The position numbers and the translations under genes were made by a program. The notes below the pieces were generated by a model. The model saw only the letters and a program-made list of their open reading frames with translations, searched no databases and was not told where the DNA came from. Positions 1-64,000 of a DNA stretch of 64,000 nt are shown piece by piece. This DNA comes from Halanaerobiaceae bacterium (GTDB lineage: Bacteria > Bacillota > Halanaerobiia > Halanaerobiales > Halarsenatibacteraceae). Each line of letters starts with the position of its first letter. Position 1 is the first letter of the stretch. The DNA lies in NCBI GenBank assembly GCA_003553485.1, contig PWEJ01000088.1, forward strand, positions 1 to 64,000, written 5' to 3'.

Positions 1-1
1 A

Positions 2-553
2 TTTGCAGAAGAAGGAAAAAAAGTTGAAGCCAAATTAGTTTATTACTTAGAATATATCTTTGATAATAATTTAGAGGCTTTAGCTAAAGAAATTGATAAG
101 CTAATTACCTGCAATATGGAAAAAGAGTTAATAAAATTTGCTGATTCGCAGGATTTGCTGGCTCAAGGAGGATTTATAACTGACCAGATGATTTTTAAAT
201 TAATGGATAACTGGGCTAAGAACAACATTTCTAAGGCTTTAAGAATATATCGCAGGTTGATTAAAAATGGTGAAGAGCCCTTTAAAATCCTCAGCATGCT
301 CCAGCGTCAGTTGAGGTTGTTGCTGGTGGTAAAGGAACTAAAAAAGGAAAATTTAACGGCAAAAAAGATAGCCAAAAAAATCTCAGAACATCCCTATCCA
401 GTAAAAAAATGTCTGCAACAGACAGCAGCCTTTACTTTTGAGCAACTTGAAAGGGCTTTAGAAAATCTGTTACAGCTCAATAGAGATATAATCACTGGAA
501 AAGTGAGGAGTCCAGAGATAGCAATTGAGGACTATCTTTTACAGAATTTATAA
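2..553 (+). CDS. holA: DNA polymerase III delta subunit, C-terminal part (5' end outside window)
   Basis: The reading frame is open from base 2, so the gene starts before the window; 183 residues are visible. The segment matches the C-terminal two thirds of HolA: a helical lid region followed by the collar domain, with the family-typical stretch LEALAKEIDKL near the left edge and a helix-rich end (LNRDIITGKVRSPEIAIEDYLL). HolA is the clamp-loader subunit that opens the beta ring; the N-terminal nucleotide-binding fold is not visible here. It is followed by a hairpin and then by convergent rpsT, the usual holA-rpsT neighbourhood in Firmicutes. Identification rests on residue pattern plus context. 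Confidence 0.85.
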   Translation, partial: FAEEGKKVEAKLVYYLEYIFDNNLEALAKEIDKLITCNMEKELIKFADSQDLLAQGGFITDQMIFKLMDNWAKNNISKALRIYRRLIKNGEEPFKILSMLQRQLRLLLVVKELKKENLTAKKIAKKISEHPYPVKKCLQQTAAFTFEQLERALENLLQLNRDIITGKVRSPEIAIEDYLLQNL

Positions 554-590
554 TAAAAAACAAATAAACAGGCCCTGGTTGGGCCTGTCT
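553..590 (-). terminator. Intrinsic terminator between holA and rpsT
   Basis: An 8-bp perfect stem (ACAGGCCC/GGGCCTGT, 568-588) with a 5-nt loop. Read on the minus strand it is followed by a T-rich tract, so it terminates rpsT well; on the plus strand the T-run is poor, so holA termination there is weaker. Confidence 0.75.
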
Positions 591-618
591 TAAGAAAAAT
601 AGTTTTAGGTACTATTTA

Positions 619-891
619 TTACTCAGCAAAGGCTTCATTAAATTTTTGGTGCAACTGTGACTTTTTGCGGGCAGCTTTATTTTTATGGATGATGTTTTTC
701 CCGCTAGCTTTATCTATCATTTTAAAGGCTTGACTTAAAGCTTCTTTAGCTTCATCCTGATCAGGATTTCCATCCATAACAGTTTGAAATTCTTTTACCG
801 CCGTTTTCATCTTGTTTTTCCAGCGGCGATTCTGCTCGGTCTGTCTCTCCGTTACTCTTACCCTTTTTTTAGCTGATTCAATAATAGGCAT
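619..891 (-). CDS. rpsT: 30S ribosomal protein S20
   Basis: A 90-residue, lysine/arginine-rich helical protein beginning MPIIESAKKRVRV, the S20 signature (family MPNIKSAIKR). S20 binds 16S rRNA early in 30S assembly. An upstream in-frame ATG would add 22 residues, but the start at 891 has a strong Shine-Dalgarno (TAGGAGGTG) about 6 nt upstream and gives the normal family length. It is the only complete minus-strand gene in the window, divergent from lepA and convergent with holA. Confidence 0.95.
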   Translation of the reverse strand: MPIIESAKKRVRVTERQTEQNRRWKNKMKTAVKEFQTVMDGNPDQDEAKEALSQAFKMIDKASGKNIIHKNKAARKKSQLHQKFNEAFAE

Positions 892-928
892 GAAATTACA
901 CCTCCTAAACAAATTTGCAACATATATT

Positions 929-957
929 ATTTTACCAGAAGCAATAATAAAAAGCAA
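929..957 (-). promoter_or_regulatory. Sigma-A-type promoter of rpsT
   Basis: On the minus strand TTGCTT (952-957), 17-nt spacer, TAAAAT (929-934), about 38 nt upstream of the rpsT start. Seen directly; activity is inferred. Confidence 0.6.
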
Positions 958-974
958 GCCTGGTAGGGGAGAAT

Positions 975-1002
975 TTGATGTTTTAGCTCATAATGATATA
1001 AT
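975..1002 (+). promoter_or_regulatory. Sigma-A-type promoter of lepA-hemW
   Basis: TTGATG (975-980), 16-nt spacer, TATAAT (997-1002), about 50 nt upstream of the lepA TTG start and back-to-back with the rpsT promoter. Confidence 0.6.
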
Positions 1003-1050
1003 TAAGTTTGATGTTAATTTACATGGATAAATTTTGAGGAGGAAAAACCT

Positions 1051-2838
1051 TTGTCTGTCAATAAGATAAGAAATTTTTGTATAATAGCCCATATCGATCA
1101 TGGCAAATCTACTCTAGCCGATAGAATATTGGAACTCACAAATACCATAGAGGATAGGGAGATGCAGGAACAGGTATTAGATAACATGGATTTAGAGCGG
1201 GAAAGAGGTATTACCATAAAAGCCCAGGCTGTTTCTCTAGATTATAAGGGATACCGCTTTAATCTAATCGATACTCCAGGCCATGTTGACTTTTCCTATG
1301 AAGTCTCCCGTAGTTTAGCCGCCTGTGAGGGTGCTCTTTTAGTTATAGATGCTGCTCAGGGTATAGAGGCTCAGACAGTGGCTAATATATATCTGGCTTT
1401 AGAACATGATCTAGAGATAATACCAGTAATAAATAAAATAGACCTTCCAGCAGCAGATGTAAAAAGAGTTAAAGAACAATTATTGGAGTTAGGCATTGAC
1501 CCTGCTGAAGCGCTACTGGCCAGTGCTAAGGAAGGCACGGGTGTGGAAAAAATTCTTGATGAAATAATTACCAGAGTACCTCCACCAGCTCCAGAAGAGG
1601 ATCTTCCTCTAAAAGCTTTAGTCTTTGATTCCCTGTACAATTCTTATCAGGGGGTCATTGCTTATATTAGGGTAATGACGGGCAAAGTGGTGCCGGGAGA
1701 GAAAATATTTTTAATGGCCAGTGAAAAAGAGTATGAAGTTGATGAAATTGGAATATTCACCCCTGAGATGAAAAAAACTTCCCAGTTAAAGGCCGGTGAG
1801 GTGGGTTATTTGATGGCCGGTATAAAAGATGTGCGCAACTGTAAAGTTGGTGATACCATCACCACTGCTAATAATAAAGCTGCAGAACCCCTGCCGGGAT
1901 ACCAGGATGTTAAACCGATGGTTTTTAGTGGTATGTATCCCACTGATAATGATGATTACGAGGTCTTAAAGGAAGCATTAGAAAAACTACAATTGAATGA
2001 TGCTGCCTTTACCTTTGAAGCTGAAACTTCAGCAGCCCTGGGCTTTGGTTTTCGCTGTGGTTTTTTAGGGTTGCTGCATATGGAAATTGTGCAGGAAAGA
2101 CTGGAGCGAGAATTCAACATTAATCTTATTATGACTGCCCCCAGTGTGGTCTATCAATTGACACTCGAAAATGGAGAAACTAAAGAGATTGATAATCCGG
2201 CCGAGTTTCCTGCCCCCTCAGAGATATCCACTATTGCTGAACCCTATGTGACGGCTACTATAAGTCTACCTGAGGACTATATCGGTTCCGTAATGGAATT
2301 GTGTGAGGATAACCGGGGACAATTTTCTGATATGACCTATATTGACCAAAATAGAGTTCAGTTGCAATATGAAATGCCGATGAGTGAGATCATTACTGAT
2401 TTTTTCAATCAGCTAAAATCTAAGAGCAGAGGCTATGCCACTTTAGATTACGAGCCCCTGGGTTACCAGGAATCTGACCTTGTAAAACTTGATATCTTAG
2501 TCAATAAAGAAAAAATTGATGCCCTTTCAATAATTGTCCATCGCGATAAAGCTGAAGTAGTTGGAAGAGAACTCTTGAAAAAGTTAAAAGACATTATTCC
2601 TAGAAAATTATTTGCCGTTCCTCTTCAGGCGGCAATAGGCAATAATATAGTGGCTCGAGAAGATATTAAGGCTCGCAAAAAAGATGTATTGCAAAAATGT
2701 TATGGTGGAGATGTTAGCCGGAAAAGAAAATTATTAGAACAGCAAAAAGAGGGTAAGAAAAGAATGAAACAGATAGGTAGTGTTGACATACCCCAGGAAG
2801 CTTTCTTGGCTGTCTTGGAGCGCGGAAATGGTGATTGA
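1051..2838 (+). CDS. lepA: Elongation factor 4 (LepA), ribosome back-translocase GTPase
   Basis: Full-length LepA (595 aa). Translational GTPase G motifs are plain: G1 AHIDHGKS (residues 13-20), G3 DTPGH (74-78), G4 NKID (128-131). The C-terminal LepA-specific domain follows the EF-G-like domains. The start is TTG at 1051, preceded by GAGGAGG about 8 nt upstream. LepA binds ribosomes stalled in unfavourable conditions and promotes back-translocation or assembly. The last 11 nt overlap hemW, suggesting translational coupling. Confidence 0.98.
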
Positions 2839-3970
2839 GAGAGATGAACTAGCCTTATATCTTCATATCCCCTTTTGCAGAAATAAGTGTGCTTATTGTA
2901 ACTATTATTCAATAAGGGCTGGAAGGAAAAAGCAGGCTCTTTTTGTTAAAGAATTGACCAAGGAAATTAAGAGTAGGGCGGATAATCTATCTGCTAAAGT
3001 AACCAGCATTTATATTGGAGGCGGAACTCCTTCATTATTAACTAATGCCTTTTTAGCGGCCATCATGAACTCAATTGAAGAAAATTATTTCTTGGCTAAA
3101 AATAGTGAAATAACTTTAGAAGTAAACCCCCTCGATTTGCAAAAGGAGAAGACTTTAAGAGACTGGCAACAACTGGGAATCAATAGGATCTCTCTGGGAG
3201 TACAATCTCTTAAAGAGGATGAATTAAATTTATTAGGCCGGGACCATGGAATCAATGAAGCAAAAAAGGCTCTTGCTATTTTGGCTCAAGCAGATTTTAA
3301 TTATAGCGTAGATCTAATCTCTGCCCTTCCAGGCCAGCAGGCCAGTGATTATCTCAGGAGCCTGGAGCTGGTCTTAAACTATTCTCCCAAACATATCTCC
3401 AGCTATAATCTACAGATAGAGCCCAATACCGAGCTTAATAAGCTCTGGCAAACAGGTGAACTTTTGGAGATAAGTGAAGAAGAAGATGCTAAAGCTTACG
3501 AAAAAACCAGAGAAATTTTAACTGTTAAAGGTTACCGCCATTATGAAATATCAAATTATGCTCTTCCGGGATATTCAAGCCATCATAACTTAGCCTACTG
3601 GCAATTTAGACCTTATGCTGGCTTTGGTCCGGCGGCCTGTAGTTTTGATATGAAAAAGCGCCGCTGCAATATTGCAGACCTCAATATTTATTTAGCTTCA
3701 GCTGAGAAAGAGAGTTCTGAAATTGCTAGAATAGATTTTCTTACTATAGAGGATTTAATTAAAGATTATATTTTTACCGGTTTGAGATTAACTGCGGGTA
3801 TTAGCAAAAAAGATTTTGCCACGTTATTTAAAAGAGAATTAAAGGATATATATGAAAGGGAAATTAATGATTTAGTTGGCCAGGGATTATTAATAGAGAC
3901 CCCCAATAAAATAAGACTGAGTAATAAGGGATTATTACTGGCAAATCAAGTCTTTACTGTTTTTTTGTAA
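2828..3970 (+). CDS. hemW: Radical SAM heme chaperone HemW (HemN-like)
   Basis: 380-residue radical SAM protein. Cluster-binding Cys17, Cys21, Cys24 form CxxxCxxC; GGGTP follows as the SAM-binding segment. The HNLAYW motif (residues 253-258) is diagnostic for HemW as opposed to true coproporphyrinogen dehydrogenase HemN, so a heme-delivery role is more likely than heme synthesis. The start chosen is the ATG at 2828, overlapping the lepA stop, because the conserved N-terminus ([10 protein letters not shown]) begins just after it; a longer in-frame start at 2780 lies inside lepA. lepA-hemW-hrcA is a conserved Firmicute order. Confidence 0.93.
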
Positions 3971-3995
3971 AGCTGATAACAGTCCCTGCTATGCC

Positions 3996-4024
3996 TTGAC
4001 AAAGAAAAAATGATATGGTATTTT
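3996..4024 (+). promoter_or_regulatory. Promoter of the hrcA-grpE-dnaK-dnaJ operon
   Basis: TTGACA (3996-4001), exactly 17 nt, TATTTT (4019-4024). It sits immediately upstream of the CIRCE operator, the expected arrangement for an HrcA-controlled sigma-A promoter. Confidence 0.75.
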
Positions 4025-4035
4025 AATTATAGCTG

Positions 4036-4062
4036 TTAGCACTCCTCCTTATTGAGTGCTAA
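4036..4062 (+). promoter_or_regulatory. CIRCE operator (HrcA binding site)
   Basis: A perfect match to the CIRCE consensus: TTAGCACTC, 9-nt spacer, GAGTGCTAA. HrcA dimers bind this inverted repeat and repress the class I heat-shock operon until GroE is titrated. It lies between the promoter and the hrcA start, so the operon is autoregulated. Confidence 0.97.
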
Positions 4063-4078
4063 AAAAGGGGTGGTCATA

Positions 4079-5122
4079 TTGTTAGCCGAAATCTCTGGCA
4101 GAAAAGAGAAGGTTTTAAAAGCCATTATCCAGGAGCATATTTTAACGGCTGAACCTGTAGGTTCAAGGACCTTAGCCCGAAAATACGATTTTGATTTCAG
4201 TCCGGCAACTATTAGAAATGAAATGGCTGATTTAGAAGAAATGGGTTTATTGGAACAACCACATACTTCAGCTGGCCGTATCCCATCTGATAAGGGATAC
4301 CGTTTCTATGTTGATAGATTAATGGAAGGAAAACTGGAAAAACCAGTCTCTTTAAAGAAATATTTAAAGGAACTTTCCCGTCAGAAATCAGGCCTGGAGG
4401 ATATAATGTCTGAAATGGCCAGACTGCTATCGGGAATGGTCAAATATACAGCTATAGTTAGTGAACCGGGATTTGCTGAGAGTAAAATCTCTCGCCTGGA
4501 ATTACTGCCCATCTCTAAGAGAAAATTACTCTTAATTGTTATTACCAGTAATGGTCTGGTAAATAATAAAGTTATTAATTTAGAGAGCAAATTAACTGAG
4601 GAAGAGTTAGATGACCTAAATAGAATACTATCTAAGAGGTTGACTGGTAAAAAGATTCAAGAGATCACCGAATCATTTTTGCAGAAATTAGAAGAGGAGC
4701 TTAAGCGGCGCTTGAATTATACTGCTAGAATAATAAAAAGACTGGAAGAGGAAATCACTGGCATTTTGGCTAAGGAAGAGATGAAAATATATTTAGATGG
4801 CACCTCATATATCCTGGAACAACCTGAGTTTAATGACCTAAAAAGCCTTAAGAAAATACTAAAAGTTTTAGATAGGAAAGAGGAATTGAGAAGATTAGTA
4901 GCTGACCTAGAGGATGAACTAGAAGTTAAAATTGGGACTGAAAATAAATTGCAGGAGATGCAAAACTGCAGTCTAGTAGTGGCAACTTATAAACTGCAGG
5001 GAGGTGGCACTGGAAGAGTTGGTGTTATCGGTCCCACCAGAATGGAATATCCCCGTGTAATTTCCTCCGTGGATTTAACGGCAGAACTAATAAGTAAAAT
5101 TATTTCCCGTTCAGGCAGGTGA
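4079..5122 (+). CDS. hrcA: Heat-inducible transcription repressor HrcA
   Basis: 347-residue HrcA: N-terminal winged helix (residues about 10-70, with SRTLARKYDFDFSPATIRNE and a TSAGRIPSDKGYRFYVD stretch typical of the family) followed by the GAF-like dimerisation and inserted domains. The start is taken as TTG at 4079 because AAGGGGTGG lies about 7 nt upstream; an earlier in-frame TTG at 4052 falls inside the CIRCE operator and would add residues unlike HrcA. First gene of the heat-shock operon and repressor of it through the CIRCE just upstream. Confidence 0.95.
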   Translation: MLAEISGRKEKVLKAIIQEHILTAEPVGSRTLARKYDFDFSPATIRNEMADLEEMGLLEQPHTSAGRIPSDKGYRFYVDRLMEGKLEKPVSLKKYLKELSRQKSGLEDIMSEMARLLSGMVKYTAIVSEPGFAESKISRLELLPISKRKLLLIVITSNGLVNNKVINLESKLTEEELDDLNRILSKRLTGKKIQEITESFLQKLEEELKRRLNYTARIIKRLEEEITGILAKEEMKIYLDGTSYILEQPEFNDLKSLKKILKVLDRKEELRRLVADLEDELEVKIGTENKLQEMQNCSLVVATYKLQGGGTGRVGVIGPTRMEYPRVISSVDLTAELISKIISRSGR

Positions 5123-5128
5123 TTAATA

Positions 5129-5728
5129 ATGGCTAAAGACAGAGAGGATCAAGATCAGCAGGTTAAAACTGAAGCAAAAGAAGATCAAAAAGAAGAAATA
5201 AAGGATGAAGCAGTAGAAACTACCGAGGAAGTAGATGGAGAAGAAGAGAGAGATCCAGAAGAGTTGCAGCAAAAAATTGACGAATTAGAGGCTGAAATTG
5301 CTGCTTTAAAAAAAGAAAATGAGCAATATCGCAATAAACTGCAGAGATCAAAAGCTGATTTTGCCAATTATCGTCGTCGAGTTACTGAGGAGAAGTTTGG
5401 GCTCTGTCGCAAGTATAAAAAAGAAGTTATCATTGAGATTCTTCCAGTCCTGGATAACTTTGAGAGAGCCCTAGACAGCTGTGAGGAGAAAGATGAATTT
5501 TATCAGGGAATTGAAATGATCCATAAACAGATAACTTCTGTTTTAGAACAGGAAGGTGTTGGAAGAATAGCCACGGAAGAGGAAGAGTTTGATCCTGAAT
5601 ATCATGAGGCTGTTGAACAGGTAGAAACAGATGAATATGAATCTGGCACCATCATAGAAGAGATGCAAAAAGGATACACTTTTCAAGATGAAGTTTTACG
5701 ACCTGCTTTAGTAAAGGTCGCTAAATAG
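5129..5728 (+). CDS. grpE: Nucleotide exchange factor GrpE
   Basis: 199 aa. Residues 1-45 are a disordered, strongly acidic extension; a long coiled coil (about 46-95, ELEAEIAALKKENEQYRNKL) follows, then KADFANYRRR and the C-terminal beta domain ending RPALVKVAK. GrpE accelerates ADP release from DnaK and acts as a thermosensor in some bacteria. Six nt downstream of hrcA, so translationally close. The acidic N-terminus is consistent with a salt-adapted proteome. Confidence 0.96.
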   Translation: MAKDREDQDQQVKTEAKEDQKEEIKDEAVETTEEVDGEEERDPEELQQKIDELEAEIAALKKENEQYRNKLQRSKADFANYRRRVTEEKFGLCRKYKKEVIIEILPVLDNFERALDSCEEKDEFYQGIEMIHKQITSVLEQEGVGRIATEEEEFDPEYHEAVEQVETDEYESGTIIEEMQKGYTFQDEVLRPALVKVAK

Positions 5729-5768
5729 AAAATCACTATGAAAACAACAGAATAAGGAGGCTGTTAAT

Positions 5769-7643
5769 ATGGGTAAAATATTAGGTATTGATTTAGGAAC
5801 CACCAATTCCTGCATGGCAATTATTGAAGGTGATGAACCTACGGTAATAACAAATAAAGAAGGTTCAAGAACTACTCCTTCAGTCGTTGCTTATAATAAA
5901 AAAGGTGAAAGAATAGTTGGAGAACATGCTAAAAGACAGGCGATCACTAATCCTGACCAGACTGTAAGCTCTATCAAAAGACATATGGGAACTGATCATA
6001 GCGTTACCTTAAAGGGAGAAGAATATACTCCCCAGGAAATATCTGCAATGATTCTGCAAAAAATGAAGCAGGATGCAGAGGATTATATAGGTCAGGAGAT
6101 AAAAGAAGCGGTTATTACAGTACCTGCCTATTTCAGTGATAGTCAACGGCAGGCAACTAAAGATGCAGGAAAGATAGCCGGTCTAGAGGTAAAGAGAATA
6201 ATAAATGAACCTACTGCTGCTTCTCTAGCTTATGGACTTGATGATGATAAAGACCAGACAATTTTAGTCTATGACCTTGGTGGCGGCACCTTTGATGTTT
6301 CGATATTAGAAATAGGTGACGGAGTATTTGAAGTTATCGCTACCAGTGGTAACAATAAACTGGGTGGAGATGATTTTGATGAAAGGCTCATTGATTATTT
6401 AGCTGAGAGTTTCAAAAGCGATTATGGTATTGATTTAAGAGAGGATAGAATGGCTTTGCAGCGCCTGAAAGATGCCGCCGAAAAGGCCAAGATAGAACTA
6501 TCCAGTGTTAAAGAAACCAATGTTAATCTCCCCTTTATCACCCAGACTGAAGACGGTCCTAAACATCTTGATGTAGATATAACCAGGGCTAAATTCAATG
6601 AATTGACCGAGGATTTAGTGGAAAAAACCATGGGACCTGCCCGGCAAGCCATGAAGGATGCCGGATTAAGCACAGGTGAAATAGATGAAGTGATTTTAGT
6701 GGGAGGTTCCACTAGAATTCCAGCTGTTCAGGAAGCAGTAGAAGAATTAGCTGGTAAATCTCCTAATAAGGGAATTAATCCTGATGAAGTTGTGGCAATT
6801 GGAGCTGCTATCCAGGGTGGAGTTTTAGCCGGCGATGTTGATGATTTGGTTTTATTAGATGTTACTCCTCTCTCCCTGGGTATAGAGACCCTAGGCGGAG
6901 TATTCACCAAATTAATTGAAAGAAATACCACTATTCCAACCTCTAAGAGTAAGGTCTTCTCTACTGCAGAAGATAATCAGACTACAGTTGATATCCATGT
7001 CCTGCAGGGAGAAAGAAAGATGGCCAAGCATAATAAAACTTTAGGCCGCTTTCAGCTGACTGATATTCCCCCTGCTCCCAGAGGAGTACCACAAATTGAA
7101 GTAACCTTTGATATCGATGAAAATGGAATTGTTCACGTTTCCGCTAAGGATAAGGGAACAGGAAACGAGCAGGATATAACGATTCAATCTGATAGTGGTC
7201 TAAGCGAGGAAGAGATTGAAGAGATGGTAAAGGAAGCTGAAAGACATGCTGAAGAGGACAAGAAAAAAGTAGAAAGAATAGAAACCAAAAATGAAGCTGA
7301 GTCTTTAGTTCACTCCGTGGAGAAAACCCTTGATGAAGCTGGAGACAAGGTGGATGCAAACACTAAAGAACAGGTTGAAAATGCTAAAGATGACCTGAAG
7401 GCAGAACTGGATAATGAGGAGATTGATGTAGATGCTGTTCAGGAAAAAATGGATGCCCTTAATGAAGTCCTGACTGAATTAAGTCAGCAGATATATCAGC
7501 AGCAACAACAAGCCCAGCAGCAGGCTGGAGCAGCTGGTGGAGCTGCCCAGGGAGCAGCTAGTGGTGAAGCAGGCGATGACTCTGATGATGATACCATAGA
7601 TGTTGATTTTGAAGAGGTAGATGAAGAAGAGGAAGATAAGTAA
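5769..7643 (+). CDS. dnaK: Molecular chaperone DnaK (Hsp70)
   Basis: 624 aa, normal Hsp70 length. ATPase motifs: GIDLGTTNS (residues 5-13), a phosphate-2 motif DLGGGTFD, and the adenosine motif around VGGSTRIP. The interdomain linker [13 protein letters not shown] is intact. The C-terminal tail is rich in Q, then G/A, then D/E and ends with [10 protein letters not shown], a strongly acidic tail. RBS AAGGAGG about 8 nt upstream. Works with GrpE and DnaJ encoded on either side. Confidence 0.98.
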
Positions 7644-7653
7644 CAGACCTAAA

Positions 7654-7690
7654 TAGAGGGGAGTACTTTGCTCCCTTCTATTCTCTGTTT
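7654..7690 (+). terminator. Hairpin between dnaK and dnaJ (attenuator or transcript-stabilising stem)
   Basis: A 10-bp stem with one G-T pair (7654-7663 with 7671-7680) and a 7-nt loop, followed by only a mixed pyrimidine stretch. It is more likely a partial terminator or 3' stabiliser that keeps dnaJ below dnaK than a full stop, since no promoter is seen before dnaJ. Confidence 0.5.
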
Positions 7691-7709
7691 ATTATAGGAT
7701 GGTGATTTT

Positions 7710-8849
7710 ATGGCAGCAAAAAAAGATTATTACGAGGTATTAGGAGTAAGTAGAGATGCGGATGAAAAGGAGATCAAGAAGGCCTACCGCAAATTAGCAA
7801 AGAAATATCATCCCGATCGCAGTGACGACCCTAATGCAGCGGAGAAGTTTAAGGAGATATCAGAAGCTTACGATATTTTAAGTGACCCTGATAAACGAAA
7901 ACGATATGACCAATATGGTCATTCAGGTATAGATCAAGAGGACTTTAGCTTTAATTTTGATGATTTTGCCCAGGGAGGCTTTGGTGGCCTTGATGATATT
8001 TTTGAAATGTTCTTTGGTGATAGGCGCCGTGGTGGAGGACGTTCTCGCAGGAGACCCCGCAGCGGCCAGGATTTAAAATACAAACTGGAAATCACCTTTG
8101 AAGAGGCGGCCTTTGGCACTGAAAAGGAAATTACTATTCCCCGCCAGGAAGATTGTCCTACCTGTGAAGGATCTGGAGCTAAACCCGGTACAGATAGAAA
8201 AACCTGCCCTAAATGTCAGGGAACAGGTCAAATAAGGGTGACAAAAAGAACCCCCTTTGGTCATTTAGCCCAGGCTAAAACCTGTGATCGCTGTCAGGGA
8301 GAGGGAGAGATCATTGAAGACCCCTGTCCAGAATGTGATGGCGAAGGTAGAATTATACGCCGCCGGAAGATAACGGTAAATGTTCCAGCCGGTGTTGCCG
8401 ATGGCAATCAACTGAGGCTAACCGGAGAAGGTGGGGCTGGAGAGTATGGAGCTAGAGCAGGAGATCTTTATGTTGTCATTAAAGTTAAGCCTCATAAAAT
8501 TTTTGAGAGAAAAGGCAATGATATTCACTGTGAAGTTCCTATTAATTTTGTTCAGGCAGCTCTTGGCGATGAGATTAAAGTCCCTACCCTTGATGGCAAA
8601 GTTAAGCTCAAAATACCCTCAGGGAGCCAGCCTGGTGATGTTTTAAGATTGAGAAACAAGGGAATAAAAGCTGTTAATGGCTCTGGTCGTGGTGATCAAT
8701 ATGTGAAATTAAAAGTTGTTATACCTAAATCCTTAAACCAGGAGCAGAAACAGCTGCTGCGCAAGTTTGCCGAAATGTCAGGAGAAGAGATAAACCCGGA
8801 GAGCAAGGGTTTTTTTAAGAAAGTTAAAGAAGCTTTCGGCGGGAATTAG
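7710..8849 (+). CDS. dnaJ: Co-chaperone DnaJ (Hsp40, type I)
   Basis: 379 aa. J domain residues 5-70 with the HPD tripeptide at 34-36; Gly/Phe/Arg-rich linker (about 80-120); four zinc-binding CxxCxGxG repeats ([32 protein letters not shown]); then the C-terminal substrate-binding domains. It delivers unfolded clients to DnaK and stimulates ATP hydrolysis. It lies in the CIRCE-controlled operon, separated from dnaK by a hairpin. Confidence 0.98.
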
Positions 8850-8851
8850 TC

Positions 8852-9805
8852 ATGCTTATTATTAAGTATCAATTAAAGTTGTCATCTACTGCCCAAAAGT
8901 TAGGGGAAATTATCATGGAAGATATTTTCTCAAAGGGTTTTCAAGTCCGAAAATTAGTAGATGACAGCTTTTTATTTATTGGTTATCAATCAGCAGGGAA
9001 ACAGCAAGGAGAGTTTTCCTCGAAACAAATTTGGCAAAAATTATTAAAGAAATTAGCTTTTCATCAACAGGAGCTCAGAGACGCTGGGGGGTACATTTTG
9101 CGTCGTCAGCAGGAAAAGGAATTCAATTGGGTACAGAATTTTCAGGAGAACTATCAGGAAGTCTATCCCCTCAACGGCTGGGTGATTTTCCCGCCCTGGA
9201 AGAAAAATGCAAATAAGAGCTCTGAAATCCTTAAAAAACAGTCTGAGCTAAAAAAAATCATTATTGAGCCTGGAATAGCTTTTGGTACCGGCACTCATGC
9301 CAGTACAGTTTTAGCCTTTAGGTTGCTTGATGAAGTTACTGATTATCAAGAAAAGTTTACTGCCTTTTTAGATGCCGGTTGTGGCAGTGGGATACTAACA
9401 ATTGCTGCCAGTAAAATGGGTTTAAATAATATCACTGCCATTGATATTGAACCTGAGTCTATTGCAAATACCAAAAGGAACTTAGCCTTAAATAATTTAG
9501 CCAATAAATCAGGTATCAAAATTCACCAACAGGATATTATTGCCCATTGCCAGAAAAAAATTGCCCGAAGACAAAAATATGATATTATAACTGTAAATTG
9601 CCTTGCTGTTATTTTATTGGAAGTTATTCCTTTTTTGTTTGAGATATTGGCAGAGCAGGGTTATTTGATTATCAGTGGTTTTGAATTTGAGCAGGAAGAT
9701 TCTATAATTGATGTTATTTTAAATAACCAGCAGGTAAAATTTATAAAAAGGACAGCTAAAGAAGGCTGGGTAGCTTATCTTGTGCAAAAAGAGAGCAAGT
9801 CTTAA
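8852..9805 (+). CDS. prmA: Ribosomal protein L11 methyltransferase
   Basis: 317-residue class I SAM methyltransferase directly after dnaJ, its standard Firmicute position. Motif I is DAGCGSGIL; upstream EPGIAFGTGTHAST corresponds to the PrmA segment usually written DPGMAFGTGTH. The N-terminal half is poorly conserved, as expected of the L11-recognition domain. The catalytic-loop motif usually NILA appears as NCLA. Trimethylates L11 in the ribosomal stalk base. Start at 8852, two nt past the dnaJ stop, with a GGCGGGA Shine-Dalgarno-like sequence upstream. Confidence 0.9.
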   Translation: MLIIKYQLKLSSTAQKLGEIIMEDIFSKGFQVRKLVDDSFLFIGYQSAGKQQGEFSSKQIWQKLLKKLAFHQQELRDAGGYILRRQQEKEFNWVQNFQENYQEVYPLNGWVIFPPWKKNANKSSEILKKQSELKKIIIEPGIAFGTGTHASTVLAFRLLDEVTDYQEKFTAFLDAGCGSGILTIAASKMGLNNITAIDIEPESIANTKRNLALNNLANKSGIKIHQQDIIAHCQKKIARRQKYDIITVNCLAVILLEVIPFLFEILAEQGYLIISGFEFEQEDSIIDVILNNQQVKFIKRTAKEGWVAYLVQKESKS

Positions 9806-9839
9806 TTACTAAACCGAAATAAATTTGGAGTGAAGTTAG

Positions 9840-10637
9840 ATGAGGAAATTTTTTCTTCCCCCCAAAAATTCTTATCCGCAAGAAATAGGCCAGGTGGTAA
9901 CCCTTTCTGGTGAACTTTATAATCATATTGTGAATAGTTTGCGCCATCGGGAAGGGGATGAAATAATATTGCTGGATGGCCAGGGGTCTTCCTATAAAGG
10001 AATAATAAAGGAGATAAGCCAGGAAAAATTACAAGTAGAGATAAAAAATATAGCAGCAGTTGAAACTGAGCCTAAAGCTCAAATCTATCTGGCTCAGGCC
10101 TTAGCTAAAAAAGACAACTTTGAGCAAGTTTTACAGAAGGCCACAGAGATTGGAGCAAAGGGTTTTTTTCCTCTAACCACCGAGAATACTGTTGTCAAGT
10201 TATCTTCTCAGAAAAAAAAGCGGCGTTATAAGCGCTGGCGAAAAATCATAAGAGAGGCTGCTCGTCAATCAGAAAGAGGAATAATTCCAGAGTTAAAAGA
10301 ATTATGTGATATAGAGGAGATAGCAGAGCAATTTGTTGAATTTGACTTGATTTTACTGGCAGCGGCTCGGTCAGCTAAGCAAAATTTGAGGGAAATTTTA
10401 TCTGACTTCAAAGCTGAAGAAAAGATAAACACCACTAAAAATAGACCAGCTAACTTTGAGGGGAAAATTTTAGTCCTCATAGGTCCTGAGGGAGGATTTA
10501 CTGAGGAAGAAAAGAAATATCTTTTAGAGCAGGAGCAAAATATTTATTCATTAGATTTAGGCCCCCGAATTTTGCGAACTGAAACAGCAGGCCCTCTCTT
10601 GACAGGATTATTACTTTATGAATTAGGTGATATTTAA
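9840..10637 (+). CDS. rsmE: 16S rRNA (uracil1498-N3)-methyltransferase
   Basis: 265-residue SPOUT-family methyltransferase. N-terminal PUA-like domain (HIVNSLRHREGDEI), then the trefoil-knot SAM site with GPEGGFTEEE and the terminal LGPRILRTETA motif that typifies RsmE. Methylates U1498 at the decoding centre. Its stop codon overlaps the mtaB start by one base (TAATG), indicating coupled translation. RBS TTGGAGTG upstream of the ATG. Confidence 0.95.
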   Translation: MRKFFLPPKNSYPQEIGQVVTLSGELYNHIVNSLRHREGDEIILLDGQGSSYKGIIKEISQEKLQVEIKNIAAVETEPKAQIYLAQALAKKDNFEQVLQKATEIGAKGFFPLTTENTVVKLSSQKKKRRYKRWRKIIREAARQSERGIIPELKELCDIEEIAEQFVEFDLILLAAARSAKQNLREILSDFKAEEKINTTKNRPANFEGKILVLIGPEGGFTEEEKKYLLEQEQNIYSLDLGPRILRTETAGPLLTGLLLYELGDI

Positions 10638-12022
10638 TGAAAGTGGCTCTTTATAATCTTGGTTGCCGGGTCAATCAATACGAAGCAGAAGCTCTAGCAG
10701 AAAAATTTCGTCAGGCTGACTATGAAATTGTTGATTTTAATAAAAAAGCTGATATTTATCTTGTAAATAGTTGTGCTGTTACTACCTCAGCTGCCAGCAA
10801 ATCTCGCAAAGTAGCCCGACGGGCTAAGAGAAGAGGAGGGCCTGATTCCAGGGTTATTATGATAGGTTGTTATAGCCAGATATCACCGGAAGAAGTAGCA
10901 GCAATTGAAGAAGTTGATTACTATGTCACCACAGATGATAAAGATGATGTTGTAAAATTGTTAGAGAGAGAAATTTTTGCTGCTGAAAAGCAAACTTCTT
11001 TTTCTGTTGATGTTTCTAAAAAGAAAAAAGAACTAGGCAATCGGGCTAATTATTCTCAAATTAATAACTTTCCTGACTTTTCTTTGCAGCAGGTCAAGCA
11101 AAGGACCCGGGCTAATTTAAAGATCCAGGATGGTTGTGATCAGTTCTGCAGTTATTGTATTATTCCTTTAGCTCGAGGAAAACCCCGCAGCAAGCCCCCT
11201 GCAAGAATAAAAGAAGAGTTTGCTAATCTATTAAGATCTGATATAAAAGAGTTTATCTTAACTGGTATACATTTAGGGGCTTATGGAAAAGATTTAAATA
11301 GCAATGAAAATTTAGCTTCTTTGGTTTCCCAATTACTTGAGTACCGGGGTGACTTTCGCCTGAGGCTAAGTTCCCTGGAAATAGGAGAGGTTGATTCTCA
11401 ATTATTACAATTGATGGCTTCAAGCCCTAAACTTTGTAATCATTTACACCTCCCTTTGCAAAGTGGCAGTAATAAAATATTGCAGGCTATGAACCGCCCC
11501 TATAATCGAGAAGAATATAAGGCTACAATTGAAGATATTAAAGAAAAATTACCCCAGATAGCCCTGACAACAGACGTAATGGTAGGTTTTCCTGGAGAAA
11601 GTGAAAAAGATTTCCAGCAGACCTGTAAATTGGTGGAAAAAGTTGGCTTTAGCAGATTGCATGTATTTCCTTTTTCACCGCGCTCAGGTACCAAAGCGGC
11701 CAAGATGGAGGAAAAGGTCCATAGTAAAGAAAAGAATAGACGAGTTGAGATTTTGCAAAAAATAGGCCAGCAGTTAAGTTATGAATATTATCAAAATTTT
11801 GTTGATACTCCCTTAATTGCTTTATTAGAAAAACAAAAAAGGGACAATGAATATGCCGGCTATACTTCAAATTATATTAGAGTCAAAGTTAATAAAACCG
11901 ATGTTGCAAAAAGTGGTGACGCTGAGTTGGCTAATAGCTTTGTTGAAGTTAAATTTAAAGAACTCAGAAAATCCGGTGAACTCCCAGCAACAATCACTTC
12001 AACGGCTGTTTCTTTAACTTGA
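10637..12022 (+). CDS. mtaB: tRNA t6A37 methylthiotransferase MtaB
   Basis: 461 aa, three-domain methylthiotransferase: UPF0004 N-terminal domain (LGCRVNQYEAEAL with Cys residues for the auxiliary cluster), radical SAM core with C167, C171, C174 (CDQFCSYC), and a C-terminal TRAM-like domain. MtaB converts t6A to ms2t6A at position 37 of ANN-decoding tRNAs. GCRVNQ at the N-terminus separates it from MiaB (usually GCQMN). Overlaps rsmE by 1 nt. Confidence 0.94.
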   Translation: MKVALYNLGCRVNQYEAEALAEKFRQADYEIVDFNKKADIYLVNSCAVTTSAASKSRKVARRAKRRGGPDSRVIMIGCYSQISPEEVAAIEEVDYYVTTDDKDDVVKLLEREIFAAEKQTSFSVDVSKKKKELGNRANYSQINNFPDFSLQQVKQRTRANLKIQDGCDQFCSYCIIPLARGKPRSKPPARIKEEFANLLRSDIKEFILTGIHLGAYGKDLNSNENLASLVSQLLEYRGDFRLRLSSLEIGEVDSQLLQLMASSPKLCNHLHLPLQSGSNKILQAMNRPYNREEYKATIEDIKEKLPQIALTTDVMVGFPGESEKDFQQTCKLVEKVGFSRLHVFPFSPRSGTKAAKMEEKVHSKEKNRRVEILQKIGQQLSYEYYQNFVDTPLIALLEKQKRDNEYAGYTSNYIRVKVNKTDVAKSGDAELANSFVEVKFKELRKSGELPATITSTAVSLT

Positions 12023-12067
12023 TATTACTAACTCAACAGGACTTTATTTTAAAAGGAGGGTAAATTT

Positions 12068-12418
12068 ATGGCTCAGGATGATTGTATTTTTTGCAGGATA
12101 ATTCAGGGTGAGATGGAAGCGGAAATACTTTACCAGGATGAAAAAGTTGTGGCTTTTAAAGATGTCAATCCTCAGGCACCAGTCCATATTTTGCTAGTTC
12201 CTGTAAAACATATACCGTCTTTAAAGGATTTTACTGGTTCTGAATTCGAGCTTGTAGCTGATATTCACGAAGTGGCAGTTAAATTAGCTGAAGAACAGGG
12301 ATTAGCTAGTGAAGGATTTCGTATAGTGAATAATTGCGGCTCAAAAGGTGGCCAGACAGTGAATCATGTTCATTTTCATCTGCTGGGTGGTAGACAGTTA
12401 AAATGGCCTCCTGGTTGA
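12068..12418 (+). CDS. hinT: HIT-family nucleoside phosphoramidase (HinT-like)
   Basis: 116 aa with the N-terminal DCIFCRII motif and the histidine triad HVHFHLL (His100, His102, His104) near the C-terminus. HinT proteins hydrolyse AMP-lysine-type phosphoramidates; the physiological substrate in bacteria is uncertain. RBS AAAGGAGGG about 8 nt upstream. Last gene of the heat-shock/translation run and followed by a strong hairpin. Confidence 0.94.
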   Translation: MAQDDCIFCRIIQGEMEAEILYQDEKVVAFKDVNPQAPVHILLVPVKHIPSLKDFTGSEFELVADIHEVAVKLAEEQGLASEGFRIVNNCGSKGGQTVNHVHFHLLGGRQLKWPPG

Positions 12419-12777
12419 TTTTTGCTCCTGAATTTTAGTGAGTTAAATTTTGTGATTTACTCTAACTGAATTACTACTTTTTTCCTATAAACCCCTCTCT
12501 TTTTATAAAAGCAGAGGGGTTTATCACTTATATAACAACAATCATAAAGAATATGAAGCCTCCTTATCCTAAGCAAGTTCTTTAAATGTACAGGAAATTA
12601 ACTTAGTAATTTTTTTATAATTGTGAAGGAATTCTTTTTTTAGCAAAGAATAATTGTTATAACAGTAACTAAAGTTTTTTATAAGGTGATTAGTAATAAT
12701 TTTTAGTTAATTTTTGCTCTTTTAAGTTTATAATTTCACAATGTAGGATCAAATAATTATAATTTGGGGGGGTTTTT
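12419..12777 (+). other. 359-nt AT-rich intergenic region ahead of the Mo-enzyme island
   Basis: Holds the hinT terminator, then about 250 nt of very AT-rich DNA with no credible ORF or structural RNA. ATTGTGAA at 12620-12627 and its exact inverse TTCACAAT at 12735-12742 could be half-sites of a CRP/FNR-family regulator, but they are over 100 nt apart and may be chance. I find no sigma-A promoter with correct spacing; a TATAAT-like box occurs near 12729 without a good -35, which would suit an activator-dependent promoter. Confidence 0.4.
12486..12530 (+). terminator. Terminator after hinT
   Basis: A 12-bp stem (ATAAACCCCTCT pairing with AGAGGGGTTTAT, 12487-12524) around a 14-nt loop. T residues lie in the 3' arm of the stem rather than as a long run after it. 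It separates the chaperone operon from the Mo-enzyme island. Confidence 0.7.
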
Positions 12778-13482
12778 ATGTCAAAGGATAAAGAAGGTTT
12801 AAGTAGAAGGAAATTTTTGCAGCAGACAGCTTTGGGTACAGCAGCGCTTTATTCCAGTTTGAATTTAGTAAAACCAGACAAATCTAAGGCCCAGGATTAT
12901 AGCTCTGATAGAAAGACGATATTAATGGACCATAGTCTCTGTGTTAAATGCTATGCCTGTCGCCTGGCCTGTCAGAATGAAAATGACTTTCCTAAAGAGG
13001 CTCAAAGCATTAGTTTTAAAAGCTTTGAAACTGGGGAATACCCTGATGTTACCTATCATCTCACTCGCTGGAGCTGTTTTCATTGTAATGATGCTCCCTG
13101 TATTGGAGCCTGTCCCGTAGATGCTATTGATAGGTCAACAGGAGAGGTGAATACCACTGATATTGCAGAGTGTATAGGTTGTTATGAGTGTCAGGAAGTT
13201 TGTCCCTTTGAGGTACCGCAAATAATAGACGGCAAAATGTATAAATGTAATGGTTGTGTTCATCTTCTAGACCAGGAGCTTAAACCTGCCTGTGTGACAA
13301 CCTGTCCCACCTATGCAATTAGTTTTGGCTCTGAAGAAGAAATGGTAAAAAAAGCTAAGGAGCGTCAAAAAGAATTACAGGGGAGAGATAAGGAGGCTTA
13401 CCTCTACGGCCTTGATGCCCAGGATGGTCTGGGTTTACTGTTGTTACTTAAAACAGCACCAGAAGATTTTCAATTAAGTTAA
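12778..13482 (+). CDS. Tat-exported four-cluster ferredoxin-like electron-transfer subunit (PsrB/TtrB type)
   Basis: 234 aa. A twin-arginine signal is evident (SRRKFLQ, Arg10-Arg11, hydrophobic stretch to about residue 30). Sixteen cysteines form four [4Fe-4S] sites: C55/58/61/65, C100/103/108/112, C132/135/138/142 and C157/160/172/176, the arrangement of the electron-transfer subunit of DMSO-reductase-family enzymes (PsrB, PhsB, DmsB, TtrB). It should pass electrons to the molybdoenzyme encoded 27 nt downstream. Having its own Tat signal resembles TtrB rather than PsrB. RBS is a run of seven G residues. Specific respiratory role not determinable from sequence. Confidence 0.88.
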   Translation: MSKDKEGLSRRKFLQQTALGTAALYSSLNLVKPDKSKAQDYSSDRKTILMDHSLCVKCYACRLACQNENDFPKEAQSISFKSFETGEYPDVTYHLTRWSCFHCNDAPCIGACPVDAIDRSTGEVNTTDIAECIGCYECQEVCPFEVPQIIDGKMYKCNGCVHLLDQELKPACVTTCPTYAISFGSEEEMVKKAKERQKELQGRDKEAYLYGLDAQDGLGLLLLLKTAPEDFQLS

Positions 13483-13512
13483 TATAAATATTGCTCATTA
13501 AGGAGGTAAATG

Positions 13513-15699
13513 ATGACGTTAACAAGAAGAAAATTTATAAAAACAGTGGGAATGACAGCTGGAGCACTAGGGTTGGCCAGTAAAAGCCTGGATTTTTCTA
13601 GCTGGGCCCAGGAACAACAGGAAATTCAGGGAGAGAAAAAGCCCAATTTATGTAATGTCTGTGCCAGTCATTGCGGGATGTGGGTACATGTTAAAAATGA
13701 TCGTATCTGGAAGGTTACCGGCCATGAGGATAACGACCGAAGTCAGGGCAGGCTCTGCCCAAGAGCTCATGGAGGGATTGATTGGGTCTATGACCCCAAC
13801 AGAATTAAAAGGCCTTTAAAAAGGACAGAGGAGGGCGACTACTCTCCTATAGACTGGGAACAAGCCCTGGAAGAAATAGCCGATAAACTGTCTCAAATAT
13901 TGGAAGAAGAAGGACCTGAGAAGGTTTTTTATGCTCATAACCCTCGCAGAACAGGGGTTTTTTATGGCAATAGATTAATGCATGCTTTAGATATTAACAC
14001 TATTTGCACTCATAATGCCGCCTGTAATACTGCTGTAACTAAAGGTTTTTCAGTAACAATGGGAGGAACTCCCAGTGCTGATATAGCCAATTGCGAATAC
14101 CTGGTTTTTCTAGGCAGAAATTATGGTGGTGGAATACGGACCAGTCAATTAAAAGCCCTGCAGAAGGCTATTAAAAACAACTGTGAAATAATCTGTGTTG
14201 ATCCCCGTCATAATGAAACTGCCTTTATAGCTGACCAGTGGTTACCTATTAAACCGGGAACGGATTTAGCCCTAATGTTAGCTGTAGCTAATGTAATAAT
14301 TTCTGAAGAAATGTATGATCAGGAATTTATTGCTGAAAAAACAAAAGGTTTCTCTGATTTTAAAGATAATATCAGCGATTATACTCCAGAGTGGGCTGCT
14401 GAACTAACTGATATTTCTGCTGATAAAATAATAAAAATGGCTCAAGGATTAGCTGCAGCAGCGCCAGCAGCTATAGTATATCCCAGCTGGAAAGGGGCCT
14501 TCGGTTGTAATTATGAAAATAGCACCGAAACTGCCAGAGCTGTAGCCTGTGTTAATGCCTTACTAGGCAATATCAATCATCAGGGAGGTTTGTTTTTTCC
14601 CAATGGCCCCGAGACAGGTAGTTTAGATGAAGAAGATTATCCCTCTCCGGCAACCCCGAATACTCGCCGAGCAGATGGAGCAGGAGAAGAAGATGGATAT
14701 CCCCTGGCAACCAATCATGGTTTGCCGCACTTATTAGCTGAAAAAATAAAGCAGGATCAGGTTAAAGCCGGTATTGTTCGTCATCACAATCCGGTACGCA
14801 ACTTTCCTGATTATGACCACATGCAAGAAGGATTTGGCTCTTTAGATTTACTGGTAGTTTTTGAAACTCAGATGTCAGAAACAGCTATGGTAGCTGATTA
14901 TGTCCTGCCGGAGTGTACTTTTGCTGAGCGAGAAGAAGTTATAGAAGCAAGGGGTGGGCAGGAATATGGTACTTTAGCCATGAGAACCCAGGTAATTCCT
15001 AAAATGTATCCCCAGACCAAAAGTTTTGATGAAATAATCTGTCAGTTAGCAGAAAAATTAGGAGTAGCAGAATATTTTAACTTTGCTCTGGATGAGGTAA
15101 ATGAGGCAATATTAGAACCCTATGATATCAGTCTGACTGAATTTAAAGAAAAAGGCTCAATGCAGGTTCCTGTAGATCCTCCCGAGGTTGATGATGAATT
15201 GAATACTGATAGTGGCAAATTTGAATTTTATTCTCAGGAATTTGCTGACCATGATGCTCCTCCAGTCGTTGGTTGGATTCCTCCAGACAGTGGACTGCAA
15301 TTTGCAGAGAATGAATTTCGGCTAATACATGGTAAGGAGGCTTTCCATTCTCATACCGCAACAGCCAATACTCCACAACTTTTACAGATCACTAAAGATT
15401 ATCAAACGAATAGACTCTGGATTAATGCTGACAGAGCTAAGGATTTGGGGATAGAAGAGGGAGATGAGGTTAAAATAAGTTCAGATATTTTTTCTTCCAC
15501 AACCAGGGTTAAGTTGACCCAGCGAATTCAGCCCGAGACAGTTTATTACCCGGCAGGTTATGGCAATAGAACCCCCCATTATCGAGTGGCTCAAAAAATA
15601 GACACTTTAAATCCCAATGATTTTGTAAAATATCAAAAGGAGTCAATTGTAGGTCATGCGATGGTTAATGAGGTTATTGTCAGCATTGAAAAAGCCTGA
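13513..15699 (+). CDS. Tat-exported molybdopterin oxidoreductase, PsrA/PhsA-like catalytic subunit
   Basis: 728 aa (an ATG three nt earlier is possible; the one at 13513 has better spacing from AGGAGG). Tat signal TRRKFIK with Arg5-Arg6. One [4Fe-4S] site, Cys47/50/54 and Cys82. The Mo-bis-MGD fold follows, with a dinucleotide-binding C-terminal domain. Cys171 in HNAACNTA sits where PsrA/PhsA have the Mo-ligand Cys. Length (about 730-765 in PsrA/PhsA) fits polysulfide/thiosulfate-type reductases better than ArrA (about 850) or TtrA (about 1000). Substrate unknown: polysulfide, thiosulfate, selenium or arsenic oxyanions are all possible. No NrfD/PsrC membrane anchor and no TorD-type chaperone is encoded nearby. 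Confidence 0.88.
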   Translation: MTLTRRKFIKTVGMTAGALGLASKSLDFSSWAQEQQEIQGEKKPNLCNVCASHCGMWVHVKNDRIWKVTGHEDNDRSQGRLCPRAHGGIDWVYDPNRIKRPLKRTEEGDYSPIDWEQALEEIADKLSQILEEEGPEKVFYAHNPRRTGVFYGNRLMHALDINTICTHNAACNTAVTKGFSVTMGGTPSADIANCEYLVFLGRNYGGGIRTSQLKALQKAIKNNCEIICVDPRHNETAFIADQWLPIKPGTDLALMLAVANVIISEEMYDQEFIAEKTKGFSDFKDNISDYTPEWAAELTDISADKIIKMAQGLAAAAPAAIVYPSWKGAFGCNYENSTETARAVACVNALLGNINHQGGLFFPNGPETGSLDEEDYPSPATPNTRRADGAGEEDGYPLATNHGLPHLLAEKIKQDQVKAGIVRHHNPVRNFPDYDHMQEGFGSLDLLVVFETQMSETAMVADYVLPECTFAEREEVIEARGGQEYGTLAMRTQVIPKMYPQTKSFDEIICQLAEKLGVAEYFNFALDEVNEAILEPYDISLTEFKEKGSMQVPVDPPEVDDELNTDSGKFEFYSQEFADHDAPPVVGWIPPDSGLQFAENEFRLIHGKEAFHSHTATANTPQLLQITKDYQTNRLWINADRAKDLGIEEGDEVKISSDIFSSTTRVKLTQRIQPETVYYPAGYGNRTPHYRVAQKIDTLNPNDFVKYQKESIVGHAMVNEVIVSIEKA

Positions 15700-15786
15700 A
15701 AATAATAGTATACTAACCAGTAAAGCCAGATAAAAAATGATTCAGGCAATATTCGTTGTTATAGTGGAAAGGAAGTATTATCAACT

Positions 15787-17022
15787 ATGAAAAAAGGAAT
15801 AGAACTATCAGAAGCAAGAAAGATAATTCAAAACAATATCAAAGATTTTCCAGCTGAGACTACTGGAATAGAAGCAGCGGCAGGAAGAGTTTTAGCAGTT
15901 GATATCAAAGCGCCCATTGACCATCCCCCCTTTGCTCGCTCCCCCCTGGATGGCTTTGCTCTGCGGGCAGTTGATACTAAAGGGGCTAGGGCTGATTCGC
16001 CCCTTGAACTTAAAATTGTTGCCAAGACCTATGCCGGAGATGAACCAGCAGATAAAATTTCTTCCGGTCAGGCAGTGAGAATAATGACAGGTGCTCCCAT
16101 GCCAGCAGGAGCTGATTCAGTTATTCGGCAGGAAGAGACTAGCTGGCAGAACGACGTAGTTAAAATAATGAAAGAACTACAACCCGGTCAGAATTATGCC
16201 CCTGCCGGTGAAGATATTAAAAAAGGAGAACTTCTCTGTAAAGCAGGAACTTTACTCCGCTCTCCCCAGATAGGGGTGCTGGCTAGTATGGGTATAGCAG
16301 AAGTCAAGACCAGGCCTTTGCCCAGGGCAGGAGTTATTACGACGGGGAATGAGCTTAAGCCAGTGGGAGAGGAGTTAACTCCAGGGAAAATTTATAACAG
16401 CAATAATTACCTTTTTGCCTCTCGCTTAGATGAATGTGGAGCAGAAGTGGTAGATAGTTCAGTTGTTCAGGATGAAAAGGAAAAAATTCAGGCTAAAATA
16501 GCTTCTATGATGCCAGAGTGTGAGATAATTATAACCACCGGTGGGGTCTCAGTAGGAGAAAAGGATTTAATGCTGGATTTATTGGAAGATATGGGGGCAG
16601 AAATCTTTTTCTGGAAAATCGGTTTAAAGCCAGGCACCCCGATAATCTGTGCAAAAATTAAAGATAAATTGCTTTTTTGTCTCTCAGGCAACCCTGCTGC
16701 GGCAGTTATAACCTTTGACTTGTTAGTTAGACCTGCTCTTATTGCCATCAATGGTTTTAAACATGTTGCCCTGCAAGAGGATGAGGCTGTTTTTATCGAC
16801 GAATTTAATCGTCCCAGTAAAAAAAGAAGATTGCTAAGGGCAATTTTTGTAAAGTCAGAACAGGATAATATTGTTAAATTAGGTCGAGGTAAGCAGCGTC
16901 CCGGGGTATTAAAGACCACTCTAGAGAGCAATTGCCTTATCGATATTCCAGCTGGTTCTCCACCTTTAAAACCAGGAGATAAGGTTAAGGTCTTAAAACT
17001 TCCGGTCTTATATAATTATTAA
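15787..17022 (+). CDS. moeA: Molybdopterin molybdenumtransferase MoeA
   Basis: 411 aa, normal length. Contains the MoeA signatures DHPPFARSPLDGFA, the GEDIKKGE hinge, TTGGVSVGEKD and SGNPAAAV of the MogA-like catalytic domain, and a C-terminal beta-barrel domain. MoeA inserts molybdate into adenylylated molybdopterin. Placed 87 nt after the Mo-enzyme, it plausibly supplies cofactor to it; other Moco genes are not in the window. Closed by a strong terminator. Confidence 0.95.
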   Translation: MKKGIELSEARKIIQNNIKDFPAETTGIEAAAGRVLAVDIKAPIDHPPFARSPLDGFALRAVDTKGARADSPLELKIVAKTYAGDEPADKISSGQAVRIMTGAPMPAGADSVIRQEETSWQNDVVKIMKELQPGQNYAPAGEDIKKGELLCKAGTLLRSPQIGVLASMGIAEVKTRPLPRAGVITTGNELKPVGEELTPGKIYNSNNYLFASRLDECGAEVVDSSVVQDEKEKIQAKIASMMPECEIIITTGGVSVGEKDLMLDLLEDMGAEIFFWKIGLKPGTPIICAKIKDKLLFCLSGNPAAAVITFDLLVRPALIAINGFKHVALQEDEAVFIDEFNRPSKKRRLLRAIFVKSEQDNIVKLGRGKQRPGVLKTTLESNCLIDIPAGSPPLKPGDKVKVLKLPVLYNY

Positions 17023-17080
17023 ATTGAGGTTCTTTATTTAAAAAAGTTCATGATAGACTATTTTATAATTGACAACTTTA

Positions 17081-17110
17081 AGGCACCAGCAATGGTGCCT
17101 ATTTTTTTGG
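17081..17110 (+). terminator. Strong intrinsic terminator after moeA
   Basis: An 8-bp perfect stem AGGCACCA/TGGTGCCT (17081-17088, 17093-17100), GCAA tetraloop, then a run of seven T. It ends the Mo-enzyme island. Confidence 0.92.
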
Positions 17111-17154
17111 AGTAATTAGACATTGTTGTTAGAATTTTTTTTAAGAAAAAGGAT

Positions 17155-17182
17155 TTTACCAGGTGATAGAGAATAATATAAA
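17155..17182 (+). promoter_or_regulatory. Possible promoter of the nfeD-floA operon
   Basis: TTTACC (17155-17160), 16-nt spacer, TATAAA (17177-17182), about 40 nt before the nfeD start. Four of six and five of six consensus positions match. Confidence 0.45.
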
Positions 17183-17223
17183 TACAGCATCTTTAGGAAA
17201 TATGATAGAAAAGAGGCATTATA

Positions 17224-18585
17224 ATGGTTTTAAAGAGCAATAAAAGAAAAAAATTTATCTTGATCCTGGTTTGTACTTTTATTTTACTCTGTCTTAGTTT
17301 AGCTAATCTCTATTCTCTGGGACCTGAGCCATTATCGGCTCAAGATTTTGAGGATCAGCAGAGGGGAGCTGTCCATTTGATACCTTTAGAGGGTAATGTC
17401 GAGCCCGGTATGGCTACCTTTCTCTCTCGAGCCTTAAATGATGCTGAAGAAGCAGGGGCAGAGAAAGTTATAGTGGAGATCAATACCTTTGGTGGACTGG
17501 TTGATTCTGCCATAAAAATAAGAGATTTGATTGTGGATTTTGATCTGAAGACCATTGCCTTTGTCAACAATCGAGCCTGGTCTGCTGGAGCGTTAATAAC
17601 CCTGGCTGCCGATGAGATTTATATTGTTGAAGGAGGAAGTATTGGTTCGGCTGAGACCAGACCGATGGATGAAAAAATCATCTCCGCTCTTCGTTCAGAA
17701 TTTGCCTCAACGGCAGAAAGAAGAGGGCGAGATCCAGACATTGCTAGAGCAATGGTGGATGCAGATATTGAAATTGAAGGTCTTTCAGAAAGAGGCAAGT
17801 TATTATCCTTAAGTGCTACAGAAGCTGAAGAACTTGGTTTTATAGAAGGGAAAGTAAGTGACAGAAATGATTTCTATGCAAAACTGGGTTTGAGCGAAGC
17901 TGATATATTTACGGCTGAGAAGACAAATTTAGAGATAGTCGCTGGGGTTATAACCAACCCCTATGTCAGTATTTTATTGTTAACAGTGGGTATTCTAGGG
18001 CTAGTAGGTGAAGCTATGATCCCTGGTTTTGGGGTAAGTGGCACCATTGGCGTTTTAAGTTTAGGCCTATTTTTCACTGGTTACCTGGTAGAGGGTTATG
18101 CAGGATTAGGTATGGTGGTATTATTCTTAGCTGGATTGGTTCTGATAGCGATAGAACTTTTCATTATCCCTGGTTTTGGAATTACAGGTATTGGAGGTAT
18201 CACTGCAATTGTGGCCAGTCTGTTTTTAGTTTTACCTGATGCTCAATTAGCCTGGAGGATTATGGCGGCAGTTTTATTGCTGACTGTAGTGGGTAGCATA
18301 ATTTTAATCAAAATTTTTGGCACTTCAAAGTTCTGGCATAAAATATCTTTAAAGCAGAGTGAGACTGTAGAGGAGGGCTACACCTCTTCCCGGGCTGAAA
18401 GGGATCTTACTGGTTATCAGGGTAAGGCTATAACTCCATTACGCCCTGCAGGTACTGCTGAGATAGATGGTAAGAGAATAGATGTTATTAGTGAGGGGGG
18501 ATTTGTTGACCGAGGTGCTAAAATAGAAGTGTTAAGAATGGAAGGTAGTAAGGTGATTGTTGAAGAAATTGATTTTGAAGAGTAG
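17224..18585 (+). CDS. NfeD-family membrane-bound ClpP-class serine protease
   Basis: 453 aa. N-terminal TM/signal segment (11-32), then a ClpP/SppA-like domain with GGLVDSA and the nucleophile region AWSAGALI (Ser120); a downstream Lys, possibly Lys151, would complete the Ser-Lys dyad. Three to four TM helices follow (about 240-375), then a C-terminal OB-fold NfeD domain (about 395-453). Such long NfeD proteins pair with flotillin-like proteins, as here with the next gene. The homologous archaeal protease cleaves stomatin. Start: ATG 17224; no strong Shine-Dalgarno is seen. Confidence 0.9.
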   Translation: MVLKSNKRKKFILILVCTFILLCLSLANLYSLGPEPLSAQDFEDQQRGAVHLIPLEGNVEPGMATFLSRALNDAEEAGAEKVIVEINTFGGLVDSAIKIRDLIVDFDLKTIAFVNNRAWSAGALITLAADEIYIVEGGSIGSAETRPMDEKIISALRSEFASTAERRGRDPDIARAMVDADIEIEGLSERGKLLSLSATEAEELGFIEGKVSDRNDFYAKLGLSEADIFTAEKTNLEIVAGVITNPYVSILLLTVGILGLVGEAMIPGFGVSGTIGVLSLGLFFTGYLVEGYAGLGMVVLFLAGLVLIAIELFIIPGFGITGIGGITAIVASLFLVLPDAQLAWRIMAAVLLLTVVGSIILIKIFGTSKFWHKISLKQSETVEEGYTSSRAERDLTGYQGKAITPLRPAGTAEIDGKRIDVISEGGFVDRGAKIEVLRMEGSKVIVEEIDFEE

Positions 18586-18650
18586 TCATAATGACTGTTC
18601 TCTAACAAGCGAGAGTTTTAAGCTTAAAAAAGATTAGGAGGCTTATAAAA

Positions 18651-19670
18651 ATGGATATATTTTCAATTGCAATTATTGTCCTGATAGTATTGTTTGTAAT
18701 TTTATTCTTTTACTTTATCCCTTTAGGGCTCTGGATTTCAGCAACGGCAGCCGGAGTTAAAATTGGGTTTTTCAATTTGATAGGCATGAGACTGAGAAGA
18801 GTGGTTCCCTCTTCTATTGTGGATCCGATGATCAAATCACATAAAGCGGGTTTGAAATTAAGCAGCGACAAATTAGAAGCTCACTATCTTGCTGGTGGAA
18901 ATGTAGATGATGTGGTGGATGCTTTAATTGCTGCTCAGAGGGCAGAAATAGAGCTGACCTTTGAGAGGGCTGCTGCCATCGATTTAGCAGGTAGAAGAGT
19001 TTTCGAAGCGGTAAAAATGAGTGTAAATCCCAAAGTTATACAAACTCCTGTAGTTACGGCTGTGGCTATGGATGGAATTCAGGTAATGGCTACCGCCCGG
19101 GTAACTGTAAGAGCTAATATTGATCAATTAGTAGGGGGAGCTGGTGAGGAAACAGTCCTGGCCAGAGTAGGAGAGGGTATTGTTACTACAGTAGGTTCTG
19201 CTTCCTCCCATAAAAAAGTATTGGAAAACCCTGACTCTATCTCTAAAACCGTACTTGAAAAAGGCTTGGATTCAGGTACTGCCTATGAGATATTATCTAT
19301 TGATATTGCCGACGTTGATGTGGGTAAAAATATCGGCGCAGGTCTACAAAAGGATCAGGCAGAGGCTGATAAAGATATAGCTCAGGCTAAGGCAGAGGAA
19401 AGAAGAGCAATGGCGGTTGCCGAGGAACAGGAAATGAAAGCTAGAGTCCAGGAGATGAGAGCAAAGGTTGTTGAAGCCGAGGCAGAAGTACCTTTAGCCA
19501 TGGCCGAAGCCTTAAGAGAAGGAAATCTAGGAGTCATGGATTATTTGAACCTGCAAAATATTGAAGCTGACACCGACATGAGAGATGCTATTTCGCAAAT
19601 TCAGACTGAAGAGGAAGAACAAGAGAGTAAAGATATAGGTAAAAAGAATAATAAAAAAGGAAATAACTAA
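18651..19670 (+). CDS. floA: Flotillin-like protein FloA (YqfA)
   Basis: 339 aa. An N-terminal membrane segment (residues about 5-27) is followed by a SPFH-like domain and a long Ala/Glu-rich coiled coil (about 240-310) typical of bacterial flotillins, which scaffold functional membrane microdomains. RBS AGGAGG about 9 nt upstream. The C-terminus is charged (acidic then Lys/Asn-rich). Encoded right after its usual NfeD partner. Confidence 0.93.
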
Positions 19671-19682
19671 GGAGGGAAAATT

Positions 19683-20294
19683 ATGGACCTTATAATTGCC
19701 CTCCTTCCTTTATTGATTTTTTTCATAATTATAACCAGGATAATGAAATTTTTAGGCAGAATTTTAGAAAAAATTCAAGAGGCCCAGGAGCAGCAAGAAA
19801 AAAACCAACAGCAAGAATTTCCTTCTGCGGAAGAGGATCCTTTAACTACCAAACCTCAGGAGAAAAAGAGAAGGAAAAAAAGAAAAAAAACGCCTTCAGA
19901 TTCAAGAGGCAGGCAAAAATCTGATATTCCAGCAGAATTTGAACTGGACCTTTCTGATATTGATGATAAGTTTGGCGAAAAATCAGCGAAGAGAGAGAAG
20001 ACTTCTTTGACTAAATCTCAACCTATGGAAACAGAGACTTCAGATGCTTCTAAAATAGCTGAAAAAGCCAGGCAGGAAAAGAGAAAACAGGATAAGGATA
20101 AGAGCTGGCGTCCTGAAGTGGTAGATATCAGAGAAGATAAGACAGATAAGCCCTCGGCAAAAAAGGTACATGTTTCCGATATGAATTTAAAACTAACTAA
20201 AGAAAATATTTACCAGGCAATCATAATGAAAGAAGTATTATCTTCGCCCAGGAGTAAACGTCCTTATATATATTCTTATCGACGCCAGGATTAA
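19683..20294 (+). CDS. Uncharacterised single-TM protein with basic linker, FloA-adjacent
   Basis: 203 aa, not assigned to a named family. One hydrophobic N-terminal segment (about 3-21), a Gln/Glu-rich amphipathic helix (24-47), a strongly basic block around residues 58-72, a low-complexity charged middle, and a better structured C-terminal segment (about 172-200) with AIIMKEVLSSPRSKRPY. That end resembles a short motif I have seen at the C-terminus of small Firmicute proteins, so it may be the functional part. RBS AAGGAGGG; 12 nt after floA, so likely co-transcribed and possibly a microdomain component. Confidence 0.7.
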   Translation: MDLIIALLPLLIFFIIITRIMKFLGRILEKIQEAQEQQEKNQQQEFPSAEEDPLTTKPQEKKRRKKRKKTPSDSRGRQKSDIPAEFELDLSDIDDKFGEKSAKREKTSLTKSQPMETETSDASKIAEKARQEKRKQDKDKSWRPEVVDIREDKTDKPSAKKVHVSDMNLKLTKENIYQAIIMKEVLSSPRSKRPYIYSYRRQD

Positions 20295-20325
20295 AGGTCT
20301 AAAATACTTTGAAAGAGGTGAACAT

Positions 20326-22662
20326 ATGGATTATATTAAATGGTTTACAGAAATATCCCGGGAAGATGGAGATATTGCTGGAGGAAAGGGAGCAAATTTA
20401 GGTGAGCTGACCAATAATGGTGTTAACGTACCCCCTGGATTTTGCTTGCTTTCTCAGGCTTATAAAAAATTTGTTTCGGCCAATAATTTCGAAAAAATTA
20501 TTTCTGATCTTTTAAGCGATTTAGATCAGGAAAATTCAGCAGAGTTACAGCGAGTATCTAAAGAGATCAGGGGAGAGATGGCCCAGGCTGATATTCCAGC
20601 AGAAGTTGAAAAGGATGTTTTAGAGGCCTATGAAAAACTACTACAACAGGGGATTAAGACAGCAAAAGTAGCTGTAAGAAGCTCAGCCACTGCAGAAGAT
20701 CTTCCTGATGCCTCCTTTGCCGGTCAGCAGGAGACCTATCTCCATGTCAAAGGAGATGAAGAGTTATTATATCATGTAAAAAAATGCTGGAGTTCTCTTT
20801 GGACCCCCAGGGCGATTTACTATCGTCAGGAGAAAAATTTTGATCATCTGGATGTAGCTTTAAGTGTAGTAGTACAGCAGATGGTCTCCGGGGAAAAGGC
20901 CGGGGTTATTTTCACTGTAAACCCGCTCTCGGAAAAGGCCGATGAGATATTGATTAACTCCAGCTGGGGATTGGGTGAAGCTGTGGTTTCAGGCCTGGTA
21001 ACCCCTGACGATTATGTGATAGATAAAAACACTGGAGAAGTGTTAGAGGAAAACATCAGCAAGAAAATTAAAATGATAGTGGAAAAAGAAGGTGAAAAAA
21101 CCGGGACTGAGATAGTGAGAACAGCCTCTTTCCTGGGCGATGAGGCCGTCGAAGAACCATCTTTGCAAAAAGATGAGCTTGAAAAATTAATTGCTCAGGC
21201 CAAAATTATTGAACAACTTTATGGCAGCCCCCAGGATATCGAATGGGCTATTGCCGGAGAAGATAAGCAGGTCTATATCCTGCAATCCCGTCCCATAACC
21301 ACTCTGAGCAAAGAGGGCAAGGAGACTTCGGATAAAGCGAAATCCCAGGCTGAATTAACTCCTTTAGTTAGAGGTTTAAATGCTTCTCCTGGAACAGCCA
21401 GCGGTAAAGTAGCCAGAATTATGGATTTGACAAATTTAGATCAGGTTAAAGAAGGGGATATTTTAGTTACAGAGATGACCAATCCTGATATGGTTCCGGC
21501 GATGAGAAGAGCTGGAGCCGTAGTTACTGATGAAGGAGGACGTACCTGTCATGCAGCGATTGTATCTAGAGAACTAGGCATACCCTGTATGGTAGGCTGC
21601 GGTGATGCCACAAAAATATTGGAACAAGGTCAATTGGTAACTGTAGATGCCACCAGAGGAGTAGTCTATGAAGGAGAAGTTGCTGATGATAGCAAAGATA
21701 AAACTCCTGATACAAAAAAAGAAAAACCAAAGGCCCCTCCTGCCAGGCCCATTACAGGCACTAAAATTTATATGAACTTAGGCGAGCCCCATTTAATTAA
21801 TAGGTATAAAGATCTTGATTTTGATGGTATCGGTTTGATGAGAGTAGAATTTATTTTCTCCAATGTTATAGGTGCTCACCCCATTTATTTATTAGAGAAG
21901 GGGCAGGGGGATCTGTTTATCAAGCAACTCTCTGAATCTATTGCCAGTGTAGCCCAGGAGATCTATCCCCGCCCTCTGGTGGTGCGATTAAGTGATTTCC
22001 GCACCAATGAATTCAGAGGACTTAAAGGGGGAGAAGAGGTAGAGCCAGTGGAGAATAATCCCATGATAGGATGGCGAGGAGTGGCCCGCTATATATCTGA
22101 TAAGTACCGAGCTGGTTTTCGACTGGAATGTCAGGCTATTAAAAGAGTTCGGCATGATTTTAACTTGCAAAATGTTTATGTTATGTTACCCTTTGTCCGC
22201 ACTACCTGGGAGATTGAAGAGGTAATGAAAATCATGAGAGAAGAGGGGCTAGAGAGAAACAAAGATTTTAAAATCTGGATTATGGCTGAAGTGCCTTCAG
22301 TGATATTCCAGGCTGAAGAATTTTGTCCTCTTATAGATGGTTTTAGTATTGGAAGTAATGATCTAACACAATTGGTGATGGGGGCCGATAGGGATTCAGG
22401 CATCTTAAACCGGATGGGGTACTTTGATGAGAGAAATCCAGCGGTGAAAAAAGCAATTAAAGAGTTAATTTTAGTAGCCGGTGATAATAACTGCACTGTA
22501 TCTATCTGTGGCCAGGGGCCTTCGGTCTACCCTGAATTAGCTGAATTTTTAGTGGAGACAGGTATAGACAGCATTAGTGTTAATCCCGATACTGTTAATT
22601 ATACCAGGCGTCTGGTAGCTCAGGTAGAGCAGAGATTAATTTTAAATAAACTCCGCTCTTAA
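20326..22662 (+). CDS. ppsA: Phosphoenolpyruvate synthase
   Basis: 778 aa. N-terminal ATP-grasp domain (ARRSSATAEDLPDASFAGQQ-like signature, here VRSSATAEDLPDASFAGQQ), central swivelling phosphohistidine domain with GGRTCHAAIVSRELG (His409 phosphorylated, Thr407 the expected regulatory site), and the C-terminal TIM barrel with CGQGPS. Converts pyruvate + ATP to PEP + AMP + Pi, for gluconeogenesis. A Lys/Pro-rich linker of about 30 residues joins the swivel and barrel domains. The PPSR regulator encoded at 34800 is a likely controller. RBS AAAGAGGTG. Confidence 0.96.
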   Translation: MDYIKWFTEISREDGDIAGGKGANLGELTNNGVNVPPGFCLLSQAYKKFVSANNFEKIISDLLSDLDQENSAELQRVSKEIRGEMAQADIPAEVEKDVLEAYEKLLQQGIKTAKVAVRSSATAEDLPDASFAGQQETYLHVKGDEELLYHVKKCWSSLWTPRAIYYRQEKNFDHLDVALSVVVQQMVSGEKAGVIFTVNPLSEKADEILINSSWGLGEAVVSGLVTPDDYVIDKNTGEVLEENISKKIKMIVEKEGEKTGTEIVRTASFLGDEAVEEPSLQKDELEKLIAQAKIIEQLYGSPQDIEWAIAGEDKQVYILQSRPITTLSKEGKETSDKAKSQAELTPLVRGLNASPGTASGKVARIMDLTNLDQVKEGDILVTEMTNPDMVPAMRRAGAVVTDEGGRTCHAAIVSRELGIPCMVGCGDATKILEQGQLVTVDATRGVVYEGEVADDSKDKTPDTKKEKPKAPPARPITGTKIYMNLGEPHLINRYKDLDFDGIGLMRVEFIFSNVIGAHPIYLLEKGQGDLFIKQLSESIASVAQEIYPRPLVVRLSDFRTNEFRGLKGGEEVEPVENNPMIGWRGVARYISDKYRAGFRLECQAIKRVRHDFNLQNVYVMLPFVRTTWEIEEVMKIMREEGLERNKDFKIWIMAEVPSVIFQAEEFCPLIDGFSIGSNDLTQLVMGADRDSGILNRMGYFDERNPAVKKAIKELILVAGDNNCTVSICGQGPSVYPELAEFLVETGIDSISVNPDTVNYTRRLVAQVEQRLILNKLRS

Positions 22663-22692
22663 AAGTTAAAAGCAAAAAGCAAAACTTATCCA

Positions 22693-22720
22693 GGGCAGCC
22701 AATATCGGCTGCCCTTTTCA
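22693..22720 (+). terminator. Terminator after ppsA
   Basis: An 8-bp perfect stem GGGCAGCC/GGCTGCCC (22693-22700, 22707-22714) with a 6-nt loop, then TTTT. Confidence 0.88.
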
Positions 22721-22743
22721 CTTAAAAGCTATTATCTATCGAT

Positions 22744-22771
22744 TTGTTAGTTGGGGATATTGTGATATAAT
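22744..22771 (+). promoter_or_regulatory. Extended -10 promoter upstream of phoH
   Basis: TTGTTA (22744-22749), 16-nt spacer, TATAAT (22766-22771) preceded by TGA, giving an extended -10 TGnTATAAT. It lies about 150 nt before phoH; the intervening leader is AT-rich with no obvious structure. Confidence 0.6.
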
Positions 22772-22924
22772 AAGAGTTGTCATTAATGAAGGTAATAAAG
22801 CAGGATTTTCTTGATTAAACTGGAATAATATCAATAATACTAAAATGCCATAAAATACTATTATAAAAATACTATTATTAATCCAAGCAGTCAGTGATAT
22901 TATAATGTCAAGAGGAGGATGAAT

Positions 22925-23899
22925 GTGTCTAAAGATAAGTTACAAAAAGTGATTTCTTTAGAGAATTATCATCAGGCCCGTAAACTTTTTGGTCAACTGG
23001 ATGATAATCTCAAAACTATAGAAAAGGAAACAGGAGTGCAGTTAGTTGCTCGGGGTAATGAACTCAAGATTTTAGGTGAAGAGCAAGAAGCGAAATTAGC
23101 CACAAGAGTATTAGAGGAGCTAATGACTTTAATTGAAAGTGACAACATGATAAGCGAGAGGCGAATCAAGCATATTATTGAATTATTAAAAGAAGATTTA
23201 GAACAGGACTGTCAGAAAATATATGATGAAGTGCTTCAGGTTAGCTATAAAGGAAGAGAAATTAAGCCTAAAACTTTAGGCCAAAAAATCTATGTAGACG
23301 CCATGAAAAGATCAGATATAGTTTTTGGCATTGGTCCGGCCGGAACTGGCAAAACTTATTTAGCCGTAGTTATGGCAGTTAAAAACCTTCTAAATCATAA
23401 TGTGAATAGAATTGTTCTAACTCGGCCGGCCATAGAAGCTGGCGAACAATTAGGTTTTTTGCCTGGAGATATTCAGGAGAAGGTCGACCCCTACCTGCGC
23501 CCGCTTTATGATTCTCTTTTTGATGTTTTAGGTCCGGAGAGAGTTAATCAATATTTAGAAAAAGATATTATTGAAGTTGCCCCTTTAGCTTATATGCGAG
23601 GACGGACTCTGGATGATTCCTATGTTATTTTAGATGAAGCCCAAAACACAACTATAGAACAGATGAAGATGCTGCTCACCAGAATAGGATTTAATTCTCG
23701 GGCAGTTATAACCGGTGATGTAACTCAGGTGGATTTACCCTACAGTAAATCTTCTGGTTTAAATCAGGTGAAAAATATTTTAGCCGGTATAGAGGGCATT
23801 GAATTTGTTTATTTAGATGAAACAGATGTAGTTCGTCATAATTTAGTGAGAAAAATAATTGAGGCCTATGAAGAACACGAGGAGCAACAAAATAATTAA
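22925..23899 (+). CDS. phoH: PhoH-like ATPase
   Basis: 324 aa. Walker A GPAGTGKT (137-144), Walker B with VILDEAQN, in the single-domain PhoH fold, preceded by a KH-like N-terminal segment. The start is taken as GTG at 22925, 6 nt after GAGGAGG; the in-frame ATG at 22919 abuts the Shine-Dalgarno and is unlikely. Function in RNA metabolism is inferred from its constant linkage to ybeY. First gene of the phoH-pgpH-ybeY operon. Confidence 0.93.
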   Translation: MSKDKLQKVISLENYHQARKLFGQLDDNLKTIEKETGVQLVARGNELKILGEEQEAKLATRVLEELMTLIESDNMISERRIKHIIELLKEDLEQDCQKIYDEVLQVSYKGREIKPKTLGQKIYVDAMKRSDIVFGIGPAGTGKTYLAVVMAVKNLLNHNVNRIVLTRPAIEAGEQLGFLPGDIQEKVDPYLRPLYDSLFDVLGPERVNQYLEKDIIEVAPLAYMRGRTLDDSYVILDEAQNTTIEQMKMLLTRIGFNSRAVITGDVTQVDLPYSKSSGLNQVKNILAGIEGIEFVYLDETDVVRHNLVRKIIEAYEEHEEQQNN

Positions 23900-23932
23900 T
23901 AGTATTTTTATTGGTCTTAAGGATGGTTATAT

Positions 23933-26122
23933 ATGGATGGATTTAAAGAATTTTTTAGTAGCTTAAAAACTAAATTATACGGGAAAAAAAATGACAAGAC
24001 TCGCAAAATAACTATCAGTATAGTATTTTGTCTGGTCATTTTATTGATCTTAACTGTAGATCTGCTCCCCCGGGAGATGGAGTTTTCCCTGGGTCAGCAG
24101 AGCCCTACAGATATCAGAGCTCCTGAAACGAGAACTATAGTTGACGAAGAGGCCACCCAGGCTAGAGAAGACCTGGCCCTGGCTAACGTTTCTCCTGTTT
24201 ATAAAGAGGATAGAGAGGCTTTGTCTAAAGCTCAGGAGAATAAGGATAGAATATTTTCCTTTTTATTAGAGGCTAGCGAGGAAACCAGTTTTAACGAGGC
24301 AGAATTATTCTTTAGTGAGCTAAATATAGAACTAGATAATGATCAGTGGGATTATTTAATAAACCTCGATGACACTGATCTGGCTTCTTTAAGAGTAGCT
24401 TTATCAACAGCTTTAGAGGAAATTTATCGTGGGGCAGTATATGAAGATGATTTAAATAATAGTAAAGAAGAACTTCTTGAAATAATAGCCAGTGAATATG
24501 AGGACGATAACTTTACTCTGGTAGAAGATATTTTCACAGCTCTTTTGTTTCCTAATATAGTTATAGATCAGGAGGCAACTGAGAATAAGGAGGCTGAAAT
24601 TTTAGCTGGCCTGGAGCCGGTGACTATAACCATCAACTCTGGGGAATTAATAGTTCAAGAGGGGCAAGAGATTGGTTCCCAAGAGCTTAGTTTTTTAGAA
24701 GAGTTTTCTATTTCCCGGGGTGAGATATCCTGGTTTAAAATTACTGGTGTTACATTTTATTTTTTGATCCTGACTTTAGTGATATTTTATTATTTGATTT
24801 ATTATCAACCGGAAATTTGGCGGGAGAATAATCAAGTCTTTCTGCTGGAATCATTATTGATTATTTTATTTTTTATAGCTTTTATTTTAAATCGGTTTCA
24901 AATAGATGTTCTGGCTTATTTGGCCCCTGTGGCAATGGTTTCTATTTTAGCTACAGTTTTAATAAATACTGCTGCTGCCGTAGCGGTAACAATATATATA
25001 TCTTTATTGCTTCCCATACTCTTTACCGGTGACTTTCTTTTGGCTGCTTCCTATTTTATTGCTGGAATGGCTGGAATATTCAGTGTAGCAGAAGTGAGTC
25101 AAAGAAGTGATTTAGTAAAGGCTGGCTTTAATGTCAGCGGCACTATGGCCCTGACAATAATTGTTTTAAATTTTTTGAACCCAGCCCAACTTCTCTTAGA
25201 TTACCTGGTTTTGGCCGGGCTAGGCCTTGCCAATGGTATTCTGGTAGCAGTGCTGGCCAATGGACTGCTGCCCTATCTGGAAAATGGTTTTGATTTGACT
25301 TCAGCAGTAAAATTGTTGGAGCTCTCCAATCCCAGCAATCCACTTTTGAAAAGACTTTTAGTTGAGGCTCCTGGAACCTATCATCACAGTGTTTTGGTGG
25401 GCAATTTAGCAGAGACTGCCGCTGATCAAATAGGAGCTGACTCCTTATTGGCTAGAGTTGGGGCTTATTATCATGATATTGGCAAATTGAAGAGGCCCTT
25501 CTTTTTCAGTGACAACCAATTTGGTGATGAAAACCCCCATAATAAAATCAAGCCTAATCTAAGCTCTTTAATCATAAAATCCCATGTAAAAGATGGGATT
25601 GAATTAGCAGAAAAGCACAAGCTGCCTCAGGAAATAATTGATATTATTGCTCAGCACCAGGGAACTAGCCTGATATCATACTTTTATCAGCAGGCTAAAG
25701 AAAGTGAAACCAGATCAAATATTAGCGAGACCGATTTTAGGTATGAAGGTCCAAAACCCCAGAGCAAAGAGGCGGCTTTGATAATGTTAGCTGATGTATG
25801 TGAAGCTGCTGTTAGGTCAAAAAACTTTAATAAATCAAATCATAGCAGAATTGAAAGCGTGGTCAAAGGTTTGATAAGGGAAAAATTAATTGACAATGAA
25901 CTTGATGAATCCAATTTAACTTTGCAGGAGCTTAATATAATTGGTGATAGTTTTAGCAGGGTTTTAACCGGCATCTATCATCAGCGGGTAGATTACCCGG
26001 ATGATCTGGAAGAAGAAGTTGAGGAGGTTAAAGATCAAGGTAATGAAGTCAAAGACAAAAATAATGATAAGCAATCAAATATCCAAAGTAAAGATGGCTC
26101 CGGAACTGAAGAAAACGATTAA
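23933..26122 (+). CDS. pgpH: 7TM-HD family c-di-AMP phosphodiesterase (PgpH/YqfF)
   Basis: 729 aa. TM1 (about 27-45), a large extracytoplasmic 7TMR-HDED domain (about 50-265), a block of six or seven TM helices (about 270-450), and a cytoplasmic HD domain with His484-His485 and HDIGK (514-518). This architecture is that of PgpH, which hydrolyses c-di-AMP, the osmolyte-related second messenger. The C-terminal tail is low-complexity and acidic/lysine-rich and overlaps ybeY by 80 nt. Confidence 0.93.
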   Translation: MDGFKEFFSSLKTKLYGKKNDKTRKITISIVFCLVILLILTVDLLPREMEFSLGQQSPTDIRAPETRTIVDEEATQAREDLALANVSPVYKEDREALSKAQENKDRIFSFLLEASEETSFNEAELFFSELNIELDNDQWDYLINLDDTDLASLRVALSTALEEIYRGAVYEDDLNNSKEELLEIIASEYEDDNFTLVEDIFTALLFPNIVIDQEATENKEAEILAGLEPVTITINSGELIVQEGQEIGSQELSFLEEFSISRGEISWFKITGVTFYFLILTLVIFYYLIYYQPEIWRENNQVFLLESLLIILFFIAFILNRFQIDVLAYLAPVAMVSILATVLINTAAAVAVTIYISLLLPILFTGDFLLAASYFIAGMAGIFSVAEVSQRSDLVKAGFNVSGTMALTIIVLNFLNPAQLLLDYLVLAGLGLANGILVAVLANGLLPYLENGFDLTSAVKLLELSNPSNPLLKRLLVEAPGTYHHSVLVGNLAETAADQIGADSLLARVGAYYHDIGKLKRPFFFSDNQFGDENPHNKIKPNLSSLIIKSHVKDGIELAEKHKLPQEIIDIIAQHQGTSLISYFYQQAKESETRSNISETDFRYEGPKPQSKEAALIMLADVCEAAVRSKNFNKSNHSRIESVVKGLIREKLIDNELDESNLTLQELNIIGDSFSRVLTGIYHQRVDYPDDLEEEVEEVKDQGNEVKDKNNDKQSNIQSKDGSGTEEND

Positions 26123-26483
26123 AGAACTGGCTGGCTTTGTTTTAAATAAAGAAGGTCAAAAGACGGGAGAATTGAGCATCACCTTTGTTAGCGAGGAACA
26201 GATAAAAGAATTAAACCAACAATATCGTAATAAAGATGAGGTTACAGATGTTCTTTCTTTTCCTATTGATCAGGAGCTGCTTGGTGAAATAGTGATAGCT
26301 TTTCAAGTAGCCCAGAGGCAGGCAGAAGAATATAATCATTCTTTAGAAAGGGAATTAGGCTATCTAATAGTGCATGGAATATTACACATATTAGGATATG
26401 GCCATAAAAACTCTCAGGACAAGAAATCCATGCGTAGCAAGGAAGAAAAATACCTGCAGAAATTTGGTCTAGGGCGGGAGTGA
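26043..26483 (+). CDS. ybeY: Endoribonuclease YbeY (rRNA maturation)
   Basis: 146 aa with zinc site HGILHILGYGH (His111, His115, His121) and the upstream SITFVSEEQIKELNQ and YRNKDEVTDVLSFP motifs. YbeY participates in 16S rRNA 3' processing and ribosome quality control. Start chosen at ATG 26043, which gives the family's N-terminal beta strand; 26064 is an alternative, 26001 would add unlike residues. It begins inside the pgpH tail. Confidence 0.92.
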   Translation: MKSKTKIMISNQISKVKMAPELKKTIKELAGFVLNKEGQKTGELSITFVSEEQIKELNQQYRNKDEVTDVLSFPIDQELLGEIVIAFQVAQRQAEEYNHSLERELGYLIVHGILHILGYGHKNSQDKKSMRSKEEKYLQKFGLGRE

Positions 26484-26508
26484 AGACTAGCTCAGGAGGG
26501 AGACATCG

Positions 26509-27765
26509 ATGGTTATTGAAATTGTTTTACTAATAATTCTCTTTTTCTTATCAGCTTTCTTTTCTGGCTCAGAAACAGCTTTCATGGCTGTGAGCAGAGT
26601 CAAATTAAAGGAAGAGGTTAATAAAGGTAATGAAAAGGCCATAATTGCCGAAAATTTACTTCAAGATGAAATCCGCCTTTTAAGCACTATTTTAATCGGC
26701 AATAACCTGGTAAATATAGCTGCTTCGGCGATTGCTACCTCAATAGCTATTGAGCTCTTTGGAAGTAGAGGAGTTGGCATTGCCACCGGTGTTATGACCT
26801 TTTTAATCCTTATTTTTGGAGAGATAACCCCGAAGTCTTTAGGTAACAATAAATCTTTGGCCTATGCAGTCAAAGTAGCTCCCTTTCTAACCGGGGTAGA
26901 GAAAGTATTTGCTCCCCTGGTGGTTTTTTTCTCCTGGCTTATCAAGATAATTATTGGAGCGGAAAATGTGATGTCTTCAGCCTTTCTTTCTGAAGAAGAA
27001 ATTCGCCGTTTTGTCAATGTTTCAGAAAAGGAAGGGGCCATCAAAGAAGTAGAAAGTGAAATGATTCAAAGTATTTTTGATTTCGATGATATTTTGGTTA
27101 GAGAAATTATGGTGCCCAGGATTGATATTGTCTGTGTAGAAAGCAATACTTCTGTGGAAGAGGTCGTTAAACTTGCTGTTAAACATGGTTTTTCTCGTAT
27201 TCCTGTCTTCGAAGACACAATTGATGATATTATCGGTCTGGTTTATGTTAAGGACCTTTTAATTATGCTATTAAAAGATGAAGAATATCAGCTGGAAGAG
27301 TTTATTAAACCAATTTACTTTATTCCTGAAAGCAAACCCATTAATAAGCTCTTAAATGAAATGAAGAGGCGAAAAGAACATATGGCAATAATTTTAGATG
27401 AATATGGTGGGACAGCTGGTCTTATCACCATTGAAGATTTGTTGGAAGAGATTGTGGGAGATATTCAGGATGAATTTGACCCTGAAAGGAAAGAGATTGA
27501 ACCTATTTCTGACTTTGAACTTTTAGTTGATGGGAGAGTAGATGTCGATAAAATTAACGAATATCTAATTGACCCCCTGGGAGACGAGGAGACCTATGAA
27601 ACCATAAGTGGATATATACTTCATAAATTAGGTTATCTGCCCCGGGAAGGGGAGAGCATTAAAGAAGAGGGTTTAGAAATAAAAGTAGTTTCTACCAGTG
27701 GTCATCGGATCAAAAAAGTACGGCTGATTTCAGAAGAAAAATTGGCCCTAGGTCAGGAAGAATAA
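26509..27765 (+). CDS. CNNM/CBS-domain transporter-like protein (CorC/HlyC family)
   Basis: 418 aa. N-terminal DUF21 (CNNM) membrane domain with about four TM helices (3-160) including [13 protein letters not shown], a pair of CBS domains (about 200-330, [11 protein letters not shown] and the [17 protein letters not shown] signature), and a C-terminal CorC_HlyC domain. Family members act in Mg2+/Co2+ homeostasis or Na+-coupled Mg2+ export. It stands between ybeY and cdd where Bacillus carries dgkA. RBS AGGAGGGAG. Confidence 0.92.
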
Positions 27766-27767
27766 AG

Positions 27768-28859
27768 ATGGCATTTAATCCTAAATTTAAATTTTTAATA
27801 ATTTGTCTCTTTAGCTTATTAATCGCTGTTGGCAGCAGCCATTTATATCACCACAGGCATATCTCCCTGCCTTTCTTTGCCGATGACTCTTTAGCCGATG
27901 ATACGTTGACTAAAGAAACTTTGCTTAAACTTACTGATCTAGAACTGAAAAGAGAAACTTCTCCGGTTAAAGAAAGATATTTAACCAGGCCCTCAGTTCC
28001 AGAAGAGCCGCTATCTCAAAGACTGGTTGGCTATAAAAACCCGGTAGCTGCCGTAATAGAAAATCATCCTTCCTCTAGACCACAGGCTGGTTTAAAGCAG
28101 GCTGACATTGTTTATGAGTTTTTAGTAGAGGGAGGAATAACCCGTTTTATGGCCCTTTATTATGATTCTTTGCCTGAAGAAATTGGCCCTATCCGCAGTC
28201 TCCGTTCTTATATGGTAGAAACTGCCAGCAATTATTCTGCTTCGGTTTTACATGCAGGAGCCAGTCCTGGGGGTTATCATGATTTAGCAGTTTCAGGTAT
28301 AAAAAGTTTAGATGAAATAAGCAGAGGAAATTATTATCAACGCAAGGAGGAGCGGTCTCGCCCCCATGATCTCTTTACCGGTCGGGATATCTTGCCCTCA
28401 GATATAAAAGAGAAAACAGTTTTTTCTTCTCCAACTGGTATAAACCCCGGGGCTGAAATAGCGGAGGCTGATGATTTAATTTCGGAGATAAAAATAAATT
28501 ATTGGGGAAATTATAATGTCTATTATCAATATGATGCTAAAGCTAAAAATTTCCAGCGTTACCATACCAGTTCCGACAGGGCCCATAAAGATAATGAAGG
28601 GCGCCAATTAACTGCCGAGAATATTTTAGTCAAATTTGTTCCCACTAGAGTAAAAGATGATGTGGGACGATTATCAATGGATATAGCAGCTGAAGGGAAA
28701 TTGCTTCTTTTTCAAAGAGGGGCGGCAAAAAAAGGTTACTGGCGAAGCAATAATAATCAGCAGACTAGCTATGTTAACGAAAAGGGTAAGCCCCTGACAT
28801 TATTACCTGGGACCACCTGGATTCAAGTGGTACCTGAAGGTTCATCTATAAAATATTGA
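27768..28859 (+). CDS. Secreted YerB-like DUF3048 protein
   Basis: 363 aa. An N-terminal hydrophobic segment (8-25) without a proper lipobox, a short disordered linker, then the DUF3048 N-terminal domain with AAVIENHPSSRPQAGL and YEFLVEGGITRFMALYY, and the DUF3048 C-terminal domain (about 230-363). Proteins of this family are exported and found in endospore-formers and related Firmicutes; molecular function is unknown. Starts 3 nt after the previous gene, so co-expressed. Confidence 0.88.
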   Translation: MAFNPKFKFLIICLFSLLIAVGSSHLYHHRHISLPFFADDSLADDTLTKETLLKLTDLELKRETSPVKERYLTRPSVPEEPLSQRLVGYKNPVAAVIENHPSSRPQAGLKQADIVYEFLVEGGITRFMALYYDSLPEEIGPIRSLRSYMVETASNYSASVLHAGASPGGYHDLAVSGIKSLDEISRGNYYQRKEERSRPHDLFTGRDILPSDIKEKTVFSSPTGINPGAEIAEADDLISEIKINYWGNYNVYYQYDAKAKNFQRYHTSSDRAHKDNEGRQLTAENILVKFVPTRVKDDVGRLSMDIAAEGKLLLFQRGAAKKGYWRSNNNQQTSYVNEKGKPLTLLPGTTWIQVVPEGSSIKY

Positions 28860-28883
28860 AATTTAAGTAAGGAGGATTAAATT

Positions 28884-29297
28884 TTGCAATTAACTGCAGA
28901 AATAAAAGAAAAGCTCATTAATAAAGCTAATGAAATAAGAAAAAGAGCCTATGTGCCTTATTCTGATTTCCCAGTAGGAGCAGCAGTTTTAGCCTCGTCT
29001 GGTAAAATTTATACAGGGGTTAATATAGAAAACGCTTCTTATCCTCTGACTATTTGTGCCGAAAGAGTGGCAATTTTTAAAGCTATTGCTGCTGGAGAAA
29101 AAGATATTATTGCCCTGGCTGTCAGTACAGATACCAAGAGGCCAGCTTCTCCCTGTGGGGCCTGCCGTCAGGTTATGAATGAGTTCAATCCGGATCTGGA
29201 GGTTATCATGGTCAATATATCCGGGCTGGAATTACAAAAAACTGCCAGTGAATTACTGCCAGAACATTTTACTGCCAGGGATTTAGATAAATCATGA
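28884..29297 (+). CDS. cdd: Cytidine deaminase
   Basis: 137 aa. Zinc-binding Cys58 with catalytic Glu60 in TICAERVA, and Cys91/Cys94 in SPCGACRQV. Deaminates cytidine and deoxycytidine for pyrimidine salvage. TTG start at 28884 with AAGGAGG 8 nt upstream. Its stop overlaps the era start by 4 nt (ATGA). Confidence 0.96.
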   Translation: MQLTAEIKEKLINKANEIRKRAYVPYSDFPVGAAVLASSGKIYTGVNIENASYPLTICAERVAIFKAIAAGEKDIIALAVSTDTKRPASPCGACRQVMNEFNPDLEVIMVNISGLELQKTASELLPEHFTARDLDKS

Positions 29298-30181
29298 CTT
29301 TCCATTCTGGTTTTGTGGCAGTGACTGGTCGGCCAAATGCTGGTAAATCAACCCTGGTAAATGCTCTAATTGGAGCTAAGGCCTCGATAATCTCCCACCG
29401 CCCTCAGACTACTAGACGCAGAATTAAAGCTATTCTTACCACGGAAGATTATCAGGCTGTTTTTGTTGATACTCCAGGAGTTCACAAAGCTAAAAATAAG
29501 CTCGATGAATTTATGCTTACAGAGATTTATGCCGGCATAAAAAATGTCGATCTGGTAATATTTTTAGTAGAGGCCCCCAGTGGTTATGGCAGTGGAGATA
29601 GATTTATTCTGGAAAAAATAAAGGAAAAAAATAAACCAGTTATTTTAGTTGTTAATAAAATAGATAAAGTGCCGGACTCCAGGTTGGCAGATGTTATTGA
29701 TAGTTTTGCTCGCCAGACTAACCTTTCTCCTCTGGCAGTTTCGGCAACCACTGGTCGGGGGCTTGAAAACCTAAAGGAAGAGATTTATAAGAGGTTACCC
29801 ACCGGGCCTCAGTATTATCCGGCAGATATGTACACCGACCAGCTGGAGAGGGATTTAGTTACTGAGTTAGTTAGAGAACAGCTATTTCAATTATTATATG
29901 ATGAGGTGCCCTATGGCACGGCTGTACAATTAGAAGAAATGAAAGAGCGAGAAGAGGGGTTATATTATCTCAGGGTTAATATTTTTGTAGAGCGAAAAAG
30001 CCATAAAGCAATAATAATCGGGAAAAAAGGGAAAATGCTTAAGAAAATAGGCAGTAGAGCCAGAAAAGAGATAGAAGCAATGCTGGGCTGTCAGGTATTT
30101 TTGGATCTCTGGGTTAAGGTAAGGAAGAATTGGCGTAAAGACAAGCAGTGGCTAAAAAGATTGGGTTATGAAGAAAATTAA
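29294..30181 (+). CDS. era: GTPase Era
   Basis: 295 aa. G1 GRPNAGKS (12-19), G3 DTPG, G4 NKID, and a C-terminal KH domain (IIIGKKGKMLKKIG). Era binds the 3' end of 16S rRNA and assists 30S maturation, in functional partnership with YbeY. Coupled to cdd by ATGA overlap. Confidence 0.97.
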   Translation: MTFHSGFVAVTGRPNAGKSTLVNALIGAKASIISHRPQTTRRRIKAILTTEDYQAVFVDTPGVHKAKNKLDEFMLTEIYAGIKNVDLVIFLVEAPSGYGSGDRFILEKIKEKNKPVILVVNKIDKVPDSRLADVIDSFARQTNLSPLAVSATTGRGLENLKEEIYKRLPTGPQYYPADMYTDQLERDLVTELVREQLFQLLYDEVPYGTAVQLEEMKEREEGLYYLRVNIFVERKSHKAIIIGKKGKMLKKIGSRARKEIEAMLGCQVFLDLWVKVRKNWRKDKQWLKRLGYEEN

Positions 30182-30337
30182 CAGCAAAAGCCTGGCTGAT
30201 TTAATTATAAAATATATTTCTTGATTTTTGAGGAAGGACAATAACAAAATTCCGAGAATATTAGTATTGACTTAAAATTTAAATTTGATCCTGCGAAATA
30301 AAGTTTTTAGGTAATTATAAAGGAGTTGATAGTACAG

Positions 30338-31021
30338 ATGGCTATTAAACCAAAAGATATGGCAAAAATGATTGACCATACTTTTTTAAAGCCTACGGGG
30401 AAAGTAGAGAATATCAAAAAATTATGTCAAGAGGCTAAAGAACATGAATTTGCCTCAGTATGTGTACATCCTATCTTTGTCCCCTATGCCTCTAAACAAT
30501 TAAAGGAAAGCTCAGTAAAGGTGACAACTGTTATTGGTTTTCCCCTGGGGGCCAATACCACTGAAACTAAAGCCTTTGAGACTAGAAATGCCATTAAAAA
30601 TGGTGCTCAGGAAATGGATATGGTAATGAATATCAGTGCCTTCAAATCTAAAGCCTATGATTTAGTCAGATCTGATATTAAATCAGTGGTTGATTCTACC
30701 AACACAGCCGGGGTAACCTCTGATATCATTGTGAAAGTGATTATTGAGACCTGTTATTTAGAAGATGATGAGATAGTTAAGGCCTGTGAAATTGCTAAGG
30801 ATGCTGGAGCAGATTTTGTTAAAACCTCCACTGGCTTTGGGCCTGGCAATGCAACTACAGAGGCTGTTAGTCTTATGCGTAAAACTGTAGGACGTGATGT
30901 GGGAGTTAAGGCCTCAGGCGGAATTAGAGACTTTGCTGATGCTTTAGATATGCTTGATGCAGGAGCTAATAGAATAGGGACAAGTTCGGGAGTAGCAATA
31001 GTTACCGATGAGGTTGAGTAA
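30338..31021 (+). CDS. deoC: Deoxyribose-phosphate aldolase
   Basis: 227 aa. Class I aldolase with Schiff-base Lys162 in DFVKTSTGF and the second Lys in GVKASGGI, plus IDHTFLKP at the N-terminus. Splits 2-deoxyribose 5-phosphate to glyceraldehyde-3-P and acetaldehyde. Start ATG 30338; AGGAG lies 13 nt upstream and a TTG at 30326 is possible but too close to it. Unusually inserted between era and recO; with cdd it suggests nucleoside catabolism. Confidence 0.94.
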
Positions 31022-31023
31022 CA

Positions 31024-31779
31024 ATGGAAGTTCGAAAAACTCTGGGTGTGGTCCTGGATAGTAATAATCTAGGTGAAGAAGATTCCCTCGCCACTTTTTA
31101 TACCAGAGATTATGGACTGGTGAGAATGGCAGTTCAGCAAGGCAAAAAACACACCTCTTTCCAATCTGGACTACTGCAGAGTTTTACCTGGAATAAGTTA
31201 GAGTACTATCAGGGGTCGGGATTGGCTCGTTTAAATAAACTAGCTAAAAAATATAGTTTTCAGTCTCTAAGAGAAGATTTAAAGAAAATGAGTTATGGTA
31301 GCTATGTGCTGGAATTTTATAAATTAACGGGTACCTCCCAGGGTGATATTCAGCTCTATAATCACCTCATTAAAACCCTGTTGATTTTAGAAAAGGCCAC
31401 TAAAGACCATCACTTTCGTTGTATTTATCTGATATTTCGATTTTTAGCTTTAGAATATCTGGGTTTTTCTCTGCGTTTGCAGCAGGATAATGACCCTAAA
31501 GGCAAAAATGAACCTTCTTATAGGCAGGAGAAACTACTTTTTTCCGTGGCTGAGGGAGGAGTTGCTGAAAAAAATAAAATCTCTGGGGATAATTATATGA
31601 TAGTTGCTGATAAGACGATTAACACTCTGCAGGCTATTAGAGAAAAAGGATATCAGATACTTGATCAAGAGGAGATTTCCGTTGCTATCAGAGAAGAAAT
31701 CAATAATATATTGGATGATTTTATTGATTATCATTTAGACCTTAAATTGCGTTCAGAGAGATTTTTGCATATTTTTTAG
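31024..31779 (+). CDS. recO: DNA repair protein RecO
   Basis: 251 aa. N-terminal OB-fold (VRKTLGVVLDSNNLGEEDSL, position 2 on) followed by helical domain. RecO loads RecA onto SSB-coated DNA with RecF/RecR. The region where many RecO proteins have a four-Cys zinc motif (about residues 155-190) contains no cysteine here, so the zinc site is absent. Starts 2 nt after deoC. Confidence 0.9.
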   Translation: MEVRKTLGVVLDSNNLGEEDSLATFYTRDYGLVRMAVQQGKKHTSFQSGLLQSFTWNKLEYYQGSGLARLNKLAKKYSFQSLREDLKKMSYGSYVLEFYKLTGTSQGDIQLYNHLIKTLLILEKATKDHHFRCIYLIFRFLALEYLGFSLRLQQDNDPKGKNEPSYRQEKLLFSVAEGGVAEKNKISGDNYMIVADKTINTLQAIREKGYQILDQEEISVAIREEINNILDDFIDYHLDLKLRSERFLHIF

Positions 31780-31780
31780 G

Positions 31781-31812
31781 ACCTCGTTCCCGAGGGAGTG
31801 AGGTTTTTTATT
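31781..31812 (+). terminator. Terminator after recO
   Basis: Stem of 10 pairs (two G-T) from ACCTC...GAGGT at 31781-31804 with a CGAG loop, followed by a T-run. Confidence 0.88.
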
Positions 31813-31874
31813 TTATCTTTGCTGCTTATGGCAAAAGGCAATTAAAGTAAATTAAAATTTGAGGAGTGGAAAGC

Positions 31875-32744
31875 ATGAATTTTCAGGAGATTATTCATAG
31901 CCTGGAGAAATTTTGGAGTGACAATAATTGTGTCATTGAACAACCCTATGATGTTGAAGTTGGGGCCGGAACCATGTGTCCAGCTACCTTTTTAAAGGCT
32001 TTAGGCAAAAGCCCCTGGCGGTCTGGCTATGTACAACCCTCTCGGAGGCCCCAGGATGGTCGTTATGGAGAGAATCCCAATAGAGTTCAACGCCACTTTC
32101 AATATCAGGTAATATTGAAACCCTCTCCAGAAAATGTCCAGGAGCTTTATCTGGCCAGTTTAGAAGAGTTAGGTATCATACCTCAAAAACATGATATTCG
32201 TTTTGTAGAAGATAACTGGGAAGCCCCGACTTTAGGGGCCTGGGGTCTGGGCTGGGAAGTCTGGCTTGATGGTATGGAAATTACCCAGTTCACCTATTTT
32301 CAACAGGTAGGGGGTTTTGATACTGATCCAGTAACAGTTGAACTCACCTATGGTTTAGAAAGAATAGCCATGTATTTACAGGAAGTAGAGAATGTCTATG
32401 ATCTCTGCTGGGTAGCTGACGTAACCTATGGTGATGTTTACCATGCTAATGAGTTCCAGCAATCAAAATACAATTTTGAATTAGCTGATACTGAGAGATT
32501 GCAGCAAATGTTTGCCCTTTGTGAAAGTGAAGCTAAGCTCTGTAATGATAATGATCTGCCGTTACCAGCCTATGATAATACCTTAAAATGCTCTCATATT
32601 TTCAATATCTTAGATGCCCGAGGGGCAATTAGTGTTAGCGAAAGAACTAGATATATTAAAAGAGTTCGAGATTTAGCCCAGGATTGTGCTGCTGGTTATC
32701 TCAAAATGGTTAATAGCAGGAAGGATGATAGTGATGACAGCTGA
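31875..32744 (+). CDS. glyQ: Glycyl-tRNA synthetase alpha subunit
   Basis: 289 aa, class II catalytic subunit; the N-terminus [13 protein letters not shown] and motif [12 protein letters not shown] are characteristic. Forms an alpha2-beta2 enzyme with GlyS. Start ATG 31875, 8 nt after GAGGAG; a GTG at 31866 lies within the Shine-Dalgarno. No T-box leader is seen in the 95 nt ahead of it, although glyQS in many Firmicutes is T-box controlled. Overlaps glyS by 11 nt. Confidence 0.97.
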
Positions 32745-34788
32745 TTTAATTTTAGAAATTGGTACCGAAGAAATACCAGCCGGTATGATACCTTCTTTGT
32801 TGAGAGATCTTACTTCACTGGCAGAAGAAAAATTTACTGAAGCCAGAATAGATTTTGCTGATTTTAATTCCTACTCCACGCCCCGGAGGCTGGTTTTACA
32901 GGGTAAGGATATTGCGGAAAAACAGGCTGATAAAGAGGAGAGTATCCGTGGTCCTGCCACTGATATTGCCTTTGACGAAGAAGGCAATCCTACTAAGGCC
33001 GGTACAGGTTTTGCCCGGGGGCAGGGGGTTGATTTAGAGGAGATAACAATCCGTGATGGATATCTCTTTTTTGAAAAGACAATTACTGGGCAACCCACTG
33101 AAGAGGTATTAGAAAACCTTCTACCAGAGATTATAAATGATTTGCCTCAGCCTCAAAAGATGCGCTGGGGGGATAAGGATTATCGTTTTGTTCGACCTAT
33201 CCGATGGATATGTGCTCTTTTGGACGAGAAAGCAGTGGAATTTGAATTGGCTGGTCTTTCCAGTGGCCGTACAACCAGAGGCCACAGGTTTTTAGGAGAA
33301 GAAGCTGTAGAAATCAAGCAAGCAGAGGATTATTTTACCACCTTAAAAAAGGAAAAGGTTATTGTTAAAAATGAAGAAAGACAGAAGATGATTCTGGAAC
33401 AAATAGATGAAATTTTGGCCCCTAATCAGGAGACTGAAGCTTCTGAAGAATTGCTAACTGAAGTTGTGAACCTGGTAGAATATCCCACAGCTTTTTTAGG
33501 TGAATTTGCTGAAGAATTTCTGGATTTACCGGCTGAGGTACTCACTACCTCCATGATCAAGCATCAACGCTATTTTCCCGTTGTTGAAAATAATGAGTTA
33601 ACTAATAAATTTATAGGAGTCAGAAATGGCACTGCAGAACATTTAGCTGAGGTCATTAAAGGTAATGAGAAAGTTATTAGAGCTAGACTTGCCGATGCAG
33701 TTTTCTTTTATCAGGAGGATCAGCAGCGGAGTTTATCTGATTTTAATGATAAGCTGAAAAATATTGTCTATCAGCAGGAACTGGGAACTTTAGCTGATAA
33801 AGTTAAGCGTTTACAAAGTTTAGCCGAAAAAATAGGCAGTTTAATAGCTGATCAAGAGATCCAGCAGCAGGCAGAAAGAGCTGCTGAACTGGCAAAATTT
33901 GATTTGGCTACGGAGATGGTTAGAGAATTTGCCTCTTTGCAGGGAGTTATGGGGGCAGAATATGCTAGACTGGCCGGGGAAGATGAAGCTGTGGCTCAGG
34001 CCATAGCTGAACAGTATCTACCAGCAGGCTCCGAGGATGCTCTACCTGAGAGTAAGGCCGGCATAATTTTAAGTCTGGTAGATAAAATCGATGATATAAT
34101 TAGTAATTTTCTAGTAGGCAATATTCCTAGCGGCTCTCAAGACCCCTTTGCCTTAAGAAGGAAGGCCACTGCAATAATCAGATTGATTATTGAAAAAGGT
34201 CTAAACTTAAATCTAAAGCAACTTATTAAATTGGGGCAGGAAGAAATAGAGGCTGAGGGTGAGGTGCTGGAAAAAGTATTGGAATTTATGAAACAGCGCT
34301 TGAGAAACTACCTGGCTGATAAGGGTATTCGCTATGATGTAGTTAATGCTGTTTTAAGTGTCAAAGGTCATCTTTTAGTGGATGTTTATGAGCGCTGCCA
34401 GGCAGTTATGAAATTAAGAGAAAAAGATCATGAGGACTTTTTAGCCCTGATGTATGGACTGCAGAGGTGTCAAAATCTTGCCCTGCAAGGGAAATCGGCT
34501 GAAAATATTCAAGGGGATATTTTTGCTGCCGAAGAAGAACAGGAGCTCTGGAATAACTACCAAGAGGTTATTGATGAAGTAAATAATTATTATCAATCCA
34601 ATGATTATTTTTCTGCCCTTTTAAGCATAGCGGACTTAAAAGATTCCATCGATACTTTTTTAGATAATGTTGTCGTTATGGTGGATGACCCGGCTCTTAG
34701 GCAAAATCGCCTTGCTCTATTAGAGCAAATAGCTAAGTTAATAGAGCCCGTTATGGACATAAACAAAATTGCTTTAGATGAGGATTAG
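32734..34788 (+). CDS. glyS: Glycyl-tRNA synthetase beta subunit
   Basis: 684 aa. Begins with the family signature [14 protein letters not shown], contains the central HD-like region and ends with a DALR-type anticodon-binding domain ([16 protein letters not shown]). Binds tRNA-Gly for the alpha subunit. Start taken at ATG 32734, inside the glyQ end, because the conserved N-terminus starts there; longer in-frame extensions would lie in glyQ. Confidence 0.97.
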
Positions 34789-34799
34789 GAGGACTAATA

Positions 34800-35597
34800 A
34801 TGACTGATGAAATCCAGGTTTATGTGGTTTCAGACTCACTGGGAGATACGGCCAATTCTGTTGTGGAAGCTGCCACCAGTCAGTTTAAAAATGAAAACAT
34901 CAGGGTAAGCAAATTTTCCCATGTGAAGTCTATCAGACAACTAAAAAATATAATTTTACAGGCCACAGAGAATAATGCTTTAATCGTTTATACCCTGGTT
35001 AATCCTGAATTAAGGAAAGAGTTTTTTAATTTAGGTCAAGAGCGGAACATTCCAATAATCGATATTATGGGTCCAGTGATGGAAAAAATGGAGGAATTAT
35101 TAGATTCAAAACCGCAATTACAGCCTGGGCTCCGTCATCAATTAGACCAAAAATATTTCAAGCGGGTAGAGGCCATGGAATTTACAGTGAAATATGATGA
35201 TAGAAATGATGAGAAGGGGATTAGGGAGGCTGATGTTGTGCTGATTGGGGTTTCTCGTACTTCTAAAACCCCTCTCTGCATCTATCTTTCTTATCGAGGT
35301 TATAAGGCAGCTAACGTTCCCTTAGTACCAGAGGTGGATGTTCCTGATCTTCTTTATGAAAATCCCGATGAGAAAATCTTTGGTCTAACTATAGACCCCT
35401 TATTGCTAAATGAAATACGTCAGGAAAGATTAAAATCTCTGGGTTTGAGTCCAGATTCTCAGTATGCCTCGATAAAAAGGATTAATGAAGAGCTTGAGTA
35501 TGCAGAAAAACTAATGAGAAAAGTCGGTTGCCCGGTGATTAATGTCACCAACAAGTCAATTGAGGAATCAGCTGAGGAGTTGATGGAATACCTTTAA
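34800..35597 (+). CDS. PEP synthase / PPDK regulatory protein (PPSR, DUF299)
   Basis: 265 aa. Contains the DUF299 motifs YVVSDSLGDTA at the N-terminus and the P-loop GVSRTSKTPL (150-159). These bifunctional kinase/pyrophosphorylases phosphorylate (with ADP) and dephosphorylate (with Pi) a Thr two residues before the catalytic His of PPDK or PEP synthase. The likely target is PpsA at 20326, which has Thr407 before His409. Follows glyS by 11 nt, the usual glyQS-yqfL order. RBS AGGAGG. Confidence 0.93.
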   Translation: MTDEIQVYVVSDSLGDTANSVVEAATSQFKNENIRVSKFSHVKSIRQLKNIILQATENNALIVYTLVNPELRKEFFNLGQERNIPIIDIMGPVMEKMEELLDSKPQLQPGLRHQLDQKYFKRVEAMEFTVKYDDRNDEKGIREADVVLIGVSRTSKTPLCIYLSYRGYKAANVPLVPEVDVPDLLYENPDEKIFGLTIDPLLLNEIRQERLKSLGLSPDSQYASIKRINEELEYAEKLMRKVGCPVINVTNKSIEESAEELMEYL

Positions 35598-35628
35598 ACT
35601 CCAATCAGGCAGCATGAGGGGGTTGAAA

Positions 35629-36660
35629 ATGAAAAATAAATTTTGTGGCTCTCAAGAATTAGAGGCAAGAGAAGAAGAGTTTTTAAGCTCGGTTGCAAGT
35701 TTAAGCAAGAATAGTAAAGGCCGTCAATACCAGGAGCAGAGCTGTGATATTAGAACAATATTTCAACATGATAGAGATAGAATCATCCATAGCAAAGCCT
35801 TTCGACGTTTAAAGCATAAAACCCAGGTCTTTATTGCTCCTGCCGGTGATCATTATCGGACTAGACTTACTCATACCCTGGAGGTATCGCAAATATCCCG
35901 TACTATAGCCCGGGCTCTAAAGCTCAATGAAGACTTAACAGAAGCGATTGCTTTAGGCCACGATTTAGGTCATACTCCCTTTGGTCATGCAGGAGAAGAG
36001 GTACTCAATGACTTGGCAGCCAGAGGTTTTAAGCATAATGAACAGAGCTTGAGGGTGGTTGATTTTTTAGAAGGAAGCTCTTCGGAAAGACCGGGCTTAA
36101 ATTTAAGCTTTGAAGTCCGAGATGGGATCAGAAATCACACTGGAAAGAAAAAGCCTCAAACTTTAGAAGGTCAGATTGTTAAATTAGCTGACCGGGTGGC
36201 TTATATCAACCATGATATTGATGACTCTTTAAGAGCCGGGATACTTACCCAGGAGGATCTACCTCAAAGTTGCCTGGAACATCTGGGTTATACATCCTCA
36301 CAGAGAATCGATACTATGGTCAGGGATATTATTAATTTTAGCTCAGGAAAAAAGGAGATAGCAATGAGTTCTAAAACCAGCCAGGTAACTAATCGCCTTC
36401 GTGATTTTTTGTTTGCTAATGTATACCTTGATTCCCTGGCCAAAAAAGAAGAAGAAAAAGCTCAAAGATTGATAGCTAAACTTTTTTCATATTATATAGA
36501 AAATCCCGCGGAAATGCCGCTGGAGTTCAAAGAAAGAGCAGTTAGTGAAGATAGAGAACAGGCAGTAATTGATTATATTGCCGGCATGACTGACCGTTAT
36601 GCCATATCTCAGGGGCAGAAATTATTGCTACCCACCCCCTGGTTTTACCACGATATTTGA
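35629..36660 (+). CDS. dgt: dGTPase-like HD-domain dNTP triphosphohydrolase
   Basis: 343 aa. HD-domain residues are evident in RLTHTLEVSQIS and ALGHDLGHTPFGHAGE; RDRIIHSKAFRRLKHKTQV is the family N-terminal motif. Hydrolyses dNTPs to deoxynucleoside and triphosphate. Start ATG 35629 with AGGGGG 6 nt upstream rather than an earlier ATG at 35614 that overlaps it. Sits before dnaG-rpoD, as in many Clostridia. C-terminal domain is short compared with E. coli Dgt (505 aa), normal for the dGTPase-like Firmicute branch. Confidence 0.93.
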   Translation: MKNKFCGSQELEAREEEFLSSVASLSKNSKGRQYQEQSCDIRTIFQHDRDRIIHSKAFRRLKHKTQVFIAPAGDHYRTRLTHTLEVSQISRTIARALKLNEDLTEAIALGHDLGHTPFGHAGEEVLNDLAARGFKHNEQSLRVVDFLEGSSSERPGLNLSFEVRDGIRNHTGKKKPQTLEGQIVKLADRVAYINHDIDDSLRAGILTQEDLPQSCLEHLGYTSSQRIDTMVRDIINFSSGKKEIAMSSKTSQVTNRLRDFLFANVYLDSLAKKEEEKAQRLIAKLFSYYIENPAEMPLEFKERAVSEDREQAVIDYIAGMTDRYAISQGQKLLLPTPWFYHDI

Positions 36661-36666
36661 TTTTTA

Positions 36667-36698
36667 TCCTGCCCAGCCTGGCAGGAGTTTATTTTTTT
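36667..36698 (+). terminator. Terminator after the dNTPase gene
   Basis: A 7-bp stem TCCTGCC/GGCAGGA (36667-36673, 36680-36686), 6-nt loop, followed by a T-rich tract. The remaining 95 nt to dnaG are AT-rich with no clear promoter of good spacing. Confidence 0.85.
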
Positions 36699-36792
36699 AT
36701 CACGAAATTATATAGTAATAAATAGATGATAACATTAAACAAAAAATAATCAACAAATAAACGTAAAAAATAATTTTTGGGGTTTGATTTAT

Positions 36793-38574
36793 ATGGCAAC
36801 CTTTTCTCGAGAATTTATCAATCGTCTTAAACAACAGATAGATATTGTTGATATAATTAAAAATTATGTGGATTTAAAAAAATCCGGTAAGAATTATATG
36901 GGTCTCTGTCCTTTTCATCAGGAGAAAACCCCTTCCTTTAGTGTCAATCCTGAGAAACAGTTTTATCATTGCTTTGGCTGTGGAGCTGGTGGTGATGTAA
37001 TAAATTTTCTCATGGAAATAGATAGCCTTTCTTTTCAGGAGGCTGTAAAACATTTAGCTTCCAGCGGGGGAATAGAGCTTCCTGACGGCAGTAAAGTCGA
37101 TAAGTCTGCCTTAAAAGTACGGGAAGGCATTTTTGCTGCCAATGAATTAGCTGCTAAATTTTATAATTATCTTTTAAAAAATAATGACTGTGCTGCAGAA
37201 GCTCGAGAATATCTAAAAACTAGAGGATACCACGAAGAAGATTATGACAATTTTAAACTGGGTTATTCCCCTGATTCCTGGAAGTCATTATATAAATTTT
37301 TGAGCAATAGAGGTTTTAGTCAGAAGATACTGTTAAAATCTGGTTTGATCGGCAGGAGTCAAAAGGGTAACCTTTATGATAAATTTCGCAATAGAATAAT
37401 CTTTCCTATATATAATCATCGTGGGGAAATAATAGGTTTTGGCGGCCGGGCTTTGTCAGCCGAGGATGAACCCAAGTATCTAAATTCTCCTGAAACCAAG
37501 ATATTTTCCAAGAAAAAGATTCTCTATGGTATTAACTGGGCAAAAAATAGCCTACGACAGAGCCAGGAAGCTATAATTATGGAAGGTTATACAGATGTTT
37601 TAACAGCCAGAAAGAAGGGCATAAAAAATGTGGTAGCTTCGCTGGGGACTGCCTTAACTGCGGAGCAGGTCAGGCTTTTAAATCGTTATACAGATAAGGT
37701 TTATATAGCCTATGATGCTGATGCTGCTGGTAATATGGCTACTCTGCGCGGTTTAGAAATCTGCCGTAAATCGGGTTTAAAAGTAGCTGTAATCGAATTG
37801 CCAGCTGATACTGATCCTGATGAAATAATCAGCCAAGAAGGGGCAGCTAAGTTTCAGCATTATCAAAACCAGGCTAAAGATCTCATATCCTATAGATTGG
37901 ATTTAATTTTAGCTGAGCATTCTCTCCAATCACCAGCAGCTAGACTGGAGGCTGCCAGGGAGGGAGTAAAATTTTTAGCTACCCTTGATGACTCTTTAGT
38001 TCAGGAAACATATCTGCAGGTATTGGCTGAAAAAACATCTATTTCAGCTGAAAAATTGCAGGAAGAAATACAGAAACAGAGAAGTATAAAAACAACAACT
38101 GAAAATAAGAACTTTAATCGGCAAATAAAGAAGAGCAAACAAAAATCCCCTAAGGCCTTGCAGCTTGATTGGAAATTGTTGGCTGGACTTATTTATAACG
38201 AAGGTATGCGCCAGAAATTAATGTCGGCTTTAAAGCCAGAGTTTTTTCACTCTGAAACTATTGAATTAGCCAGGGTGCTCTGGAGTGACCCATCAGCTCC
38301 CACCAGTGAAATATTAGCTGAGGTTGATGATGATTGTCAGGAAAAAGTTTCTCGCGAGATTTTTGCCTGGGAAAAAAAATATACTCAGGAAGAACTAGTG
38401 GAACTTACTCGCCGAATAAAGCAACGGAGTATTGCCGAAGAGATCACTCATCTAATTAATTTATTAAAATCTTTACCCAGGGAAGAAAAAGAGGTTAACC
38501 TAAAGGCCAATGATATTCTGCTCTATTATAAAAAACTACTTGGAGAGGAAAGGAGGAGCAGAAATGAAGGATAA
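36793..38574 (+). CDS. dnaG: DNA primase
   Basis: 593 aa. N-terminal zinc-ribbon Cys39/His42/Cys60/Cys63 ([16 protein letters not shown]), the RNA-polymerase TOPRIM core with EGYTDV and YDADAAG, and a C-terminal helicase-binding domain. Synthesises replication primers. Start ATG 36793 after GGGG; a TTG at 36784 is less likely. Overlaps rpoD by 11 nt. Confidence 0.97.
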
Positions 38575-39649
38575 AGAGCTTAAATTATCAAGTCAATCTG
38601 AAGTTCAGGAATTGTTAGAGAAGGGTAAGGACAAAGGAAAACTGACCTACCAGGATATTATGGATTCACTAGAGGAAGTGGAATTAAGTTCTGAAGAAAT
38701 AGAGGAGATTTATGAAGTTATTGAGGAATTGAATATAGATATTGTAACCGAGGATATAGATGAGGAAGCTGAGGAGAAAGTAAAGGAGAAGAAATTAAAC
38801 CTGGAACCCTCTAAGGGGCTAGGAATAGAGGATCCGGTGAGGATGTATTTAAAAGAGATAGGCAAAGTAGACCTTCTAACAGCAGAAGAAGAGGTTGAGC
38901 TTGCTAAAAGAATGGAGGCTGGTGACGAAGCAGCTCGCCAGCAATTAGTGGAGGCCAATCTTAGACTGGTAGTAAGTATAGCTAAAAAGTATGTAGGTAG
39001 AGGCATGTTGTTCTTAGACCTAATCCAAGAGGGCAATATGGGCCTGATGAAGGCAGTGGAAAAATTTGATTACCGTAAGGGTTATAAATTTAGCACCTAT
39101 GCAACCTGGTGGATTCGCCAGGCTATTACCAGAGCTATTGCTGATCAGGCTAGAACTATTAGAATACCAGTTCATATGGTGGAGACCATAAACAAATTGA
39201 TAAGGGTTTCAAGGCAATTGCTGCAGGAAAAGGGGAGAGAGCCTACTCCAGAGGAGATTGGAGAAGAGATGGATATAACTGCAGCCAAAGTAAGAGAGAT
39301 AATGAAAATATCTCAGGAGCCCGTATCATTAGAAACTCCAATTGGAGAAGAAGAGGACAGTCATTTAGGGGATTTTATAGAAGACGAGGATGCTCCTGCT
39401 CCTGCTTCAGCAGCTTCTTTTATGTTGTTAAAGGAACAGTTGGATAAGGTATTAGACTCCCTTACAGAGAGAGAAAAAAGAGTTCTGGAACTGCGTTTTG
39501 GTATTGAGGATGGGAGGTCAAGAACTTTAGAAGAGGTTGGACGTGAATTTGGCGTGACGAGAGAAAGAATAAGACAGATTGAAGCTAAAGCCCTGCGCAA
39601 ACTCCGTCATCCAACCAGGAGTAGAAAATTAAAAGATTATTTAGACTAA
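38564..39649 (+). CDS. rpoD: Primary RNA polymerase sigma factor (sigma-70/SigA)
   Basis: 361 aa. Region 1.1 is short and acidic; region 1.2 [11 protein letters not shown]; region 2 ([25 protein letters not shown] and [10 protein letters not shown]), region 3, and region 4 with the helix-turn-helix ([12 protein letters not shown]). Start ATG 38564 preceded by AAAGGAGG; the dnaG stop lies inside the beginning. Recognises the TTGACA/TATAAT promoters seen throughout this window. Confidence 0.98.
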
Positions 39650-39739
39650 ATTATCAGGCGATAAAGGGAGATAAAACAAGTAAGATAAAGTATTAAGTTG
39701 CTAATCTAATCTCATGCCTATTTAAATTATCCAGGCATA

Positions 39740-39768
39740 TTGACTGTTGCTGATAAATCCCATATAAT
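39740..39768 (+). promoter_or_regulatory. Consensus promoter of the tRNA gene
   Basis: TTGACT (39740-39745), 17-nt spacer, TATAAT (39763-39768). The tRNA begins 33 nt downstream of the -10. Confidence 0.85.
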
Positions 39769-39800
39769 ATTTATTGTGTTAGGAGATATAATAAATAAAG

Positions 39801-39877
39801 GGGCCCATAGCTCAGTTGGTCAGAGCAGGCGGCTCATAACCGTCTAGTCCCAGGTTCAAATCCTGGTGGGCCCACCA
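39801..39877 (+). tRNA. tRNA with CAT anticodon, probably tRNA-Ile2 (lysidine type) rather than Met
   Basis: A complete 77-nt tRNA with encoded CCA. All stems pair: acceptor GGGCCCA/TGGGCCC, D stem GCTC/GAGC, anticodon stem GGCGG/CCGTC with loop CTCATAA, T stem CCAGG/CCTGG. The anticodon is CAT. Acceptor pairs 4-69 and 5-68 are both C-G and the anticodon arm is close to the Firmicute tRNA-Ile2 form GGCTCATAACC, both features recognised by TilS for lysidine modification. Elongator tRNA-Met in Firmicutes usually carries a TTCATACC loop. Not an initiator: position 1 pairs with 72. Confidence 0.9.
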
Positions 39878-39907
39878 TTAAATTATAGTATTTTATATTG
39901 CCATCCA

Positions 39908-39950
39908 CCTTGTTCTTAGTTTATTGGGAACAAGGTTTTGTTTTTTCTTT
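39908..39950 (+). terminator. Terminator after the tRNA gene
   Basis: Stem CCTTGTTC/GAACAAGG (39908-39915, 39928-39935) around a 12-nt loop, then a long T-rich tract. Confidence 0.92.
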
Positions 39951-39979
39951 TACTAAGTAATAGTAGGGGGGATTTTTAA

Positions 39980-41086
39980 ATGCCAAAGGCTAGTGAAATC
40001 ATTGCCAAATTAGAAGAACTAGCACCTGAAAATCTTGCTTTAGAATGGGATAACAGCGGTCTGCAGGTGGGAAATCTTAATAATAACGTAAAGAAAATCC
40101 TGTTAGCTGTTGAACCCACTGAAGAGGTTATTGAGGAGGCCATAAAAAATAAATGTCAATTGTTATTAGTCCATCATCCTTTTATTTTTAATGGACTCAA
40201 TTCATTGGATTTATCTACAGCCAGAGGTAAACTGATTGCCCGGGTAATGGATAATGATCTGACAATCTATGCTGCCCATACTAATTTGGATCTTGCTCAA
40301 GGAGGATTAAATGATTTTTTAGCAGAGGTTTTAGACCTTATTGAAGTTAAAAATTTAGCTCCCAGAATAAAAAAGGAAAAAATCATTGTTTTTGTTCCCC
40401 GGGAAAATCTGACTCAAGTTCAGCAGGCTCTTTTTGCTGCTGGAGCAGGTAATATAGGTGATTATGCGGAAGCATCTTTTTATTCTAAAGGGATCGGCAC
40501 CTTTAAACCTTTAACTGGAAGTAATCCTGCTATCGGTAAGCAGGGAAGAAGAGAAGAGGTTCAGGAATATCGTCTTGAAGCGATTTTTCCTGCTCAGAAC
40601 CGACAAAAAATAATTGAATCTCTCTTATCCAGCCACCCCTATGAAGAGCCAGCCTTTGATATTTTAGCTTTACAGCAGTCAGGTCAAGATCCACTTCCAG
40701 CCCGGCAGGCAAAAACTCCAAAAGCTATTTCTTTGCAACAATTTCTTCAGCGGATAGCTAAAAAATTATCACCAGCTGCCTTAAGGTATTCTGGTGACTT
40801 AAAAAAGCAAGTATCTCAGGTGGCAATGGCCTGTGGCAGTGGAGGCGATTTTATCGATAATCTACCAGCAGGTAAATATGATTTATATATAAGCGGTGAT
40901 ATTAAGTACCATCAGGTTTTAGCAGCACAGGAAAAAGATATAGCTGTGATTGATGTAGGTCATTTTGCCAGTGAAAAAATATTTAAAGATCTGCTGGCTA
41001 ATTATTTAGAGGAGCAATTATCTGCCAGCTCAGTGGAACTGATTAAATCTAATAGTGATAAATCCCCCTGGAAATTATTAAAGTAA
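39980..41086 (+). CDS. Nif3/YqfO family dinuclear-metal protein
   Basis: 368 aa. Two Nif3 halves: the first with LVHHPFIF and AHTNLD, the second with GDIKYHQ and DVGHFASEK, containing the His/Asp/Glu metal ligands. A PII-like (YqfO C-terminal-type) insert lies between them, about residues 130-235, with FKPLTGSNPAIG and SHPYEEPAFDI. Proposed activities include a type 2 GTP cyclohydrolase I role, but the biological function is uncertain. RBS TAGGGGGGA. Same place (after rpoD) as yqfN-yqfO in Bacillus, without yqfN. Confidence 0.9.
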   Translation: MPKASEIIAKLEELAPENLALEWDNSGLQVGNLNNNVKKILLAVEPTEEVIEEAIKNKCQLLLVHHPFIFNGLNSLDLSTARGKLIARVMDNDLTIYAAHTNLDLAQGGLNDFLAEVLDLIEVKNLAPRIKKEKIIVFVPRENLTQVQQALFAAGAGNIGDYAEASFYSKGIGTFKPLTGSNPAIGKQGRREEVQEYRLEAIFPAQNRQKIIESLLSSHPYEEPAFDILALQQSGQDPLPARQAKTPKAISLQQFLQRIAKKLSPAALRYSGDLKKQVSQVAMACGSGGDFIDNLPAGKYDLYISGDIKYHQVLAAQEKDIAVIDVGHFASEKIFKDLLANYLEEQLSASSVELIKSNSDKSPWKLLK

Positions 41087-41112
41087 ATACAGCCATCATA
41101 AAATGATAAAAC

Positions 41113-41141
41113 TTGACAGTTTTTTTGCCAGGTGGTATAAT
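41113..41141 (+). promoter_or_regulatory. Perfect-consensus promoter of rnpB
   Basis: TTGACA (41113-41118), 17-nt spacer, TATAAT (41136-41141) preceded by TGG, so both consensus boxes and an extended -10 are present. It is the strongest-looking promoter in the window. Confidence 0.92.
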
Positions 41142-41192
41142 TCAAGTGTAATATAATCAAGTTACTCAAGTTATTATTTTGTTAAAATTATA

Positions 41193-41537
41193 ACCAGGCT
41201 AGTTGGATGGTCGCGTCTTTTATAAGACGAGGAAAGTCCGAGCTCCATAGGGCAGGGTGCTGGGTAACACCCAGTGGAGGTAACTCCCAGGAAAGTGCCA
41301 CAGAAAAGACACCGCCAGTCATTACAGTCTGCTGGTAAGGGTGAAATGGTGAGGTAAGAGCTCACCAGAGCTCAGGTGACTGAGCTGCTAGGCAAACCCC
41401 ACCCGGAGTAAGTCCAAATAGAGGGGAATAAGGATGGCCCGTCTTTCCCCCGGGTAAGGACGCTGGACCTTACAGGTAACTGTAAGGCTAGATAGATGAC
41501 CATCGCAAACAGAACTCGGCTTACCAACTAGCCTGGT
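41193..41537 (+). ncRNA. rnpB: RNase P RNA, type A
   Basis: About 345 nt. P1 is a perfect 14-bp helix (ACCAGGCTAGTTGG at 41193-41206 with its complement at 41524-41537). Universal core elements follow in order: GAGGAAAGTCCGAGCTC, GGGCAGGGTGCTGGGTAAC, ACAGAAA, GGTAAGGGTGAAATGGTG, AAACCCCACCCGGAG and the 3' ACAGAACTCGGCTTA. The P15-P17 region (AAACCCCACC, CGGAGTAAGTCCAAATAG) and GGCCCGTC follow the E. coli-like type A rather than the Bacillus type B layout. It is the ribozyme that matures tRNA 5' ends. No terminator precedes the next gene. Confidence 0.95.
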
Positions 41538-41571
41538 ACTATTATTATTAACATCAAAGAGGTGGGGCTTT

Positions 41572-41790
41572 ATGGTAGAAAATAAATCTTTAATAATGGA
41601 AGCTGTGGAAGACCTTAATTTAGTTTTAAAAAGATTACCCAGTGTCGATTTAAGCGAGCTTGACCTGGAAGAGTCAATCCTTGATAACAGGATAATTTCT
41701 CTTGAGGGTTATTTGCGCTTTTTAGAAAGAGATGGCATTTCTGAGTTAGAGAAAATAGTTGCCAGGGCAGAGGATGATTACTATGACTGA
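41572..41790 (+). CDS. Small acidic helical protein, unknown function
   Basis: 72 aa, predicted all-helical, acidic, rich in Leu/Glu (SVDLSELDLEESILDNRI). I do not recognise a family. A good RBS (AGAGGTGGGG) lies about 7 nt before the ATG. Only 34 nt separate it from the end of rnpB with no terminator, so the rnpB transcript may read into it. It overlaps the next small gene by 8 nt. Confidence 0.65.
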   Translation: MVENKSLIMEAVEDLNLVLKRLPSVDLSELDLEESILDNRIISLEGYLRFLERDGISELEKIVARAEDDYYD

Positions 41791-42004
41791 TAAAATCTAT
41801 TATAAAATCCAATATCCTCTTAAAAAAGCAGTGCAATCTCTCAACCGGGTTTTTTTGGACCAGGAAAAATATGAGCAAGAATTGGAGAAATTGGATTTTA
41901 AAGATAGAGAAAAATTAAAAAGGTTTATTCAGGAATGGGAAAATGGCAACAAAGAAGCATTGGTGAACGTTATAGAAAAATTAAAAAGCAAGTATAATAA
42001 CTGA
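41783..42004 (+). CDS. Small charged helical protein, unknown function
   Basis: 73 aa, helical and charged (YEQELEKLDFKDREKLKRF). No family recognised. Start ATG 41783 overlaps the stop of the previous gene (ATGACTGA), which implies coupled translation; GAGGATG lies about 8 nt upstream. Followed at once by a terminator, so the two small genes form the end of a transcript starting at or after rnpB. Confidence 0.65.
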   Translation: MTDKIYYKIQYPLKKAVQSLNRVFLDQEKYEQELEKLDFKDREKLKRFIQEWENGNKEALVNVIEKLKSKYNN

Positions 42005-42013
42005 TCAAAAGGG

Positions 42014-42047
42014 CCTTCAGCTTTAGAGCTGAAGGTTTATCTTTTGC
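42014..42047 (+). terminator. Terminator after the two small genes
   Basis: A 9-bp perfect stem CCTTCAGCT/AGCTGAAGG (42014-42022, 42027-42035), TTAG loop, then TTTATCTTTT. Confidence 0.9.
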
Positions 42048-42072
42048 AAAACCACCTTAATTATGGTAAAAT
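42044..42072 (+). promoter_or_regulatory. Promoter of yebC-ruvCAB operon
   Basis: TTGCAA (42044-42049), 17-nt spacer, TAAAAT (42067-42072) with TGG ahead (extended -10), about 40 nt before yebC. Confidence 0.7.
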
Positions 42073-42112
42073 ATACTTTAGCGTTTTAGGAAATTTTTAA
42101 GGAGGAAAATTT

Positions 42113-42868
42113 ATGGCAGGACATTCAAAATGGGCTAATATTAAGCATAAAAAAAAGAAGGAAGATCGTCGTCGGGCAAAGCTTTTTTCTAAATTAAGTC
42201 GTCGGATTGCCGTGGCAGCTAGAGAAGGCGGTGGAGATCCGGAGTATAATGCTGATCTCAGGATGGCTATTGATAAAGCTAAGGATAATAATATGCCCAA
42301 TGAGAATATTGAAAAAGCTATTAAAAGAGGTACTGGAGAATTAGAGGGTGTTGACTACGAAAGTTTTAATTATGAGGGTTATGGACCAGGAGGTGTGGCT
42401 TTATTCCTGGAAATAACCACCGATAATCGTAACAGAACGGCCTCTGAAATCCGCCACATTCTGTCAGAAAAAGGCGGTAACCTCGGGGAATCGGGCTGTG
42501 TATCCTGGATGTTTGAGCGAAGAGGACAGCTTATATTAGATAATAGTGATAATAAATATGATTTTGATGAAGTTATGCTGGCGGCTTTAGAAGCCGGGGC
42601 CGAGGATATAGAGGAAGATGAAGAGATAATTCAAATATTTACTGATGATAAAGAATTTATCCAGGTTAAAGAAAAGCTGGAAAATGAGGGCTATAAATTC
42701 AGTGATTCAGATATAGTTATGACCCCCAATAATACCGTTAAAGTGGAAGGTTCTGAAGCTAAAGCCATCCTGGAATTGATGGAAGAATTGGAAGATCATG
42801 ATGATGTGCAGGAAGTTTATGCTAATTTTGATATACCCGCTGAAACAATGGCTCAATTGCAGGATTAA
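42113..42868 (+). CDS. yebC: YebC/PmpR family protein
   Basis: 251 aa, begins AGHSKWANIKHKK, the family hallmark, with the conserved central AREGGGDPEYNADLR segment. YebC-type proteins were annotated as transcriptional regulators; related proteins relieve ribosome stalling at proline tracts (TACO1-like). The link to ruvCAB is conserved widely. RBS AAGGAGG about 8 nt upstream. Confidence 0.95.
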   Translation: MAGHSKWANIKHKKKKEDRRRAKLFSKLSRRIAVAAREGGGDPEYNADLRMAIDKAKDNNMPNENIEKAIKRGTGELEGVDYESFNYEGYGPGGVALFLEITTDNRNRTASEIRHILSEKGGNLGESGCVSWMFERRGQLILDNSDNKYDFDEVMLAALEAGAEDIEEDEEIIQIFTDDKEFIQVKEKLENEGYKFSDSDIVMTPNNTVKVEGSEAKAILELMEELEDHDDVQEVYANFDIPAETMAQLQD

Positions 42869-42900
42869 TATTTTCCTAAAGGCCGTGTTGTCTGCCTGGG

Positions 42901-42928
42901 GCACTGACTTTTCAGTGTCTTTTATTAT
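42901..42928 (+). terminator. Weak hairpin terminator between yebC and ruvC
   Basis: CACTGA/TCAGTG stem (42902-42917) with CTTT loop and a following TCTTTTATTATTT. With only 6 bp it is probably partial, so ruvCAB may still be read from the yebC promoter. Confidence 0.55.
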
Positions 42929-42947
42929 TTGAGAAGAGGTGAAGTTA

Positions 42948-43445
42948 GTGAGAATTTTGGGTGTAGACCCTGGACTTGCTAAAATGGGATATTCTATAGT
43001 CAACAAAGAAGGAAATTCCTTTACAATCGTTAAAGCTGGCACTTTTACCACTTCAGCAGATAAAAAAGACCCCATAAGACTTAACAACTTATTTAACCAA
43101 TTATCAGCTTTAATAACTGAATACCAACCTGAACATATGGCTGTAGAAGAACTCTTTTTTAATAAAAACGTTAAAACAGCTATCCGAGTAGGACAGGCCC
43201 GAGGAGTTATAATGCTGGCTGGCTCTAAAAGTGGGATTAAAGTATTTGAATATACTCCTTTACAGGGGAAGCAGGCTGTCGTGGGTTATGGACGGGCCAG
43301 CAAACATCAAGTGCAACAGATGGTCAAGGCCCTGCTAAACCTTGATGAGTTACCTTCTTCTGATGATGAGGCTGATGCTATTGCTGTAGCTATTTGTCAT
43401 GGTCATAATTTTGCTGTCCAAAAAAATTGGGGGGAGCTCATATGA
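42948..43445 (+). CDS. ruvC: Holliday junction resolvase RuvC
   Basis: 165 aa. Catalytic acids fit Asp7 (GVDPGLA), Glu67 (AVEELFF) and Asp140/Asp143 (DDEADAIAVA). Resolves four-way junctions in a RuvAB-bound complex. GTG start at 42948 with AGAGGTG 6-7 nt upstream; an earlier GTG at 42939 lies in the Shine-Dalgarno. Stop overlaps ruvA start (ATGA). Confidence 0.96.
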   Translation: MRILGVDPGLAKMGYSIVNKEGNSFTIVKAGTFTTSADKKDPIRLNNLFNQLSALITEYQPEHMAVEELFFNKNVKTAIRVGQARGVIMLAGSKSGIKVFEYTPLQGKQAVVGYGRASKHQVQQMVKALLNLDELPSSDDEADAIAVAICHGHNFAVQKNWGELI

Positions 43446-44029
43446 TAGGATTTCTCCGGGGAGAAGTTTTAGCAAAATTTGAAGATGAGATCATTGTCGA
43501 TGTTAACGACGTCGGGTATCAGGTGACAGTGCCTGACTCTCTACCTGGCTTACAGATTGGCTCTCCCTGTGAATTATATATTCACACTCATGTTAGAGAA
43601 GATGCTCTTGAGTTATATGGTTTTAGCCAGAAGACTCATCGGCAGATGTTCCAGGAGCTATTGACAGTATCCAGGATCGGACCTAAAGTAGCTTTAAATG
43701 TTATTGCAAATCTGCCGCCTAATAAATTTGCCCGGGCAATTTTACAGGAAGACCTTAATCTTTTAAAAGAAGTGCGGGGAATAGGTTCTAAAAGTGCTCA
43801 GCGAATGATATTGGAGCTAAAAAACAAGGTAGATGATATTATAGCTGGTAGCAGCTATGCTGAAATTGATGAAAATGTTTCTGGTAATGATGAACTTTTT
43901 TCAGCCCTTAATAATCTGGGCTATAACGATAGAGAGATTTCCAGGGCTATAGCTGAATTGGATTTCTCAAGTAAACTGGACTTAGAGGAAAAAATCCGCC
44001 AGGTATTATCTTTTCTGGGGAAGGAGTAA
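43442..44029 (+). CDS. ruvA: Holliday junction branch-migration protein RuvA
   Basis: 195 aa. OB-fold N-terminal domain (MIGFLRGEVLAK), tandem helix-hairpin-helix (VSRIGPKVALNVI, VRGIGSKSAQRMI) and a flexible-linked domain III (NNLGYNDREI). Start ATG 43442 after GGGGGGAG. Coupled to ruvC. Confidence 0.97.
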   Translation: MIGFLRGEVLAKFEDEIIVDVNDVGYQVTVPDSLPGLQIGSPCELYIHTHVREDALELYGFSQKTHRQMFQELLTVSRIGPKVALNVIANLPPNKFARAILQEDLNLLKEVRGIGSKSAQRMILELKNKVDDIIAGSSYAEIDENVSGNDELFSALNNLGYNDREISRAIAELDFSSKLDLEEKIRQVLSFLGKE

Positions 44030-44035
44030 AAGACC

Positions 44036-45076
44036 ATGACAGAGGACAAAAAAAGAGTTGTCTCTCCCCGGGAAGTAAATGATGAGACTTTAGATAAAAC
44101 TTTACGCCCCACTCAACTTGACTTTTATATTGGCCAGGAAAAGGTAAAGGAGAAGCTGACCATTTTCATTCAGGCTGCTCTAGAAAGAGGAGATGCCCTG
44201 GATCATGTCATGCTTTATGGGCCACCAGGTCTGGGTAAGACAACTTTAGCCAATATTATTGCCAATGAAATGAATGTAAATATCCATACCACCAGTGGTC
44301 CGGCAATTGAGAGGCCCGGTGACCTGGCTTCAATCTTAACCAATCTCTCTGAACAGGATATCCTTTTCATTGATGAGATTCATCGGTTAAACCGAGTAGT
44401 GGAGGAAGTGCTTTATCCGGCAATGGAAGATTTTGGTCTCGATATAATGATAGGTAAAGGCCCTTCGGCCCGATCAGTGCGTTTAGATCTGCCGGATTTT
44501 ACTTTAGTTGGAGCTACAACTAGGGCTGGAAAACTTTCCTCTCCCTTAAGAGAAAGATTTGGGGTTATAAATAGATTAGAGTTTTACAATAAACAAGAAT
44601 TAGCTGAGATAGTCGTTAGATCTGCTAGAATATTACAGGTGGATATATCTGAGGAGGGTGCCAGGGAAATCGCCCGGCGCTCTAGAGGAACTCCAAGGAT
44701 AGCCAATAGGTTATTAAAAAGGGTGAGAGACTTTGCTCAGGTTAGAGCGGATGGTTCTATAACTCCCAGAGTAGTTAGAGAGGCCTTAGAGCTTTTAGAA
44801 GTTGATGAATTGGGACTTGATAAAATCGACCACCGTCTCCTGGAAACTATAATTGAAAAATTCTCTGGTGGTCCAGTGGGCTTAAAAACCATATCAGCAG
44901 CAATTAGTGAAGAAACCGAGACCATAGAGGACGTGTATGAGCCATACCTCCTGCAACTGGGTTTTTTGCAGCGGACTCCTAGAGGAAGGAAGGCCACTAA
45001 AGCGGCCTATCAGCATTTAAATAAAAAACTACCTGAGGATAGACAGCAGACTCTCTTTGATGAAGAAGAAAATTAG
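44036..45076 (+). CDS. ruvB: Holliday junction branch-migration helicase RuvB
   Basis: 346 aa. AAA+ ATPase with Walker [10 protein letters not shown], Walker B DEIH, the family-specific [11 protein letters not shown] start region, arginine finger near the sensor, and a C-terminal winged helix ([15 protein letters not shown]). Drives branch migration with RuvA. RBS AAGGAG. Confidence 0.98.
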
Positions 45077-45091
45077 TTGGAGGTAAATTTG

Positions 45092-46129
45092 ATGGATGTT
45101 AATAAATTTGACTATGAACTACCTGATAGACTAATAGCCCAAAAACCAGCTGCCAATCGAGATGAGTCGCGTTTGATGGTCATAAATCGCAGTGGAGGTA
45201 TAGCAGCCCATACCAAATTTTATAAACTGCTTAATTATCTCCAACCTGGTGATAGGTTGGTTTTAAATGATAGTAAAGTGATTCCTGCAAGACTCTACGG
45301 CAAGAAAGTATCCTCAGGTATCGAAATTGAGGTCTTGTTATTGAACAAAATCAAAGCTGACCACTGGGAAGTTTTAGTGAGACCAGGTAGAAGGATAAAA
45401 AAAGGCACCCAGATTGAGTTTGCAGGCTCACAGGGGAAGGCCCCTATCCTGGCCACCTCTTTAGATTATACTGACTTTGGCGGTAGAGTTTTAGAGTTTA
45501 GCCCGGCTGGTCTTTTAGCTGACCGGCTTGATACTCTGGGAGAAATGCCCCTCCCCCCGTATATCAAGGAATATCAGGGGGACCCTCAAAGATACCAGAC
45601 TGTTTATGCCAATCAGGAAGGTTCTGCTGCCGCACCAACGGCTGGACTGCATTTTACCAGGGATTTATTAGCTGAGCTAAAAAATAATGGTATTGAACTT
45701 AGTTATTTAACCCTCCATGTGGGTTTAGGTACCTTTCGGCCAGTGAGAACTGATAAAGTAGAAGAACATGATATGCATGCTGAATACTTTGAGGTTAGCA
45801 GTGAAACAGCTCAAGATATAGTTGAAACCCGAAAAAGAGGAGGGAGAATAATTGCCGTAGGCACCACGGTTACTAGAACTTTAGAAGGGGCAGCTGACTC
45901 TATCCTGAAAGGTGAAGCCCAAAAGGGCTGGACTGATATTTTTATTTATCCTGGATATGACTTTAAAGTTCTTGATGGCTTAATCACTAATTTTCATCTC
46001 CCTAAATCAACTCTGTTGATGCTGGTTTCTGCCTTTGCCGGTCGAGAAAACATTATGAGTGCCTATCAGGAAGCAATAGAAAGGGAATACCGTTTTTATA
46101 GTTTTGGTGACGCCACTTTAATAATTTAA
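45092..46129 (+). CDS. queA: S-adenosylmethionine:tRNA ribosyltransferase-isomerase
   Basis: 345 aa. Signature elements FDYELPDRLIAQKP and AAPTAGLHFT; ends with a conserved YRFYSFGDA. Converts preQ1 in tRNA to epoxyqueuosine. Start ATG 45092, because TTGGAGG lies upstream of it and an earlier TTG (45077) would place the Shine-Dalgarno inside the protein. Directly precedes tgt, the enzyme of the preceding step. Confidence 0.97.
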   Translation: MDVNKFDYELPDRLIAQKPAANRDESRLMVINRSGGIAAHTKFYKLLNYLQPGDRLVLNDSKVIPARLYGKKVSSGIEIEVLLLNKIKADHWEVLVRPGRRIKKGTQIEFAGSQGKAPILATSLDYTDFGGRVLEFSPAGLLADRLDTLGEMPLPPYIKEYQGDPQRYQTVYANQEGSAAAPTAGLHFTRDLLAELKNNGIELSYLTLHVGLGTFRPVRTDKVEEHDMHAEYFEVSSETAQDIVETRKRGGRIIAVGTTVTRTLEGAADSILKGEAQKGWTDIFIYPGYDFKVLDGLITNFHLPKSTLLMLVSAFAGRENIMSAYQEAIEREYRFYSFGDATLII

Positions 46130-46156
46130 TCTATATAGCTAACAGACAAACATTAA

Positions 46157-47281
<1,125 letters not shown>

Positions 47282-47336
47282 TTATTATCAAAATCTGGCT
47301 CCATTAATATTATTGAACTCGATACCTTTATATAAT

Positions 47337-47365
47337 TGCTTTAATAAGGAAAAATACATTATAAT
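47337..47365 (+). promoter_or_regulatory. Promoter of yajC-lepB-secDF
   Basis: TTGCTT (47337-47342), 17-nt spacer, TATAAT (47360-47365), about 80 nt before yajC. Confidence 0.65.
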
Positions 47366-47444
47366 AGTTAAAATCTCTTGTAATTAAGCTTTACAGATAT
47401 TATAATAGTAAAGGAATCTAAAATGAATTTAAGGAGGAATAATA

Positions 47445-47726
47445 ATGGAAGTTGTTGTTTCATTGATACCCTGGATTTTAATATTTGGTGTTTTTTGGTT
47501 TTTCTTAATCAGACCGCAGAAAAAACAGCAAAAGGAACATCAAGAAATGTTGGATAATCTCGAAGTAGGTGATGAGATTATTTCTGCTGGTGGCATAAGG
47601 GGCAAGATAATAAAAATAAAGGACAATATTGTTAGACTTAGAATCTCCCCGGAAGTTGATATAGAGATGATGAAGTCCTCTATTAGTCAACGGGCCAAAG
47701 CCAAAGATAGCTCAGAAGATGAGTAG
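47445..47726 (+). CDS. yajC: SecDF-associated membrane protein YajC
   Basis: 93 aa. One N-terminal TM helix (about 4-22), the FFLIRPQKKQQKEHQEML motif and a small C-terminal domain. Subunit of the SecDFYajC holotranslocon. RBS AAGGAGG. Confidence 0.96.
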   Translation: MEVVVSLIPWILIFGVFWFFLIRPQKKQQKEHQEMLDNLEVGDEIISAGGIRGKIIKIKDNIVRLRISPEVDIEMMKSSISQRAKAKDSSEDE

Positions 47727-47780
47727 TACTTTAATGGTTTTACCAGGCAACATTTTCATCTTCACTAGGAGGTAGTCTCT

Positions 47781-48335
47781 GTGGATAAGAGTGATATCAA
47801 AGAATTCATTCAATCATTAATAATAGCGGGAGTATTAGCTTTTTTAATTATAACTTTTGTAGCGCAATCCTTTGTGGTCGAGGGAAGTTCAATGGAGTCC
47901 ACTTTAGAAAATGGAGAAAGATTGATAGCTAACAAACTTGTATATCGTTTCCGTGACCCTGAAAGGGGTGAGATTGTGGTTTTTACTCCTCGGGGAGCCA
48001 GTGACCAGCGCTATATAAAAAGAGTTATAGGTCTGCCTGGTGACACTGTTTACATCCAGGATAGCCAGGTATATGTTAATGGTGAACCGCTGGAGGAAGA
48101 CTATATAAAGGAAGAAATGAGAGAGATAGGAGATTCAGGTCCCTTTGAAGTTCCCGATGATGAGTTTTTTGTTCTAGGTGACAATCGCAATCATAGTGCA
48201 GATAGTAGATTCCCAGGCTTAGTTGGTTATGTAGAGAGGGATAAGATTCACGGCAAAGCCTTTTGGGTATTTTGGCCCCTTAATGAAATGAGAGTTTTAG
48301 ACCATGAAGATTATTCTATTGCCGGTAACGACTAA
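47781..48335 (+). CDS. lepB: Type I signal peptidase
   Basis: 184 aa. One N-terminal TM helix, then the Ser-Lys dyad: Ser37 in EGSSMES and Lys80 in RYIKRVIGLPGD. GDNRNHSADSRFPG is the box E motif. The usual SMxPTL has Ser instead of Pro (SSMESTL). GTG start at 47781 with AGGAGG 8 nt upstream. Located between yajC and secD, which usually adjoin. Confidence 0.94.
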   Translation: MDKSDIKEFIQSLIIAGVLAFLIITFVAQSFVVEGSSMESTLENGERLIANKLVYRFRDPERGEIVVFTPRGASDQRYIKRVIGLPGDTVYIQDSQVYVNGEPLEEDYIKEEMREIGDSGPFEVPDDEFFVLGDNRNHSADSRFPGLVGYVERDKIHGKAFWVFWPLNEMRVLDHEDYSIAGND

Positions 48336-48366
48336 TAATATTTTATGTTTGTAGGAGGATGAATTT

Positions 48367-49590
48367 ATGAGGTATAAACAAAAGCGAAGATTGAAGATTG
48401 CTTTTATTATTGGTGTGATTGCTTTAGCAATCTTTCTTTATAGTTTCTATGGTATTAACCTGGGTCTCGACCTTGAAGGGGGAGCCCATATTGTTCTCCA
48501 GGCTCAAGAGACAGAGGACAGAACAATAGACCGGGAAACAATGACAGGAATTGTCAGTGTGATTGAAAGGCGGGTCAATGAGTTAGGCCTTTCTGAACCA
48601 ATCATTCAGACTGAGGGCACAGATAGAATTATAGTTGAACTGCCAGCTGTTGACAATCCCTCGGAAGCAATCCAGACCATTGGTAGGACAGCGATGTTGA
48701 CTATCCAAAATCCTGAAGGAGAGGTGTTGCTTACTGGGGATAGAATTTCTGATGCCTCAGCTAGCCATGATGAACATGGCCGTCCCGTCGTCTCCTTCCA
48801 GCTTGACCGGGAAGGTTCAAGAGAATTTGAAGAGATAACTAGAATGTATATGGGACAGCAGATTGGGATATATTTAGATGATGAGCAGTTAACCAACCCT
48901 ACTGTTCAATCTGTTATTAGAGACCAGGGACAGATAACTGGTTACAGTAGTGTTGCAGAAGCAGAAGAACATGCAGTTTTGATCAGGGAAGGTGCTCTAC
49001 CTGTTCCGGTAGAGGTCATAGAAAGCAGGACAGTGGGGCCTACACTTGGAACCATTGCTATTCAGCAGAGTATCAGAGCAGGTCTAATAGGTTTAGGATT
49101 GGTAGCTCTTTATATGATTTTTTATTATAAATTTCCTGGTATACTAGCAGCGGCAAGTTTAATTATTTATGGAATTGTAATGATGGGAACCTTATCTGGC
49201 TTACAGGCTGTTTTAACATTACCGGGAATTGCAGGACTGGTTCTCTCTATAGGTATGGCAGTTGATGCCAATATTATTATCTTTGAGCGTATCAAGGATG
49301 AACGGAATAATGGTAAGAGCATTCGGGCTGCTATTGATGCTGGATTTAAACGAGCTTATATAACTATCATTGATGCCAATGTTACTACCTTAATAACCGC
49401 TTCAATACTGGCTTACTTTACTTCCGGTGCTGTTAGAGGTTTTGCCGTAACTCTTATTATAGGAATTTTAGTTAGTATGTTTACTGCCTTCCTAATCACC
49501 AGAAGTTTAATAGATGTTTTCTCTCAATCCAGCTTTATCCGCAGTGAGAAATCCTTTGGTGCTAATAGGGGGGTACAGCAAAATGCTTAA
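48367..49590 (+). CDS. secD: Protein translocase subunit SecD
   Basis: 407 aa. GLDLEGGAHIVLQ motif after TM1, periplasmic P1 domain, then five C-terminal TM helices with VDANIIIFERIKDE. Proton- or sodium-driven component of Sec export that pulls substrates. The C-terminal end overlaps the secF start by 8 nt. RBS AGGAGG. Confidence 0.96.
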   Translation: MRYKQKRRLKIAFIIGVIALAIFLYSFYGINLGLDLEGGAHIVLQAQETEDRTIDRETMTGIVSVIERRVNELGLSEPIIQTEGTDRIIVELPAVDNPSEAIQTIGRTAMLTIQNPEGEVLLTGDRISDASASHDEHGRPVVSFQLDREGSREFEEITRMYMGQQIGIYLDDEQLTNPTVQSVIRDQGQITGYSSVAEAEEHAVLIREGALPVPVEVIESRTVGPTLGTIAIQQSIRAGLIGLGLVALYMIFYYKFPGILAAASLIIYGIVMMGTLSGLQAVLTLPGIAGLVLSIGMAVDANIIIFERIKDERNNGKSIRAAIDAGFKRAYITIIDANVTTLITASILAYFTSGAVRGFAVTLIIGILVSMFTAFLITRSLIDVFSQSSFIRSEKSFGANRGVQQNA

Positions 49591-50485
49591 TTTTGATAGT
49601 GAAAAAATTGATTTAATGGGCAAAAGAAAATTATGGTTTATGATTGGAAGCGCTGTTGTTATACTATCTCTGCTGGCTCTGCTTATTTTCGGTTTGAATC
49701 TGGGTATCGATTTTGCCGGCGGGACAATAATTGAATTTGGCTTTGAAGAACAGGTCGAGACCGATGAAGTAAGGACCATTCTTGCCGATATTGGAATAGC
49801 AGAGGATGCTACTTTACAGACAACAACTGAGGATGAATACCAGGGAATAATTGTCAGAACCGGAGAATTATCTCCAGAGGAGATTGAAGAAGTAGAAAAT
49901 GCCGTTGTTGATAATTTCTCTGGGGCAGAGGTTTTACGGACTGATATGGTAGGACCAACTATAGGCGAAGAACTCAGGAGACAGGCAATATTAGCTTTAT
50001 TGGTTGCCGGTCTGGCTATGGTTATATATATAAGCTTCCGTTTTGAGCTTAAATTTGCTGTAACCACTTTAGCCACCTTGAGTCATGATGTTATCTTTAC
50101 CGTAGGTATTTTTGCATTGCTCGGTAGAGAAATTAATACTGCTTTTGTGGCTGCTCTCTTAACTATTGTTGGTTATTCAATCAATGATACCATCGTTATT
50201 TTTGATAGGATAAGAGAGAATATGAAATTATATCGGAAATTGCCTTTTATTGAACAGGCTAATAGAGCTGTAGTTGATACTTTACCACGCTCAATTAACA
50301 CTTCTATGACCACCTTAGTAGCTATTTTGGCTATTTATCTCTTTGGCGGAGCAGCAATCAGGAATTTTATGCTGGCTCTATTTATTGGACTAGCAGTGGG
50401 AACTTACTCTTCAATTTTCGTAGCCAGTCCAATACTGGTAAGTTGGGATATTAGAAGCAAGGCTAAGGCTAAATCAAGCAGTTAA
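49583..50485 (+). CDS. secF: Protein translocase subunit SecF
   Basis: 300 aa. GIDFAGGTIIEF after TM1 and IVIFDRIREN in the TM4 region, matching SecF. Start ATG 49583 after AGGGGGG, inside the secD end; longer in-frame starts would read through secD. Pairs with SecD. Confidence 0.96.
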   Translation: MLNFDSEKIDLMGKRKLWFMIGSAVVILSLLALLIFGLNLGIDFAGGTIIEFGFEEQVETDEVRTILADIGIAEDATLQTTTEDEYQGIIVRTGELSPEEIEEVENAVVDNFSGAEVLRTDMVGPTIGEELRRQAILALLVAGLAMVIYISFRFELKFAVTTLATLSHDVIFTVGIFALLGREINTAFVAALLTIVGYSINDTIVIFDRIRENMKLYRKLPFIEQANRAVVDTLPRSINTSMTTLVAILAIYLFGGAAIRNFMLALFIGLAVGTYSSIFVASPILVSWDIRSKAKAKSSS

Positions 50486-50511
50486 AATTGCTGATCTTAG
50501 GGGGGTTTATG

Positions 50512-50829
50512 ATGAAATTTAATTTAGAGGATATTTTGTATCGCGGTTTAGGAACACTGGATCTGACAAGAGAAAAAATAGAAGAGTTAGTACAAATGAT
50601 GATTAAAGAAGGTGACCTGACCCGCAAACAGGGCGAAGAGCTAATCAAAAAATGGCAGCAAAAGGGCGATCAGAAAAAAGGTGAAATCGAAAAGACAATT
50701 GAGGAGAAACTTCAGGAATTAGGGCTTTCTTCCCAGGAAGATATGCAAGACTTAAAAGAAAGAGTTTCATCTTTAGAAAAAGAAGTTGCTAAGTTAAAAG
50801 ATTTATGTCTTGATAGCTCAGATCATTAG
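50512..50829 (+). CDS. Phasin-like coiled-coil protein
   Basis: 105 aa. Helix-rich: an N-terminal amphipathic helix, EELIKKWQQKGDQKK, and a C-terminal Leu/Glu/Lys heptad coiled coil (about 74-98) ending with a Cys-containing tail. Resembles PhaF/phasin-type proteins often annotated as polyhydroxyalkanoate synthesis regulators, but there is no PHA gene in the window. ATG 50512 (50509 possible) after a G6 Shine-Dalgarno. Adjacent to the AarF kinase. Confidence 0.7.
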   Translation: MKFNLEDILYRGLGTLDLTREKIEELVQMMIKEGDLTRKQGEELIKKWQQKGDQKKGEIEKTIEEKLQELGLSSQEDMQDLKERVSSLEKEVAKLKDLCLDSSDH

Positions 50830-50847
50830 TAGGAGCCCTGGCCTCTT

Positions 50848-52521
50848 ATGTTATTTAACCTCCGGCAAAAATACAAACATTTTCAAAGATATCGAGAAAT
50901 TAGTCAGGTTTTACTAAAAAACGGCCTGGGTTTCTTGTTGGACCGTTTTGGCTTAAAGCGTTTCATCCCTCTAAAGAAGAGATTTTCTCAAGAAGGGGAG
51001 TTTGAGGAACCTGCTAGCCTTCCAACGAGATTAAGACAGGTCATGCAGGAGTTAGGCCCTACCTATGTTAAATTAGGGCAAATTCTAAGCACCAGGCCAG
51101 ATATTCTACCCCCGGATTATATTGCCGAATTTCGCAAACTGCAGGATAAAGTACCCGGCGTTGACTTTAAAGAAATAAAAGAGGTCCTCAAAGATGAATT
51201 AGGTTCGGAGTGTTTTACAGAGATTTTTGCTGAATTTGATGAGGATCCCGTTGCTGCTGCCTCAATAGCCCAGGCCCATAAAGCAAAACTCCTTGATGGT
51301 ACAAAGGTTATGGTAAAAGTCCAAAGACCAGATATTAAAAGACAGGTCAGGGTAGATTTGGAAATCCTGGCTGATCTGGCTGAAATTGCTACCAATAGGG
51401 GTATTTTGCCGGATTTTATGGAACCTCAGGGCTTAGTGGCGGAATTTAAAGAGAGTCTCTATAAAGAGTTGAATTTTACCCAGGAGCTCAGTAATATCAA
51501 GCGGTTTCAGGAAAACCACCTCGATTATGATGAAATAATTATTCCAGCAGTATATGAAGCTTATTGTACTGATAAAGTACTGGTGATGGAAGAGCTAGAG
51601 GGTAAAAGATTAAGTGAAATCGATGATTTATCTGCAATTGACAATAAAAAGCTTTCCCGATTGGGGGCAGAAGCCTTTTTAAAGCAGGTTATGATTGATG
51701 GCTTTTTCCATGCTGACCCCCATCCCGGGAATATTTTTATTATCGATGATTCTTCTTTGGGCTACATTGATTTTGGCATGATGGGACAGATAAGCCCTAA
51801 AGACAGAGATTATTTTGCCCTTCTTTTTGCGGCCATTTTACGGAGAAATGTAGAGATCATTAAAGATATCATTATGGAAATAGGTGACCTTCCTCACTCC
51901 TTAAATGAAAGAAAGTTACTAATAGATATAGAGGAATTTATTCATAGTTATTATAATCGCAAGCTGGAAGATATAAATTTTAAAGTTTTGTTTCAGGACC
52001 TGCAGCGGTTGGTATTTAAACATCAAATTAGATTACCCCAGGAGTTTTTTCTGCTCTTTAGGGCTTTAGGGCTAAGCGAAGGAGTAGGAAGCCGATTGGA
52101 TCCTGAATTTAATATTGTTGAAATAGGTAATGATTTTTTAAGTGATTTACTGCAGGACCGCTTGCAGCCCAAAAATTTATTGAAGCGTTTTGGCTTAAGT
52201 TTATGGAAACTGCAAAACAACTTTAAAAATTATCCAGAAAATTTTGCTTCTATTTTAGATAAGTTAGCTCATGATGATTTATCAATAGGCTTTAAACACC
52301 AACAATTAGAAGACTTAATAAATGAAATAGACTTTGCTTCCAACCGTCTCTCCATCAGTCTGATTATCTCTTCCTTAATAGTAGGCTCTTCGATGATAAT
52401 TCAAACTGGCATTCAACCCCTCTTTCGCGGCATTCCTATCTTTGGATTTTTGGGCTTTTTTATGGCAGGTTTGCTGGGTATCTGGTTAGTTATTTCTATT
52501 TTACGATCTGGTAGATTTTAA
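50848..52521 (+). CDS. AarF/UbiB (ABC1) family atypical protein kinase
   Basis: 557 aa. KxGQ motif in YVKLGQILSTRPDILP, Ala-rich nucleotide loop (AAASIAQAHKAKL), catalytic HADPHPGN and DFGMMG motifs, two C-terminal TM helices (about 495-550). In aerobes UbiB supports ubiquinone synthesis; anaerobic homologues have unknown substrates. Located behind secF and a phasin-like gene. Confidence 0.92.
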   Translation: MLFNLRQKYKHFQRYREISQVLLKNGLGFLLDRFGLKRFIPLKKRFSQEGEFEEPASLPTRLRQVMQELGPTYVKLGQILSTRPDILPPDYIAEFRKLQDKVPGVDFKEIKEVLKDELGSECFTEIFAEFDEDPVAAASIAQAHKAKLLDGTKVMVKVQRPDIKRQVRVDLEILADLAEIATNRGILPDFMEPQGLVAEFKESLYKELNFTQELSNIKRFQENHLDYDEIIIPAVYEAYCTDKVLVMEELEGKRLSEIDDLSAIDNKKLSRLGAEAFLKQVMIDGFFHADPHPGNIFIIDDSSLGYIDFGMMGQISPKDRDYFALLFAAILRRNVEIIKDIIMEIGDLPHSLNERKLLIDIEEFIHSYYNRKLEDINFKVLFQDLQRLVFKHQIRLPQEFFLLFRALGLSEGVGSRLDPEFNIVEIGNDFLSDLLQDRLQPKNLLKRFGLSLWKLQNNFKNYPENFASILDKLAHDDLSIGFKHQQLEDLINEIDFASNRLSISLIISSLIVGSSMIIQTGIQPLFRGIPIFGFLGFFMAGLLGIWLVISILRSGRF

Positions 52522-52559
52522 AACATTTTCAAAATAGCTGAAAAAGAAAGCTGATTCTT

Positions 52560-55028
52560 ATGCAAGAAAGATGGTTTTTACGACAAAAGAATATTCCTAG
52601 CTCTGATTCAGTTGCTGAAAAGATATTACAACAGCGAGGTTTTACCTCCAAGGAAATCAAAAACTTTTTAGAGTTAGATCCTGCCAGTTTGAGCAGCCCC
52701 TTTATTTTTCCTGATATGAAAAAGGCAGTCACCAGGCTTTATAAAGCCTGTGATAATCAGGAAAATATTTTAATCTTTGGTGATTATGATGTAGATGGTA
52801 TAACTGCTGTTACTTTAATACAGCAATTTTTGCAGCAGATTTTAGGCCTTACCCCTGACTATTTTGTTCCTGATAGAGTAGAAGATGGGTATGGCCTTAG
52901 CATTGCAACCCTGTCCAAGTTAGATCTGATAAAAACTGACCTCATCATCACAGTAGATTGTGGAATTACAGCTAAAGAGGAGACAGTATTTTTGCAGGAT
53001 AAAAATATTGATGTGATTATAACTGACCATCATGAACCGGCTGGAAGTTTAAATTCAGACCAATTACAGTTACCGCCGGCTTTAGCTGTTATAAATCATC
53101 ATTTATTACCTGAGGAAAATAAAATATCTGGAGGTCTATCGGGGGTAGGGACTGCTTTTAAATTATGTCAGGCCTTAGAGGAATATCTCCAAACCAAACA
53201 GAGGGAGGTAAAGCCTCAGCCTATTGAGAAAGAGCTAGATTTTTCTTTATCTCCAACTCTTAAGTCTAACTTAGATTTAGTAGCTTTAGGAACAATAGCT
53301 GATTTAGTTCCTTTATATGGAGAGAACCGTATTTTAGTCAGTCAGGGATTAGAGGCATTATCTGCCACTGAAAATATTGGTCTAAAAAAACTTGCAGCTA
53401 AACAATCCTTATCTTTAACTACAGGCCTTTCTGCCGGACAGATAGGTTTTATATTGGCACCTCCAATCAATGCTGCCGGTCGCATTCAGTCGGCCGACAA
53501 AGCCATAAAAATGTTAAATACTGCCGAAGTGGACCAGGCTGAAGAATTAGCTGCAGACTTAGTATCCTTAAATAATGACAGAAGAGAAGAAGAAGAGAGA
53601 ACTCTTTCAGAGGCCCTGGCCAAGCTAGAGGCTAATCCCCCTGAGGCTAAAGAAGCCATTATTTTAGCTTCAGCAGATTGGCATCCCGGAGTAATTGGTA
53701 TAGTAGCCTCTAGATTGGTGGAAAAGTTTTATCGTCCGGTAATATTGATCGCTCTTTCCAAAGAAAAGGGCAGGGGATCAGGCCGGAGTATAGAGAATCT
53801 TCATTTGCACCAGGCATTAAAAGCCTCTTCAGATTATTTAATAGGTTTTGGAGGCCATAAACAGGCAGCAGGTCTGGAGATAAAAAAAGATAATATTGCT
53901 GATTTTAAAGAACATTTCAATGCTTATCTGGAGAGAAATCTTACCTCAGAGGATTTTGTGCCGGCACAAAATATTGATGAAATCCTGACAGCAGAAGAGA
54001 TTGATCTTTCTTTATGTGCTGAGCTTGAGAGTTTAAAACCACATGGTATAGGTAATCCTGCCCCGGTTTTTTTAATTCCTGAGGTCAAATTGAAAAAAGC
54101 TAGAGCAGTGGGCAAAAAGGGACGGCACCTAAAAATTGAAACTTCTCAAGGTTTGTCGGGAATTGGTTTTGAGCTGGCAAAAAATTTTGATTTTACCACT
54201 TGTAACAACAAAAATGAGAAGTATAATATTTTAGCCAGGATTGAAAAAAATACCTATCGGGGGGATACAAAAACTCAATTAAAAATTATAAGAATTGTTC
54301 CCGCTCGGTCTAAAGAACAATTCCCCCTTATTTATCAAGGAAGTAAGTTAAAGCTCTGGGATTTTCGCAATTGCTCTAAATCTTTAGATATTATAGATGC
54401 AATTGTAGGTCAGAAAAATTCTTCTTTGATTTATCTCCATGATAAAAAAAGAAAAGAGGCTCTAAAAAAACAATATCCTGAAGTTTTAGTAACCACAAAT
54501 ATAAAAGAGGCCAGTCAAAGTAAGGCTGAGGCGATAATCTTATTAGAGCTTCCTTTTTCCTTGGCTGAAATCAAAAAGATTATCGCTCCCATTAAAGCCA
54601 AAAGTACTAACCAGGGGGGAAAGGAATTATACTTGCTCTTCACTGAGGAAGATATAGCCCTTAATAAAACAATTTTAGGTCATAAAATTATCAATAAAGA
54701 AAAACTTTTGGCAACCTGGCGTCAAATATCAAGCCATGATCAATTAAAACTTAGCAAATTTAAGGAGACTTTAAAAAGTCAGTTTAATTTAACCAAAACT
54801 AAGACTAACCAGCTTTTGGAGATCTACCAGGAACTTGATTTAATTGTTGTGGAGCCAGAGCAAAAAAATAAAAAAGTAAAAATAAATAATAGCCACTCGG
54901 GGAGGCTGGACTTATCAACTTCAATAAGATATAATAAAAACGTTGAAATCCTTGCTTCCTTTACCAAATTACAAAAGGTAATCTGGGCTCAGGACTTAAG
55001 GCCTTTTCTTAAAATAATAGAGCAATAG
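52560..55028 (+). CDS. recJ: Single-stranded-DNA-specific exonuclease RecJ
   Basis: 822 aa. DHH/DHHA1 phosphoesterase: FGDYDVDGITA, VDCGI, ITDHHE, then DHHA1 with GRGSGRS and GGHKQAAG, and an OB-fold. A Firmicute-type C-terminal extension of about 250 aa, rich in Lys, follows. 5'-3' exonuclease for recombination and mismatch repair. Neighbours apt and rel as usual. No distinct Shine-Dalgarno before the ATG. Confidence 0.95.
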   Translation: MQERWFLRQKNIPSSDSVAEKILQQRGFTSKEIKNFLELDPASLSSPFIFPDMKKAVTRLYKACDNQENILIFGDYDVDGITAVTLIQQFLQQILGLTPDYFVPDRVEDGYGLSIATLSKLDLIKTDLIITVDCGITAKEETVFLQDKNIDVIITDHHEPAGSLNSDQLQLPPALAVINHHLLPEENKISGGLSGVGTAFKLCQALEEYLQTKQREVKPQPIEKELDFSLSPTLKSNLDLVALGTIADLVPLYGENRILVSQGLEALSATENIGLKKLAAKQSLSLTTGLSAGQIGFILAPPINAAGRIQSADKAIKMLNTAEVDQAEELAADLVSLNNDRREEEERTLSEALAKLEANPPEAKEAIILASADWHPGVIGIVASRLVEKFYRPVILIALSKEKGRGSGRSIENLHLHQALKASSDYLIGFGGHKQAAGLEIKKDNIADFKEHFNAYLERNLTSEDFVPAQNIDEILTAEEIDLSLCAELESLKPHGIGNPAPVFLIPEVKLKKARAVGKKGRHLKIETSQGLSGIGFELAKNFDFTTCNNKNEKYNILARIEKNTYRGDTKTQLKIIRIVPARSKEQFPLIYQGSKLKLWDFRNCSKSLDIIDAIVGQKNSSLIYLHDKKRKEALKKQYPEVLVTTNIKEASQSKAEAIILLELPFSLAEIKKIIAPIKAKSTNQGGKELYLLFTEEDIALNKTILGHKIINKEKLLATWRQISSHDQLKLSKFKETLKSQFNLTKTKTNQLLEIYQELDLIVVEPEQKNKKVKINNSHSGRLDLSTSIRYNKNVEILASFTKLQKVIWAQDLRPFLKIIEQ

Positions 55029-55102
55029 GCCATTACTTTAATAGCTGAGCAGGGGAAGCCTTTAATTAGGGCAAATTTAAATATTTTGTTAGGAGGAAAA
55101 TG

Positions 55103-55615
55103 ATGAAGCTAGAAGATTTTATCAGAGAGATACCGGACTTTCCTAAAGAAGGAATATTATTTAAAGATATCACTCCTTTATTGCAGGACTCTTTAGCCTT
55201 TAAGCAGGCCATAGATGAGCTTTGTGATTATTTTTCCCAGGTAGAATTTGACTATATTGCTGGTATAGAGGCTCGCGGTTTTCTGCTGGGGCCAATTATG
55301 GCCTATGAACTTGATAAAGGCTTTATCCCCATCAGAAAGCCAGGCAAACTTCCTGCTGCCAAAATATCAGCCAGCTATGAACTGGAATATGGTACAAACA
55401 CCCTGGAAATGCACAGGGATGCCTGCCAGCCTGGAGACAAGGTTTTATTGATTGATGATTTATTGGCTACCGGGGGAACTGCCCAGGCTGCAGTTGATTT
55501 GATTGAAGGCCTGGAGGCTGAAGTCATAGGTATTGGATTTTTGATTGAATTAGTAGATTTAAAGGGTAGGGAGGACTTAAAGGGTTACGATGTTTACTCT
55601 GTTTTACAGGAATAA
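55103..55615 (+). CDS. apt: Adenine phosphoribosyltransferase
   Basis: 170 aa. PRPP loop VLLIDDLLATGGTA, N-terminal IPDFPKEGILFKDITPLL, and the flexible-loop region. Salvages adenine to AMP. ATG 55103 is 6 nt after AGGAGG; 55100 is also possible. Between recJ and rel, the conserved Firmicute order. Confidence 0.97.
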   Translation: MKLEDFIREIPDFPKEGILFKDITPLLQDSLAFKQAIDELCDYFSQVEFDYIAGIEARGFLLGPIMAYELDKGFIPIRKPGKLPAAKISASYELEYGTNTLEMHRDACQPGDKVLLIDDLLATGGTAQAAVDLIEGLEAEVIGIGFLIELVDLKGREDLKGYDVYSVLQE

Positions 55616-55690
55616 ACATGTTAATCTTTTAATTTAAAAAGCTGTTACCTTTTATTTTATTTTTAGCTCCCTATTGATAGGAGTATTTTT

Positions 55691-57826
55691 ATGGATTTAA
55701 ATAAAATTATAACCAAAATAGAAACTTATATAGAGGAACCTGATTTAAGTGATATAAAAAAGGCTTATGAGCTATGCAAAGAGGCTCATAAGGGGCAATA
55801 TCGCATTTCAGGGGAGCCCTATGTAGAACACCCCCTGGGTGTTGCCTATATTTTAGCTGAATTAGAGCTGGACTTGACAACCATTACCGGCGCTCTTCTC
55901 CATGATGTTATAGAGGATACTGGAATAACCAGAGAAGAGATTGTGGAAGAGTTTGGGGAAGAGTTAGCGCTTTTAGTTGATGGTGTTACCAAACTTACCA
56001 GGATACAATTTAAGACTAAAGAAGAACAGCAGGCTGAGAGTTTGCGCAAGATGTTTTTAGCAATGGCTGATGATATCAGAGTTGTCTTGATTAAACTGGC
56101 TGACCGTCTTCATAATATGAGAACCCTGGGCTATATGAAAAGAGAGAAACAACTGGAAAAAGCTCAGGAAACTCTGGAGATTTATGCCCCCCTGGCTCAC
56201 AGGTTAGGGATGTCGCGGTTAAAATGGGAATTAGAAGACCTCTGTTTCCGTTATTTAAAACCTGAAATGTATTATGAAGTCTCTCGAAAAGTAGCTGCTA
56301 ATCGGAAGGAAAGAGAAGAGCAGATAAAAGAAGCTATCGAAGATATTGAAAATCATCTTAAAGAAGATAATATTGAAGCAGAAATATCAGGTCGGCCTAA
56401 ACATCTCTACAGTATTTATCAAAAAATGGAAAGAAAAGAGGTGGACTTCAACGAAGTATATGACCTCACAGCAGTCCGGGTTTTAGTAGATTCCGTTCGG
56501 GAATGCTATGAGGTTTTAGGCATAATTCATGAAATATGGAAACCTATGCCAGGCCGCTTTAAAGATTATATTGCCATGCCTAAAACGAATATGTATCAAT
56601 CACTGCACACCACAGTTATTGGGCCAAATGGCGACCCCTTAGAGGTCCAGATTCGCACCCGGGAGATGCACCGTACAGCAGAATACGGTATTGCTGCCCA
56701 TTGGAGGTACAAAGAAGGTAAAAGTGGAGATGAAGATTTTGAAGAAAAGCTTTCCTGGTTGAGACAGCTATTAGAATGGCAAAAGGATTTACAGGAGCCC
56801 CATGAGTTTATAGAGACTCTAAAAATAGATCTCTTTGAAGATGAGGTTTTTGTTTTTACCCCCAAAGGAGATGTTATATCTCTGCCTCAGGGAGGAACTC
56901 CCGTTGACTTTGCTTATAATATCCATACAGAAGTAGGTCATAACTGTGTGGGAGCCAAGGTCAATGGAAAAATAGTACCGCTGGAGTATAATCTGGAAAA
57001 TGGAGATATAGTAGAAATTTTAACCTCTAATAATTCTACCGGTCCAACAAGAGACTGGTTGAAATTTGTAAAAACTTCCCGAGCTAAAAGCAAAATAAAA
57101 CGCTGGTTTAAACAGCAGCAAAAGGAAAAAATTGTTGCCAGTGGTAAAAAATCTTTAAAGCAGGCTTTAGAAAAAGAAGAGATTGAAATTCCTAAAGAAG
57201 AAAGAAATAAAGTTTTAAAAATGGTAGCTGATGAATTAAATTATAATGACCTGGAGTCTTTCTATGCCGCTATTGGTTATGATCAGTTAACTACCAGGCA
57301 GGTTATCAATAAAATTCCGGATAAATTTAAAAAGCAGCAGGAGTTACAGGATTTAGTTAGTAAACCCAGAAAAAAATCAACTGACCGAGGGGTTAAAGTA
57401 AAGGGCATGGATGATATTCTGGTGAGGATAGCTCAATGTTGCAATCCGGTACCTGGTGATAAGATCATTGGTTATATAACCAGAGGCAGGGGAGTTTCAG
57501 TCCATAGATCTGATTGTCCCAATATTAAAGATCTTAGTAAAGATAGATTTATCGATGTTAGCTGGAGTGGTACCAGAACTGGCTCTTATCAAGTAGAGCT
57601 ATCTATCAGGGCTGTTAATAAATCTGCCCTATTAAATGAGATAACTGGTTTAATCTCTAAAGAACAGATTGCTCTGCATTCTGTTATGGCTAATACTGAT
57701 AAATATAATCAGGCCTATATTAAAATGTCTGTGGAATTAAGTAGCCTCGAGCATATGAGGGATTTAATAAAAAAGATAGAAAAAATATCCGGGGTTTTAT
57801 CAGTGAGCCGTTCTCGGCCCAGCTAA
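55691..57826 (+). CDS. relA: Bifunctional (p)ppGpp synthetase/hydrolase (Rel)
   Basis: 711 aa. N-terminal HD hydrolase with HDVIEDT, the synthetase domain with RFKDYIAMPKTNMYQSLH, TGS domain (VFTPKGDVISLPQG), helical/CC region with CCNPVPGD, and a C-terminal ACT domain. Both hydrolase and synthetase motifs are intact, so it is probably a dual-function stringent-response enzyme. RBS AGGAG. Confidence 0.97.
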   Translation: MDLNKIITKIETYIEEPDLSDIKKAYELCKEAHKGQYRISGEPYVEHPLGVAYILAELELDLTTITGALLHDVIEDTGITREEIVEEFGEELALLVDGVTKLTRIQFKTKEEQQAESLRKMFLAMADDIRVVLIKLADRLHNMRTLGYMKREKQLEKAQETLEIYAPLAHRLGMSRLKWELEDLCFRYLKPEMYYEVSRKVAANRKEREEQIKEAIEDIENHLKEDNIEAEISGRPKHLYSIYQKMERKEVDFNEVYDLTAVRVLVDSVRECYEVLGIIHEIWKPMPGRFKDYIAMPKTNMYQSLHTTVIGPNGDPLEVQIRTREMHRTAEYGIAAHWRYKEGKSGDEDFEEKLSWLRQLLEWQKDLQEPHEFIETLKIDLFEDEVFVFTPKGDVISLPQGGTPVDFAYNIHTEVGHNCVGAKVNGKIVPLEYNLENGDIVEILTSNNSTGPTRDWLKFVKTSRAKSKIKRWFKQQQKEKIVASGKKSLKQALEKEEIEIPKEERNKVLKMVADELNYNDLESFYAAIGYDQLTTRQVINKIPDKFKKQQELQDLVSKPRKKSTDRGVKVKGMDDILVRIAQCCNPVPGDKIIGYITRGRGVSVHRSDCPNIKDLSKDRFIDVSWSGTRTGSYQVELSIRAVNKSALLNEITGLISKEQIALHSVMANTDKYNQAYIKMSVELSSLEHMRDLIKKIEKISGVLSVSRSRPS

Positions 57827-57904
57827 ATTTGTTACTCAATTGACTTTTTCTTGTTTTTATATTTTGTTTATAAATTAGACTTTGCTTATTTTAAGGAGGA
57901 TAAA

Positions 57905-58354
57905 ATGCGCGCAGTTGTACAAAGGGTAAAAGAAGCTGAAGTTAAAGTGGACCAGGAAGTTGTGGGGGCTATAGAATCTGGTCTCTGTGTTTTTTTAGGT
58001 GTGGGAGAAGAAGATGATAAAGAAGATGTGGAATATTTAGCTGATAAAATTGCCAACTTAAGAGTCTTTGCTGATGACCAGGGCAAGATGAATTTATCGG
58101 CTCTGGATTTAGAAAAAAATTTCCTGGTGATTTCTCAATTCACTCTCTATGGAGATTGTCGCCAGGGGCGCAGGCCTAGTTATGCTCAAGCTGCCCCTCC
58201 AGGCAAAGCAGAAGAACTTTATGAATATTTTCTTGACTCTTTAGCCGGTTATGGTCAAAAGGTGGCCAGTGGAGAATTTAAAGCTATGATGGATGTAAGC
58301 CTTATTAATGATGGGCCAGTAACTTTATTACTTGATAGCAAGAAAAATTTTTAG
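57905..58354 (+). CDS. dtd: D-aminoacyl-tRNA deacylase
   Basis: 149 aa. [13 protein letters not shown] start, SQFTLYGD, and the trans-cis NDGPVT motif near the C-terminus. Removes D-amino acids from tRNA. Start ATG 57905 with AAGGAGG; an earlier in-frame ATG at 57851 would add a non-family hydrophobic stretch. Confidence 0.97.
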
Positions 58355-58367
58355 CTCTAATGAGGTG

Positions 58368-59003
58368 ATGGAAATCGATATTTATACCACTAAATGCGGG
58401 CGCAATTATACTAATTGTTATACTTTAATCGAAGAGAAGCAGGCTTTAGTTATCGATCCTGGTTCTCCTGCTGAAGTTGATGATATTCTAGAAATTATTG
58501 CTAACCAGGGAGCTAAATTAGAGCTTATTGTAAATACTCACAGTCATTATGATCATATTGGCGGCAACCAAAAATTATTAGCTAAAACCAGTGCTAAACT
58601 GGCCGCTCATGCAGAGGCTGTTGATTTACTTCCTGATCCTGGCAAAAATCTTTCAAAATTTATGGGAGAGGAATATAAAAGTCCCACTCCTGATGTAATA
58701 TTACAGGCAGGTGAGGAATTGAAACTGGAAAATTTAGCTTTTAATATACTGCATCTCCCAGGTCACAGTCCTGATAGCCTGGCCCTTTATCTAGCTTCAG
58801 AAAAATTGCTTTTTTCCGGTGACTTGATTTTTGCCCGGGGGATAGGCAGAGCAGATCTGCCAGGAGGTGACAGAAAGCTTTTAAATAAATCCATAAATAG
58901 AGTTTTACAGGATTTGCCTCTAGAGACTGAGGTATATCCCGGTCATGGAGAAAAAACAACATTGGATAAATTTAAAAAAGATGTTTACTCAAGGCTTAAT
59001 TAA
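58368..59003 (+). CDS. Metallo-beta-lactamase-fold hydrolase (glyoxalase II-like)
   Basis: 211 aa. Zinc motif THSHYDHIGG (HxHxDH), downstream HLPGHSPDSLALY, DLIFARGIGRADLPGG and terminal PGHGEKTT, all the usual ligands. Group resembles Bacillus YqgX-type glyoxalase II-like enzymes; substrate unknown. Start ATG 58368 lies directly on GAGGTG, so initiation may be weak or coupled to dtd 13 nt upstream. Confidence 0.9.
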   Translation: MEIDIYTTKCGRNYTNCYTLIEEKQALVIDPGSPAEVDDILEIIANQGAKLELIVNTHSHYDHIGGNQKLLAKTSAKLAAHAEAVDLLPDPGKNLSKFMGEEYKSPTPDVILQAGEELKLENLAFNILHLPGHSPDSLALYLASEKLLFSGDLIFARGIGRADLPGGDRKLLNKSINRVLQDLPLETEVYPGHGEKTTLDKFKKDVYSRLN

Positions 59004-59008
59004 ATAAA

Positions 59009-59037
59009 TTGACAATTACCTATCACTAAGGTAAAAT
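59009..59037 (+). promoter_or_regulatory. Promoter of the SurA_N/TPR gene
   Basis: TTGACA (59009-59014), 17-nt spacer, TAAAAT (59032-59037), 65 nt upstream of the start. Good consensus fit. Confidence 0.75.
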
Positions 59038-59101
59038 AAAGATGGCATTATAGTTGATATTTAGGGAAAAAAGTTTTGTTATTAGAGGAGGTTAATTTTG
59101 G

Positions 59102-60376
59102 ATGTTTAATGAACTCAGAAATTATAGTAGGATAATTGTTTATGTTGTAGTTGTGGCCTTTGTGATTTCTGGTGGTTTTATGGGTTATGGAGCTCTCTTT
59201 GGCGGTAATGGAGGGGGGCAGCAGCCAGGAGAACAACCAGATATAGATGATGCAATTGTTACCGTTAATGACCATGAGATTCCCCGACAGCAATATCTCA
59301 ATGTCTTAGATAATTATAGACAACAAACAGCTAATTTTACTCGTTCCCAGATGTTACCTTTCCGTCTTAGCATTTTGGAATCTTTAATTGAAGAAAGCCT
59401 TCTTTTCCAGGAAGCAGAGAATAGAGGGATTAGTCCAGAGGTTTCGGAAGTTGAAATAGAAGAATATATTGAACAGATATTAGAACAAAATCAGATGGAA
59501 ATGGAAGAATTGGAAGAAGTTATGGAGATGCAGGGCTTGACTATGGATCAACTAAGACAGAGCCTTCGCCAATCTTTAGAACAGCAGGCTATGATAGAAG
59601 AAGTAATCGCCGATATTGAAGGTGAAGTTTCAGTATCGGAAGAAGAGATAGAAGAGAGATTTGCTGAGCTTTATGGAGAAGAAGATCTATCTGAAGATGA
59701 AGCTGAAGAAGCCCGAGAGGAAATCAAAGCCGATTTAACTGCTGAAAAAGAGGAAGAAGTTTTTGCCAGCTGGTTAGAGGAAAAATGGGAAACAGCTGAT
59801 ATTGAAATAAAAGATAATAGTTTACAGGCCCTAAAATACCTCGAACAGGGCCAATTTACTGAAGCCAGAGAGCTATTTTATCAAGAGTTAGAATATAGCA
59901 CTGATTCGGCCTTATATATCTTCCTGGCTGAAACCTATCAGGAAGAAGAATTATATGATGAAGCAGAGGAAGTGCTCCTCGAGGCCCTAGAAGTTGACCC
60001 GGAAAATTGGGAGTTGGCCTATCATCTAGGCGAGCACTATCGTTTAACTGAAGATGATGAAAAGGCTTTAGAGATGTTTGATCAGGCTTCAGAATATGCC
60101 GGACAGAATTTAATGGCTCGTTATCAGTTGAATTTAGCCTATACTCAGTTAGAGGCTGAAGACAGAGCCGCTGAAGAGATGGATGAATTTATAGAGTTGC
60201 AGGAAGAATATCAAGAGGTAGGAGCTCAAGAGGGTATGGCTCCTTTGCCTGAAGAGGAAGAGATGGAAGAAGAGGATATTGAAGAATTAGAAGAAGAGAT
60301 GCAGGAAGAAGTAGAGGATTTGGCTCCAGAAGGAGAAAGTGAGGAGCCCCTGGAAGAAACTGAACCGATTGAATAA
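59102..60376 (+). CDS. Membrane-anchored SurA_N-like chaperone with TPR and acidic tail
   Basis: 424 aa. N-terminal TM (about 10-30), a Gly/Gln linker, an extracytoplasmic SurA_N_3-type domain (about 45-215, VTVNDHEIPRQQYLNVL and ESLIEESLLFQEAENRG), then two or three TPR units (about 240-360, DSALYIFLAETYQEEELYDEAE) and a long acidic tail from about 385. SurA-type chaperones normally add a PPIase domain; here TPR replaces it. Probable role: folding or quality control of exported proteins. RBS AGAGGAGG. Confidence 0.8.
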   Translation: MFNELRNYSRIIVYVVVVAFVISGGFMGYGALFGGNGGGQQPGEQPDIDDAIVTVNDHEIPRQQYLNVLDNYRQQTANFTRSQMLPFRLSILESLIEESLLFQEAENRGISPEVSEVEIEEYIEQILEQNQMEMEELEEVMEMQGLTMDQLRQSLRQSLEQQAMIEEVIADIEGEVSVSEEEIEERFAELYGEEDLSEDEAEEAREEIKADLTAEKEEEVFASWLEEKWETADIEIKDNSLQALKYLEQGQFTEARELFYQELEYSTDSALYIFLAETYQEEELYDEAEEVLLEALEVDPENWELAYHLGEHYRLTEDDEKALEMFDQASEYAGQNLMARYQLNLAYTQLEAEDRAAEEMDEFIELQEEYQEVGAQEGMAPLPEEEEMEEEDIEELEEEMQEEVEDLAPEGESEEPLEETEPIE

Positions 60377-60409
60377 TTATTAGAGCCAAAAACTAGTTCA
60401 GCATTAAAA

Positions 60410-60452
60410 GCATACCAGGATATGGGTTTATATCCTGGTATGCTTTATCTCT
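60410..60452 (+). terminator. Terminator after the SurA_N/TPR gene
   Basis: A 14-bp perfect stem GCATACCAGGATAT/ATATCCTGGTATGC (60410-60423, 60430-60443), 6-nt loop, then TTTATCTCTT. Confidence 0.9.
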
Positions 60453-60505
60453 TAGTAAATTTAAGATAATAAAACAATAAAATATTAATTAAATAGGTGA
60501 TACTT

Positions 60506-61756
60506 ATGTCAATTAAAGCTCCTAGAGGCACCAAAGATATTCTGCCTCCAGAGTCTGCTAAGTGGTCTTACATGGAGAAAAAAGCTAGAGAAATATGTCG
60601 CAGGTATAATTATTTGGAGATTAAAACTCCCATATTTGAACATACAGAACTTTTTGCCCGGGGTATTGGTGAAGGAACAGATATTGTCCAAAAAGAGATG
60701 TATTCTTTTACCGATCGAGGTGGTCGCAGTATCACTCTCAGGCCTGAGGGTACCGCTCCTGTAGTAAGGTCTTTTTTAGAGCAAAAATTATACGGACAGG
60801 CTTTACCAAAAAAGTTTTTTTATTTTGGTCCCATGTTCCGCTATGAAAGGCCTCAGGCTGGCAGATATCGGCAGTTCCATCAATTTGGGGTAGAAGTTAT
60901 TGGTAGTGATGAACCGGCTGTCGATGTTGAAACTATAATCCTGGGGATTGATTTTATTGAAGAGCTGGGGTTAAAGGATTTTTTTGTGGAAATAAATAGT
61001 ATTGGTTGCCCTAAATGCCGCCCCAGATATTTAGATAAACTAAAAAACTATTTGGAAGGGCAAGAAGATTTTTGTTCCAACTGTCAAAATAGAATTGACA
61101 CCAACCCCTTAAGGGTTTTGGATTGCAAAAATCCTGACTGCCAGGAACTGCTCAAGCAGGCACCAAAGATCAATGATTTTCTTTGTGCTGAATGTGCCAG
61201 TAACTTTTCTCAGGTTAAAGAAGGGTTGGATTATCTGGGTTTAAGTTATCGGGAAGACCCTACCCTCGTTCGAGGGTTAGATTATTATACAAATACCGTC
61301 TTTGAAGTTAAATCTAATGATTTAGGAGCTCAGGATGCTATTTTTTCCGGTGGTAGATATAATGGACTGCTAAAGGAAATTGGAGATAGAGATATTCCTG
61401 CCACGGGGTTTGCCCTGGGCTTAGAAAGACTGGAATTACTTCTAAAAGAAGAAGCAGCTAACTTTGGAAGTGACCTGGAAGTCTACATAACTACCATCGG
61501 AGAAGAGGCAGAGGCCTTTTCTATCTCTTTGCTGCGGCAGATTAGAGCAGCAGGAATATCTGCTGACCGTGATTATGGTGGGCGGAGTATCGGCAGTCAG
61601 ATGAAAGATGCTGACCGCAAAAATGCAAACTATTGTCTGATTATCGGTAGTGATGAATTAAAATCGCAGGCAGCTACAGTGAGAAACATGCAGACTGGAG
61701 ACGAAGAAGAAGTTGCTTTAAAAGAAATCACTAACTATCTTACTAAAAGTTTATAA
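60506..61756 (+). CDS. hisS: Histidyl-tRNA synthetase
   Basis: 416 aa. Class II core motifs: motif 2 FYFGPMFRYERPQAGRYRQF, HisA LVRGLDYYTNTVFE, motif 3 GFALGLERLELL. A Cys-rich segment (GCPKCRPRY to LCAEC) is present, as in a branch of bacterial HisRS. Start ATG 60506; a GTG at 60497 sits in the RBS region. No T-box leader; a terminator and about 55 nt precede it. Confidence 0.97.
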   Translation: MSIKAPRGTKDILPPESAKWSYMEKKAREICRRYNYLEIKTPIFEHTELFARGIGEGTDIVQKEMYSFTDRGGRSITLRPEGTAPVVRSFLEQKLYGQALPKKFFYFGPMFRYERPQAGRYRQFHQFGVEVIGSDEPAVDVETIILGIDFIEELGLKDFFVEINSIGCPKCRPRYLDKLKNYLEGQEDFCSNCQNRIDTNPLRVLDCKNPDCQELLKQAPKINDFLCAECASNFSQVKEGLDYLGLSYREDPTLVRGLDYYTNTVFEVKSNDLGAQDAIFSGGRYNGLLKEIGDRDIPATGFALGLERLELLLKEEAANFGSDLEVYITTIGEEAEAFSISLLRQIRAAGISADRDYGGRSIGSQMKDADRKNANYCLIIGSDELKSQAATVRNMQTGDEEEVALKEITNYLTKSL

Positions 61757-61794
61757 TTAAAATTGAGTAGGGCTGAATGGTGAAGGAGAGTGGG

Positions 61795-63564
61795 ATGATG
61801 GAATTAGCTAGAACAAATAACTGTAATGAACTTGATAGTGATTATATTGGAGAGACTGTTGTGGTAGCGGGTTGGGTGCAGAGAACAAGAGATCATGGCT
61901 CTTTACTTTTTGTTGATCTGCGAGATAGATCAGGTATCGTGCAACTTGTTTTTTCTACCAAAATTGCAGAAGAGGCCTTCAAAATAGCAGAATCTTTAGG
62001 GCAGGAAGATGTAATAGCGGTCCGGGGTTTGATTAGAAAGAGACCAGCAGAGAATGTTAATGCTGATCTTCCCACCGGTGAAATTGAAATAATGGGAGAG
62101 GAAATAGAGCTGTTATCAGCCTCTGATACCCCTCCCTTTCTTATTGAAGACGGTGTAAAAGCAGGAGAGGATCTAAGATTAGAATATCGTTATTTAGATC
62201 TACGCCGTCCAGAAATGCTCGAAACAGTTAAAATCAAACATCAGGTTATGCAGACTACCAGGAAATTTTTAAGCGATAACGGTTATTGGGAGGTGGAGAC
62301 CCCTATCTTGACTCGCAGTACCCCTGAGGGAGCAAGAGATTATTTGGTCCCCAGTCGTCTTCACCGGGGCAAATTTTATGCTCTGCCCCAATCACCACAG
62401 TTATTTAAACAAATATTGATGGCTTCCGGTGTGGAGAAATATTTTCAGATTGCTCGCTGTTTTCGGGATGAAGATTTAAGGGCTAATCGACAACCAGAAT
62501 TCACCCAGATTGATATTGAAATTTCTTTTCCTAACCTGGTTGACTTTAAAGCTGAGATGGAAGAGCTGATAAGGCAAATCTTTGCCATTAATGATATAGT
62601 TTTCCCTAACAAAGTCCCCAGCCTCAGCTATCAAGAAGCCATGGACTGGTATGGTTCTGATAGTCCGGACACTCGTTTTGGTCTAAAGATAAGAGATTTA
62701 TCAGCTATCTTTGCTGACAGTGAATTTAGAGTTTTCAGCTCCACTATTGCTGAAGGAGGTACCGTTAGAGCCCTGAAAGTAAAGGAGGGGGCTAGCTTTA
62801 GCAGAAGTCAGCTCGATAAACTGGAAGAGAAAGTTAAGGAATATGGCGCTAAGGGACTGGCCTGGCTGGCCTTTACTGAAAGTGAAATCAAGTCTCCCAT
62901 CGTCAAATTTTTAAGTGAAGAAGAAATCGCCAGATTACGCCAACAGCTCGAGATTGAGCAGGGGGATTTAGTGTTGATAGTAGCTTCTGATTACAAGACT
63001 GCAGTAACATCTTTAGGCCAATTGAGGCTTCTTTTAGCAGAAAAGCTGGATTTAATCCCGGCTAATCAATATAATCTCTTATGGATAGAAGATTTCCCCC
63101 TCTTTAGTTATAATGAAGAGGAGGCAAGGTATGAAGCTGAACATCATCCCTTTACTGCTCCTTTAGAAGAGGATATTGAACTTTTAGAGGAAAATCCCGA
63201 TCAGGTAAGGGCAGCAGCCTATGATCTGGTTTTAAATGGGGAAGAGATTGGGGGAGGAAGTTTAAGAATAAATAATAAAGAACTGCAAAGCAAGGTATTT
63301 TCACTATTAAACATGTCAGCAGAGGAAGCCCAGGAAAAATTTGGTTTTCTCCTGCAAGCCTTTGAATATGGTACTCCACCCCATGGAGGAATCGCCTTTG
63401 GCCTGGATAGGATAATAATGATATTGTCGGGAAGAAATTCGATTCGTGATGTGATAGCTTTTCCCAAGACTCAGCGAGCTACTTCACCAATGACTAAAGC
63501 TCCTGGAAAAGTCAGCAGGAAGCAATTAGAAGAATTGAATTTAGAGATATCTGCTGAGGAATAG
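61795..63564 (+). CDS. aspS: Aspartyl-tRNA synthetase
   Basis: 589 aa, bacterial-type with anticodon-binding OB fold (VVAGWVQRTRDHGSLLFVDLRDRSG), GAD insert domain (about 300-420) and class II motifs (RQPEFTQIDIE, GIAFGLDRI). May be discriminating or non-discriminating; sequence alone does not say. Start ATG 61795 (61798 also possible) after AAGGAG. Downstream of hisS, the usual pair. Confidence 0.97.
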   Translation: MMELARTNNCNELDSDYIGETVVVAGWVQRTRDHGSLLFVDLRDRSGIVQLVFSTKIAEEAFKIAESLGQEDVIAVRGLIRKRPAENVNADLPTGEIEIMGEEIELLSASDTPPFLIEDGVKAGEDLRLEYRYLDLRRPEMLETVKIKHQVMQTTRKFLSDNGYWEVETPILTRSTPEGARDYLVPSRLHRGKFYALPQSPQLFKQILMASGVEKYFQIARCFRDEDLRANRQPEFTQIDIEISFPNLVDFKAEMEELIRQIFAINDIVFPNKVPSLSYQEAMDWYGSDSPDTRFGLKIRDLSAIFADSEFRVFSSTIAEGGTVRALKVKEGASFSRSQLDKLEEKVKEYGAKGLAWLAFTESEIKSPIVKFLSEEEIARLRQQLEIEQGDLVLIVASDYKTAVTSLGQLRLLLAEKLDLIPANQYNLLWIEDFPLFSYNEEEARYEAEHHPFTAPLEEDIELLEENPDQVRAAAYDLVLNGEEIGGGSLRINNKELQSKVFSLLNMSAEEAQEKFGFLLQAFEYGTPPHGGIAFGLDRIIMILSGRNSIRDVIAFPKTQRATSPMTKAPGKVSRKQLEELNLEISAEE

Positions 63565-63587
63565 CAAATAAAATTTTGCTGACCATC

Positions 63588-63616
63588 TTGCTAATTATTA
63601 ATAATTATGATATTAT
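63588..63616 (+). promoter_or_regulatory. Promoter of the 6S RNA gene
   Basis: TTGCTA (63588-63593), 17-nt spacer, TATTAT (63611-63616) with TGA ahead (extended -10). Confidence 0.7.
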
Positions 63617-63629
63617 TTAGATAATAAAA

Positions 63630-63802
63630 GAGTTCTACCATGCCCGTGATGGTTCAAAAATTTTGACCAACACTAATACATTGGGAGCCTGTCTCTATTT
63701 GGGGCGCAGAAGCCCTGCTGGGGACCTGCAAATCAAATAGGAGGGCACCCACTTTGCAGATAGGGATCAAAATTCTCAACCCACACGGCATGGTGGAACT
63801 TT
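63630..63802 (+). ncRNA. ssrS: 6S RNA (RNA polymerase-binding regulatory RNA)
   Basis: About 170 nt between aspS and the window end. The 5' segment (GTTCTACCATGCCCGTG, from 63632) pairs with the 3' segment (CACGGCATGGTGGAAC, to about 63799) as a long closing stem with one bulge. Inner segments can pair around an open middle region, consistent with the 6S central bubble. A T-run follows. In B. subtilis the 6S-1 gene bsrA lies at aspS, giving independent contextual support. 6S RNA mimics an open promoter and sequesters sigma-A holoenzyme. Confidence 0.82.
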
Positions 63803-63812
63803 TTTATTTTAA
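63799..63812 (+). terminator. T-run terminating 6S RNA
   Basis: The closing helix of the 6S RNA is followed by TTTTTTATTTT, working as an intrinsic terminator of that gene. Confidence 0.7.
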
Positions 63813-63835
63813 TTAAGGTATAAACAAATAAATGA

Positions 63836-64000
63836 TTAACCATTTTGGGCTTTATCAATGGCTGCTTTAGTAGCGGCAAAAAGACAATCACCGGCAGTAA
63901 AAATATTATGCCTGCCAACCTTAGCTGTTAGTCCATAGCTGGCAAAAATTTTGCTCAACTCTTTACTCAAACCACAGATAAAGACCTGCCCCTGATGCTG
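63836..64000 (-). CDS. STAS-domain protein, C-terminal 54 residues (gene continues past window edge)
   Basis: Reading the minus strand from the right edge, 54 codons run without a stop to TAA (TTA on plus at 63836-63838). VFICGLSKELSKIFASYGL and NIFTAGDCLFAATKAAID resemble the end of the STAS domain of SulP/SLC26 permeases or related anti-sigma-antagonist-like proteins. Function can only be named broadly from this fragment. Convergent with the 6S RNA. Confidence 0.55.
   Translation of the reverse strand, partial: QHQGQVFICGLSKELSKIFASYGLTAKVGRHNIFTAGDCLFAATKAAIDKAQNG

Follow-up and report, generated by a model that had tools for sequence, protein, structure and literature searches.

A Tat-exported reductase pair of the PsrA/PhsA lineage without a linked membrane anchor gene in Halanaerobiia

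In genome annotation, enzymes of the PsrA/PhsA lineage are read as respiratory systems, which conserve energy via a quinol-oxidizing anchor. Soluble, exported two-subunit MopB enzymes without a dedicated anchor are represented by ArrAB and the Desulfovibrio-type FdhAB, which use CymA or c-type cytochromes. For the selenite reductase Srr, an operon layout of rhodanese-A-B-NrfD-TorD-rhodanese was reportedly described by Wells et al. in 2019. PsrA, PhsA and SrrA share one lineage and a Cys ligand (PMC7331816), and consequently neither tree placement nor gene layout fixes the substrate of the enzyme considered here.

This enzyme is encoded by a gene pair in the window, i.e., the whole stretch of 64,000 nucleotides that was analysed, which corresponds to contig C25 of a Halanaerobiia genome (2.84 Mb, 172 contigs, 97.7% complete). 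The pair resembles PsrABC of Thermus thermophilus (PDB 2vpw) and Wolinella succinogenes in its MopB lineage, the Cys Mo ligand, the Tat-exported catalytic subunit and the four-cluster Fe-S subunit, but it lacks PsrC/NrfD in the neighbourhood as well as in the genome, and its Fe-S subunit is encoded first and has its own Tat signal. With PhsABC (Salmonella; E. coli plasmid copies) it shares the best-scoring NCBIfam model (PhsA, NF012032) and a THxxxC motif with identical spacing, and the E. coli plasmid PhsA is about 29% identical to the catalytic subunit. The score of 408.7 bits is, however, below the curated cut-off of 694, there is no PhsC cytochrome b, the gene order differs and the protein does not nest with PhsA. 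In terms of gene layout, Srr of Bacillus selenitireducens is matched by a sister clade with the Srr-type arrangement, and the host's own paralogue retains TorD and rhodanese, whereas genes for rhodanese, TorD and an anchor are all missing next to the window copy. ArrAB and FdhAB are likewise exported heterodimers of a catalytic and an Fe-S subunit without a dedicated anchor, but they belong to other MopB clades, and the host has no NapC/NirT or cytochrome c assembly match.

Gene pair, lineage and conservation

The features of the locus are the following:
12778..13482, + strand: PsrB/NrfC/FDH-beta-like Fe-S subunit for electron transfer, 234 aa, equipped with a separate Tat signal (ORF, Pfam, NCBIfam, alignment)
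12802..12822, + strand: SRRKFLQ twin-arginine motif near the N-terminus of the Fe-S subunit (sequence)
13500..13506, + strand: Shine-Dalgarno sequence AAGGAGG ahead of the tandem ATGs of the catalytic gene (sequence)
13510..15699, + strand: catalytic MopB subunit, 729 aa, PsrA/PhsA/SrrA lineage (Pfam, PDB 2vpw match, trees)
13522..13542, + strand: TRRKFIK twin-arginine motif of the catalytic subunit (sequence; R6 and R7 invariant in the alignment)
13651..13758, + strand: codons of C48, C51, C55 and C83, N-terminal [4Fe-4S] ligands of the catalytic subunit (invariant alignment columns; PF04879)
14023..14025, + strand: codon of C172 (C171 on the 728-aa count), predicted Mo ligand in THxxxC (alignment)
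15787..17022, + strand: moeA, molybdopterin molybdotransferase, 87 bp downstream of the catalytic gene (NCBIfam MoeA, 337 bits; Pfam MoeA_N)

As proposed in the earlier note, each subunit carries a twin-arginine signal at its N-terminus, the Fe-S gene comes first, and both open reading frames were recovered at the positions given there, in a locus lacking an anchor gene. The Fe-S subunit contains 16 cysteines forming four [4Fe-4S] cluster motifs; it scored 59 bits for Fer4_11, which is over the Pfam cut-off, and about 100–110 bits for the NCBIfam models of NrfC, FDH-beta and DmsB, each time under the equivalog cut-off. The catalytic gene follows after a gap of 27 bp, and its product is over the cut-off for all three MopB Pfam domains (PF00384, PF01568 and PF04879). 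Translation from the first of its two tandem ATGs yields 729 aa, and the length of 728 aa given before fits a start at the second one (position 13513), which lies 6 nt from AAGGAGG. The residue formerly named as probable Mo ligand, Cys171, equals C172 on the longer count: across 14 aligned catalytic sequences, among them E. coli PhsA, H168 and C172 of THxxxC do not vary and keep the same distance to the next GG, and R6, R7, C48, C51, C55 and C83 are likewise invariant. An AlphaFold2 model of the catalytic subunit built on a three-sequence alignment was unusable (mean pLDDT 33).

Consistent with the branch favoured in the earlier note, the catalytic subunit is a member of the PsrA/PhsA(/SrrA) lineage. 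Its top solved relative is PsrA of T. thermophilus (PDB 2vpw; E 5e-92, residues 5–729), and in a tree of 30 proteins a clade of PsrA, PhsA and the window protein was supported with 99/95, which excluded an ArrA-like protein (from genome G331), a DmsA-like protein as well as two formate dehydrogenases. A quick tree of 47 proteins gave a support of 96 for the PsrA/PhsA grouping. As family, ArrA (NF041714; 150 bits vs. a cut-off of 1600), TtrA, DmsA, NapA and formate dehydrogenase were ruled out by model scores, and ArrA, DmsA and formate dehydrogenase also by the tree. Matches on Thermomicrobium and Halorussus plasmids were large, distant proteins and uninformative. In the 30-protein tree, the window protein falls into an eight-member clade found in Halanaerobiia only (100/100), followed outward by G112, G041/G425 and a clade of mostly rhodanese-flanked clusters; the reference branches are long, which leaves the branching order around PhsA/PsrA unsure. 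Nesting inside a characterised clade, named in the earlier note as an observation that would speak against its reading, was not seen, as the protein is far from ArrA and lies outside the characterised PhsA and PsrA sequences. The suggested parallel to the gene order of TtrBCA and SrdBCA applies insofar as the Fe-S gene is first, but it looks convergent, since G112, the closest non-Halanaerobiia relative with an anchor, has the order FeS-cytochrome b-catalytic-TorD and the TtrA model (NF011567) gave 57 bits against a cut-off of 1750, which places the enzyme outside the TtrA lineage.

The pair is directly preceded by a gene for a HIT protein and directly followed by moeA, and the remainder of the window, as read, consists largely of housekeeping genes. 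No sulfur gene adjoins the window copy, and no electron donor gene is linked to it. Relatives of the same genus or family include the MAGs T1Sed10_23 and CSSed165cm_605; the order HIT-FeS-cat-moeA recurs in T1Sed10_23 (locus L001), orthologues with 70–78% identity occur in related genomes, and four other genomes from three genera carry orthologues. Together with strong purifying selection on the catalytic gene (pN 0.13 vs. a saturated pS of 0.78) and on the Fe-S gene (dN 0.32, dS 2.08), these orthologues and the shared gene neighbourhood argue against a chance arrangement. They also bear on the idea that a once anchored complex is degenerating here and that the pair left over plays no part in respiration, for which the lost anchor and adjacent TorD as well as the insertion among housekeeping genes could be invoked: in view of the selection, the invariant cofactor ligands, the spread of the orthologues and the adjacent moeA, we regard such decay as highly improbable.

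No clear operator common to the window and T1Sed10_23 emerged when the regions upstream of the pair were compared. In the window, the half-sites AATTGTGAA and TTTCACAAT, which lie ~110 bp apart within 12616–12750, resemble split CRP/FNR-type half-sites and are not clearly common to T1Sed10_23. A promoter-like match at 12735–12763 was unconvincing due to its closeness to the start codon.

Membrane anchors in the host and its relatives

On reading the locus, no anchor or TorD gene was found between or next to the two genes. On the genome level, NrfD (PF03916) had no match in the host and seven further family genomes and was over the cut-off in only one of 59 genomes of the class. The model is sensitive enough for this purpose, as the NrfD proteins adjoining six relatives score 77–145 bits against a cut-off of 25.8. 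None of the eight family genomes had a cytochrome b561-type (PF01292) or NapC/NirT (PF03264) anchor, and for cytochrome c assembly (PF01578) the host gave no match, in contrast to four relatives. Hence, the second observation named in advance as contrary evidence, an unlinked anchor gene, was not made for NrfD, cytochrome b561-type or NapC/NirT proteins genome-wide. These three families define the reach of the search. The lack of any anchor of the searched families favours a soluble or extracytoplasmic donor over an anchor encoded elsewhere.

Outside of the class, the picture differs. All 13 non-Halanaerobiia relatives with readable flanks carry NrfD or a cytochrome b with 3–4 transmembrane helices adjacent to the pair, in the layouts A-B-NrfD, A-B-cytochrome b or, in G112, B-cytochrome b-A. 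In contrast, neither was found at eight Halanaerobiia loci comprising the window type, the paralogue type and a rhodanese-flanked copy in G331, with the sequence of the window-type locus in G025 stopping about 100 bp past the gene. A gene rich in transmembrane segments near the G024 orthologue was rejected as anchor candidate, since it encodes a FecCD transporter.

The Fe-S subunits differ accordingly between the two groups. A twin arginine is present in all aligned sequences of the Halanaerobiia clade and missing from G112, G088, G425, G122 and PhsB. The Fe-S subunit of G112 aligns well with those of Halanaerobiia, but it features a hydrophobic helix at the C-terminus and is devoid of a Tat signal, whereas the Halanaerobiia proteins have the signal and lack the helix. 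The simplest reading of these sequences would be that the anchor of an ancestral, membrane-bound enzyme was lost in Halanaerobiia and that the Fe-S subunit gained a signal peptide, resulting in a soluble exported heterodimer. The rhodanese-flanked copy in G331 (L051:7124-12924) reads rhodanese-A-B-TorD-rhodanese, with no NrfD between B and TorD. It belongs to a different clade, in a genome of the same class, and represents an apparent second, independent anchor loss.

An alternative option is a quinol-linked pair, which would share with its paralogue an unlinked anchor from beyond the searched families, such as DmsC, NarI, a protein of the NapGH or NapH/NosR type or a membrane protein of unrecognised kind. 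Such anchors are used by the characterised PsrABC-type enzymes and by all relatives outside of the class, the host possesses two UbiA-family genes, one of them MenA-like but under cut-offs, so that menaquinone may be present, and in a draft of this kind an anchor could fall in a gap. However, the relatives agree with the host, the three searched families are lacking in 8/8 family genomes, and no locus of the clade, whether window-type or paralogue, has an anchor. Moreover, G024 (98% complete) encodes both reductase paralogues with zero UbiA-family matches, so quinone may be dispensable. On this balance, a quinol-linked enzyme appears unlikely.

Electron donor, maturation and substrate

We therefore consider that the pair may constitute a soluble, anchorless periplasmic reductase of the PsrA/PhsA/SrrA lineage, which most likely acts on polysulfide or thiosulfate and is supplied by a soluble or peripheral donor; to this reading as a whole we give about an even chance. 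Halanaerobiales, to which the salt-loving, anaerobic host belongs, are diderm, and export thus leads to the periplasm. There, a catalytic subunit with Mo/W-bisPGD and a Cys ligand would pair with the four-[4Fe-4S] subunit, each having been exported by Tat via its own signal; a TatC is present in the host genome. Electrons would enter via the Fe-S subunit from an extracytoplasmic donor rather than from a quinol-oxidizing NrfD or cytochrome b.

Five MopB proteins are encoded in the host: the window protein, a paralogue on contig C31 and formate dehydrogenases on C45, C58 and C158. The C31 paralogue of the catalytic subunit is 58% identical and lies in a cluster of the order TorD-FeS(Tat)-cat-rhodanese. 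Besides the TorD of this cluster, which is unlinked to the window pair, no other was found in the genome. This qualifies the statement of the earlier note that a TorD-like chaperone is missing: this is correct at the locus, but not genome-wide. Maturation of the window enzyme probably proceeds via this single TorD. The C31 rhodanese (L045:11557-12615) appears as two ORFs, which represent one gene with an in-frame TGA in YCGGFFUGHSH. An in-frame TGA is likewise found in G024, G025, G331 and G122, with Cys at this position in G154, G119 and G084. The protein is likely a selenocysteine protein, judging from its reading frame, and matches the UxxS rhodanese selenoprotein type (PMC13188914).

The best donor candidate in the genome is the FdnG-like, Tat-exported Sec formate dehydrogenase on C45, which is encoded with an Fe-S subunit and an FdhE-like gene (L067:5641-10368). 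Reading of this locus revealed no cytochrome b subunit or anchor beside it, and it is this combination of Tat export and lacking adjacent anchor that suggests it as a possible partner. The C58 enzyme is a Sec formate dehydrogenase without Tat signal. On C158, an ORF of 1127 aa (L069:7363-10746) combines a full MopB protein of the formate dehydrogenase type with a fused membrane domain of the NqrB/RnfD type (PF03116); it is adjoined by apparent NuoE/NuoF-type genes and looks like a membrane-bound formate enzyme. Going one step further, Halanaerobiia could operate a chain without NrfD or cytochrome b anchors, quinol or c-type haems, in which electrons pass from protein to protein between a soluble Tat-exported formate dehydrogenase and PsrAB-type reductases. 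This scheme is speculative and, in our estimation, quite unlikely; if true, sulfur or selenium compounds would be reduced at the expense of formate wholly within the periplasm.

With respect to the substrate, thiosulfate or polysulfide is suggested by the rhodaneses encoded in the paralogue operons and by Sulf_transp (PF04143) genes in the vicinity of two clusters, that of the G024 paralogue and that of G112. Selenite is the main alternative, and the enzyme could be an Srr-type selenite reductase or a metalloid detoxifier acting on other selenium or arsenic compounds, which would be compatible with an anchorless pair. Sister-clade clusters (L056, L057, L058, L062 and L064) show the order reported for srr, and the G024 paralogue lies near YedE-type genes and a LysR regulator of the selenium-metabolism type (229 bits, cut-off 250). 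In G331, the window-pair orthologue (L050:5218-14145) is accompanied by genes for a polyferredoxin, another TorD, a likely TatC and an ArrA/ArrB-like pair, which scored 1097 and 230 bits and thus in each case under the cut-off; these ArrA/ArrB-like neighbours make an arsenic or selenium role possible. On the other hand, placement and layout are undiagnostic in a lineage shared by SrrA, PsrA and PhsA (PMC7331816), YedE/YeeE and rhodanese are in keeping with thiosulfate, too, and neither ArrA nor TtrA is among the MopB proteins of the host. On balance, a selenium or arsenic substrate is hence rather unlikely.

Implications for Halanaerobiia and soda-lake sulfur cycling

Already known are the enzyme lineage itself and the results of a soda-lake study, in which many taxa were seen to carry and transcribe phsA-type genes and generally no orthologues of phsB and phsC were recovered (PMC6704655). 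New are the lack of NrfD across the class, apart from a single genome over the cut-off, the lack of two more anchor families across the family, the accompanying change of the Fe-S subunit and a conserved set of two paralogues.

A class that keeps exported catalytic and Fe-S subunits without the anchor breaks the inference from gene content to a respiratory polysulfide or thiosulfate reductase. In this context, the electron route to enzymes of the PsrA/PhsA lineage, and any energy conservation associated with it, become testable, which also bears on sulfur cycling in soda lakes.
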